Source: Balneolales bacterium
GTDB taxonomy: Bacteria; Bacteroidota; Rhodothermia; Balneolales; Natronogracilivirgulaceae
Assembly (NCBI GenBank): GCA_007128855.1
Contig: SKWQ01000014.1
Coordinates: forward strand, 1-48,255
Direction: 5' to 3'
DNA length: 48,255 bases
Both the position numbers and the translations under genes were made by a program. Below, piece by piece: positions 1 to 48,255 of this stretch (position 1 is the stretch's first letter; each line of letters opens with the position of its first letter). The notes beneath the pieces were generated by a model. That model was given only the letters and a program-made list of their open reading frames with translations, was not told the origin of the DNA and did not search any database.

Positions 1-407
1 TCATCATCCAGACCGATGATGGCGGCCATGGAACCCGGCTGTGACTCACCGGCATCCTGCATCAATTCACCCCGGCGCTGTACGGCCCCAAGCGCATCCT
101 CAAATGTAAGGACACCCGATGCAGCCAGTGCCGTATATTCTCCAAGACTGTGACCGGCAACCATGTCAGGCCGGTGGCCAAGCATCTCAAACAGCGCGAA
201 GGCGTGGACAAAAAGTGCGGGCTGAGTGTACCGCGTCTGTGTCAGTGTCGCATCCGGACCTTCGAACATGATATCGGTCAACCGGTATCCAAGTATCTCA
301 TCAGCCGCATCACACCGCTTGCGGAAATCGCTGCTGAAGCGGTAATGTTCTGCGCCCATTCCGGTTTTTTGTGATCCCTGCCCGGGAAACAGATAAGCTT
401 TCTTCAT
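1..407 (-). CDS. fabD: Malonyl CoA-acyl carrier protein transacylase, N-terminal part (truncated by window edge)
   Basis: Reverse-strand translation from ATG at 407 gives MKKAYLFPGQGSQKTGMGAEHY...VAGHSLGEYTALAASG; FPGQGSQ and GHSLGEY motifs are FabD signatures. Confidence 0.93.
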   Translation of the reverse strand, partial: MKKAYLFPGQGSQKTGMGAEHYRFSSDFRKRCDAADEILGYRLTDIMFEGPDATLTQTRYTQPALFVHAFALFEMLGHRPDMVAGHSLGEYTALAASGVLTFEDALGAVQRRGELMQDAGESQPGSMAAIIGLDD

Positions 408-418
408 GGATGTCGTGA

Positions 419-1411
419 TTACATGGCCCACTTGAGGTAGGTGGCACCCCATGTGTACCCGCCGCCAAAAGCAGCCAGGACTATCTTGTCTCCTTTATTG
501 AGCCGGTCTTTCCAGTCATAGAGGCAGAGCGGGATGGTTGCTGCCGTTGTGTTTCCATACCTGTCTATGTTGATCATAACCTTTGATGGATCCAGGTTCA
601 TTCTGCGTGCCGTTGCATCGATGATCCGCAGGTTGGCCTGGTGAGGTACCAGCCAATCCACATCGTCTCCGGTCAACTGATTTTTTTCCATGATTTCGAC
701 AGAAACATCGGCCATGCCCTCCGTAGCCCTCTTGAACACGGGGCGGCCTTCCTGATAAATATAATGCATTTTCTTATCGACTGTTTCATGGCTCGCGGGG
801 TTACGGCTGCCACCACCCTGCTGAATCAGGTTTTGTGACATGTCTCCTTCGGAATACATGATGCTGTCAATAATGGCGTTTTCATCATCGGCCGGCTCCA
901 GCAGCACCCCTGCGGCACCATCGCCGAACAGGATACAGGTCGAGCGATCCGTGTAATCCACGATGGAACTCATTTTGTCCGATCCGATCACCAATACTTT
1001 CCTGTACTGACCGGACGATATCATATTGGATCCCACCTCCAGTGCGTAAAGAAATCCCGAACAGGCAGCCGAAAGGTCAAAACAGAACGCATTTTTTGCG
1101 CCGATAAGGCTTTGCGCTATGCATGCGGTAGCAGGAAACATGTAGTCAGGGGTGACCGTTGCCACGATGATGACATCGATCTCGCCGGGATCAATGTTCC
1201 GCTGCTGCAGTATTTCACGTGCGGCCTCGGCAGCCATGTAACCAGAAGCCTTGTCCGGATCCTTTAGGATTCTCCGTTCCGTGATACCGGTCCTGGTCCG
1301 GATCCATTCGTCGTTGGTTTCAACCAGCTTCTCGAGCTCCTGGTTCGTCAGTATATACTCGGGCAGATAGTGCCCTACAGCAGAGATTTTTGCTTTGATT
1401 TCAGAACGCAT
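419..1411 (-). CDS. fabH: 3-oxoacyl-ACP synthase III (KAS III)
   Basis: 330 aa; TNDEWIRTRTGITERR, DLSAACSGFLYAL active Cys, VPHQANLRIIDA, GNTTAATIPL motifs. Confidence 0.96.
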   Translation of the reverse strand: MRSEIKAKISAVGHYLPEYILTNQELEKLVETNDEWIRTRTGITERRILKDPDKASGYMAAEAAREILQQRNIDPGEIDVIIVATVTPDYMFPATACIAQSLIGAKNAFCFDLSAACSGFLYALEVGSNMISSGQYRKVLVIGSDKMSSIVDYTDRSTCILFGDGAAGVLLEPADDENAIIDSIMYSEGDMSQNLIQQGGGSRNPASHETVDKKMHYIYQEGRPVFKRATEGMADVSVEIMEKNQLTGDDVDWLVPHQANLRIIDATARRMNLDPSKVMINIDRYGNTTAATIPLCLYDWKDRLNKGDKIVLAAFGGGYTWGATYLKWAM

Positions 1412-1481
1412 TCTAAAGTTTTGTTATACAGTCCACGTACAGGCATCCCGATGCATGGTGCCATTGATGCCAAATCCGAAA

Positions 1482-2468
1482 TTACGCCACGGACGCGATG
1501 ATCTTCTTGTTGATATCCGATTCGGCCATTTTGACCGCATTCAGGATCATGTTTTTGATGGCAACAGGGCTGCTTCCACCGTGGCCGACCATGCTTATGC
1601 CGTTCACCCCAAGAAACGGGACACCGCCGACACGCTGGTAGTCAAATGGTGCAAAAGCTTCCTCAAGAAGCGAAATGATCAGGGCGACCTGCTCTTTCTC
1701 AAGCTGCCGTTTTTTGATCGCACCCATTAGCAGCATTTTCAGCGCATCGGGAATCGATTCCCCGAACTTGAGCAGGATATTGCCTGTAGTGCCATCACAG
1801 ACAAAAACGTCGGCTTGTCCCGCCAGTATGTCCCTTCCTTCAATGTTCCCAACAAAATTGGGCAACGCCTGCAGCAGTACATATGCCTTCTTTAGCGTTT
1901 CAGATCCCTTTTCCTTCTCTTCACCGACATTCAGCAAGCCAACCCTGGGTGTTTCGAAACCCATGATGTCCCTGGCATAGATGTTACCCATCACACCGAA
2001 TTGGAAGAGCATTTCCGGCTTGACTTCCAGGTTGGCACCGGCATCGATCATCAACCCCATCCCCTTCACAGTGGGAAAGTATGTCGCAATCGTTGGCCTG
2101 ATGACCCCGTCCAGCCTGCCCAGGATAAACGCTGAGGCAGCCATGAGCGCACCCGTGTTACCGGCGCTCACAAAACCGTCCACCATTCCTTTCTGATGCA
2201 TGCCAAGGCCCACGACAATGGAAGAATGCGGCTTGTTCCTGACCGCCTGTGCCGGCGATTCGTCCATTCCAATGATTTCCGGCGCATCCTGCAAAATGAT
2301 ACGTCCTTTTGGATAGTCGTGCTTCGAAAGTTCCTTGCTGATTTCCTGTTCAGGACCAGTAAGAACTACGGCAAGCTGATCATTGTCCTTCACGGCCAGA
2401 ACCGCTCCTTCTACCGGATTCTGGGGATAATGATCACCGCCAGTGGCATCAACGGCAATTTTCATCAT
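1482..2468 (-). CDS. plsX: Phosphate acyltransferase PlsX
   Basis: MKIAVDATGGDHYPQNPVEGAVLA..., GFVSAGNTGALMAA; adjacent to fabH and rpmF. Confidence 0.95.
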   Translation of the reverse strand: MMKIAVDATGGDHYPQNPVEGAVLAVKDNDQLAVVLTGPEQEISKELSKHDYPKGRIILQDAPEIIGMDESPAQAVRNKPHSSIVVGLGMHQKGMVDGFVSAGNTGALMAASAFILGRLDGVIRPTIATYFPTVKGMGLMIDAGANLEVKPEMLFQFGVMGNIYARDIMGFETPRVGLLNVGEEKEKGSETLKKAYVLLQALPNFVGNIEGRDILAGQADVFVCDGTTGNILLKFGESIPDALKMLLMGAIKKRQLEKEQVALIISLLEEAFAPFDYQRVGGVPFLGVNGISMVGHGGSSPVAIKNMILNAVKMAESDINKKIIASVA

Positions 2469-2518
2469 GTGGGTCTATGTGATTGTGGATAAAGTTGCCC
2501 CGTGGATGTGGTACTTGC

Positions 2519-2704
2519 TCAGACTTCGCTGGCCGCTTTTACGACCTGACGTCCACGATAGTATCCGCACTCAGTGCAGGCACGGTGACGTTGGTGTACC
2601 GTTCCACAGTTGGGGCATTCCGTCAGGGTGAGATCGTCCAGTTTCTGATGTGTACGTCTTTTATCCCTTCTGGCTTTGGATGTTTTTCTTTTTGGATGTG
2701 CCAT
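2519..2704 (-). CDS. rpmF: 50S ribosomal protein L32
   Basis: 61 aa MAHPKRKTSKARRDKRRTHQKL...CPNCGTVHQRHRACTECGYYRGRQV, Zn-binding CxxC pairs. Confidence 0.96.
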   Translation of the reverse strand: MAHPKRKTSKARRDKRRTHQKLDDLTLTECPNCGTVHQRHRACTECGYYRGRQVVKAASEV

Positions 2705-2715
2705 GTTCCGTTATG

Positions 2716-3240
2716 TTAATTCTTTTGAATTCTTTGTTTCAATTCCGTTAGTGCATCCCATCTGGGATCGTGATCAAGCTCTTTGTCACCAAAACTGGCT
2801 TCAAATTCAGTGATTTCCCCATCCTTGATATATCTTGGATGGAGTTTTTTTACCGGCATGCTCAGCAGTACCGTATCCCGGAGTTCCCGGGTTAAGTCAA
2901 TGACGTTCTGTGAGGGGTCCAACTTTCTGAGAGTCCCGGAAAGCTCTTCATATTCATCCTGGACATCATGCTGGAAAACCACCTCGTAACTGCTTTCCAA
3001 TGTGGTTTCGTATGGGTCGAGCGACCGGTCGCACGTCAGCTCTGCCACCGCGCGCAGTTGGCATTGCACCCTGAGATTCTCGTCCTGTTTGTTGAAAATC
3101 AACCGGATCCGAATCCCCGTAATGTCCGATTCCTCGATACCGAGCTCATCGGCTTCAATATCAAGGATTTCCTCAGACAATCCCTTGGGTATCTCATTGA
3201 ATCGAAACGAAACCATGTTGGACAGCATTTTTTGTAACAA
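2716..3240 (-). CDS. DUF177 / YceD-family protein
   Basis: 174 aa; C(R)AVAELTCDRSLDPYE and acidic C-terminus; position directly upstream of rpmF is typical of YceD/DUF177. Confidence 0.8.
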   Translation of the reverse strand: MLQKMLSNMVSFRFNEIPKGLSEEILDIEADELGIEESDITGIRIRLIFNKQDENLRVQCQLRAVAELTCDRSLDPYETTLESSYEVVFQHDVQDEYEELSGTLRKLDPSQNVIDLTRELRDTVLLSMPVKKLHPRYIKDGEITEFEASFGDKELDHDPRWDALTELKQRIQKN

Positions 3241-3279
3241 AGCTTATAAATTTAGCAAATTATGCGCTGATATACAATG

Positions 3280-3927
3280 CTATGAAAACAACCCGAATCT
3301 TCTTTGCTCAATGGCCTCGATAATCTTGCCCAGATCTTCCTTGTTGTTCACAAAGTCGAGATGATCGGTGTCTATGATCAGTTTTTCATGGGGATACCTT
3401 CTGATCCAGTCTTCATACAGCGTGTTCAACCGCTCCAGGTACTCGATCCTGATCGTGCTTTCATAGTCCCGTCCCCGCTGCTGGATCTGCCGGACCAGGG
3501 TTGGCACATCGGCCCGGAGGTAGATAAGCAGGTCCGGTGGCGTCAGGAATTCCACCATTTCATGAAACAGATTGCTGTAGTTGTCAAAATCCCTTTTGCT
3601 CATCAGCCCCATCTGGTACAGGTTCTTGGCAAAAATCTCGACATCCTCGTAGATAGTGCGATCCTGTATGAAACTCTGTCTGGTACCTACGATCTCTTTT
3701 TGACTGTGGAAGCGGCTGGACAGGAAATACACCTGCAAATTGAAGCTCCACCTCCTCATATCCTCATAAAAATCGGACAGATACGGGTTGTCGTCCACAG
3801 ATTCATAGTAGGCACGCCAGTTGTAGTGCCTGGCAAGCAGTGTGGTCAGGGAGGACTTGCCCGCGCCGATGTTCCCGGCGATGGCGTAATAATAAAAGTC
3901 GGACTTCTTGCTTATTGTCATATGCAT
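3280..3927 (-). CDS. Deoxynucleoside kinase family protein
   Basis: 215 aa; IAGNIGAGKSSLTTLLA P-loop, YYESVDDNPYLSDFYEDMRRW, QDRTIYEDVEIFA. Confidence 0.9.
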   Translation of the reverse strand: MHMTISKKSDFYYYAIAGNIGAGKSSLTTLLARHYNWRAYYESVDDNPYLSDFYEDMRRWSFNLQVYFLSSRFHSQKEIVGTRQSFIQDRTIYEDVEIFAKNLYQMGLMSKRDFDNYSNLFHEMVEFLTPPDLLIYLRADVPTLVRQIQQRGRDYESTIRIEYLERLNTLYEDWIRRYPHEKLIIDTDHLDFVNNKEDLGKIIEAIEQRRFGLFS

Positions 3928-5219
3928 CAGTCCCGTTTTCCAAGCAGCCGGTACATGGCTTTCTTGTATGCTTCCACCCCTGGCTGGTCGAAGGGGTTTT
4001 CGCCCAGTGTGTACACAAAAATGGCCGTGGCCAGCTCAAAATAATAGATTGCGTGGCCAATGCTTTCGGCGCTCAGCTCATCTATATTGGCAATGAAAAT
4101 CGGGACGCCACCCTCGCTGTGTGCCTGCACGGTACCCTGAAACGCTTTTTCGTTGACCTCCTCCATGGTTTTGCCGGACAGATAATTCAGGCCGTCATAG
4201 TCCCTGGACTCCGCGGTCAGCGAGACGGTCGGTTCGGCATTTTTGACATGCAAAAACGTCTCGATGATGTTTCGTTTCCCATCCTGCACCATCTGGCCTA
4301 TACTGTGGAGGTCGGTGGAGTACTGTGCAACGGCTGGGAAGAGCCCCTGGCCGTTTTTCCCCTCACTCTCACCATAAAGCTGCTGCAGCCACCCCCCCAT
4401 TGAAACCAGTGCCGGTTCAAATGAGGCAATCAGGTCGATGGCGTACCCATTTCTGTAGAGCGCAAAACGCGTTGTGAGGTACTCATGCAGGTTGGCCCTG
4501 TCCTCCTGCAACTTTCTGCGGGAATCCACGGCACCATAATAAAGCCGCTTCACATCGATCCCGGATGCTGCTATCGGAAGGAGCCCGACCGGCGTGAGTA
4601 CGGAGAACCTGCCGCCCACATCGTCCGGCAGGATGAACTTTCGGTATCCGTAGGCCTGGATTATTTTGTTGAGCGCGCCACCTTCCCTGCTCGTTGTGCA
4701 AAATATCCGTGAGACCGCCTCGTCGCCATACCGGTCGTGCATCCATTTCCTGAGCAACCGGAAGGCGATTGCTGTCTCCATGGTGGTTCCGGATTTGGAA
4801 ATGACGTTAAGATAGACCTGCTTGGGGGAGCCATCGGCCCTGGGTCTGTCCAGGTAGGCCATAAGCCGTTTCAGATATCTGCCGGATATATGGTGGCCTG
4901 CGTAGATGATCTCCGGGCCCCGGTCACGGAACTCGGGGGTAAGGGCCTCAATGACCGCACGTGCACCCAGGTAGGATCCGCCAATGCCACAAACGATGAG
5001 TACATCACCATTTTTGTGGATTTCGGACCCTATGGACTCCATGTTTTCCAGCAGGGCATCGTTTGGCTCTTCCAGGATGGACTGCCAGCCAAGCCACTCC
5101 GTGCCTTTTCCCGTTCTCTTGTCCAGTTGTTCCGAGGAATCTTTTACAATATTCCGGGCGGTGTTCCACTCCTCATCGGAAAGGAATTTGCGCGCAGGTT
5201 CGCTATCAATTCTAATCAT
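3927..5219 (-). CDS. pgi: Glucose-6-phosphate isomerase
   Basis: 430 aa; VCGIGGSYLGARA, VISKSGTTMETA, GGRFSVLTPVGLLPIAASG, KNGQGLFPA signatures. Confidence 0.93.
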   Translation of the reverse strand: MIRIDSEPARKFLSDEEWNTARNIVKDSSEQLDKRTGKGTEWLGWQSILEEPNDALLENMESIGSEIHKNGDVLIVCGIGGSYLGARAVIEALTPEFRDRGPEIIYAGHHISGRYLKRLMAYLDRPRADGSPKQVYLNVISKSGTTMETAIAFRLLRKWMHDRYGDEAVSRIFCTTSREGGALNKIIQAYGYRKFILPDDVGGRFSVLTPVGLLPIAASGIDVKRLYYGAVDSRRKLQEDRANLHEYLTTRFALYRNGYAIDLIASFEPALVSMGGWLQQLYGESEGKNGQGLFPAVAQYSTDLHSIGQMVQDGKRNIIETFLHVKNAEPTVSLTAESRDYDGLNYLSGKTMEEVNEKAFQGTVQAHSEGGVPIFIANIDELSAESIGHAIYYFELATAIFVYTLGENPFDQPGVEAYKKAMYRLLGKRD

Positions 5220-5230
5220 ATAACAGAGTA

Positions 5231-6208
5231 TTACCTTATTACTTTTGCCAGTTCAAGAAGTTCAAAGTTTATGCTTTTTTTCTCCGACCAGGTCTTGTGC
5301 ATGGGGGTAAGGATGTTTTTCTGATTTACCACACCGACCATGACACTGCTGTGCCCGTTGAGAAGTGTTTCAACTGCAGCGCTTCCGAGACGGCTTGCCA
5401 GCACACGGTCGCGTGACGATGGCGAACCTCCACGCTGCAGATGACCAAGGACACTGACACGCATTTCATACTGCCCGAACTCATCCTTCAACTGTTCCGC
5501 CAGGTTCAGCGCACCGCCTGTCTGGTCCCCCTCAGCAACGATCACCAGGCTGCTTCTGCGCTGCACCTTGAATACTTCCCTGAGGGTTTCGCTGATATAT
5601 TCCAGTTTCTTAACGGCCTCGGGGAGCAGAATGAGCTCGGCTCCGGAAGCGATTCCGGTTTCAAGGGCAATGAATCCGGCCTCCCGGCCCATTACCTCCA
5701 CCAGGAACAGCCGGTCGTGGGCGTCGGCCGTGTCGCGTATCTTGTCAATGGCCTCCATGGCCGTATTAAGCGCGGTGTCGTAGCCGATGGTTTCGTCCGT
5801 TCCGAACAAGTCGTTGTCAATGGTTCCGGGCACACCTACGACCGGAACCTCAAATTCATTATAGAGCTCGGTGGCACCGCGGAAGGTGCCGTCGCCGCCA
5901 ATGGCAACCAGTGCATCGATGTTGTGCTTTTTCAGGTTCGCCACAGCTTTTTGGCGGCCTTCTAATGTGCGGAATTCCTTGGAGCGGGCCGATTTCAGGA
6001 TGGTACCTCCACGTTGGAGGATGTTGGAAACGCTGTGATGGTGCATCTCCACAAAATCCCCGTCGATCATGCCCTGGAAACCAAAACGAATCCCCATGAC
6101 ACTCAATCCGTTTTTGGTGGCCGTCCGCACTGTTGCCCTGATTGCGGCGTTCATGCCGGGAGAGTCGCCCCCGCTGGTGAAAACGGCAATGCGTTTGATG
6201 GATTTCAA
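5231..6208 (-). CDS. pfkA: ATP-dependent 6-phosphofructokinase
   Basis: IAVFTSGGDSPGMNAAIRATVR, GGDGTFRGA, VVGVPGTIDNDL, EVMGREAGFIAL. ORF opens upstream to 6277, but homology begins at KSIKRIAVF, preceded by a TTG codon at 6208; start uncertain. Confidence 0.92.
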   Translation of the reverse strand: MKSIKRIAVFTSGGDSPGMNAAIRATVRTATKNGLSVMGIRFGFQGMIDGDFVEMHHHSVSNILQRGGTILKSARSKEFRTLEGRQKAVANLKKHNIDALVAIGGDGTFRGATELYNEFEVPVVGVPGTIDNDLFGTDETIGYDTALNTAMEAIDKIRDTADAHDRLFLVEVMGREAGFIALETGIASGAELILLPEAVKKLEYISETLREVFKVQRRSSLVIVAEGDQTGGALNLAEQLKDEFGQYEMRVSVLGHLQRGGSPSSRDRVLASRLGSAAVETLLNGHSSVMVGVVNQKNILTPMHKTWSEKKSINFELLELAKVIR

Positions 6209-6349
6209 TGTCTTTTTCTCAAGATTTGTGGTTAAAAATCTGCTAAATTGGCACGTGTATTCGTTGCCAGATATCATTTAGCCGACTGCATCTGCAGCAA
6301 CCGGACACAAGATACCAAAATATAATCTCAAAATGTTCCAGACTTTTGA

Positions 6350-7369
6350 ATGAACAGTGTAGTAAAGGAGGACATCATCGACCATAAAACAGCCCCAATT
6401 CGTTCTTTAGACGATATTCAGCAACCCATTGCTTCCGAATTGGCCAGCTTCAAGTCCCACTTCAGGAAACATCTGGACACCGATGTCTTCCTGTTGAACC
6501 GGATCATCCGTTACCTCATGCGCATGAAGGGGAAACAGATGCGTCCCATCCTTGTACTGTTGTCTGCCAGGATCAGCGGCGGTATCAGCAACAGGTCCTA
6601 TGTGGCGGCAACCATGATCGAACTCCTGCACACTGCCACACTGATCCATGACGACGTGGTCGACAATGCCGATCAAAGGCGTGGTTTCCTGAGCATCAAC
6701 AAGGTGTGGAAAAACAAGGCCAGTGTGCTCTTTGGTGATTTCCTTCTGGCAAAAGGTCTGCTTGTTGCTGTCGATTCAAACGAATTTGAGCTCCTGAAAG
6801 TCCTTTCGACCGCAGTCAAGCGCATGAGTGAAGGCGAGCTTCGTCAGCTCAAGGCCTCCAAGCTCCAGAACATGACGGAGGAAAAGTATTACCAGATCAT
6901 CTCGGAAAAGACGGGAAGTCTCCTGGTTGCCTGCTGCGAGTGTGGGGCCATCAGTGCCTCCGCAGATGACCAGGTCCGCGAGCGCATGGGGAAAATCGGG
7001 CACCACATCGGAATCGCATTCCAGATACGCGATGACCTGCTGGATTACAGCCAGCGGAAAACCGGGAAAACTTCCGGGAACGATATCCTGGAGCGGAAAA
7101 TCACACTTCCTTTTATTGCCGCACTGAGCGCCTCTACCCTGCTGAAACAGAGAAAGATGCGATGGTTGTTCCGGAAAAAGGGGAAAAATGCCGCAGATGT
7201 GGATTACATCCGCGAATTTGTCATTGACAAAGGCGGTATCGACTACGCTGCAAAAAAGATGGAAGAACATGCCGGCAAGGCCCTTATCCTCCTGAATGAG
7301 TTTCCTGAATCGGAAACCCGGGACCTCTTCTCCGAATTTATCCGGTTTGTCATTTACAGAAAAAAATAG
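6350..7369 (+). CDS. Polyprenyl (trans-isoprenyl) diphosphate synthase
   Basis: 339 aa; ELLHTATLIHDDVVDNADQRRG and IAFQIRDDLLDYS Asp-rich motifs. Confidence 0.93.
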   Translation: MNSVVKEDIIDHKTAPIRSLDDIQQPIASELASFKSHFRKHLDTDVFLLNRIIRYLMRMKGKQMRPILVLLSARISGGISNRSYVAATMIELLHTATLIHDDVVDNADQRRGFLSINKVWKNKASVLFGDFLLAKGLLVAVDSNEFELLKVLSTAVKRMSEGELRQLKASKLQNMTEEKYYQIISEKTGSLLVACCECGAISASADDQVRERMGKIGHHIGIAFQIRDDLLDYSQRKTGKTSGNDILERKITLPFIAALSASTLLKQRKMRWLFRKKGKNAADVDYIREFVIDKGGIDYAAKKMEEHAGKALILLNEFPESETRDLFSEFIRFVIYRKK

Positions 7370-8186
7370 CATCGCCGTCGTTCCTGCCAGGTCACTGATC
7401 TTTCTGTCAGATGTCCACCTGGGTGCCTACTCCGAAGAAAAAAACCGGGAACTGGAGGAGTCTGTCATCCGTCTGATCGACCACTGCCAGGATCATCGGC
7501 TTGAGATTGTCATCCTCGGAGATTTTTTTGACTACTGGATGGAATATCCCGGTGGCAGGGTACCTCCGCTCGGGGGGAAAGTGCTCGAACATTTCCGGCA
7601 GTTTCATCTCCGCACAGGTAGTCATTCGCTCTTTGTCACCGGTAATCATGATAACTGGACGAACGGATATCTGCGGGATCTTGGATTTGATGTTGAGCAT
7701 GAATACAGGATCATACGGGAAGCTGATGTCTCCATCATGGTACTCCACGGCGATGGCCTCAGCGATCGTAAAATGGGACTTCCACGCCCATTGATGCATC
7801 GTATCCTTAGAAATTCGTATTTTGTAAGATTATATCAGACGTTGCTGCCACCAGGCATGGGCTGGACCGGAATGCGTTTCTTTTCAGGATCCAGCCGGAA
7901 ATCATGCGAAATGAACAACAAATCCCATAAACGCTCGGCATTGGATGCATGGGCCAGACACAAGGTGCTGACCGATGATCGTTTCCAGGCCATCGTATAT
8001 GGGCATCACCATCGGCCCGTACTTTGGAGACAACACGACCTGACCTGCATGAACTGCGGCAGTTTCGGAAATGATTTTTCACTTGGCCTGTATGCAAACA
8101 AGACCTTTGAAGTCGTTACATGGGATGTAGGAAGCAATGCGCTCATATCAGGTAATATAAAAGCGGAAACGGTAGGCAATGACTAG
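7296..8186 (+). CDS. UDP-2,3-diacylglucosamine diphosphatase-like metallophosphoesterase
   Basis: LIFLSDVHLGAYSEEKNRELE, ILGDFFDYWME, VTGNHDNW, VLHGDG, YGHHHRPV. The ATG at 7296 overlaps the upstream gene by 74 nt; the real start is probably later. Confidence 0.85.
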   Translation: MSFLNRKPGTSSPNLSGLSFTEKNSIAVVPARSLIFLSDVHLGAYSEEKNRELEESVIRLIDHCQDHRLEIVILGDFFDYWMEYPGGRVPPLGGKVLEHFRQFHLRTGSHSLFVTGNHDNWTNGYLRDLGFDVEHEYRIIREADVSIMVLHGDGLSDRKMGLPRPLMHRILRNSYFVRLYQTLLPPGMGWTGMRFFSGSSRKSCEMNNKSHKRSALDAWARHKVLTDDRFQAIVYGHHHRPVLWRQHDLTCMNCGSFGNDFSLGLYANKTFEVVTWDVGSNALISGNIKAETVGND

Positions 8187-10560
8187 CAAGGATTTTGAAA
8201 ACATGGACATGGATCGCTATCTAAACGACCCTGAATACCGGCGGGAAATGGCCCGAAAAAAGAAAGCACCTCCGGGTTCCGATCCGCATCCGGCTTCGGC
8301 ATCCGGTAAAAGCAAGCCATCGAAACACAAAAAGGCCACGTATTCGTCCCGTGATTCTTATTCGGACATTGGTTGGAGACACATTTTCGGAGTGTTCGGC
8401 GGCATCATCGTGGCCGGGTTCATCGGGGGGCTCCTGTTTTTTTTCTACCTTGCACGGGGGCTGCCGTCCATTGAGGAACTCGAAAACCCACAGACCGATA
8501 TCGCCAGCTTTGTGGTCAGTCGGGACGGCCATGTCCTGGACAAGTACTTCACGGAAAACCGTACGTACATCCGCTATCAGGATATTTCGCCGAATGTGAT
8601 TGATGCCCTTGTGGCAATCGAAGATCACCGTTTTTATACCCACTGGGGCATTGATATGTACCGGACGCTGGCAATCCCCTATCACCTGCTCCGCGGGAAT
8701 CCACAGGGCGGTTCAACCATATCCCAACAGCTGGCCCGGAACCTGTACCGGTCCATCGGCCGGGAGGTCAGTGTGCCACGAAAGCTTCGCGAAATCATCA
8801 CTGCGATCCAGATCGAGCAGAATTACACGAAGCAGGAGATCATCGAGATGTACCTGAACACCGTGGAATTCAGCAATAGCGCGTTCGGTATCGAAACGGC
8901 AGCCCACACCCATTTCAACAAGCCGGCCAACGACCTGACCGTGCCCGAGGCGGCCATCCTGATCGGCAGTCTACAGGCGGTGTCGGCCCTCAATCCACGC
9001 ACCCGGTCGGAACGGTCGCTTCACAGGCGGAATATCGTACTGTCACAGATGAGGCGACACGGCTTCATCACCCCCGATGAGTTCACCCTTTATCGTGCAA
9101 CACCACTGGAACTGGATTACAACCCGCCATTCCGTGCCGGTCGGGAAAGCCGTTATTTCGGGCAGTACGTACGCCAGCAGATTCAGGGCTGGGCAGATGA
9201 TAACGGGTACGACCTCTACCGCGACGGACTTGTCATCCACACCACCATCGACTCCCGCATGCAGCGTTACGCCGAGGAATCTCTCAAGTCCCAGCTGGAG
9301 CAGCATCAGCGCAGTTTCGAGCGGGAATGGACCACGTCGGGAAGCAACCAGTACATGGACAGATTATGGGCGCAGCACCCCGGGTTCCTGAACAGTTTCC
9401 TGGAGGAGACCGAGCGGTATGACAAGTATCGCCGGGAGGGGCACGGATCGCACACTGAAATCCTGGACCTGCTGAAAAGTGACGAAGCCTTTGTGGATTC
9501 GGTGAAGCGTGTCCGGGCACGGCTTGAAGCCGGTTTCGTGGCCATCGATCCCTCCAACGGCAATATCCTGGCCTGGGTCGGCGGGTCGGATTACAGTACG
9601 ATTCAGCGCGACAACGTGCACCAGCTGCGCCGGCAGACCGGATCCACGTTCAAGCCTTTTGTCTATGCCGTGGCCATTGATAACGGATACCGTCCCTATC
9701 ACAAATTCTCAAAGTATCCGGTTAACTTTTTCGACGTCAGCGGCGATCGCTGGTCACCCAGGGATCCGGTGATCCCGAGCGGACCTGAAATGATCACGCT
9801 CAGAGAAGGGATCGGCAGGAGTCTGAACAATGTTACGGTCCGGCTTTTGCCGGAACTCGCCGGTGCACCCGGCACCAACCGCCTTGAAGACCTGCGTCCG
9901 GCCGGACAGAAAATCGCTGAATTTGCACGACGCATGGGTATGAACCGCACCCCAATTGCAACCAATCCGGCCATCGCTCTCGGGACCGCCCATTCCAGCC
10001 TGCTTGAATTGACAAGCGCCTATGCCACATTTGCCAACATGGGCGTTTACATCGAACCCTATGCCGTGACACGAATTGAAGATGCAGAAGGTAACGTGCT
10101 CCAGGAATTCCAGTCGATGAGCCAGCAGGAAGTGATCAGTCCGGAAATCGCCTACATCATGGTGGATATGATGCGTGGAGTGATACGCGGCGGACAGGGA
10201 TGGGTCGGCACCGGCAACAGGATGAACTGGATGTTCAACATCACCCAGGATATTGCCGGCAAAACCGGAACTACGCAAAATAGTGCGGACAACTGGTTCG
10301 TGGCCATGATGCCGCATCTTGTTGCAGGCGCCTGGGTCGGAGGTGAAGACCGGCGCATCATATTTCCACAGGGTACACAGGTTGGCCAGGGAGCCCGTAC
10401 GGCACTTCCGATCGTGGGGCAATTCATCCAAAGTTGCACAAATGACCCCAATGTTCCATGGAGCAGGGATGCTTTTGAACAGCCGCAGGGCTTTGTAATG
10501 GAACAACCACCGGAAGAACGTGAAAGCGAGCCTACACGTCCCAGCCGTATCAGCTGGTAA
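8179..10560 (+). CDS. Class A penicillin-binding protein (transglycosylase/transpeptidase, PBP1A-like)
   Basis: 793 aa; EDHRFYTHWGID, GGSTISQQLARNLY, TGSTFKPFVYA (SxxK), AGKTGTTQNSADNWFVA (KTGT), N-terminal TM segment. Confidence 0.94.
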   Translation: MTSKDFENMDMDRYLNDPEYRREMARKKKAPPGSDPHPASASGKSKPSKHKKATYSSRDSYSDIGWRHIFGVFGGIIVAGFIGGLLFFFYLARGLPSIEELENPQTDIASFVVSRDGHVLDKYFTENRTYIRYQDISPNVIDALVAIEDHRFYTHWGIDMYRTLAIPYHLLRGNPQGGSTISQQLARNLYRSIGREVSVPRKLREIITAIQIEQNYTKQEIIEMYLNTVEFSNSAFGIETAAHTHFNKPANDLTVPEAAILIGSLQAVSALNPRTRSERSLHRRNIVLSQMRRHGFITPDEFTLYRATPLELDYNPPFRAGRESRYFGQYVRQQIQGWADDNGYDLYRDGLVIHTTIDSRMQRYAEESLKSQLEQHQRSFEREWTTSGSNQYMDRLWAQHPGFLNSFLEETERYDKYRREGHGSHTEILDLLKSDEAFVDSVKRVRARLEAGFVAIDPSNGNILAWVGGSDYSTIQRDNVHQLRRQTGSTFKPFVYAVAIDNGYRPYHKFSKYPVNFFDVSGDRWSPRDPVIPSGPEMITLREGIGRSLNNVTVRLLPELAGAPGTNRLEDLRPAGQKIAEFARRMGMNRTPIATNPAIALGTAHSSLLELTSAYATFANMGVYIEPYAVTRIEDAEGNVLQEFQSMSQQEVISPEIAYIMVDMMRGVIRGGQGWVGTGNRMNWMFNITQDIAGKTGTTQNSADNWFVAMMPHLVAGAWVGGEDRRIIFPQGTQVGQGARTALPIVGQFIQSCTNDPNVPWSRDAFEQPQGFVMEQPPEERESEPTRPSRISW

Positions 10561-10596
10561 ACACCCATTACCCTGCCGGCTGCTGCCGGTCAAATG

Positions 10597-10992
10597 CTAC
10601 TGGCCTGCCACGTAAAGGCGGTTTTTCACGATCTGCAACTCACGCTCCGTGCGTTTATGCTCATCCGTGAAGATTTTCATTTTCTTCAGTGCTGCTTCCA
10701 ACTCAGACTTCCTGGCTCGCTCTTTATCCGTGTCGATCTGGCCGGTTGGAATGGCTTCCTCAGCCATGACGATCACGTTGTTCTCCTTGATCTCGGTGAA
10801 CCCGCCACTGATGGCATAACTCTGCTCGGGCATGTCAGTAACGCGGACAACAAGCTTGCCGATAACCAGGATGGAGACAAGCGGAGAGTGGTCCTTGAGC
10901 ACTTCAAAACCGCCCTCGACGCCAGGCATCCGCACCCCCTCGACCTCCCCTTCAAAGATGGGGCCCTGCGGAGTTAAAATGTGAGCTTTCAT
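10597..10992 (-). CDS. atpC: ATP synthase F1 subunit epsilon
   Basis: 131 aa; MKAHILTPQGPIFEGEVEGVRMPGVEGGFEVLKDHSPLVSIL; adjacent to atpD. Confidence 0.94.
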   Translation of the reverse strand: MKAHILTPQGPIFEGEVEGVRMPGVEGGFEVLKDHSPLVSILVIGKLVVRVTDMPEQSYAISGGFTEIKENNVIVMAEEAIPTGQIDTDKERARKSELEAALKKMKIFTDEHKRTERELQIVKNRLYVAGQ

Positions 10993-11037
10993 AAAAAAGT
11001 TCTTACATGTGAATTCGGTTGCAGCGCGATACTGTGA

Positions 11038-12570
<1,533 letters not shown>

Positions 12571-12818
12571 TCACCCGGCACAGTAATTTGGCAAAATTAC
12601 CAAATACCGGTGCAAAAGGAAAACACCAATTGCGCATACGTACCGATTCTTCCAATGTCTTTATTTTGCTGCAGTACCGGGCTGCCGGTGCGTCGCGCAA
12701 CGTGTTCCCCAGACACTTGCCGATACAGGGCAAAGCGATAACTCGGCTTAATTATTACCAAAAAAATCCGTACTTTTTTTAGAATTTTAACACCAACCTG
12801 AAAAGCGGAAAGGAAGCT

Positions 12819-14138
12819 TTGGAACAGACTGTAACAGCTCGTCAAGCAAGTGTACAAGCACTAAACTTTTTTGAGGAGTTCCATAAAACGGACTCGAAAA
12901 TACTGAATAAGCTGGAGGGACAGGATCGTCAGCAGGCAAATGAATATGTGCAGGGAATACTTCGGCGCAGAAGTTATCTGGATTTTCTCATATCGCGTTA
13001 CAGCGCCGTTTCAGTCGGTGAAATGAACCTGCAATTCAAGAACATCCTGCGCATCGGCCTGTATGACCTTCTTTTTATGGATGGCACCCCGGACTATGCC
13101 GCGGTGAACGAGGCCGTCGAACTTGCTAAGACCCTTGGGGGTTCGCGGAGCGGTGACCTGATGAACGCGATTTTGCGGCGGGTCCAGCGCGACATGCCCA
13201 ATCTGCCCAAGCCCGATTTTGAGGACCGCACAAAACTGATCGCTACCACATTTTCCCACCCCGAATGGCTTGTTAAACGCTGGGTGGATCGGTTCGGGGA
13301 ACGTGAGGCATTCCGCCTCATGCAGCACAACAACCAGAATCCCTCCTACTACCTCAGGGTCAACGGACTCAAGACCAACGCGAAGAACTTTCAGCTCCGG
13401 CTCAGCAAGGCGGATATCGAATTTGAAGAAAGCGACTGGCTGCCGGGCTATTACAAAGTAAACAGCCTCAGCAAAATCAGGGCCAAGGGGTGGTTCCAAA
13501 AAGGTTTCGCCCAGGTCCAGGACATCGCCGCCGGCTTCGCACCCACCATCCTCGATCCGCAACCCGGAGAGAGTGTATATGACCTTTGCGCTGCACCCGG
13601 AACCAAAACGATCATGATCTGCGACCTGATGCAGAACCAGGGAAGCATCCTGGCCGTCGACATCTCCGCCGATCGTATCGCCCTGATAGCGGAAAATGTC
13701 ACCAATTACGGGGCTGATATAGTCAAGGTCCAGCGCGCCGACATCACCAATGAACGTTTCAAGCTGGTGGATGCCGTTCTGATCGATGCCCCCTGCTCCG
13801 GCACAGGAGTACTGGCAAAGCGGGCCGACCTTCGCTGGCGCCGCTCTGAAGCGGATCTCGAAGAATTCACACGTCAGCAGGATGAACTCCTTGATGCAGC
13901 AGCTAATATGGTAATACGGGGCGGGCGGCTCGTCTACTCCACCTGCTCCATTGAACCGGATGAGAACATGGGACGCATCCAGGCATTCCTGAAAGAATAC
14001 GACAACTTCGAACTGGAAAACCTGGAGGATTACCTTCCGGAGGAAGTGCTTGCCGAAGATGGCAAGTCCTATCAGACACTGCCGCACATCCACAAATGCG
14101 ACGGGCATTTCGGTGTGCTGCTCAGACGAAAAGTCTAG
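12819..14138 (+). CDS. rsmB: 16S rRNA (cytosine(967)-C5)-methyltransferase / RsmB-NusB family
   Basis: 439 aa from TTG start; NusB-like N-terminus, VYDLCAAPGTKTIMICDLM, DAPCSGTGVLAKRADLRWR, YSTCSIEPDEN. Confidence 0.92.
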   Translation: MEQTVTARQASVQALNFFEEFHKTDSKILNKLEGQDRQQANEYVQGILRRRSYLDFLISRYSAVSVGEMNLQFKNILRIGLYDLLFMDGTPDYAAVNEAVELAKTLGGSRSGDLMNAILRRVQRDMPNLPKPDFEDRTKLIATTFSHPEWLVKRWVDRFGEREAFRLMQHNNQNPSYYLRVNGLKTNAKNFQLRLSKADIEFEESDWLPGYYKVNSLSKIRAKGWFQKGFAQVQDIAAGFAPTILDPQPGESVYDLCAAPGTKTIMICDLMQNQGSILAVDISADRIALIAENVTNYGADIVKVQRADITNERFKLVDAVLIDAPCSGTGVLAKRADLRWRRSEADLEEFTRQQDELLDAAANMVIRGGRLVYSTCSIEPDENMGRIQAFLKEYDNFELENLEDYLPEEVLAEDGKSYQTLPHIHKCDGHFGVLLRRKV

Positions 14139-14261
14139 ATGGTGCGGAACCGGATGTTCCAACGGCCATGAACGCATAGCCATCACCGTTTATCAGACTG
14201 GTGCACCGGCAGATAGCAATTACCGATTATCAAAACAGGTCCAGAGTAACAAAAAAAGCAT

Positions 14262-16958
14262 ATGTCCAGCGGAAACCTGAAAGAAAAAGAGATTCCAAAG
14301 CAATACGACCCCAAGGCCATCGAAGATCAGTGGTATGACTACTGGATGGATAACGGAATGTTCGAAGCCCACACCGACTCCGGAAAGGAACCGTTTACCA
14401 TCATGATGCCTCCTCCCAACGTCACCGGGGCGTTGCATATGGGACATGCACTTCAGGGAGCCGTTCAGGATGCCCTCACACGCCTTAAGCGCATGCAGGG
14501 ATACGAAGCCCTTTGGCTTCCGGGTACCGACCACGCTGGAATCGCAACCCAGAACGTTGTTGAGCGGGAACTGAAGAAAACCGAAAGGAAGAACCGGCAC
14601 GACATCGGCCGTGATGCATTCGTGCAAAAAGTCTGGGACTGGAAAGCCAAGTACGGAGAGATCATCACCCGTCAGTACAGCAAACTGGGCGTGAGCTGCG
14701 ACTGGAGCCGCGAGCGTTTCACGATGGACGATGGACTGTCGCGTGCCGTACAGGAAACTTTTATCCGACTGCACAACGAAGGCCTGATCTACAAGGGTTA
14801 TTATCTTGTGAACTGGTGTCCGGTCGACATGACAGCCATCTCAGATGAGGAGGTTGAACACGTTGAGCGTAAAGGACATATGTGGCACGTTTCTTATCCC
14901 CTCGATGAGGAGACTGCGTCACGCTCAGGCCTTGCGCACATCACAATTGCAACGACCCGACCCGAGACCATTCCCGCCGATACGGCCGTGAGTGTGCATC
15001 CGGATGATGAGCGCTACGGAAAACTCATCGGCGGACACGCCCTGGTCCCCACGACCGGACGAAAAGTCCCGATCATCGCCGATGATTACGTCAAAATGGA
15101 CTATGGAACAGGCGCACTCAAAGTGACACCGGCACATGATGAAAACGATTTCGAAATCGGCAGAAGACACTCCCTCCCCACGCTGAACATCATCAACAAA
15201 GACGGTACACTCAACGAAGCTTCCGGCAGATACAACGGCATGGACCGCTTTAACGCACGCGACGCCATCGTCAAAGACCTGGAAGCCGAAGGGCTGCTCG
15301 TGAAAGTTGAGGATTACGTGAACCAGATCGGCATATCCAGCCGCAGCAAGGCCATAATCGAACCGCTTCTTTCCGATCAGTGGTTCGTAAAGATGAAGCC
15401 TCTGGCTGACAAAGCCATGGAAGCAAGCCGCAACGGGGAATTCAGTTTTTATCCCGGCCGATGGGAAAACGAATTTTTCCGTTGGATGGAAAATATCCGC
15501 GACTGGGTCATATCACGTCAGCTCTGGTGGGGTCACCGCATCCCGGTCTGGTACTATACCAAAGACGACGGCAGCATAGACACATCACGCGATTACGTGG
15601 TCAGCATAGATCGGCCGGAGGAAGGCATGGTGCAGGATCCCGATGTACTGGATACCTGGTTCTCTTCCTGGCTGTGGCCTTTTTCAACGCTGGGGTGGCC
15701 CGGAAAAACCCGCGATCTCGAGTACTTCTATCCCACATCGGTGCTGGTTTCCGGTTACGACATCCTGTTTTTCTGGGTGAGCCGGATGCTTATGGGCGGC
15801 ATCCACTTCACCGGACAGGCACCGTTCCGCGACGTCTTCATGACCGGAATTGTCAAGGACAAGCAGGGTCGCAAGATGAGCAAAAGTCTCAACAACGGGA
15901 TCGATCCACTTGAGATGATCGACCAGTACGGGGCCGATGCCGTGCGGTATTGCCTCATCATCCTGTGTGCCCAGGGGCAGGACATCAAGCTCGATCCCTC
16001 CAAGTTCGAAATGGGCCGAAATTTTTCCAACAAATTATGGAATGCGTTCCGGTTCCTCAACATGCATCTGGATGAAAACGCTGAATACGCGCAATCCTGG
16101 CCTTACGATAAAGACAAAACCGCAGCAATGCCCCTTCATGAGCAATGGATGGTCACCCGTATCCACCAGACGGTTGATGCGGTCAACGAGGATCTGTCGC
16201 GGTATCGCCTGAACGAGGCCCTGCTCAAGGTCTACTCCCTGGTCTGGGACGATTACTGCGACTGGTATCTTGAGCTCATCAAACCGGAGTTTGGCAAGCA
16301 GATGGATCGTGAGACCGCTGAACGCGCTGTCATCCATTTTGAAGCGCTCCTGAAGTTGCTGCATCCCTTCATGCCCTTCATCACCGAAGAGATCTGGCAG
16401 CGGCTGCGGGAACGCCCACCATCGGAAGCACTGATCGTGAGTTCCTGGCCTGAGAACAGGAAAGAGCTCTCATCACCTGACTCCGTCAAACGATTCGGTA
16501 CCATCCAGCAGTTGATCTCTTCCGTGCGCAACATACGCTCTGAAATGCGCGTGCCCGATCAGATGGAAGTGGATATCCTGATCAAACCTGCTTCGGGCGA
16601 AATGCAGGAGGTCCTTTCCGATCATCGTGGCATATTCGAAAAAATGCTGCGGATGAACCGATTCATGGTGGATATGGCCGCTGAACGACCAAAGGCGAGT
16701 GCGTCAGATGTGGTCAACGGAAACCAGCTTTTTATACCGCTCTCCGGTCTTATAGACTTTGACAAGGAGAAAGAGCGGGTCCGCAAGGAGATTTCCCGTC
16801 TTGATTCCTTCCTCATTTCCGTCGAGAAGAAGCTGTCGAATGAAAAATTCCTCGCCAACGCACCGGAACAGGTCGTGCAGAACGAGCGGAACAAGCAGGA
16901 CGACGCCCGAATCAATCTGGACAAAATGCGGACCATTCTAGCTGATCTGGAAGGATAA
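14262..16958 (+). CDS. valS: Valyl-tRNA synthetase
   Basis: 898 aa; PPPNVTGALHMGHALQ (HIGH-type), GRKMSKSLNNGIDPL (KMSKS), C-terminal coiled-coil. Confidence 0.97.
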   Translation: MSSGNLKEKEIPKQYDPKAIEDQWYDYWMDNGMFEAHTDSGKEPFTIMMPPPNVTGALHMGHALQGAVQDALTRLKRMQGYEALWLPGTDHAGIATQNVVERELKKTERKNRHDIGRDAFVQKVWDWKAKYGEIITRQYSKLGVSCDWSRERFTMDDGLSRAVQETFIRLHNEGLIYKGYYLVNWCPVDMTAISDEEVEHVERKGHMWHVSYPLDEETASRSGLAHITIATTRPETIPADTAVSVHPDDERYGKLIGGHALVPTTGRKVPIIADDYVKMDYGTGALKVTPAHDENDFEIGRRHSLPTLNIINKDGTLNEASGRYNGMDRFNARDAIVKDLEAEGLLVKVEDYVNQIGISSRSKAIIEPLLSDQWFVKMKPLADKAMEASRNGEFSFYPGRWENEFFRWMENIRDWVISRQLWWGHRIPVWYYTKDDGSIDTSRDYVVSIDRPEEGMVQDPDVLDTWFSSWLWPFSTLGWPGKTRDLEYFYPTSVLVSGYDILFFWVSRMLMGGIHFTGQAPFRDVFMTGIVKDKQGRKMSKSLNNGIDPLEMIDQYGADAVRYCLIILCAQGQDIKLDPSKFEMGRNFSNKLWNAFRFLNMHLDENAEYAQSWPYDKDKTAAMPLHEQWMVTRIHQTVDAVNEDLSRYRLNEALLKVYSLVWDDYCDWYLELIKPEFGKQMDRETAERAVIHFEALLKLLHPFMPFITEEIWQRLRERPPSEALIVSSWPENRKELSSPDSVKRFGTIQQLISSVRNIRSEMRVPDQMEVDILIKPASGEMQEVLSDHRGIFEKMLRMNRFMVDMAAERPKASASDVVNGNQLFIPLSGLIDFDKEKERVRKEISRLDSFLISVEKKLSNEKFLANAPEQVVQNERNKQDDARINLDKMRTILADLEG

Positions 16959-16963
16959 CCGCC

Positions 16964-19336
16964 ATGCCCACATTTGTACTTCATAACGACGACCAGGAAC
17001 CCCGGCCGTCCACCCCTCCATTTCTCAAGGATGTCAACGAGCGGCAGCGTGAGGCCGTGCTGCACACCGATGGCCCCCTGCTCATCATTGCCGGTGCCGG
17101 CAGTGGCAAGACACGGGTCCTGACCTTCCGTATCGCAAACCTCCTGTATCAGCAGAAGGCGCACCCGAATCAGATACTTGCACTGACATTCACGAACAAG
17201 GCTGCCCGTGAGATGCAGGAGCGTATTTCCGCTCTTATAGGCGAGAGAGCAAACCGCCTCTGGATGGGCACCTTCCACTCGATTTTCTCCCGTATCCTCC
17301 GAATCGAAGCAGAGCATCTCGGTTTCACCAGGGATTTCACCATTTACGATACGGTCGACAGTGACAGGGTGATCAAGACGATCCTGCAGGAACTGAACAT
17401 CAACACACGCGAGGTCAAGCCTCAGAAAGTGCGTTATGTAATCAGCAATGCCAAAAATCAGATGATCAGTCCCGACATGTTCCGGGACAAGTTCATCCAG
17501 AGTTCCCTGGACGACATCGCCGCCCAGGTCTACCAGAGATACCTCGAGCGCTGCAAGAAGAACAACGCCATGGATTTCGATGATCTGCTGCTCAAACCCA
17601 TCGAGTTGTTCGAACAGCATCCCGAGATCCTCAGAAAATATCAGGAGCACTTCCGCTACATCCTGATCGATGAGTACCAGGACACCAACCATGCGCAATA
17701 TCGTGCGACCAACCTGCTGGCTGCCGGACACAAAAACATCTGCGTGGTGGGAGACGACTCCCAAAGCATCTACTCTTTTCGCGGTGCCGACATCACCAAC
17801 ATCCTGAATTTCCGCGAGGATTATCCCGATTCAGTACAGATCCCCCTGGAACAGAACTACCGGTCCACCAAAGCCATACTCAAGTGTGCCGATTCGGTCA
17901 TCAGGAAAAACAAATCGCGCCTCGAAAAAACGCTGTGGACGCACAACGATCAGGGAGAGATCATCACCGTCCTGGAGAATTACGATGAGCGTGACGAGGC
18001 GAACCGCATTGCCCGCACCATTGAAGACAAAAAGCTGCGGCAGCACTTCTCCTATGGTGATTTTGCCGTTCTCTATCGCACGAATTATCAGAGCCGTGTC
18101 CTGGAGGATGCCTTTCGGCGCAGGAGCATCCCCTACCAGCTTGTCGGAGGCATCTCTTTTTATCAGAGAAAGGAGATCAAGGATGTCACTGCCTACTTGA
18201 GGTTGCTGGTCAATCCGGGCGATGACGAATCGTTGCTGCGTGTCATAAACGAACCGGCCCGTGGCGTAGGTGAAAAAACCCTGTCGATACTGATGGATGT
18301 TGGCCGGTCGGAGGAAAAATCGCTTTGGGAGGTCATCTCCGATGTGGAGTCGACCGGAATCTACAAACCTGCCATACCCAGGATTCGCGAATTTGTTGAC
18401 GTGCTGGTCAGGACCCGGGAAAAGCTGGGTGGGGCCGGCCTGACCGACACGGTACGGTTTCTGCTGGAAGAATCCGGCTACGTCCGGCAGTTCATTGAAG
18501 AACACTCCCATGAATCCCTGATGCGGCGGCAAAATGTCATGGAGCTCCTCAATGCCATCTCCTATTTTGAAAAGAGCAGCAATCAGCCCTCCCTGAGCAC
18601 CTTCCTGCAGGAAATCAGCCTGATCACCGACCTTGACGCCCATGATTCCAGTGAGCCCGCCGTCACCCTGATGACCGTTCACGGCTCCAAGGGACTTGAA
18701 TTCCCCTTTGTGTTCATCACAGGACTGGAGGAAGAGCTCTTTCCTATTGGTGGAAGGAGCGGCGAGGAGGTGGATATTGAGGAGGAAAGGCGTCTGTTCT
18801 ATGTTGCCATAACACGTGCTGAAAAGCATCTCTACTTCAGCTATGCAAAGAACCGTTTCCGGTTCGGCGATCAGGTTGAGATGATGAGATCCCGTTTTTT
18901 GGATGAGGTGGACCCGTCCGTGGTCCGGACCGAAACGGGCGCTACCATCCGGCAGAGCGGCTCACAAAGGCAGGGCCGCAGCGGCACCTATATTTCCTAT
19001 GAAACCCGACAGGACCGTTCACCAGCACGGCAAAGCGGAGGTCACAAGGACGATCGCAACCACGGCAGCAACTTCGGTTCAGAAGCGGATGCCGGTGATT
19101 TCGGGGTTCAAAAAAATGTCGGTGGTCCGCCCGGCGGGATGACGATCGAATATGACACCGATTCCGAGAGTGGCGGATGGCGCACGGGGATGGCCGTTAT
19201 CCACCCAAAATTCGGGGCCGGCAAGATAATCCATTGTGAAGGTCAGGGCGAAAATGCCCGACTCACGGTCTTTTTTAAAAAAGCCGGACAGAAAAAGCTG
19301 CTGGCACGCCTTGCACGGTTGACGGTCATCGGATGA
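16964..19336 (+). CDS. UvrD/PcrA-family ATP-dependent DNA helicase
   Basis: 790 aa; IAGAGSGKTRVLTFRIANLL, ILIDEYQDTNHAQY, VGDDSQSIYSFRGAD, EQNYRSTKAIL, TVHGSKGLEFPFVF; PcrA-like C-terminal domain after a low-complexity linker. Confidence 0.95.
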   Translation: MPTFVLHNDDQEPRPSTPPFLKDVNERQREAVLHTDGPLLIIAGAGSGKTRVLTFRIANLLYQQKAHPNQILALTFTNKAAREMQERISALIGERANRLWMGTFHSIFSRILRIEAEHLGFTRDFTIYDTVDSDRVIKTILQELNINTREVKPQKVRYVISNAKNQMISPDMFRDKFIQSSLDDIAAQVYQRYLERCKKNNAMDFDDLLLKPIELFEQHPEILRKYQEHFRYILIDEYQDTNHAQYRATNLLAAGHKNICVVGDDSQSIYSFRGADITNILNFREDYPDSVQIPLEQNYRSTKAILKCADSVIRKNKSRLEKTLWTHNDQGEIITVLENYDERDEANRIARTIEDKKLRQHFSYGDFAVLYRTNYQSRVLEDAFRRRSIPYQLVGGISFYQRKEIKDVTAYLRLLVNPGDDESLLRVINEPARGVGEKTLSILMDVGRSEEKSLWEVISDVESTGIYKPAIPRIREFVDVLVRTREKLGGAGLTDTVRFLLEESGYVRQFIEEHSHESLMRRQNVMELLNAISYFEKSSNQPSLSTFLQEISLITDLDAHDSSEPAVTLMTVHGSKGLEFPFVFITGLEEELFPIGGRSGEEVDIEEERRLFYVAITRAEKHLYFSYAKNRFRFGDQVEMMRSRFLDEVDPSVVRTETGATIRQSGSQRQGRSGTYISYETRQDRSPARQSGGHKDDRNHGSNFGSEADAGDFGVQKNVGGPPGGMTIEYDTDSESGGWRTGMAVIHPKFGAGKIIHCEGQGENARLTVFFKKAGQKKLLARLARLTVIG

Positions 19337-19398
19337 CACCGCCACGATGAACACCGTCAACGGTCTGATGATATGCAGCGGCAACCGGACCGATACGT

Positions 19399-20523
19399 TC
19401 AGGTTCCAAGCGCCTCACGAAATTCTACAAACTGCATAATATCCTTCCTTGAGATAATGCCAACCAACTCCCCGTTCTCAAGGACCGGCAAACGCCCGCT
19501 GCCCGCATCGATCATCTCCATCAGTACATCATAGGCGTCGTTATCCGGTCTTACAGCACGAAGTGCTTCCCCTTGAGTCATGACATCCGATACCCGCGTG
19601 AACTCCCACTGCTCGCGATCAACGGCCTTGACCTGGTTGATTTCCACTAGACCGAGAAACTCGTCGTTCCTCATGACGGGAAAACAGGAAAACCGGTTCT
19701 TGAAGAAATACTCGTTGACCAGGTTCCGCAGGCTTACATCAGGATGCACCGTAGAGGGGTTGGTCGTCATGATTTTATGGACGGGTATACCCGACAGGCC
19801 TTCACGCATGGCCACCAGGTAATAACCGCTTTTTGCCGACTGCAGCAGGAACATCCCGACGAAAATCCACACAACTCCAATTATGATTGACCCGCCAAAA
19901 ATAAAAAATACGCCGGCCAACATTATTATGAAGGAAAATAACTGTCCAATAATGCTCACGATCCGGGTGGATCGGCGAAGGTTGCCAGTTTGATGCCATA
20001 AGGCCGCCCTGAGCATACGTCCGCCATCCAGCGGAAACCCGGGAACCATGTTGAAGAGCACGAGCAGCACATTGACGTAGCCGATGTACCAAAGGACACC
20101 GTGCAGGCCATCACGAATGACTCCCTCCAGAAGGAAAGCAAGTCCCAGGAACAAAAATCCAAGCAGCAGGCTGCACAATGGCCCGGCCCCGGCAATGACA
20201 AATTCGTCACTTGCCTTTTCGGGCTCTTTCTTCATTCTGGCCAGCCCGCCAAAGATAAAAAGGATGATCTCGGAGATTTCAACATCCCTCCTTCGCGCGG
20301 TCATGGCATGGGCAAATTCATGCAGCAATATGGATATGAAAAAAAGCAGTGCAGCCAGGACACTGAGCGCCCATGCTTCCGCTGCGCCCATTTCCCCGTA
20401 ATTCTGGGGGAAAAAGTACCGTGCCAGCATGAATACGACCAGGGCGAACATGATGAACCAGCTGTAATCGAGTCCGATCCTGATGTTCTGAAAGCTGCCA
20501 AGTGTCAATCCCTGTCTCTGCAT
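19399..20523 (-). CDS. Site-2 protease (M50) family metalloprotease with C-terminal CBS domains
   Basis: 374 aa; LLHEFAHAMTARR (HExxH-type), NMVPGFPLDGGRMLRA, CBS repeats IMTTNPSTVHPDVSLRNL and VMTQGEALRAVRPD. Confidence 0.9.
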   Translation of the reverse strand: MQRQGLTLGSFQNIRIGLDYSWFIMFALVVFMLARYFFPQNYGEMGAAEAWALSVLAALLFFISILLHEFAHAMTARRRDVEISEIILFIFGGLARMKKEPEKASDEFVIAGAGPLCSLLLGFLFLGLAFLLEGVIRDGLHGVLWYIGYVNVLLVLFNMVPGFPLDGGRMLRAALWHQTGNLRRSTRIVSIIGQLFSFIIMLAGVFFIFGGSIIIGVVWIFVGMFLLQSAKSGYYLVAMREGLSGIPVHKIMTTNPSTVHPDVSLRNLVNEYFFKNRFSCFPVMRNDEFLGLVEINQVKAVDREQWEFTRVSDVMTQGEALRAVRPDNDAYDVLMEMIDAGSGRLPVLENGELVGIISRKDIMQFVEFREALGT

Positions 20524-20769
20524 CGCTCATGCCTCCATAAGTGGTTTCAAGAAATGGTGACGTTTGACGGTCAAACAGCTGAAAAAAACCGAATACACCA
20601 AGCGTAATGACTGTCACGTTTCATATTACATAAGTAGCCGACTTTTATCCAGCAAGAATGGTCCTGTCGGTCTGCACGTCTCCATTGGTTGAAACCTATA
20701 TTTCTTGTACCTTTTGTCACATTTTGCATGTTTACCAGAATTAACTGTTTGCGGCCTCCGGGGATTCCA

Positions 20770-22284
20770 ATGTTCAGTAGGGCAACAACCCTGTTTTTTT
20801 GTCACATCTTCATCCTGGCACTCATGGCCGGCACGCCCTTGCGTGCCCAGATGATTGCCACGCCCGACCAGATTGCCCTTGGGGGTGGCGTTGCATACAG
20901 CACGGGGCTGTCCGCCCATTTCAACAATCCCGCCAATTTGATGATAAGGAAAGATCATCGACGCCATGAGGTTACTGTGGGTTTGGGAGGGGTATATCGC
21001 AGTACGGGTATCTCTGTCCGCAACACCCTGAACCTGCCGGATGAAGTGCTTCCCTATTTCGTCCCCGAAGAGCCTGGCTCATCCACCCTGGTGACAGATG
21101 CGGAACTGGAACGTTATTTTTATGGATCGGACCGGTTCCACCAGACTCACTCATACGATATGATCCCGGTTGGATTCACCTGGTCCGGGGAGAATCGTGC
21201 CTACTCGATCGCATTGCGCTCCAGGGGCATATCTTCTTTTGAAATGAACAAGAACTGGTTCGAGAGCGCTAGCGGAAGCAGCGGGTCGCAAGCCGGTTTT
21301 GTGCGTTTTCTCAACGAAAGCTACCAGGTTCATCATGAGGTCTCTTTTGCGATGGCAAGGGAGGTAACCATGATCAACCAGTGGCAGGCCGGACTCAATA
21401 CCCTGTACGTTGGTCTTGCGCCAAAGCTGCTTATCGGCGGCATGTATTCCCGGGCCAGATATCGCTCAGAATATCAGGCTGTTGAGGAGGGATGGCAAAA
21501 TTCCGGGTTCATGGAAGTGCAGATGGCGGGTGACATGACACGGTATCTGGACGATCTGCTGGCATCCGGAAATGCAGCCATGGCTTTCAGGGACCGGGTC
21601 TCCCCTTCATCCAACCTGAACGTTAGTGGTCTTGGTCTCGGACTGGATGCGGGACTCACTTACATCATCCCGCTGGGAGATGATATATCCCTGTCCCCGC
21701 ACAGCGAGGAACCGCTGCGGAAATCGCTCAGGTTCAGTGTTGCAATCATCGATCTGGGTGCCATACGATACTCAGGCAATCCCGGCGAATGGGCCAGCAG
21801 GACGGTAATGCGGACGTATCCGGATATTCAGGGCAATCAGGTGCGGTTCGACGGGAAACCTGGTGAGTTTCTCCGGTATATCCATGACGATAGTGTGGAA
21901 GAGGTGGTCATCGACAACCTGAACCGAATTGATGACTCGGCATTTTCTGTTCAGTTGCCTACTGAGGTGCATGTTGGCACAGCCCTTCAGTACCGTTGGT
22001 TCGCGTCTGTAGTTGACCTGAACTACCGGTTCAATTCATCCGATTTTCGCACGGATGGATGGCATGTTTCTGCGGGTGCGGAGGTTAGGCCCTTTCACTT
22101 TCTGCCGTTAATGGGCAGTTTTCAGTTGAATCCGGGTGGTGACACTGCGGTGGGTGCTGGTGCCGGTCTGGATCTGGGATATCTTCGTGCATCTGGTGCC
22201 ATCCGGTTGTTCCGTACACAGGAGGAACAGGCTCGATGGAATGTAAACAGTATTTCAGCCCTTTCGCTTCAGATCCGTTTTTAA
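20770..22284 (+). CDS. Predicted outer-membrane beta-barrel protein of unknown function
   Basis: Signal peptide MFSRATTLFFCHIFILALMAGTPLRAQ; alternating aromatic/glycine strand pattern; C-terminal ...ISALSLQIRF ending in Phe. ORF opens at 20689, but ATG 20770 fits the signal peptide better. Confidence 0.7.
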   Translation: MFSRATTLFFCHIFILALMAGTPLRAQMIATPDQIALGGGVAYSTGLSAHFNNPANLMIRKDHRRHEVTVGLGGVYRSTGISVRNTLNLPDEVLPYFVPEEPGSSTLVTDAELERYFYGSDRFHQTHSYDMIPVGFTWSGENRAYSIALRSRGISSFEMNKNWFESASGSSGSQAGFVRFLNESYQVHHEVSFAMAREVTMINQWQAGLNTLYVGLAPKLLIGGMYSRARYRSEYQAVEEGWQNSGFMEVQMAGDMTRYLDDLLASGNAAMAFRDRVSPSSNLNVSGLGLGLDAGLTYIIPLGDDISLSPHSEEPLRKSLRFSVAIIDLGAIRYSGNPGEWASRTVMRTYPDIQGNQVRFDGKPGEFLRYIHDDSVEEVVIDNLNRIDDSAFSVQLPTEVHVGTALQYRWFASVVDLNYRFNSSDFRTDGWHVSAGAEVRPFHFLPLMGSFQLNPGGDTAVGAGAGLDLGYLRASGAIRLFRTQEEQARWNVNSISALSLQIRF

Positions 22285-22299
22285 CCGAACGGCAAATAT

Positions 22300-22321
22300 C
22301 CTGCCTCTATGGCAGGGTTTT
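22300..22321 (+). terminator. Possible rho-independent terminator downstream of the outer-membrane protein gene
   Basis: CCTGCC-TCTAT-GGCAGG perfect 6-bp stem followed by GTTTTG, 16 nt after the stop codon. Confidence 0.5.
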
Positions 22322-22626
22322 GATTGAAATGACATCCTTAAGTCGGTGTAGCTGCAGAACTGCTGTCAATATGACCTTTTTCCTGTCTATATGTACTTAT
22401 CATGATAAGTGGCCTGTTTCTTGTACTCTTTATTTGCAGGTCAACATGGATCGGGATAACATATTTCGAATCAATTCATTAGACCTGGCTACAAATGCAT
22501 GCAGCATCAGAATGTTGTACCCGAAAAAATCGTTAGTGTAATCTCTGTTGGCATCTCAGTGTGCAGTGGAATAATTTACACGAGACGATTGCCGGTTTTA
22601 ATTCTAATACACAGAGCATAACATAC

Positions 22627-25155
22627 ATGCCAATTTTTAGTAATCTGAAAACATTCAAGAAGAAACTGTCCGAAGACGAGTTCGACGATTTTGAGCAGGC
22701 CATCCCCCTTTTGTCAGAAGAAGAAGAGCGGCGGATGACAGAATCAGACATCCCCGACCAGCTTCCGATACTTCCTTTGAAAAACACGGTGCTTTACCCG
22801 GGCGTGGTCATTCCCATCACCGTTGGCCGCGATCGCTCCCTCGAGCTGGTAAAAAAAGCATACGAAACAGACAAGATCATCGGCATCGTCACCCAGAAAA
22901 AGCAGGAGCAGGAAGATCCCTCACCCGACGATCTGTATCATGTGGGAACCGTAGCCCAGATACTGAAGCTCATCAAGATGCCCGATGGCAGCAAAAGCAT
23001 TGTCATCCAGGGAAAGAGTGTCTTTGAAATCGACGAGTTTACGCAGCACGATCCCTATTACATAGCAAAGATACGGCCGTTCATCTACAACCAGGACGTA
23101 TCCGGTGTCGAGCTGGACGCGGCTTTGCGGTCGATCAAGGAAACGGCCATACAGATAGTAAACCTGTCCCCGAACATACCTTCGGAAGCGGGCATTGCCA
23201 TCAACAACATCAACAGCCCAACTTTCCTGCTGAATTTTATCAGCTCGAACCTGAACATTAGCCTGGACGAAAAACAGACCCTGCTGGAAATCAAAACCTT
23301 CTCCGAAAAGATGGAGAAGGTGATGAATTACCTCAAAAAGGAGATGCAGGTCCTGAACCTCAGCGAAGAGATCCGTTCGAAGGTTAAAACCGACATCGAC
23401 AAGCAACAGAAAGACTTCTATCTTCGCCAGCAGCTCAAAGCCATTCAGGATGAGCTGGGCGAGGACAGTGAGCTGGAGGACGTGAACAAGCTTCGTGCCA
23501 AAGCAAAAGAGAAATCCTTTCCCGATCACGTTCAAAAGGTTCTGGACAAAGAACTTGACCGACTTGAACGGACGCCGGCCAATGCACCCAACCACGGCGT
23601 TATCTACAACTATGTGGAATGGCTGGTCGAACTTCCCTGGAGCCACTTCTCCAAAGACAAACTGGACCTGAAACGTGCCAGAAAAATCCTGGATGAAGAT
23701 CACTACGGGCTTGAGAAAGTCAAGAAAAGAATCGTTGAGTACCTTTCGGTCCTGAAGCTGAAAAAGGACATGAAGGCCCCCATCCTGTGCTTTTACGGTC
23801 CACCTGGCGTAGGTAAAACCTCTCTTGGCCGATCCATTGCCCGTGCCATGGACCGTGAGTTCCAGCGCTTCAGTGTGGGCGGACTGCAGGATGAAGCCGA
23901 AATACGGGGACATCGCCGAACCTATATCGGCGCCCTTCCCGGTCGCATCATCCAGAGCATAAAAAAAGCCGGTACAAGCAACCCGCTCATGATGCTTGAC
24001 GAAATAGACAAGGTCGGGATGAATTTCCGGGGCGATCCCACATCGGCACTGCTGGAAGTCCTGGATCCCGAGCAGAACCATACTTTTTACGACAATTATC
24101 TGGAAGTGGAATACGACCTTTCCAAGGTTCTGTTCATAGCAACTGCCAACAACACCGACACCATACCTCCACCCCTGCGTGACCGGATGGAGATGATCTA
24201 CCTGAGCGGATACACACTTGAGGAAAAGCTTCAGATCGCCAAGAAATATCTGGTCCCAAAACAAATACTTGAGAACGGTCTCGACAAATCCCGGTTCCGC
24301 ATATCCGATAAAGCCATTGAGAAAGTAATTGACGGATATACCCGGGAATCGGGTGTGCGAAACCTGGAGCGCGAAATCGGCTCCCTGGCCCGGGCTATTG
24401 CCAGCAGGGTGGCTGACGATAAGATCACCAAGGCATCCATTGGTGTCGGTGACATCGAGAAATATCTTGGGAAGAAAAAGTTTTTCTCGGATGTGGCCGA
24501 ACGAACCACGGTCCCCGGGGTGTCAACCGGACTTGCATGGACCCCGTATGGCGGTGATATCCTCTTCATTGAGGCAAGTGTCTCCAGGGGCTCGGGCAAA
24601 CTGAACATCACCGGACAACTGGGCGATGTCATGAAGGAGTCGGCCATGCTGGCACTCAGCTATCTGAAATCACGATCCGACGAACTCTCCATAAAAGATT
24701 CCGCATTTACAGAGTGGGACCTGCACATCCATGTCCCCGCCGGTTCCGTTCCAAAAGATGGCCCATCTGCCGGTCTCTCGCTGCTGGCTGCAATATCATC
24801 CATCTTTACGCAGAGAAAAGTAAAAAGCACCGTTGCCATGACCGGGGAAATAACCCTCAGGGGTTCGGTGCTGCCCGTTGGCGGTATCAAGGAAAAAACC
24901 CTCGCTGCAAAACGCGCAGGGATCAAAACCGTGGTCCTGCCATCCAGAAATGAAAAGGATGTCGAAGAGATAGAAAAGGATGTCCTCAAGGGTATTGAGT
25001 TCCAGTATCTCGACCGCATGGAACCATTGCTCGATCTGGTCCTTGAAAAAGACCCGGTGGCCGATCCGCAGAAAAAATATGCCAGCCGGAAGGATTCCGG
25101 TTCCAAACATAAAAAGATCCCGGACAGATCACCAGAAGAGGTGTCGGCCAACTGA
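22627..25155 (+). CDS. lon: ATP-dependent protease Lon
   Basis: LPILPLKNTVLYPGVVIPITVGR, CFYGPPGVGKTSLGRSIA, PKDGPSAGLSLLAAI catalytic Ser, Lys in GGIKEKTLAAKRAG. ORF opens at GTG 22561; ATG 22627 (MPIFSNL) preferred. Confidence 0.95.
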   Translation: MPIFSNLKTFKKKLSEDEFDDFEQAIPLLSEEEERRMTESDIPDQLPILPLKNTVLYPGVVIPITVGRDRSLELVKKAYETDKIIGIVTQKKQEQEDPSPDDLYHVGTVAQILKLIKMPDGSKSIVIQGKSVFEIDEFTQHDPYYIAKIRPFIYNQDVSGVELDAALRSIKETAIQIVNLSPNIPSEAGIAINNINSPTFLLNFISSNLNISLDEKQTLLEIKTFSEKMEKVMNYLKKEMQVLNLSEEIRSKVKTDIDKQQKDFYLRQQLKAIQDELGEDSELEDVNKLRAKAKEKSFPDHVQKVLDKELDRLERTPANAPNHGVIYNYVEWLVELPWSHFSKDKLDLKRARKILDEDHYGLEKVKKRIVEYLSVLKLKKDMKAPILCFYGPPGVGKTSLGRSIARAMDREFQRFSVGGLQDEAEIRGHRRTYIGALPGRIIQSIKKAGTSNPLMMLDEIDKVGMNFRGDPTSALLEVLDPEQNHTFYDNYLEVEYDLSKVLFIATANNTDTIPPPLRDRMEMIYLSGYTLEEKLQIAKKYLVPKQILENGLDKSRFRISDKAIEKVIDGYTRESGVRNLEREIGSLARAIASRVADDKITKASIGVGDIEKYLGKKKFFSDVAERTTVPGVSTGLAWTPYGGDILFIEASVSRGSGKLNITGQLGDVMKESAMLALSYLKSRSDELSIKDSAFTEWDLHIHVPAGSVPKDGPSAGLSLLAAISSIFTQRKVKSTVAMTGEITLRGSVLPVGGIKEKTLAAKRAGIKTVVLPSRNEKDVEEIEKDVLKGIEFQYLDRMEPLLDLVLEKDPVADPQKKYASRKDSGSKHKKIPDRSPEEVSAN

Positions 25156-25248
25156 CGAACGAGTCCCGCAGGATCTGACCCTTCCCCATCCCACTCCGGC
25201 AATGTACTCCGGGAATTATGACCCATACAGATATCTAAAAAACGTTGC

Positions 25249-26181
25249 ATGAAGGGACTGATCACAAAAGCAACCGGGAGCTGGTATCAGGTATTACTGG
25301 ACAACGATGAGAACATGTCCTGCAGACTGCCTGGCAAGTTCCGCCTGGATGAGGATGACCTTGTCAACCCTGTTGCCGTTGGAGATATCGTGGATGTTTT
25401 CCCGCAAAAAGATGGGACAGGAGTCATAAATCAGGTCCTGGAGAGAAGGAACCGACTGGTCAGGAAAGCGACACACGGCCGGCGCGGCGCTCAGCTCATT
25501 GCCGCAAATCTTGACCTTGTGATCATCGTGCAATCCCTGCGCGACCCGTCCTTCAAAACCGGATTCATCGATCGTGTCCTGGTGACCTGTGAGGCTTATG
25601 AAATCACGCCGTTGATCATCATCAACAAGTCAGACCTGAATAAAGGCGACAAGGATATGGAAATGCTTGATCAGGTTCAGGAGCTCTACAATGGGCTCGG
25701 ATACGATCTGCTGACGACCAGCATCCACGATGAAGCTTCCATTGGCAGGCTGAAATCACATATCACGGGAAAGTTGTCGGTGTTTACAGGTCATTCCGGA
25801 ACCGGTAAAACAAGCCTGCTCAACGCACTCTCCCCCGGCCTTGCATTCAAGACCGCCGAGATCAGCCGTTCTTCGAACAAGGGCAAACACACCACCACAT
25901 ATGCACAACTTGTCAAACTGGCGGAGAATACCTTTCTGGTGGATACTCCCGGAATCCGCGAATTCGGCCTTGTGGACATGGAGCAGTATGAAATTTCACT
26001 CCACTTTCCTGAAATGAGACCCTACCGGGAGTCCTGCAGGTTCTACAACTGCACCCATCGCCATGAGCCGTCATGTGCCGTCCGTGATGCCGTGGAAAGA
26101 CAGGCTATCACCGGCTCCCGATATAAAAGCTATCTCAGTATCGTGGAAAGTGTTGAATCGGGGATTGATAAAGCCACATAA
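25249..26181 (+). CDS. rsgA: Ribosome small subunit-dependent GTPase A
   Basis: 310 aa; GHSGTGKTSLLNALSPG, circularly permuted GTPase order, VDTPGIREFGL, C-terminal CRFYNCTHRHEPSCAV Zn motif. Confidence 0.94.
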   Translation: MKGLITKATGSWYQVLLDNDENMSCRLPGKFRLDEDDLVNPVAVGDIVDVFPQKDGTGVINQVLERRNRLVRKATHGRRGAQLIAANLDLVIIVQSLRDPSFKTGFIDRVLVTCEAYEITPLIIINKSDLNKGDKDMEMLDQVQELYNGLGYDLLTTSIHDEASIGRLKSHITGKLSVFTGHSGTGKTSLLNALSPGLAFKTAEISRSSNKGKHTTTYAQLVKLAENTFLVDTPGIREFGLVDMEQYEISLHFPEMRPYRESCRFYNCTHRHEPSCAVRDAVERQAITGSRYKSYLSIVESVESGIDKAT

Positions 26182-26288
26182 AACAATTCTTCGACGCCTC
26201 TGTTTCAATATCCGTAAAAACGTTACTTTACCTTATCGTTTATATCACGGATCCCTTACAACAAGAACCTATTTGCGCAGGAAAAGCC

Positions 26289-27404
26289 ATGTTGAAAATC
26301 ACTTCAAGCACCATTTCTGCATCCATTTTAGCCATTTTCCTTGCAGTCAGCGCCCTCGCTCCAACTCAAAAAACAATGGCGCAGCTGGGCGATCTCGGTG
26401 ACCTGATTGTTGATGAGGGCCGCGTGGATGCCCAACTCCTTTTCTCCGAGTACCTCAAACCATTTACAAATGGTTTCGGAGCCGGGGTAAATTCCGGGTG
26501 GATCGACCGCGCACGTTCTCACGGCCTTCTTGGTTTTCATGTGAAGGTCAACTTCTCCGCTGCCATTGTCCCCGATATTGATAAGAGTTTTCTGTTGGAC
26601 GAAATCGGGCTCACCAGGCTCCAGCTGGCTGACCCAAACAGACCGGAAACCCCGACGTTCAGTGGAAGTTCAAGCAGCGATGCCCGTCTTGTTTTAAGAG
26701 AGCAGGGGCTCGATCTTGCAGAGTTTACGATGCCTCCCGGCACCGGATTCGGCTACATCATGACACCGATGATCCAGGCCGGGCTCGGGCTCCCCAATGA
26801 TACCGACGTCATGATCCGCTTCGTCCCACCCTTTTCGTTCCTGGATTATGGAGAAATGTACCTTTATGGTATCGGTGTCAAACATGAGCTCAACCAGTGG
26901 CTCCCCGGTGGCGCGTTTCTGCCGCTCACGTTTTCGGTCATGGCTGGTTACACATCCTTTGGCACCAGTGCCGGGCTGAGGGCACGTCCGACCGATTTCG
27001 ATCCCCAAAACGATCTGGATCCCAAAAACCTGGGCGGTCCCGAATCCGACACCTGGTCCGGACAGGAAATCCAGTTCAGTACGGATGCATGGACCGCGAA
27101 CCTGATTGTCGGTAAATCGATTCCGATGTTGTCGGTATACGGTGGTGTTGGCGTCGAAGGGTCAACAACCAACGTGAGTGTGGAAGGAGACTTCCCCTAC
27201 TACGAGCCGGTGTTCCATGAAAGCGAGTACAGGAGGAGTTTGGATGCACTGACCGACCCGCTGGAGATCAGTTTTGATGGGGCGAACCGTTTCAGGGCCA
27301 TGGCGGGTGTGCGCATCAGCCTTCCGCTGCTGACTTTCAATGTGGACTATACCTATGCCGATTACTCCATCGTCACGGCGGGAATCGGAGTCAGTCTTAG
27401 ATAA
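26289..27404 (+). CDS. DUF6588-like predicted outer-membrane protein
   Basis: 371 aa with signal peptide; LGDLIVDEGRVDAQLLFSEYLKPFTNGFGAGVNSGWIDRA N-terminus resembles DUF6588; barrel-like C-terminus. Confidence 0.65.
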   Translation: MLKITSSTISASILAIFLAVSALAPTQKTMAQLGDLGDLIVDEGRVDAQLLFSEYLKPFTNGFGAGVNSGWIDRARSHGLLGFHVKVNFSAAIVPDIDKSFLLDEIGLTRLQLADPNRPETPTFSGSSSSDARLVLREQGLDLAEFTMPPGTGFGYIMTPMIQAGLGLPNDTDVMIRFVPPFSFLDYGEMYLYGIGVKHELNQWLPGGAFLPLTFSVMAGYTSFGTSAGLRARPTDFDPQNDLDPKNLGGPESDTWSGQEIQFSTDAWTANLIVGKSIPMLSVYGGVGVEGSTTNVSVEGDFPYYEPVFHESEYRRSLDALTDPLEISFDGANRFRAMAGVRISLPLLTFNVDYTYADYSIVTAGIGVSLR

Positions 27405-27435
27405 CCGTCCAATTGGCTGGGCATGCGAATTCCTG

Positions 27436-30369
27436 TCAGTGCGCATCCAGCCAGTTATCTGACAATCCGGTATCCACCTTCAGCGGCACCTTCAGTTCCA
27501 TCGCCTGCTCCATGACGGACCTGATCAGGTCGGGGATTTCGGACGCTTCCCGTTCCGGCACCTCGAAAACCAGTTCGTCATGCACCTGCATCAGCATGCG
27601 TGTCCCGGAAGACCTGTCCGCAAGCTCCTTGTCAATCCGGATCATCGCTATCTTGATCAGATCGGCTGCCGTTCCTTGTATAGGCATGTTGACCGCCGTC
27701 CGTTCTGCAAACCCCCGGATATTGGCATTGGCGGAATGGATGTCAGGAATATAGCGACGGCGCCCTGACAGCGTCTCCACATAGCCGTTGTCCCGTGCAA
27801 ACTCAACGGTCTCATGGATGAACTTCCGGATGGCCGGAAAACGCTCAAAATAGGCGTCGATAATACTTCTGCCCTCGGCATTGGAGACTCCAAGACGCTG
27901 TGCCAGTCCAAATGCACTTACACCGTAAGGAATGCCAAAGTTCACCTCCTTCGCTTTTCTTCTCTGCTCCCGGTCCACTTCCTGGATGGAATCGAGGCCG
28001 AATATCTCGGCAGCCGTACGCGCGTGAATATCCTCGTGGTTTCGGAAAGCCGCGATCATTGCATCATCGTCTGACATGGAAGCGATGATGCGCAGCTCTA
28101 TCTGGGAGTAGTCGGCAGCCAGCAAACGATATCCCGCTTCTGCCACAAATGCCTTGCGAATGCCCCGGCCACGTTCCGTCCGGACGGGAATATTCTGCAA
28201 ATTGGGATTGGTCGATGAAAGCCGTCCCGTGGCTGTTACATGTTGGTTGAATGTGCTGTGAATCCGCCCGCTTTCCTGATTTACCAGCTTCGGCAGGGCA
28301 TCAACGTAAGTCGATTTAAGCTTACTGAGGCCCCGGTACTCAAGTATGCGCTCAGCTATCTCATGCTGTGGGGCCAGCTGTGACAGTACCTGTTCCGAGG
28401 TGGAATACTTGCCCGTCGCCGTTTTTTTCCGGGTGGGGATCTTCATCTTTTCAAACAGGATCACTCCCAGTTGTTGCGTTGAATTGATGTTGAACTCCTC
28501 ACCGGTAATTTCAAAGATCTGCGAGCGTATGCCATCAATATCCCTGTCCAATTCTTCGGAGAAAGATGATAACAGATCCAGGTCTACTTTGATCCCGGCC
28601 GACTCCATGTCGCCCAGCACGCGGGCCAACGGAAACTCCATGTCTTTGCCAAGGGATTCGATTCCCTGATCACGCAGCTTGCTTTCCAGGACATGATACA
28701 GGCGCAGCGTAACATCGGCATCCTCGCATGCATAGGGAGCAACCACATCCAAAGGAACTTCCTGCATGGTCTTCTGGTCTTTTCCCTTCTCACCGATGAG
28801 CGACTCAATGGAAACCGGGTCGTATCCGAGATATCCGCGGGCGAGGGAATCCATATCCATCTTTTGTCCCGTATCCAGCAGATAGGCAGCAAGCATGGTA
28901 TCAAAAACCGGCCCTTTCACACGAATGCCAAATCTATGGAGCACCCGGTAATCATATTTGAAGTGATGCGCCACCTTGAGGGTTTTTTCATCAGCGAAAA
29001 GCGAATCCAGCATCTTTTTCAGTTCTTCCGGCTTGAATTCGGAAACTACCACATACCATGCCTCATCTTCCTGGCATGAAAACGAGATCCCAAGCAACTC
29101 CGCAATCTGTGGGTTTGTGGATGTGGTTTCGGTGTCGAAACTCCACACCCCCTTCCTTTCAAGTGCCGACACGCAGGACGCCAGCCCTTCGGTGTCCGTA
29201 ACGGTATGATAGGCAACTTTATCGGGCTGGAGTGTAGCATAAACGGGTGCTTCATCGGCACCGGAGGGAGATAATTCTGATTTTTTTTTATCAAACTTCA
29301 GCCAGTCCGTGTTGGCGCCGGTCCCACCTCCTGATTCAGGACCGGCAGATCTGGTCGTGGAATCTTCGATGCGATCCAGGGAGCCCGCATGGTCCACGGC
29401 ATCCGTACTTTCGTGACCGGGAGATTGGGGTTCATCAAACAGCGACGCCTGCCCCGACAATTCAGGTTTTCCCTTTACTTCTCCGGGCATCACCGCTTCT
29501 GCTGTCGCAATCTTGCGGGTCAGGGTACGGAACTGCATTCGCTTGAAAAAGGTGATCAACTTGTCGGCCCTGACTCCGTGCCAACGAAGCTCTTCCCAGC
29601 CAATGGTGTCGGGCACATCGGTATGGATAACGATCATTTCCCGTGACTTAAGCGCCTGCTCCTGATGCTGCGTCAATCCCTCCCTGGCCCTTTTGTTTTT
29701 CATGGAGGGTGCTGCTTCAATGGCCTTCTCAAGTGTTCCAAACTCCTGAATGATTTTGGCCGCTCCTTTTTTCCCGATTCCCGGAACACCGGGAATATTG
29801 TCAGAAGTGTCCCCAATGAGTGCAAGGACATCCGTAACCGCCTCCGGCCCGACACCAAAAAATGCTTCCACCCCGCTGCGGTCTATGAGTTCGAATCCGT
29901 CCCCCCGGTTCAGCGGCTTGTACATGAAAATATTATCACCCACAAGTTGCATGAAATCCTTGTCCGGCGTCACCATGAAAACGGTAATGTTCTCCATTTT
30001 TGCACGGACTGCCAGTGTGCCTATCAGGTCATCCGCTTCATATCCGTCCTTCTCGAGATTAGTGAATCCGAACAAATCCACCATATCCTTGATCAGGGGT
30101 ATCGATACTCGGAGATCCTCCGGCTGTGGGGGGCGGTTGGCCTTGTAGTTCACGTCCATTTCATGGCGGAACGTTGGCGCGTGCGTGTCCCATGCAACGG
30201 CCAGATGTGAGGGGCCTTCTTTTTCCATCAGGTTCAACAGGGCACTGGCAAATCCGTAGATGGCACCTGTGGGGATACCCTCGGCATTCCGGAGGTTGCT
30301 GTTGATCATGGCGAAATAGGAACGGTATGCAAGGGCAGTACCATCGATAAGAAACAGTTTATCGGGCAT
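27436..30369 (-). CDS. polA: DNA polymerase I
   Basis: 977 aa; 5'-nuclease GDTSDNIPGVPGIGKKGAAKII, exonuclease WSFDTETTSTNP, polymerase DYSQIELRIIA and QVHDELVFEVP. Confidence 0.97.
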   Translation of the reverse strand: MPDKLFLIDGTALAYRSYFAMINSNLRNAEGIPTGAIYGFASALLNLMEKEGPSHLAVAWDTHAPTFRHEMDVNYKANRPPQPEDLRVSIPLIKDMVDLFGFTNLEKDGYEADDLIGTLAVRAKMENITVFMVTPDKDFMQLVGDNIFMYKPLNRGDGFELIDRSGVEAFFGVGPEAVTDVLALIGDTSDNIPGVPGIGKKGAAKIIQEFGTLEKAIEAAPSMKNKRAREGLTQHQEQALKSREMIVIHTDVPDTIGWEELRWHGVRADKLITFFKRMQFRTLTRKIATAEAVMPGEVKGKPELSGQASLFDEPQSPGHESTDAVDHAGSLDRIEDSTTRSAGPESGGGTGANTDWLKFDKKKSELSPSGADEAPVYATLQPDKVAYHTVTDTEGLASCVSALERKGVWSFDTETTSTNPQIAELLGISFSCQEDEAWYVVVSEFKPEELKKMLDSLFADEKTLKVAHHFKYDYRVLHRFGIRVKGPVFDTMLAAYLLDTGQKMDMDSLARGYLGYDPVSIESLIGEKGKDQKTMQEVPLDVVAPYACEDADVTLRLYHVLESKLRDQGIESLGKDMEFPLARVLGDMESAGIKVDLDLLSSFSEELDRDIDGIRSQIFEITGEEFNINSTQQLGVILFEKMKIPTRKKTATGKYSTSEQVLSQLAPQHEIAERILEYRGLSKLKSTYVDALPKLVNQESGRIHSTFNQHVTATGRLSSTNPNLQNIPVRTERGRGIRKAFVAEAGYRLLAADYSQIELRIIASMSDDDAMIAAFRNHEDIHARTAAEIFGLDSIQEVDREQRRKAKEVNFGIPYGVSAFGLAQRLGVSNAEGRSIIDAYFERFPAIRKFIHETVEFARDNGYVETLSGRRRYIPDIHSANANIRGFAERTAVNMPIQGTAADLIKIAMIRIDKELADRSSGTRMLMQVHDELVFEVPEREASEIPDLIRSVMEQAMELKVPLKVDTGLSDNWLDAH

Positions 30370-30562
30370 AAAAGCTGATTTTCTACATGATTGATTGCAG
30401 TTATCTGGAAAAAACCTGACGGACAGGGGGAGTCAAGCCACAAAATAAGCGAAATTTGATACAACTTTTCTCTTTATCATACGAATACATTGTGGAGTGG
30501 CAGGATCTCATGCCTAGTCCCGGTAAATTCATCGGCTACCTCCGATTCCATATCATTATTTT

Positions 30563-31741
30563 ATGAGTTTAAAGAACGAAACCCGCCAGGCATTCAATAA
30601 TACGAGGAGCTTCTATCGGGAGTATACCAGAGGGATGACTGCAGAACGTATCGGGAAGGAATTCCAGGATGATTCCAAACGGCTCATGGCCTTGTATTAC
30701 GATGCGGTGGGTGTAAAACCAGAAGAGGGCGAAAAGAAAAAACCGCCCGTCCGGATATTCAAACTTTTATCTTCCCTGCTTCTGCGGCTCACCCCTACCA
30801 GGAGATTGGCCCTTGGATTTTCCTTCGTCGGGTTCGCGGTCTATCTGGTTGGAAGCGGCCCCCTCGCTACACTGATGCTCCCGCTGGGAATTGTAATCCT
30901 GGCGCTGCTTCTCCTTCTTGAGCTGCTTGAGAAATCCGATGTCATGAAAGAGATAGACCTTGCCAGGGATATCCAGATCAGCCTTCTTCCGGGACCCAAC
31001 ATCCGACACGGTAACCTGGAGTTTGCCTCGTTTGCAAGTACGGCAAGCGAGGTCGGAGGCGATTATGTTGACGTGATTGATACGGATGAGGGAACGTACT
31101 ATGTAATCGCTGACGTATCGGGAAAGGGGCTCTCGGCGGCTCTGTACATGGTCCGGTTGCAGGCATTGGTGCATCTGATCATCGAAAAACTCAAACCGGA
31201 TCCCAAAGAGCTTTTCCTTCACCTGAACGATTACATCAAATCGGGGAAAAAGGACAAGACATTCGTAACCGCCTGTGCCGCCTTTTTCCCATCCGATGGC
31301 TCCCCGGTAAAAATGTGTCGGGCCGGTCATAACCCGCCGCTGCTCTATCATTCCACCAGGGATGCCGTCAGTGAGTTGCGCTCATCCGGACTGGGACTTG
31401 GTATGACCTCAACAGCAGTCTTTGGAGAGCACCTGAAACAGCTTTCGATCAACATGCAGCCAGGCGACAATCTGCTTTTTTATACTGACGGATTGACAGA
31501 AGCCCGAAACCCCAGTATGGAGCAGTATGATGAGCACCGCCTCAGGGAACTGTTTGAGCTGTATGGATCCCTGCATGCCACTTCCATTTTGAGTAAAATC
31601 CAGGTTGCAGTTGAGGAGTTTATCGAGGGGGAAAAACTACTCGACGACATCACATTCACCTGTGTTCACTTGCACCGTGATAAAAAAAGGTCACTGCCCG
31701 GGAAACATCGGGCTATCGCAGAAAACACAAATGTAAGATAA
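30563..31741 (+). CDS. PP2C/SpoIIE-type serine phosphatase with N-terminal membrane segments
   Basis: 392 aa; two hydrophobic helices, ARDIQISLLPGP, SEVGGDYVDVIDTDEGTYYVIADVSGKGLSAALYM, FYTDGLTEARN. Confidence 0.88.
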   Translation: MSLKNETRQAFNNTRSFYREYTRGMTAERIGKEFQDDSKRLMALYYDAVGVKPEEGEKKKPPVRIFKLLSSLLLRLTPTRRLALGFSFVGFAVYLVGSGPLATLMLPLGIVILALLLLLELLEKSDVMKEIDLARDIQISLLPGPNIRHGNLEFASFASTASEVGGDYVDVIDTDEGTYYVIADVSGKGLSAALYMVRLQALVHLIIEKLKPDPKELFLHLNDYIKSGKKDKTFVTACAAFFPSDGSPVKMCRAGHNPPLLYHSTRDAVSELRSSGLGLGMTSTAVFGEHLKQLSINMQPGDNLLFYTDGLTEARNPSMEQYDEHRLRELFELYGSLHATSILSKIQVAVEEFIEGEKLLDDITFTCVHLHRDKKRSLPGKHRAIAENTNVR

Positions 31742-31744
31742 AAC

Positions 31745-31775
31745 AAAAGCCCCGACGTATATCGACGAGGCTTTT
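31745..31775. terminator. Bidirectional terminator between convergent genes
   Basis: AAAAGCC(CCGACGTATATCGACGA)GGCTTTT: A-tract/T-tract-flanked hairpin with additional CG pairs inside; lies between SpoIIE-like (+) and TPR (-) stop codons. Confidence 0.75.
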
Positions 31776-31811
31776 ATAAAAAATTCAGTGACCCGGATAT
31801 CTCAATCCGTA

Positions 31812-32804
31812 TCAATTGCAGTTCAGTTCATGCTCGATTTCGTGTTCAGCTGGTGAACGGAAATCACCGACCATGGCATTGCGGAAAGCGCTGCATGCTG
31901 CCTGGGTGTTTTCGAGGCCTTTATGGGCCAGTCCAAGCTCAAAGTAGATTCTTGCCCTGTCCAGTCTTCCACCAGTTTCGAGCTCAAGTGCGCGTTCAGC
32001 GCTGGTCCTGGCATCACTGTATCGCCTCTGGTTATTGTAAACCTCGGCAAACCTGTAGTGCATACTGGCACTCTCGCCATATCCTGCAGCCCGGTTGAGC
32101 AGATCCAGAGCCCTGTTGAAATACTCCTCATCAATCTGTTCGGACGCGAGGAAGACAAGATAATCCCTTGCTGCACGCTGGCTTCTTTCTAAGTTATCCT
32201 GTTCGCCGGCTTCACGTGCCAAATCGATTGAGATATCGAAATTTTCAAGTGCGTTGTCAAGATCACCGGTACGTCGATATACCAGGGCCTTCTGATAGTA
32301 AGCACTGATATAGGACGGGTTCAGCTCAATGGCTTTGCGGTACTGCTCCAGCGCCGCTTCGTTCTGCTCATCCCTGAACAACTGGTTTCCAAGATTCAGA
32401 TGAAGTGCGGGAAGGTTTCCACGGGAGCGACGCATAATCTGTTCATCACCATACGATTCGGCAAGTCTTGCTGCTTCCTGAAATGCATCGACGGCTCCTT
32501 CCAGATCCCGTTCCCTTACAAACTGTGCCGCATGCATGAAAGCAAGCCTTGGTATTTGTCCGACAGCACGTTCGCGGATGTCATTTGCTTCTGAACCAAC
32601 TTCATCAGCTATTACAATGGTTTCCTTGAACTTTTCAATTGCTGCCTGGAAATCCCCCTGCTCGTTGAAAAGGACAAAGCCTTCATTGAACTTGGTTATG
32701 GCATCTTCCAGTGATTGAGCCTGAGCCCCATCTATAAAGCAAAGGGATATCAACAAGGCCGACAAAACCACAGAGGTTCTTTTTACAACGTTCATATGAT
32801 TCAA
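31812..32804 (-). CDS. Secreted/periplasmic tetratricopeptide-repeat protein
   Basis: Signal peptide ...VLSALLISLCFIDGAQAQ; TPR-like motifs ALEQYRKAIELNPSYISAYYQKALVYRRTGDLDNALENFD. Confidence 0.82.
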   Translation of the reverse strand: MNHMNVVKRTSVVLSALLISLCFIDGAQAQSLEDAITKFNEGFVLFNEQGDFQAAIEKFKETIVIADEVGSEANDIRERAVGQIPRLAFMHAAQFVRERDLEGAVDAFQEAARLAESYGDEQIMRRSRGNLPALHLNLGNQLFRDEQNEAALEQYRKAIELNPSYISAYYQKALVYRRTGDLDNALENFDISIDLAREAGEQDNLERSQRAARDYLVFLASEQIDEEYFNRALDLLNRAAGYGESASMHYRFAEVYNNQRRYSDARTSAERALELETGGRLDRARIYFELGLAHKGLENTQAACSAFRNAMVGDFRSPAEHEIEHELNCN

Positions 32805-32942
32805 TTGTATTATTAGTTAGGTGATCGATTGTAAAAACGTTTGAGAACGTAAACTTCGTACCTGCAAGGTGATTAATTTAACATTTTATGTTTTCAATAC
32901 CATTAAAAAAAACGGCCCTGCTCGCATACAGAGGATGCAAAT

Positions 32943-33647
32943 CTAAAAATTCGGTCTGAGTTTGTTGGTTTCGTAAAAATCATAAATGATTGATGTTGCT
33001 TCCTCGGGATCATCGGTCACGTGAAAAAGTTCCATATCCTTCGGATCTATGGTCTTCTCGTCCACAAGCTTTTCCTTCATCCAGTCAACCAATCCCCCCC
33101 AGTACTCCTTTCCCATCATGATGATCGGGAACTGATGCATTTTCTTGGTCTGGATCAGGGTCATCGCTTCAAAAAACTCATCAAGGGTTCCAAAACCTCC
33201 GGGAAGTACGACAAATCCCTGTGCATATTTTACGAACATGACCTTACGGGCAAAAAAGTAGTTGAAGTGTATGCGGAAGTCACTGCCTATGTATTGGTTG
33301 GCTGTGGGTTCATTGGGAAGCGAAATGCAAAGGCCCACGGAAGTGCCCCCTGCCTGATGGGCGCCGCGATTACCTGCCTCCATAATTCCGGGTCCCCCAC
33401 CCGTGATGATACCAAGCCCTGTTTCTGCCATTTTCCTGGCAGTCTCAACGGCCATCTTATAGTACGGATGATCTTCCTTGATCCTGGCAGAACCGAAAAA
33501 TGAGACACACGGCCCAACATGCGACATCCTTTCATATCCGTCCACAAACTCACCCATGACTTTGAAGACACCCCACACATCCTTTTCAAACCGGGCATCA
33601 TACCGGCTTTGTATCTGTTTTCTTTTCTTTTCCATAGTTTTGTTCAA
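32943..33647 (-). CDS. LOG-family (TIGR00730-type) Rossmann-fold protein
   Basis: 234 aa; ITGGGPGIMEAGNRGAHQAGG and LPGGFGTLDEFFE motifs. Confidence 0.92.
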   Translation of the reverse strand: MNKTMEKKRKQIQSRYDARFEKDVWGVFKVMGEFVDGYERMSHVGPCVSFFGSARIKEDHPYYKMAVETARKMAETGLGIITGGGPGIMEAGNRGAHQAGGTSVGLCISLPNEPTANQYIGSDFRIHFNYFFARKVMFVKYAQGFVVLPGGFGTLDEFFEAMTLIQTKKMHQFPIIMMGKEYWGGLVDWMKEKLVDEKTIDPKDMELFHVTDDPEEATSIIYDFYETNKLRPNF

Positions 33648-33679
33648 TTATTACTTGATTCCACAGTTACCATTTCATT

Positions 33680-34606
33680 TTAAAGGGAAACCTGCAACGT
33701 CAGTACGAGGCTGTCCATGGAGCGTTGTCCCTGCACCCATCCAGACATTAGAAACGGTTGCCGCTTCCAATCCGTACTTTCGGATTGCGTTGTCGCCGGT
33801 CCGATATGAATCCTTGCACTCAGATCGTCACTGACATCAAAGTCACGCATCTGGGCAAATACATATGCATCAACAATGTTAAGTCCGTATGCAAGGACAA
33901 CACCGATGATCGTCAGGTCCCTTCTGTTTCGATACAGGTTTCTTGTATGGCGCAGTGCCTCCGGATTCTGATTCGGATCAATATACAGTGGCGTCGGTCC
34001 AAATTTCTGGTCACCATCCGGATACTGACTGTTGTAAAAAGCAGCCCGGTAGTCACGGTAGTTCTGGTCCATCAGAATACTGTAGTACGTCAGGCCGGCA
34101 AGCATGCCATAGATGATCGGTACTTTCCACACCTGCCGGTTGACCACCTGTCCCCACCCTGGCAACATCATCGATTTTAGCATTACGGAAGACGGTTTTG
34201 GTACCGTATCCCGCCTGGCCAGGTCCGATCCGTTGAAATTAGAGGTTACGGTCATACCCTGCGTTGAGCGGAAATACGCAAACGAGCGATTCGGGGCATA
34301 GCCGTGGTTTGCCGGACTGAGGGATCTGCCGAAATCCATTCCGTGAACAGATCTAACTCCTGCATGCTGATAATCAGGATGGGCATAAGTTTCTGTAAAC
34401 ATTACTGTTGCTGCGCGAATCTTGGTGGCACCATCATACGCACAAAGATCTGCCACTCCAAGAATTATGATCAGTGCCGTTAATGGCAGGACCTTGACCT
34501 TGCATGGAATACTGCCCCGGAATTCAACTCTCCACGACCTATTCAAGCAGTGATATAATTCTTTCCAGATCGTCATCCGAATAGTACTCCAAGCGGATTT
34601 CTCCAC
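33680..34606 (-). CDS. DUF5683-domain membrane protein
   Basis: PSSVMLKSMMLPGWGQVVNRQVWKVPIIYGMLAGLTYYSI; downstream of parB as commonly seen in Bacteroidota-like genomes. N-terminus overlaps parB; start uncertain. Confidence 0.8.
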   Translation of the reverse strand: MEKSAWSTIRMTIWKELYHCLNRSWRVEFRGSIPCKVKVLPLTALIIILGVADLCAYDGATKIRAATVMFTETYAHPDYQHAGVRSVHGMDFGRSLSPANHGYAPNRSFAYFRSTQGMTVTSNFNGSDLARRDTVPKPSSVMLKSMMLPGWGQVVNRQVWKVPIIYGMLAGLTYYSILMDQNYRDYRAAFYNSQYPDGDQKFGPTPLYIDPNQNPEALRHTRNLYRNRRDLTIIGVVLAYGLNIVDAYVFAQMRDFDVSDDLSARIHIGPATTQSESTDWKRQPFLMSGWVQGQRSMDSLVLTLQVSL

Positions 34607-35447
34607 CTTTGTTTTTCTTTTTTATCTGAACACGGGTACTGAATCTGTTGCGTAAACGGCTGGAAATCTCCATCAGTTGCAGATCTTTCTGATCTTTTTC
34701 CTTGAGGACCCTGTTTCCGGCACTTTTCTTCTGATCCAGCTTCCGCACGGCATCTTCGATCTGACGGACGGACCAATCCTCCTGAATGGCTTTGTTAAGC
34801 AACCTGTCCTGAGCCTTCGGATCCTCGACCGATATCAGACTCCTTGCGTGGCCTGTCGTAATGACATTGGTTTTAAGGGCATGCTGAATGGTCGGTCTCA
34901 GGGTAAGCAGGCGCAGCATGTTCGTGACGGTCGACCTGTTTTTACCAAGCTTCCTGGCAACATGGTCCTGCGTATAGTTGCACTCTTCAATGAGCCTTTT
35001 GTACCCGAGTGCAATCTCGATCGGGTTCAACTGCTCCCTTTGCACGTTCTCGATCAGTGCAAAAGCGATCAGTTCGTCATCGTCCACTTCCCGCACATAG
35101 GCCGGTATAGTGGTGATGCCGGCCATTTTCGTGGCACGGAGTCTCCTCTCTCCGCTGATCAGTTCATATCTTTCACTGCCGATGGCGCGGACTGTTACCG
35201 GCTGGATGAGACCATGCATGCGAATGGACTCGGACAGCTCCTGCAATTTAATCTCATCAAAATCTTCACGCGGCTGGTATGGATTCGGACGGATATCCGG
35301 AATCGGGAGCTGCATGATCACATTCACCCGTTGCAGAATCCGCTCTCTGTCGACGCCACCGGTAGATCCCGACCGGGAATCATCTCCCTTGTCATCGTAT
35401 TCCGGGAAAAAAGCTCCCAGCCCTCTGCCTAATACTTTCTTAGCCAT
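34539..35447 (-). CDS. parB: ParB/Spo0J chromosome-partitioning protein
   Basis: 302 aa; IRPNPYQPREDFDEIKLQELSESI, LISGERRLRATKMAG, ENVQREQLNPIE. Confidence 0.95.
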   Translation of the reverse strand: MAKKVLGRGLGAFFPEYDDKGDDSRSGSTGGVDRERILQRVNVIMQLPIPDIRPNPYQPREDFDEIKLQELSESIRMHGLIQPVTVRAIGSERYELISGERRLRATKMAGITTIPAYVREVDDDELIAFALIENVQREQLNPIEIALGYKRLIEECNYTQDHVARKLGKNRSTVTNMLRLLTLRPTIQHALKTNVITTGHARSLISVEDPKAQDRLLNKAIQEDWSVRQIEDAVRKLDQKKSAGNRVLKEKDQKDLQLMEISSRLRNRFSTRVQIKKKNKGGEIRLEYYSDDDLERIISLLE

Positions 35448-35468
35448 AATGATAAAAAGGTTGCCGGT

Positions 35469-36287
35469 TTATTCCGATGCCTGTTTGCTTTTTTCAGTGA
35501 ATACGGAGCTTTTTCGGAAAAGCTTCTTGTTCCTGATCACTATTTCCCTGGCTAATGAAAGGTAGTTTTTCGATCCCATGGAGACAGAATCATACAACAA
35601 AACCGGCTTCCCAAAACTGGGTGCTTCTGCCAGGCGCACATTTCTTGAAATTACCGTCTCAAAGACCCGGTTATCGAAATAGCGCTTGACTTCGTCAGCC
35701 ACCTGGTTCGACAATCGCGTCCGGCTGTCATACATGGTGAGCACTACCCCCTCGATGTCCAGACCGGTATTGAGATGCTGACGGACAATTTTGATGGTAT
35801 TTAACAGCTGCCCAAGTCCTTCCAGCGCAAAATATTCACATTGTACGGGTATGAGAACCGAGTCGGAAGCAGTTAATGAGTTAATGGTAAGCAGACCAAG
35901 GGAAGGCGGACAGTCAATGATGATGAAATCATATTCATCACGTATCTCCCCTATGGCATTTCTGAGGATTTTTTCCCTTTGCGGACGATCCACCATCTCG
36001 ATTTCAGCGCCAACCAGGTTGATGTGGGATGGTATGATATCCAGGAACGGGAGCTCCGTTTTTTTTACCGATTCCCTGGCACTGAACCCTTCCACAAGCA
36101 CCTGATAGATGGAGTGGTCGATCACTTTGTATTCAAACCCGGTCCCGCTTGTTGAATTGCTTTGAGGATCAATGTCAATCAGCAGAGTGGTATGTTCGAT
36201 CGCGGCAAGACTGGCAGCAAGGTTTATTGCCGTCGTAGTTTTACCAACACCGCCTTTCTGATTTGCTACAGATATAACTTTTCCCAT
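35469..36287 (-). CDS. parA: ParA/Soj ATPase
   Basis: 272 aa; [24 protein letters not shown] deviant Walker [18 protein letters not shown]. Confidence 0.95.
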
Positions 36288-36493
36288 ATAACATATTGTA
36301 TTATAACCGGATAGAACGCTATCCCATCAGCATTCCCGCTATGGCTGACAGACCTCTAAAGGTAAGAATATATTTGGTAAGGTATCACTCCCAATCGGAT
36401 GCAAGTTCAAAAAGCCGGCATCCCGGAAAGTAAAAGTTGGATGAAAAAAAATAGGAGTAAAAAGCGCTGTATCAGAAATACTTATAGGCGAAA

Positions 36494-37129
36494 TCAATAT
36501 CTGTTTCCGGTTAACTGAAAATCACGAAATGCGGGTGAAAGTATCATCGGGCTTGTCTCTGACTGAACTGGCAGCACTCCCCTGCCCTGCAGTGAATCTG
36601 CGTGACTTGCATCATCGGCGGTGTCCCGCTTGCCGATGTACACCAGATTATTATGCCCATTCCAAACCCGGAGCATATCCTGGTTGGATTCCTGTGACTT
36701 GGTGATGGCGGGTGTGTGAGTCCCGACAGCGGCGGCACTCCGGGAGTCATCAGACTGGTTTCCGTTGATGGTATCTGATGGAAGCAGATAGGCAGTAGAT
36801 ATCAGCAGGCTGAACAGCACGATGGCCGCTGTTGCCAGCAACCCCGGATTTCGCCAGCTATTGCCAAAAAACTGCTGCTGACTGGAATAGTCTATTGCCT
36901 GGTCGATGATCGTCTCGGAAATATTTGACGGCGGTGTCAGTTCAGGCAGGTTTCGGATTTTCTTCCAGGTGCTTTTCAGACTTTCCACTTCAATGAGCAG
37001 GTTTTGATCATGGATCATCGCCTGCTCGACAAGTGTTATCTCGGATGGGTCCAGTTCGTCAAAAACGTATTTGATGCACAGCTCATCTACGTTCGACATA
37101 TTTGGTTTCTTTTCCATGTTCCTTATCAA
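36494..37129 (-). CDS. Putative membrane anti-sigma factor
   Basis: One TM (GLLATAAIVLFSLLISTAYLL); cytoplasmic N-terminus; overlaps the 3' end of the ECF sigma gene. No HxxxCxxC zinc motif seen. Confidence 0.65.
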   Translation of the reverse strand: MIRNMEKKPNMSNVDELCIKYVFDELDPSEITLVEQAMIHDQNLLIEVESLKSTWKKIRNLPELTPPSNISETIIDQAIDYSSQQQFFGNSWRNPGLLATAAIVLFSLLISTAYLLPSDTINGNQSDDSRSAAAVGTHTPAITKSQESNQDMLRVWNGHNNLVYIGKRDTADDASHADSLQGRGVLPVQSETSPMILSPAFRDFQLTGNRY

Positions 37130-37712
37130 ACATTTTTCTCAGGTTGATCAGAGCGTACCTCATCCTTCCAAGTGCGGTGTTGATCGACACATTGGTAAGT
37201 TCGGCAATCTCCTTGAATGACATCTCGTAATAATGACGCAGCATAACCACTTCCCGTTGCTCCTTGGGAAGATCGGAAATGTGCTTCATAAGGCTGTCCT
37301 TGGCTTCATCCTTTTCGATGACCTCCTGGGCATCGTCAAGCGTTTCATCGGTAAGCCTGTCATAGAAGTCATAATCTGGGTCATCCTGGGCGTTCACATC
37401 CACGAATCGCTTCTTCTTGCGAAGATAATCGATGGTGGCATTGTGAGCAATCCTCATGACCCATGCAATCCACTTGCCCTGCTCATTGTAGGTTTCATCC
37501 ATCTTGGTAATTACCTTGGTGAATGTTTCCTGGAAGATGTCATTGGCAGTCTCGGCATTGCCCACCATACTGTAGATATAGGAGTATATCTTGGATTGAT
37601 GGCGGTCAAGCAGTTGCCGGAACGCTTTCTGGTCATTGTTCCTGCGGTAACGCAGAACCAGTTCATGGTCATCGACCTGATGCAGGGAGTTGTTGGATTT
37701 ATGCGACATCAT
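37083..37712 (-). CDS. ECF-type RNA polymerase sigma factor
   Basis: 209 aa; IYSYIYSMVGNAETANDIFQETFTKV, WVMRIAHNATIDYLRKKKR, LPKEQREVVMLRHYYEMSFKEIAELTNVSINTALGRMRYAL. Confidence 0.93.
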   Translation of the reverse strand: MMSHKSNNSLHQVDDHELVLRYRRNNDQKAFRQLLDRHQSKIYSYIYSMVGNAETANDIFQETFTKVITKMDETYNEQGKWIAWVMRIAHNATIDYLRKKKRFVDVNAQDDPDYDFYDRLTDETLDDAQEVIEKDEAKDSLMKHISDLPKEQREVVMLRHYYEMSFKEIAELTNVSINTALGRMRYALINLRKMFDKEHGKETKYVERR

Positions 37713-38002
37713 ATTGACCTTTAAACGCTGAGAAATTTAATGATATTGCCTTGATGGCAAGTGTTCCTGAAAAGAACGGTAACTGTTATCTATAGGCCTC
37801 CGCGGTTTTTTTCTCTGTGTGTCGCATTACCAAAAACAATAACGGTTTTAAAAACATTTCGCAAATTTTCGGCAAACGACCTGTGCATTCAATTCTCTAT
37901 ACAAATCAATAAACGGTTACACCTAGTTCCCGCTAAAACTTTTTTACGGGCTTCTGAAATGTTATACGCACGGGTTGGCCTACGGTTCGTTTCTCCTGAA
38001 AA

Positions 38003-39844
38003 TCAACCGTCCACACCTTTCCCAAAGTGCGATTGCACGGATCTGGCCGCTTTTTCCCCGATTATATTTTTCAGACCGGTAATATCCTGCTGAAGGATCT
38101 CCGTAATGGAACCGAATTCCCGGAGCAGCTTGTCTGCGGTCTTTTTACCTATTCCCGGTATCTCTTCCAGTTCGGACCGAAATGTCTTTTTGCTGCGAAC
38201 ATCCCGGTGGAAACGGATGGCAAACCTGTGCGCTTCATCACGGATCCTTTGAAGCAGCTTCAGGCTTGAGGATGTTTTTGGGATCATGATTGGATCACGC
38301 GAACCGGGAAAGAACACTTCTTCCAAACGTTTTGCCAAACCGATAACCGGTACCTCAGACCCCATACCAGCTTCTTGAAGTGCGAAAACAGCACTGGACA
38401 GCTGGCCTTTGCCGCCATCGACCACAAGCAGGTCGGGAATCTGCTTCCCCTCCTTTTTTACCCTTCGGTAATGACGCCCGATTACCTCTCTCATGGATGC
38501 AAAATCATCCGGACCTTCCACTTCCCTGACATGAAACCGTTTATAACTGCTTTTTCTGGGTTGTCCGTCGACAAAACAGACCATCGATGCAACGGTATAG
38601 GCTCCCTGGAAGTTGGAGATGTCAAAACATTCGACCCGCCTCGGCAACTGCGGCAGGTTCAGGTCGCGTTTCAATGCCTGGACCGAGTGCGGAATCCGGC
38701 TTTTATCCGCTTTCATTTTCTCCAAAAGCCACTCCTTGAGAAGCAAGCGTGCATTGGAACCGGCCATCTGAACGATCTGGGCCTTTTCCCCTCTTTGCGG
38801 AACGGTTATTCCAACCTTTTTCCCCTTTTTATCCCAGAGGTATTCAAAAAGCGGCTCGTCGTCCTGGAGGTTGTGACTGCAGCAGATCTCATCCGGGATG
38901 ACTCCGGACAATTCACCCGTGTAGTAATCCTCTGCAAATGACTGGATCAGGATCCCCTCGGTCCTGCCTTCAATGTTCTTCAGGTACCGGTGGTACTTTC
39001 CCACCAGCTTGCCTTCACGTATCTGCAGGAGCACCCCGCAAGCAACGTTTTCATCCCAATCCGTATCCAGCGCAAAGACATCACGATCCAGGCCATCCGG
39101 AGTCACCATTTTCATCTTTTCACTGTACTTCCGCAGCGCCAGCATCCCATCCCTCAGAATGGCCGCCTGCTCAAACTGAAGGGCCCCGGACAGTTCCTCC
39201 ATTTCCAATTTAAGGTCGCGGATGAGTTCCCTGGTACGTCCGTTCAGCAGCCGGACCACCTGATCCATCCTTGAACGGTATTCCTCCAGCTCCAGGTCGA
39301 CCGAGCAGTTCTCGAAATAATCCTCAAAACACCGACCCCACTTTGGCAATCCCCTGCTGTGATCGATCATGCGCGAGGAACAGGCACAGGTGCACAGCTG
39401 GAACGCCTTCCGGATGGTTTCAAGCATGAGTTTCATCTTGCCGACATGGTCGTACGGGCCGTAGTATCGGCTTCCGTCCCGGACAATGGCACGCGTTGGA
39501 AACACACGCGGACGCTCTTCCGCCGTGACGCAAATGTAGGGATAGGACTTGTCATCGCGGTAGAGGATGTTATACCTTGGCCGGTATTTCTTGATGAGGT
39601 TATTCTCGAGGATGAGGGCTTCCGCTTCCGAGTCGGTGATGATCACATCGATATCAGCGATTTTCCTGACCAAGGCTAGTATTTTACCGGTGTGATCCGC
39701 AGCGTTCTGAAAGTAGGACCTCACGCGCTGATTGAGCCGCTTTGCCTTGCCTACATAGAGAACCTCCCCTGCCTTGTCCCTGAACTGGTAAACACCAGGG
39801 ACAGCCGTCAGCGAATCCAGTTTCTGTTTCAGGATTTCGGTCAT
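38003..39844 (-). CDS. uvrC: Excinuclease ABC subunit C
   Basis: 613 aa; GIY-YIG PGVYQFRDKAGEVLYVGKAKRLNQRVRSYF, UvrB-binding region, CFDISNFQG, C-terminal HhH IPGIGKKTADKLLREFGS. Confidence 0.95.
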   Translation of the reverse strand: MTEILKQKLDSLTAVPGVYQFRDKAGEVLYVGKAKRLNQRVRSYFQNAADHTGKILALVRKIADIDVIITDSEAEALILENNLIKKYRPRYNILYRDDKSYPYICVTAEERPRVFPTRAIVRDGSRYYGPYDHVGKMKLMLETIRKAFQLCTCACSSRMIDHSRGLPKWGRCFEDYFENCSVDLELEEYRSRMDQVVRLLNGRTRELIRDLKLEMEELSGALQFEQAAILRDGMLALRKYSEKMKMVTPDGLDRDVFALDTDWDENVACGVLLQIREGKLVGKYHRYLKNIEGRTEGILIQSFAEDYYTGELSGVIPDEICCSHNLQDDEPLFEYLWDKKGKKVGITVPQRGEKAQIVQMAGSNARLLLKEWLLEKMKADKSRIPHSVQALKRDLNLPQLPRRVECFDISNFQGAYTVASMVCFVDGQPRKSSYKRFHVREVEGPDDFASMREVIGRHYRRVKKEGKQIPDLLVVDGGKGQLSSAVFALQEAGMGSEVPVIGLAKRLEEVFFPGSRDPIMIPKTSSSLKLLQRIRDEAHRFAIRFHRDVRSKKTFRSELEEIPGIGKKTADKLLREFGSITEILQQDITGLKNIIGEKAARSVQSHFGKGVDG

Positions 39845-40016
39845 TTTTTGGATGGATGGATGATCGACTTCAGATTATCGTGCGCACAAACTATATTACC
39901 TCCTGGTCACACTATAATTGCCTTATGGTCACAATTGATGCAACAGGCATGATTTCAGGCGAATAATACGGAGTTTTGTCACCATCGAAAGTTACGGAAA
40001 TATCGATATTCATTAT

Positions 40017-40721
40017 GTGGATAACCACCTGCTTGTCGTCAATAAGCCGGCAAACATGCTTTCGCAACGGGACCGGACAGGCGACCGCGACCTTCAGTCG
40101 CTGATGAAGCAGTGGCTGAAGGAAAAATATCAGAAGCCCGGCGATGTTTTCCTTGGGCTGGTGCAGCGGCTTGACCGTCCGACACGCGGGCTGATGGTGC
40201 TCGCCCGCACGTCAAAAGCGGCTGCCCGCTTGTCCGATCAAATCCGCAGGCGCACATTCCTGAAAGAATACCTGGCCGTTGTTGTTGGAAAATCGATTAA
40301 AACGGGTAATCTGACACACTATCTGGACAAAGATGCTTCCCGGAAAATGGCACTCGTTTCATCTGAACATGTGCCGGATGAAGATAACAAAAAAGGTTAC
40401 AAGCCGGGCAGGCCCGGTGGCGGCAAGCAGGCCGAACTGGAATTGACTCATGTGGAGACCCGGGATGCACTGTCACTGGTGAAAATCAGGATGAAGACCG
40501 GACGCTTCCACCAGATCCGGGTTCAGCTGGCCACCGAGGGGACACCCGTTGCCGGCGACAGAAAATATGGCGCGGTCGACAATCAGGGTGGCAGGCAGAC
40601 CCGTCAACTTGCGCTTATGTGCCACAGAATCGCATTTGAGCACCCGACCCTCCGGGAACCGATGAGCTTCACGACAGGTTTGCCGGATGAGTATCCCTGG
40701 GACCAGTTCCGGCATCCGTGA
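40017..40721 (+). CDS. RluA-family pseudouridine synthase
   Basis: 234 aa; DNHLLVVNKPANML, LVQRLDRPTRGLMVLARTSKAA catalytic Asp motif, GRFHQIRVQLA. GTG start at 40017 may be late, since homology-like sequence (SYGNIDIHYV) continues upstream. Confidence 0.88.
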   Translation: MDNHLLVVNKPANMLSQRDRTGDRDLQSLMKQWLKEKYQKPGDVFLGLVQRLDRPTRGLMVLARTSKAAARLSDQIRRRTFLKEYLAVVVGKSIKTGNLTHYLDKDASRKMALVSSEHVPDEDNKKGYKPGRPGGGKQAELELTHVETRDALSLVKIRMKTGRFHQIRVQLATEGTPVAGDRKYGAVDNQGGRQTRQLALMCHRIAFEHPTLREPMSFTTGLPDEYPWDQFRHP

Positions 40722-40734
40722 GGCGGCAGGAACA

Positions 40735-42552
40735 CTACCTCACACTCTCGACCCGGCGTAAAAATTCGTCCGGCCCTACAAAGCCCATGATCCGGGCCGC
40801 TTCCACCTCATTGCCGTTTTTATCAATGAAAACGATGGTAGGCACACCCGCCACGTTGTACTGTCGGCGAATTTCCTCGGATTCCGGTGAATCAAAGTGT
40901 GTGAGATCGATTTTCAGCCTCACCATGTCATCGGTTGCATCGATGACGCGTGCATCAGTGAACGTGATCCGTTCCAACTCAAGGCAGGGTATGCACCAGT
41001 CGGCATAGAAATCCAGCACAACTGCCTTCTCATCGGCACGGGCCTGTTCTAGCCTGGCCTCCTCATAGGATTCCCACTGCATACCTTCCTTTTGAAGGTT
41101 CAGGACAAAGAGTACACCAATTATGATAGCAACCACTCCGAATGCCATCTTGATCTTTGAAAAAACAGGGGTTCCGCGACCGGATGGTTCCAGGAAGCCA
41201 AGGTACACGCCCCCAAGGATAAAACTTATGGGGATTACCCAGTATGCATCACTGACAGGGATGAAGGGCATGGAAAGATAGAAAAGGGCCAGGGCGACCA
41301 GCACCACGCCAAACACTTTTTTCACCCAGACCATCCATACCCCGGATCTCGGCAACTTCGGCAGCAATCCCGAAAACGTCCCAAGGATCAGATAAGGCAG
41401 TCCCAATCCCATGGAAAGCACGAAGAAGGACCAGAATCCGAAAACGGGATCGCCCTGGGCGCCGATAAAAGCAAGAAGCGCAATGATGGGCGGGCCGATG
41501 CAGGGTGCGGCGAAGACCCCAACAACCAATCCGGAAAAATACACGCCGATGTATCCGGTGGAAGTCCCTGTACCGATGCGGGAAGCCAGCCAGTACGGAA
41601 TCTGTATCTCGTATAGCCCGAACATGCTGAGGGCCAATGCAAAGAGCAGCACCCCAATGCCACCCAGCACCCACGGATGCTGCAGCCACGAGCCAAACAG
41701 TTCCCCGCTGAAAGAAGCCAGAACCCCGAGCACACTGTACATTGTGGCGATGCCCAATACATAGACAAGGGCCTTTGAAAAGACCCGGAGCAGATTCGAA
41801 TCGTTCTGTCCGCCGAAAATGGATACGGTCACCGATAGCATCGGATAGACGCACGGTGTCAGATTCAATGCCAGTCCAATAAAAAAGAGTGCCAGGAACG
41901 TCAGAAGAAGACCCCTTTCCCGGAACATGGCCTCAATTTCATTGGCGGATCCGGGTTGAATCGACATGTCACCGGCCATTTGTCCCTGGTCATAATCGGC
42001 GAAGATATCAGCATTCGCCGGACTGGATTCCATGCCACTGTCCACGACCTCGATCAGGATACTGACCGGCAGATTGGATGGTGCAAGGCAGTTCATGTCA
42101 TCACACGCCTGGACCCTGACCCTGCCGGTCATCTCATGGGAACCCGGCTGAAGATTCGACGAGGCGCGGATATCCAGATAGACCGGGACCCTCCCACTGT
42201 AGACCAGCAGCGCCTCGCCACCGGCAAATGCGAACTCGTATTCATCCGGCTGGGGATATCTGATATCGGCGATGATGAATCCATCTTTCGGATCCATGGT
42301 GACTTCCGTTCCGATCAGGTAGTCCAGCGTGGGACGATGGGCATTGACATGCCATGTGTCAGCGAGATCCAGGACAACTGCGGCCTTGAAAGACTCCCCT
42401 GCAGGGACGGCGTCCACGTTCAGGTAGGTCGCAACATCAACTTTTTCAGAACTGCCCCGAAGCTGGGCAACGGAATGAGATGCTGTCAGAGACAGGAACA
42501 ACGTTGACAGGATGACTGTCAGGTGTATGGTCCGGCGGGTCGTTAACTTCAT
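40735..42552 (-). CDS. DsbD-type thiol:disulfide interchange / cytochrome c biogenesis transmembrane protein
   Basis: 605 aa; N-terminal DsbD-alpha-like domain, LNLTPCVYPMLSVT, multiple TM helices, C-terminal thioredoxin FYADWCIPCLELE. Confidence 0.9.
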   Translation of the reverse strand: MKLTTRRTIHLTVILSTLFLSLTASHSVAQLRGSSEKVDVATYLNVDAVPAGESFKAAVVLDLADTWHVNAHRPTLDYLIGTEVTMDPKDGFIIADIRYPQPDEYEFAFAGGEALLVYSGRVPVYLDIRASSNLQPGSHEMTGRVRVQACDDMNCLAPSNLPVSILIEVVDSGMESSPANADIFADYDQGQMAGDMSIQPGSANEIEAMFRERGLLLTFLALFFIGLALNLTPCVYPMLSVTVSIFGGQNDSNLLRVFSKALVYVLGIATMYSVLGVLASFSGELFGSWLQHPWVLGGIGVLLFALALSMFGLYEIQIPYWLASRIGTGTSTGYIGVYFSGLVVGVFAAPCIGPPIIALLAFIGAQGDPVFGFWSFFVLSMGLGLPYLILGTFSGLLPKLPRSGVWMVWVKKVFGVVLVALALFYLSMPFIPVSDAYWVIPISFILGGVYLGFLEPSGRGTPVFSKIKMAFGVVAIIIGVLFVLNLQKEGMQWESYEEARLEQARADEKAVVLDFYADWCIPCLELERITFTDARVIDATDDMVRLKIDLTHFDSPESEEIRRQYNVAGVPTIVFIDKNGNEVEAARIMGFVGPDEFLRRVESVR

Positions 42553-42576
42553 TGAAAAAGTCTGAAATAAGGTGGG

Positions 42577-43092
42577 TTACCTGGTGGATTCGCTGTACTG
42601 CTGGAAAGACTGTGTGCGATAACTTTCGCTTCCAACAAAGGAAAGCATTTTGTGGAACCGTTCCGCTTCAATGAATCCGGGCTGAAGCGCCACCGCTTCT
42701 CCATCCGGGGACAGAAAGATCGTAGTTGGATATGACTGTACCCCGAATGCCTGTGCCAGATCAACCATGGAGTAGGATTCACCCTTAAAAGAGACGACCC
42801 GGGGCGATTCTGCATCGATGCGGACGGGATAGAAATATTTGTCGAGCGCCTCCTGGACGCGCTTGTCTGCATAGGTCTCCCTGTTCATCCTTCGGCAGAA
42901 ACCGCACCATTCCGTGTAAACATCCAACAGGATGTATTTACCTTCGTCGAGGGCTTTTGTCTGCGCTGCCTCCAGGCTTACCCAGAAGGCATGGTCCTGT
43001 CCGGAAGACTGATTCCCGGTGGCATCGCTCTCTGAAGAGCATGAAATTGCAAAAAGGGCCAATGAGAGGATAAGAAGTATTCGGGCATTCAT
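42577..43092 (-). CDS. Thioredoxin-fold lipoprotein
   Basis: LALFAISCSSES lipobox; DVYTEWCGFCRRMNRETYAD; cis-Pro region VQSYPTTIFLSPDG. Confidence 0.88.
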   Translation of the reverse strand: MNARILLILSLALFAISCSSESDATGNQSSGQDHAFWVSLEAAQTKALDEGKYILLDVYTEWCGFCRRMNRETYADKRVQEALDKYFYPVRIDAESPRVVSFKGESYSMVDLAQAFGVQSYPTTIFLSPDGEAVALQPGFIEAERFHKMLSFVGSESYRTQSFQQYSESTR

Positions 43093-43155
43093 ATCACTAT
43101 CTGGGTGCGTTGTTTATAAATTATTCAGAGGTAACAACAAGCGATCATGTAACGT

Positions 43156-43941
43156 TTAAAAACGCACTTCAATCATGTTGCTGATGTTGTAGATGAAGTC
43201 TGAGGAACGAAAGGGCGGATCGGAATCGTATGTACTCACAAATTGGAATATAAAACGGAGGTTCTGGGAAATCCGGAACCTGAGCTGCCAGTCCGAGGTG
43301 AAGCGTGGCTTGAAAAAATTATTCGGCCGGGCCTGATAGTAGCTGATTGCGGCAATATCCAGATTTTCAGCGATTTTCCCTCTGACATTGATGCTCGTCG
43401 TTGATTTAAGCAGGGTTCTTTCATCTCTCAGGAGACCGTCCTCATCCTCCCATAATTCATTTTCCAGCATAAGGCCGGAACTGGCGAAGGCGCTGAAGTT
43501 TTCGGACTGGATAAACCGGATGCGCATCGCTGCACCGGCAAGTCCTCTTCTTTTCAGCCCCCAGTCCAGATTGTACTGAGCCTGGAGGAAAAATTCAGGT
43601 GCCAGTGAACGGTCGCGGTACAGGATACTTCGCAGGTGGACAAAGCCGTCATTGAGTACGTTGCTTCCTTCGACGCGCAGGAAGTTGTTTCTTCCGATCA
43701 TCAGGAATTCGTGTTGCCGGGTGCTGTATGTCAGATCGGCTGAATTTTTCAGCTGGATTATCTGGGAGGTGTTTTTTGAGACTGAAAGACCGATCCCCAA
43801 TCCACCCGTCAGGGACTTCACGGTGTCGGCCTGCATTCTGTGACGCTCGACATTGACCACCTGGGAGTAAGCCGGTGTCATCATGATACAAACTGACCCA
43901 ATAACCATCAGGGAAAGTAAAATGTTTCTCGGGGAGAGCAT
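43156..43941 (-). CDS. Predicted outer-membrane beta-barrel (DUF481-like) protein
   Basis: Signal peptide MLSPRNILLSLMVIGSVCIMMTPAYSQ; alternating strand pattern; ends ...NISNMIEVRF. Confidence 0.6.
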   Translation of the reverse strand: MLSPRNILLSLMVIGSVCIMMTPAYSQVVNVERHRMQADTVKSLTGGLGIGLSVSKNTSQIIQLKNSADLTYSTRQHEFLMIGRNNFLRVEGSNVLNDGFVHLRSILYRDRSLAPEFFLQAQYNLDWGLKRRGLAGAAMRIRFIQSENFSAFASSGLMLENELWEDEDGLLRDERTLLKSTTSINVRGKIAENLDIAAISYYQARPNNFFKPRFTSDWQLRFRISQNLRFIFQFVSTYDSDPPFRSSDFIYNISNMIEVRF

Positions 43942-44105
43942 AGGAACTGGCTTTGATTTGGTTGCGCATTACCTGCGAAAATGAAACTTGCCGTTTCCTT
44001 CGCAGCGGGCGTCAAGTTACAAAGATTTGTCTTCAGGTGATACCCGGCAACGGCCCGGAGGCACGTTGTTCGGAAAGACATTATTGGTGGATGAGACCGA
44101 TCTGG

Positions 44106-44819
44106 TCATTCGCTTCCGAGGTCATGGAAAAGGCAGGACACATGCGGCATGTACTCTTCCTGGAAAAATTCGAAGTAAATGGTATCTCCCGTCCTTTCCA
44201 GCACTTTTGCTTCCCTGATCACATTTTGATAAGTGCGGTAGCAGTCGAGGGCGCCTGCGGCCTTTTTGATATCCCCGGGCAAAACAGGAACCGCACAGTC
44301 TATTTCCTCATCGTTTGAAGTATGGAGCCTGAATTTCCCCCCTTCCATATCGGTTGGTGCAAGTGTGAACAGGGCAAGCCGCTTTGGTGCGCGGTCCCAT
44401 TCCTTTCGCAATTTACAGAAAACCCGTTTTACGATAGCGTGGGAAACAAGATGATCATGAAACCCGCTGATCCCGTGCACCGCATAGGTGACAATGACAT
44501 CGGGCTGGATGGTACGGATGTGCTCCTCTGTTATTTCCTCCAGTACCTGCGGGTCCATTTCCTTCAGTCCGCTGTCCGGCAGATCCAAAACCTTCATACC
44601 TGTCAAACTAAGCACTTTTGCGACATCGAGCATCTCCTCAAACCGCACTTTACCCATTTGTTCGATGGAATATCCATAATCATGGCGGACCTTAGTGGCT
44701 CCTCCGCGCGTGTAGGTCAACAGAAAAACCTCATGGCCCCGGCGGATTTGCGACGCGATTGCGGGGGCGGGCCCAAATGATTCGTCATCGGGATGTGGAA
44801 AAATATAGAGAACACGCAT
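44106..44819 (-). CDS. PIG-L/LmbE family deacetylase
   Basis: 237 aa; YIFPHPDDESFGPAPAIA (HPDDE), TYAVHGISGFHDHLVSHAIV. Confidence 0.9.
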   Translation of the reverse strand: MRVLYIFPHPDDESFGPAPAIASQIRRGHEVFLLTYTRGGATKVRHDYGYSIEQMGKVRFEEMLDVAKVLSLTGMKVLDLPDSGLKEMDPQVLEEITEEHIRTIQPDVIVTYAVHGISGFHDHLVSHAIVKRVFCKLRKEWDRAPKRLALFTLAPTDMEGGKFRLHTSNDEEIDCAVPVLPGDIKKAAGALDCYRTYQNVIREAKVLERTGDTIYFEFFQEEYMPHVSCLFHDLGSE

Positions 44820-44823
44820 GGGT

Positions 44824-46302
44824 TCAGGCGTAATTTTCTTTTGGCCCAGCTGAACGCTTAATCAGTTTCGAATAGAAGAAAATCATTTCGTGGTAGTTAT
44901 GCTTTGACAACCGTTCGTTGGTGCCGTGTACACGGTCAAGATCGCTCTCTTCGGCGCGTAGTGGAATGAATCTGTATATGTTTTTTGTCAGGCCTGCATA
45001 GTGCCGCGCATCGGTTGCGCCAACCATGAGCGTCGGGGCAACGACTACCTCCGGGAAGACATTTTTGATGGTTTTTCTCAACAGTTTGAAAGCGGGATCT
45101 TCAACATCTGATACACTGGATGGATTGATCGAGCCGATCAACTCACGAATTTCGATTCTGGAGTCGTTTATCGCATTTCTGACATGATTTGTGACACTTT
45201 CAATAGTGTCATTTGGATGGATCCGGAAATTGACAACAGCCCTGGCTTGCGTGGGAAGGACGTTTTCTTTTACCCCGGATTCAAAAATGGTGGTGGCTAT
45301 CGTAGTGCTCATTGCCGCTTTTGTTGCTGGCATACGATCCAGTTCACGCTTGACCAATCCCCGGAATAGCCAGAGGTTTGCCATGACGATCCGATATAAA
45401 AAAGGCATTTGTGGGCCAATGGATTCCATCGTTCTTTTAACCAGACCATCAACTTTCCCTTTTATGGGATTGTTTTCAAGTTTGTGGATGGCTTCACTCA
45501 GTACCGCAATAGAAGTGAGACCCTGTGGGACAGATGAGTGACCGCCTTCCGCAATCGTCGATAATTCAAGGCTCAAATACCCTTTTTCGGCAACAGCCAC
45601 CAATGCAACGGGACTGTGCAGGTCGGGGAGAATTTCGTGTACAATGGGAGTTCCCTCGTCGAGCAGGAATTCCAGTTCCACCCCTCTGCCCTTCAACAGT
45701 TCACCGATGGCATGTGCGCCGTGTTGTCCGTCCACTTCCTCATCATGCCCAAATCCCAGATAGATTGTGCGTTCCGGCTCGTATCCGGATTCCAGGAGGT
45801 GTTCAACGGCCTCCATGATTGCCAGGACCCCGCCTTGCACATCCATCGCACCGCGTCCCCATATATAACCTTCTGCGATTTTCCCCTCAAATGGCGGATG
45901 CTCCCAATCCTGTTCCGTTCCGGGTTCGATGGGTACGACGTCAATGTGACAGGTATACATGACCGGGTTCAGGTGGGCAGTTTTTCCCTGCCAGGTATAC
46001 AGCAGGCTGTATTCATTGATGACTTCCCTTTTCAGCTTCTGATGGATGTGCGGGAATGAACTTTCCAGGAATTTATGCATTTGAAGAAACGCATCCTGAT
46101 TGAAGCCCTCTGTTTCCTGAGTGGATACCGTCTCATATGTTATTGCTTCACTGAGGCGTTCGGCTGCCTCATCGATATCAAAATCGCCGGGCACGATCCG
46201 ATTTTTTTCTCCGTGATGTCTTGTATACCTAAGTGTCCTGATCAGCAGGACTGCGATAAATAACAAGAACAGGAGTCCCAGGACGGCTAATGTTGCTATC
46301 AT
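44824..46302 (-). CDS. M20 family metallopeptidase (membrane-anchored)
   Basis: 492 aa; N-terminal TM, MYTCHIDVVP, IWGRGAMDVQGG, GFGHDEEVDGQHGA, EGGHSSVPQG. Confidence 0.92.
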   Translation of the reverse strand: MIATLAVLGLLFLLFIAVLLIRTLRYTRHHGEKNRIVPGDFDIDEAAERLSEAITYETVSTQETEGFNQDAFLQMHKFLESSFPHIHQKLKREVINEYSLLYTWQGKTAHLNPVMYTCHIDVVPIEPGTEQDWEHPPFEGKIAEGYIWGRGAMDVQGGVLAIMEAVEHLLESGYEPERTIYLGFGHDEEVDGQHGAHAIGELLKGRGVELEFLLDEGTPIVHEILPDLHSPVALVAVAEKGYLSLELSTIAEGGHSSVPQGLTSIAVLSEAIHKLENNPIKGKVDGLVKRTMESIGPQMPFLYRIVMANLWLFRGLVKRELDRMPATKAAMSTTIATTIFESGVKENVLPTQARAVVNFRIHPNDTIESVTNHVRNAINDSRIEIRELIGSINPSSVSDVEDPAFKLLRKTIKNVFPEVVVAPTLMVGATDARHYAGLTKNIYRFIPLRAEESDLDRVHGTNERLSKHNYHEMIFFYSKLIKRSAGPKENYA

Positions 46303-46474
46303 ACAAAATTAAAGAAATGCTTCGACATGTAACTTTGGGTCAGGAATGTCTTTAGCTGTTTTATCGGCAGGAATTTACATCCCTGATATCAAAAATAGGC
46401 AAGAAGTTCCTGAAAAAAAACGTACTACACCCCTTATACTCAAAGTATAGACGTTATGCATGCGAAGCATGGTT

Positions 46475-46530
46475 GTTCTGAAAAAGGTTAACAGCGGATA
46501 CGTGAAGTATCCGCTGTTTAAAATCAGAAC
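46475..46530 (-). terminator. Strong hairpin terminator for the cold-shock gene, inside a composite inverted repeat
   Basis: Perfect 12-bp stem AACAGCGGATAC-gtgaa-GTATCCGCTGTT (46490-46518) followed on the minus strand by AACCTTTTT; outer arms GTTCTGA (46475-46481) and TCAGAAC (46524-46530) are also complementary. Located ~50 nt after the csp stop codon. Confidence 0.8.
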
Positions 46531-46571
46531 TGTTGAAAGGAAAGCAATTCAGGAAGCAGATCGTATCGTTG

Positions 46572-46784
46572 CTACACCTTGATCACTTCCTTTGCTTGTA
46601 ATCCCTTGTCACTTTCAGCCACAGTGAATTCAACTTTTTCACCTTCATTCAAAACCCGGTAACCCTCCGCCTGAATTTCGCTGAAGTGTACAAACAAATC
46701 TTCGCCACTTTCCCGGCTGATGAAACCATATCCTTTGGCGCCATTAAACCACTTTACGACACCTAATTCTCTTTCTTCTGACAT
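46572..46784 (-). CDS. Cold-shock domain protein
   Basis: 70 aa; GVVKWFNGAKGYGFISRESGEDLFVHFSEI (RNP1/RNP2). Confidence 0.97.
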   Translation of the reverse strand: MSEERELGVVKWFNGAKGYGFISRESGEDLFVHFSEIQAEGYRVLNEGEKVEFTVAESDKGLQAKEVIKV

Positions 46785-46902
46785 AACTTCTAATACTCCT
46801 TAGTTATTAAATATTGCATCAACAGCATGCGATGTATCAGGATTCGGCCCAATGAGAGCTGCATACCTGAAACGCATTGCCATTAGAGATTATAACTTTT
46901 TC

Positions 46903-46910
46903 CAAACATA
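46903..46910 (-). promoter_or_regulatory. Candidate Bacteroidota-type -7 element (TANNTTTG) for the cold-shock gene
   Basis: Minus strand reads TATGTTTG, an exact match to TANNTTTG; T-rich sequence lies in the -33 area but without an exact TTTG at the canonical spacing. Confidence 0.45.
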
Positions 46911-46938
46911 TTAGCAATGAAATTGAAAAAACTTGTAA

Positions 46939-47499
46939 TTATTTGCTTTTATGAACACATCGCTGCAATTCCTGCATAATTCTGGTCTTGAGCGTTCTCG
47001 TCTTGGCATAGGAAAAATTGAACTTTTCAGATATTTCAATAAGGTTGACGGAACTTGATGAAAAGAATGTCATGATAAAGCTTCTATTCGAATCTGAGAG
47101 TTGTTGAAGGCATTTCTTCAGCAGTTTTTGTCTCTCTTCATCAATAAGGTTTTGGAGTTGCTGGGCAGGTTCCGGGAGGATGTTTTCTGAAAAAGAGGGA
47201 TCCATGTCCGATCTTTGTTCAATTTTTTTAAATCTCAGATATTCGTTTCTGGAAGCTGTAAGAAAATACTTGAAAATGGATTTCCTGTCGGAGATCCGGT
47301 CATTCCGGATCATTTCAAATACATCTGAAAAGGCCTGATAGGCACATTCCTCTGCTATGCTCTCCGGAGCTCCCATCCGTATGCGTAAATATATGATGAC
47401 TCTTTTCATCAAGTCTGATGACAGGTCATCCACCGCTGCCCTGTCATCGCGCAGGATGGCGTCAATCAAGCCGGAATAATCAGAGGTAATAGTTGACAA
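46939..47499 (-). CDS. Divergent sigma-70 (ECF-like) family protein
   Basis: 186 aa; AEECAYQAFSDVFEMI region-2-like, LTASRNEYLRFKKIEQ, C-terminal HTH LIEISEKFNFSYAKTRTLKTRIMQELQRCV. Confidence 0.7.
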   Translation of the reverse strand: MSTITSDYSGLIDAILRDDRAAVDDLSSDLMKRVIIYLRIRMGAPESIAEECAYQAFSDVFEMIRNDRISDRKSIFKYFLTASRNEYLRFKKIEQRSDMDPSFSENILPEPAQQLQNLIDEERQKLLKKCLQQLSDSNRSFIMTFFSSSSVNLIEISEKFNFSYAKTRTLKTRIMQELQRCVHKSK

Positions 47500-47865
47500 G
47501 ACGCTGTTATTACTTTTGTTATATCGTTTTTGTAAATCATTTTACAAAATGTGCAGATGTGCCAATTTATCCAAAGTTACTTTCTAATTTCAAATTTTTC
47601 GGATAATCTCTTGAAAAAATCGAGAAACAAATGATTTTTTCGTTGCCACATAACATTTTTCTGCATTATATTTCAATTAATTTTTTATAATAATACAAAT
47701 CGTTTTCAAACAGGTTTACCAGATTTAAAAAAATGCGAAATTTTTTGTAACAAATGATGTATTTATTACTCCTAGTTATGAAGCAGAAAAATGTGTCCTG
47801 CACATTATTGAATCTAAACAACAAAACAAAGCTCAACATAAAGCTCAATTAATCGAGGATTAACC

Positions 47866-48057
47866 ATGAAATCTTTCAAGAACCTCTCCCTTATCGCAGC
47901 CCTTACCTTTACCGTGGTCCTGTCGTCCTGCAGCGGCATCACCGGCGCCAACAACACTGCCGACGAGCTCCTGCTCCAGGCCGAAGACATGAAGGACCAG
48001 CGCGTCCAGGAAAGCGGCGGTGAAAAATTCCGCATGATCCGTGTCCGTCCTGACTGA
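47866..48057 (+). CDS. Small predicted lipoprotein (63 aa), tandem copy 1
   Basis: MKSFKNLSLIAALTFTVVLSSCSGITGANNTADELLLQAEDMKDQRVQESGGEKFRMIRVRPD; LSSC lipobox with Cys22; strongly C-ending codons; GAGG 7 nt upstream of the ATG; sequence repeated 243 bp downstream. Confidence 0.8.
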   Translation: MKSFKNLSLIAALTFTVVLSSCSGITGANNTADELLLQAEDMKDQRVQESGGEKFRMIRVRPD

Positions 48058-48108
48058 CATATGTCATAACCCACTCTCTCAAGTAAGCTCATCTAAATTC
48101 ATACAGCC

Positions 48109-48255
48109 ATGAAATCTTTCAAGAACCTCTCCCTTATCGCAGCCCTTACCTTTACCGTGGTCCTGTCATCCTGCAGCGGCATCACCGGCGCCAACAACAC
48201 TGCCGACGAGCTCCTGCTCCAGGCCGAAGACATGAAGGACCAGCGCGTCCAGGAA
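48109..48255 (+). CDS. Small predicted lipoprotein, tandem copy 2 (truncated by window end)
   Basis: 147 bp identical to 47866-48012 except G47925 -> A48168 (TCG/TCA, both Ser); protein identical over the 49 visible residues. Confidence 0.8.
   Translation, partial: MKSFKNLSLIAALTFTVVLSSCSGITGANNTADELLLQAEDMKDQRVQE

Follow-up and report, generated by a model that had tools for sequence, protein, structure and literature searches.

At one end of the analysed window, which is the whole stretch of DNA studied here and corresponds to an entire contig of its Balneolales bin (G000:C243, 48255 bp), two copies of a small lipoprotein gene lie in tandem on the forward strand. Copy 1 (47866..48057) encodes a protein of 63 aa with a type II signal peptide, an LSSC lipobox with Cys22 (47929-47931), a mature part of 42 aa, and a C-terminal motif, MIRVRPD (48034..48054, forward strand), whose hydrophobic-x-[KR]-P core was recognized in an alignment of 41 family members. 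It is followed on the same strand by a spacer of 51 bp (48058..48108) and by copy 2 (48109..48255), of which the first 49 codons are present before the contig stops. The start-to-start distance is 243 bp, and the 147 bp shared by the copies contain a single mismatch, G to A at 48168, which is synonymous (TCG/TCA serine codon). The two 63-aa ORFs, their spacing, and the single synonymous difference had been described in a first-pass annotation and were all reproduced. Upstream, a promoter-like motif, TGTAAC-N17-CTC (TGTAACAAATGATGTATTTATTACTCCT), is located at 47746..47773 on the forward strand; it is the presumed target of an ECF-like sigma factor, whose gene (46939..47499, 186 aa, TTG start) is oriented divergently on the reverse strand. 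Since the window is an entire contig, copy 2 is truncated where the contig itself stops, and not by the choice of window. This stop lies 87 nt past the sole base telling the copies apart, as would be expected if a de Bruijn graph broke at the repeat. A continuation of the contig was sought in its own bin (287 contigs, 89% complete) and none was found; the genome holds at least two lipoprotein copies.

Orthologous arrays of one to six copies were found across the order Balneolales, including in single-contig genomes. The same lipoprotein gene is present in sister MAGs and related genera, and the named records are Balneolales bacteria, several of them from MAG sets labelled CSSed. The relatives keep the ORF, at 60–81% identity, as well as the lipobox and the tandem layout, so the window pair is probably, as had been proposed, the start of a lipoprotein gene array. 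It had also been anticipated that more copies could follow, and this agrees with the single-contig relatives, G084 with four copies 232 bp apart and G038 with three nucleotide-identical copies 239 bp apart. The 243-bp spacing of the window recurs exactly in G006, where the contig likewise ends within copy 2, and in G013, which, similarly to G012, has two complete copies. The contigs of G001 and G009 end within a lipoprotein copy, G081 has six copies, and in most other arrays adjacent copies are separated by spacers of 41–65 bp. A lipoprotein was recovered at 59 loci, and 27 of these have at least two complete copies, which is a minimum given the assembly breaks; in many loci, only a single copy is assembled. 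The breaks were also counted around the gene of the TPR-CHAT protease, which follows the array (see below). In the 75 loci with a complete protease gene, a contig end lies within 1.2 kb upstream of it in 24 cases and an N gap in 8 more, compared to 3 contig ends and no N gap downstream. This concentration of breaks upstream of the protease gene provides independent evidence of repeats on that side across the order. In total, a contig or scaffold-gap break occurs at the array in about 40% of assemblies, and the array accounts for the frequent breaks at this site in Balneolales assemblies, good ones too. Two contigs deserve separate mention. SLJB01000160.1 (L031 / L092, bin G101) has a single-copy version very close to the window’s genus; the bin itself belongs to another family (f3) with its own CHAT protein, and the contig is probably misbinned. 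At the end of contig G016:C474 (L009 / L048), a weak lipoprotein match, not clearly of the same family, has another sigma gene and a TonB-type receptor in its vicinity.

The 41-member alignment shows that M1, K2, Cys22, and the C-terminal hydrophobic-x-[KR]-P motif are common to the lipoproteins, with C22 invariant and P62 kept in over 90% of the members. The motif occurs in variants such as PIVEKPW, IIRKPKV, IRVRPD, and IIDVRP, and the middle region is variable, acidic, and often Pro/Thr-rich. The window copy has both hallmarks of the family, the lipobox cysteine and the hydrophobic-x-[KR]-P core. In genus g26, several residues extend beyond the motif, which is thus near the terminus and not always terminal; this weakens the idea that a TPR clamp strictly recognizes the C-terminal carboxylate. 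The view that the peptide belongs to no known family was upheld, as none of the 41 members matches Pfam, and the NCBIfam matches of the window copy are only far below cut-off. All 40 strong lipoprotein matches (E < 1e-11; 15 genomes) lie within the array adjoining the CHAT gene; weaker matches (E > 1e-6) are mostly partial and cover the signal peptides of larger proteins. These sequences are defined here as the Balneolales CHAT-linked lipoprotein family, which appears to be new.

The copies are genes under purifying selection and are alike at the protein level. In 35 adjacent copy pairs, a count that leaves out three strongly diverged pairs, 75 synonymous and 16 non-synonymous changes were found in the mature part, giving pN/pS of 0.066. 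The ORF is short, complete, and ends with its own stop codon, and together with this selection it argues against a fragment of a larger gene, which was rejected. In several arrays, the signal peptide of the first copy is divergent and its mature part almost identical to the other copies (53% vs 99% in G085, 72% vs 98% in G081, 74% vs 96% in G116), and the differences of the last copy lean to its 3′ end. Divergence at the outer edges of an array is the usual mark of homogenization by recombination, and we infer that the lipoprotein copies have been homogenized in this way. The first-pass proposal of variable cassettes does not agree with these data, as copies within a genome are homogenized and not diversified. 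Another of its proposals was a structural role like that of Lpp (Braun lipoprotein), with which the small size, type II signal peptide, and tandem copies are shared. However, Lpp has coiled-coil heptads and a C-terminal Lys through which it is cross-linked to peptidoglycan, the C-termini of the Balneolales proteins (RPD, KPW, KPKL, and others) contain no invariant Lys, and the body is modeled without a helix, at low confidence, and is apparently disordered in the middle. The position of the conserved motif near the C-terminus and the linkage to a sigma factor and a CHAT protein differ from Lpp as well, and an Lpp-like identity was rejected.

The surroundings of the array are conserved in relatives in the order: sigma gene on the minus strand; promoter, one to six lipoproteins, and TPR-CHAT on the plus strand; and a convergent gene for a TPR membrane protein. 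The array lies directly upstream of the TPR-CHAT gene in L031, L040, L041, L042, L043, and L045. The sequence upstream of the array is long enough in 54 loci, and 49 of these have a sigma orthologue there on the opposite strand; the convergent anti-sigma-like gene is found downstream in 61 of 65 testable loci. In the window’s family, a cold-shock gene lies beyond the sigma gene, and in some genera, a response regulator follows the convergent gene. The sigma gene is matched by NCBIfam sigma-70/ECF models with E from 1e-5 to 3e-8, below the curated cut-offs. In the window’s own bin, which is 89% complete, searches for CHAT and for a close orthologue of the anti-sigma-like gene gave nothing, so its right-hand part of the locus is reconstructed from relatives. 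That the array belongs to a sigma–CHAT locus, which is widespread and syntenic across the order, is close to certain. That the array is flanked in relatives by a divergent sigma gene and a TPR-CHAT gene is the key fact, which could not have been shown from the window alone, and the earlier reading as a whole is partly supported.

The promoter-like motif is a further conserved element of the locus. The spacing between TGTAAC and CTC is exactly 17 bp in 36 of 55 upstream regions, and any other spacing occurs at most twice; shuffled sequences contain the motif in 0.27 of 53 on average. In the single-contig genomes G084 and G038, the strict long motif is present once per genome, at the array, and the reversed control motif is absent from both. 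Its position suggests that TGTAAC-N17-CTC would be read by the divergent sigma factor. No reverse motif directed towards the sigma gene was found, so autoregulation of the sigma factor is not seen. Two motif sites are present in the window’s own genome, the array and a second site (G000:C164:4699-4726; L179, position 1501) preceding a gene for a PAS-domain protein; the latter is possibly a second sigma target or a chance occurrence.

The protease encoded behind the array in relatives has about 1030–1130 aa and consists of a CHAT domain (Pfam, E 1.8e-49) and TPRs. Residues His899, His903, and Cys956 are kept in 79 of 79 CHAT orthologues. Of 80 proteins, 74 begin with a hydrophobic, signal-like stretch and 79 carry a TM helix at the C-terminus, so the protease is most likely periplasmic and anchored in the inner membrane. 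With a limit of E ≤ 1e-20, the CHAT profile has matches in 108 of the 135 genomes of Balneolales, a count that takes in distant CHAT paralogues of some genomes, and full-length, high-scoring orthologues are confined to Balneolales in class and phylum searches. In 20 regions inspected directly upstream of other CHAT loci of the class or of paralogous groups, no similar lipoprotein was found. The AlphaFold model of the CHAT protein has a pLDDT of 86.9; its best Foldseek match is the TPR-CHAT protein Csx29, followed by the transmembrane anti-sigma DdvA and separase, among others. In profile, its TPRs are similar to those of proteins that bind peptides (LGN/Pins and the receptors NprR and Rap). 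The protease gene itself varies in some genomes. In G090 (L093, 12864-19316) and G052 (L109, 3-6709), TPR-CHAT genes are in tandem, the second without a lipoprotein ahead, which is a duplication of the protease itself; at G058:C8:97965-100625, in an otherwise good assembly, the CHAT orthologue contains 4–8 in-frame stops, depending on the search, and is likely a pseudogene.

The convergent protein has a single TM, with K/R of 3.9 before and 0.3 after it, and its TPRs are predicted to be periplasmic. A Pfam search recognized no sigma-binding or anti-sigma domain in this protein; by its layout, it is likely an anti-sigma factor with a cytoplasmic N-terminus. Possible contact between lipoprotein and protease was approached with an artificial fusion chain, used as a modeling device, in which the G017 lipoprotein, the in-frame spacer, and CHAT were joined and the stops read as Ser/Gly. 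The chain was folded with 53 alignment rows, with the register correct at the motif. Residues 41–50 of the lipoprotein (GDVIRIRPDG), containing the conserved motif, reached a mean pLDDT of 81 and are its sole confident segment; the rest of the lipoprotein stayed at about 26–38, with no helix in the body, and the spacer after the motif at 34–40. In the protease, pLDDT rose slightly in the TPR part and fell by 20 points at CHAT residues 851–860. These shifts may point to both the TPR groove and the vicinity of the active site as the docking place. When the alignment is shallow, conservation of a motif might by itself lift pLDDT even without real binding, and the fusion model is a lead for lipoprotein–CHAT contact, not proof.

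Taken together, the available data can be arranged in the following model. The window pair is very probably the promoter-proximal end of a tandem array within a Balneolales-wide locus, in which a dedicated promoter would let the divergent ECF-like sigma factor drive both the array and the CHAT gene that follows. The lipoprotein, short, largely disordered, and present in many copies, would expose the C-terminal [KR]P motif in the periplasm, where TPR-CHAT may bind it as ligand, regulator, or substrate, and CHAT activity would be set by the supply or location of the lipoprotein. With either the anti-sigma protein or the lipoprotein as its target, the protease might then switch the sigma factor. 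The sequence data directly show the locus architecture, linkage, conservation, selection, catalytic residues, and promoter motif; the detailed topology, the sigma factor reading the promoter, the binding, the proteolysis of either partner, and the signal are the parts of the model that are inferred. The core of this model, that the lipoproteins are ligands or substrates of a periplasmic CHAT protease feeding a sigma/anti-sigma loop, is given a probability of about 0.5. The full version, an order-wide envelope-sensing pathway in which the C-terminal tails of the homogenized array lipoproteins switch a caspase-like protease in the periplasm and this protease signals via its own sigma/anti-sigma pair, is more tentative.

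Other explanations of the locus can be considered. The lipoprotein might be an abundant envelope component, kept in multiple copies for dosage and co-regulated with CHAT as parallel stress effectors that make no contact. Identical tandem copies and an ECF-type promoter suit high dosage, and small lipoproteins are often abundant. However, the linkage is exclusive, one array per genome to one CHAT, only one copy is assembled in many loci, and the C-terminal motif is conserved when the middle varies freely, which looks like recognition and not structure; this explanation is considered unlikely. It can also be assumed that the lipoproteins are precursors from which CHAT cuts and releases a signalling peptide, and that this fragment is recognized by the TPRs of either CHAT or the anti-sigma-like protein. 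Although the repetition of identical precursors and the resemblance of the CHAT TPRs to LGN/Pins, NprR, and Rap receptors would agree with it, this TPR similarity is generic and no conserved cut site is seen besides [KR]-P, a bond that many Arg/Lys-specific proteases cut poorly, which makes this role improbable. The third possibility is that CHAT is a suicide or defence protease held inactive by pseudo-substrate lipoproteins, in a toxin–antitoxin-like or anti-phage system. Separase is held by a pseudo-substrate partner in such a manner. TPR-CHAT and DdvA-type systems have also been tied to defence (PMC10028731, PMC12288465). However, PADLOC gave no defence match except a weak TPR match, and the locus is not a patchy island, so this role is given little weight. 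Finally, a tandem created by assembly from one real copy, suggested by the position of the copies at a contig end and by a bin fragmented into 287 contigs, was rejected as extremely improbable, as one base and the flanks distinguish the copies, single-contig genomes contain three to four of them, and the 243-bp spacing recurs in G006 and G013.

The locus can be compared with several known systems. In type III-E Craspase, Csx30 keeps an ECF sigma factor bound and is cleaved by Csx29, by which the sigma factor is freed (PMC10028731). The likeness includes TPR-CHAT beside a sigma factor, here ECF-like, that has a promoter motif of its own, and Csx29 as the best PDB fold match; the protease substrate in Craspase is a partner protein (PMC10028731), a place that the lipoprotein may take in Balneolales. 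In contrast to Craspase, no Cas7-11-like gene was seen among the ORFs inspected by eye beside the Balneolales locus; the protease, with its signal-like N-terminus and C-terminal TM, is probably not cytoplasmic; and the partner is an exported lipoprotein array, with a separate TM TPR protein as the likely anti-sigma. The DegS–RseA–RpoE pathway is similar to the probable layout in Balneolales, where an ECF-like sigma factor would be combined with a single-pass anti-sigma-like protein whose N-terminus is cytoplasmic and with a membrane-anchored periplasmic protease, which the C-terminal peptide motif of an envelope protein may control. However, trypsin-like and PDZ domains are replaced in the Balneolales protease by caspase-like CHAT and TPR, OMP tails are replaced by the lipoprotein array dedicated to it, and the regulon is apparently very small. 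For DdvS–DdvA of Myxococcus xanthus, the Foldseek match of DdvA to the CHAT protein extends over about 1000 columns, and DdvA also has an ECF partner (PMC12288465). DdvA is, according to its PDB title, itself the transmembrane anti-sigma, whereas in Balneolales, the anti-sigma-like and TPR-CHAT genes are separate and a lipoprotein array is added.

In a literature search, most subscription papers being outside its scope, no description of the array or the locus was found. The parts are of known kinds, ECF circuits and CHAT proteases, but the lipoprotein family and the combination appear to be new. The position of the array, with the sigma gene on one side and the caspase-like protease gene on the other throughout the order, suggests an undescribed cell-envelope signalling system. 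CHAT proteases are relatives of caspases and separase and are common in bacteria. To our knowledge, few of the bacterial ones have a known partner. For the Balneolales protease, the partner family is fixed genetically, the active site is intact, genes for a sigma factor and a likely anti-sigma factor lie close by, and the promoter motif is nearly limited to one site, so its partner, substrate, and regulation are directly testable in cultured Balneolales. If the proposed model is correct, caspase-like proteolysis would be tied to envelope signalling outside CRISPR.
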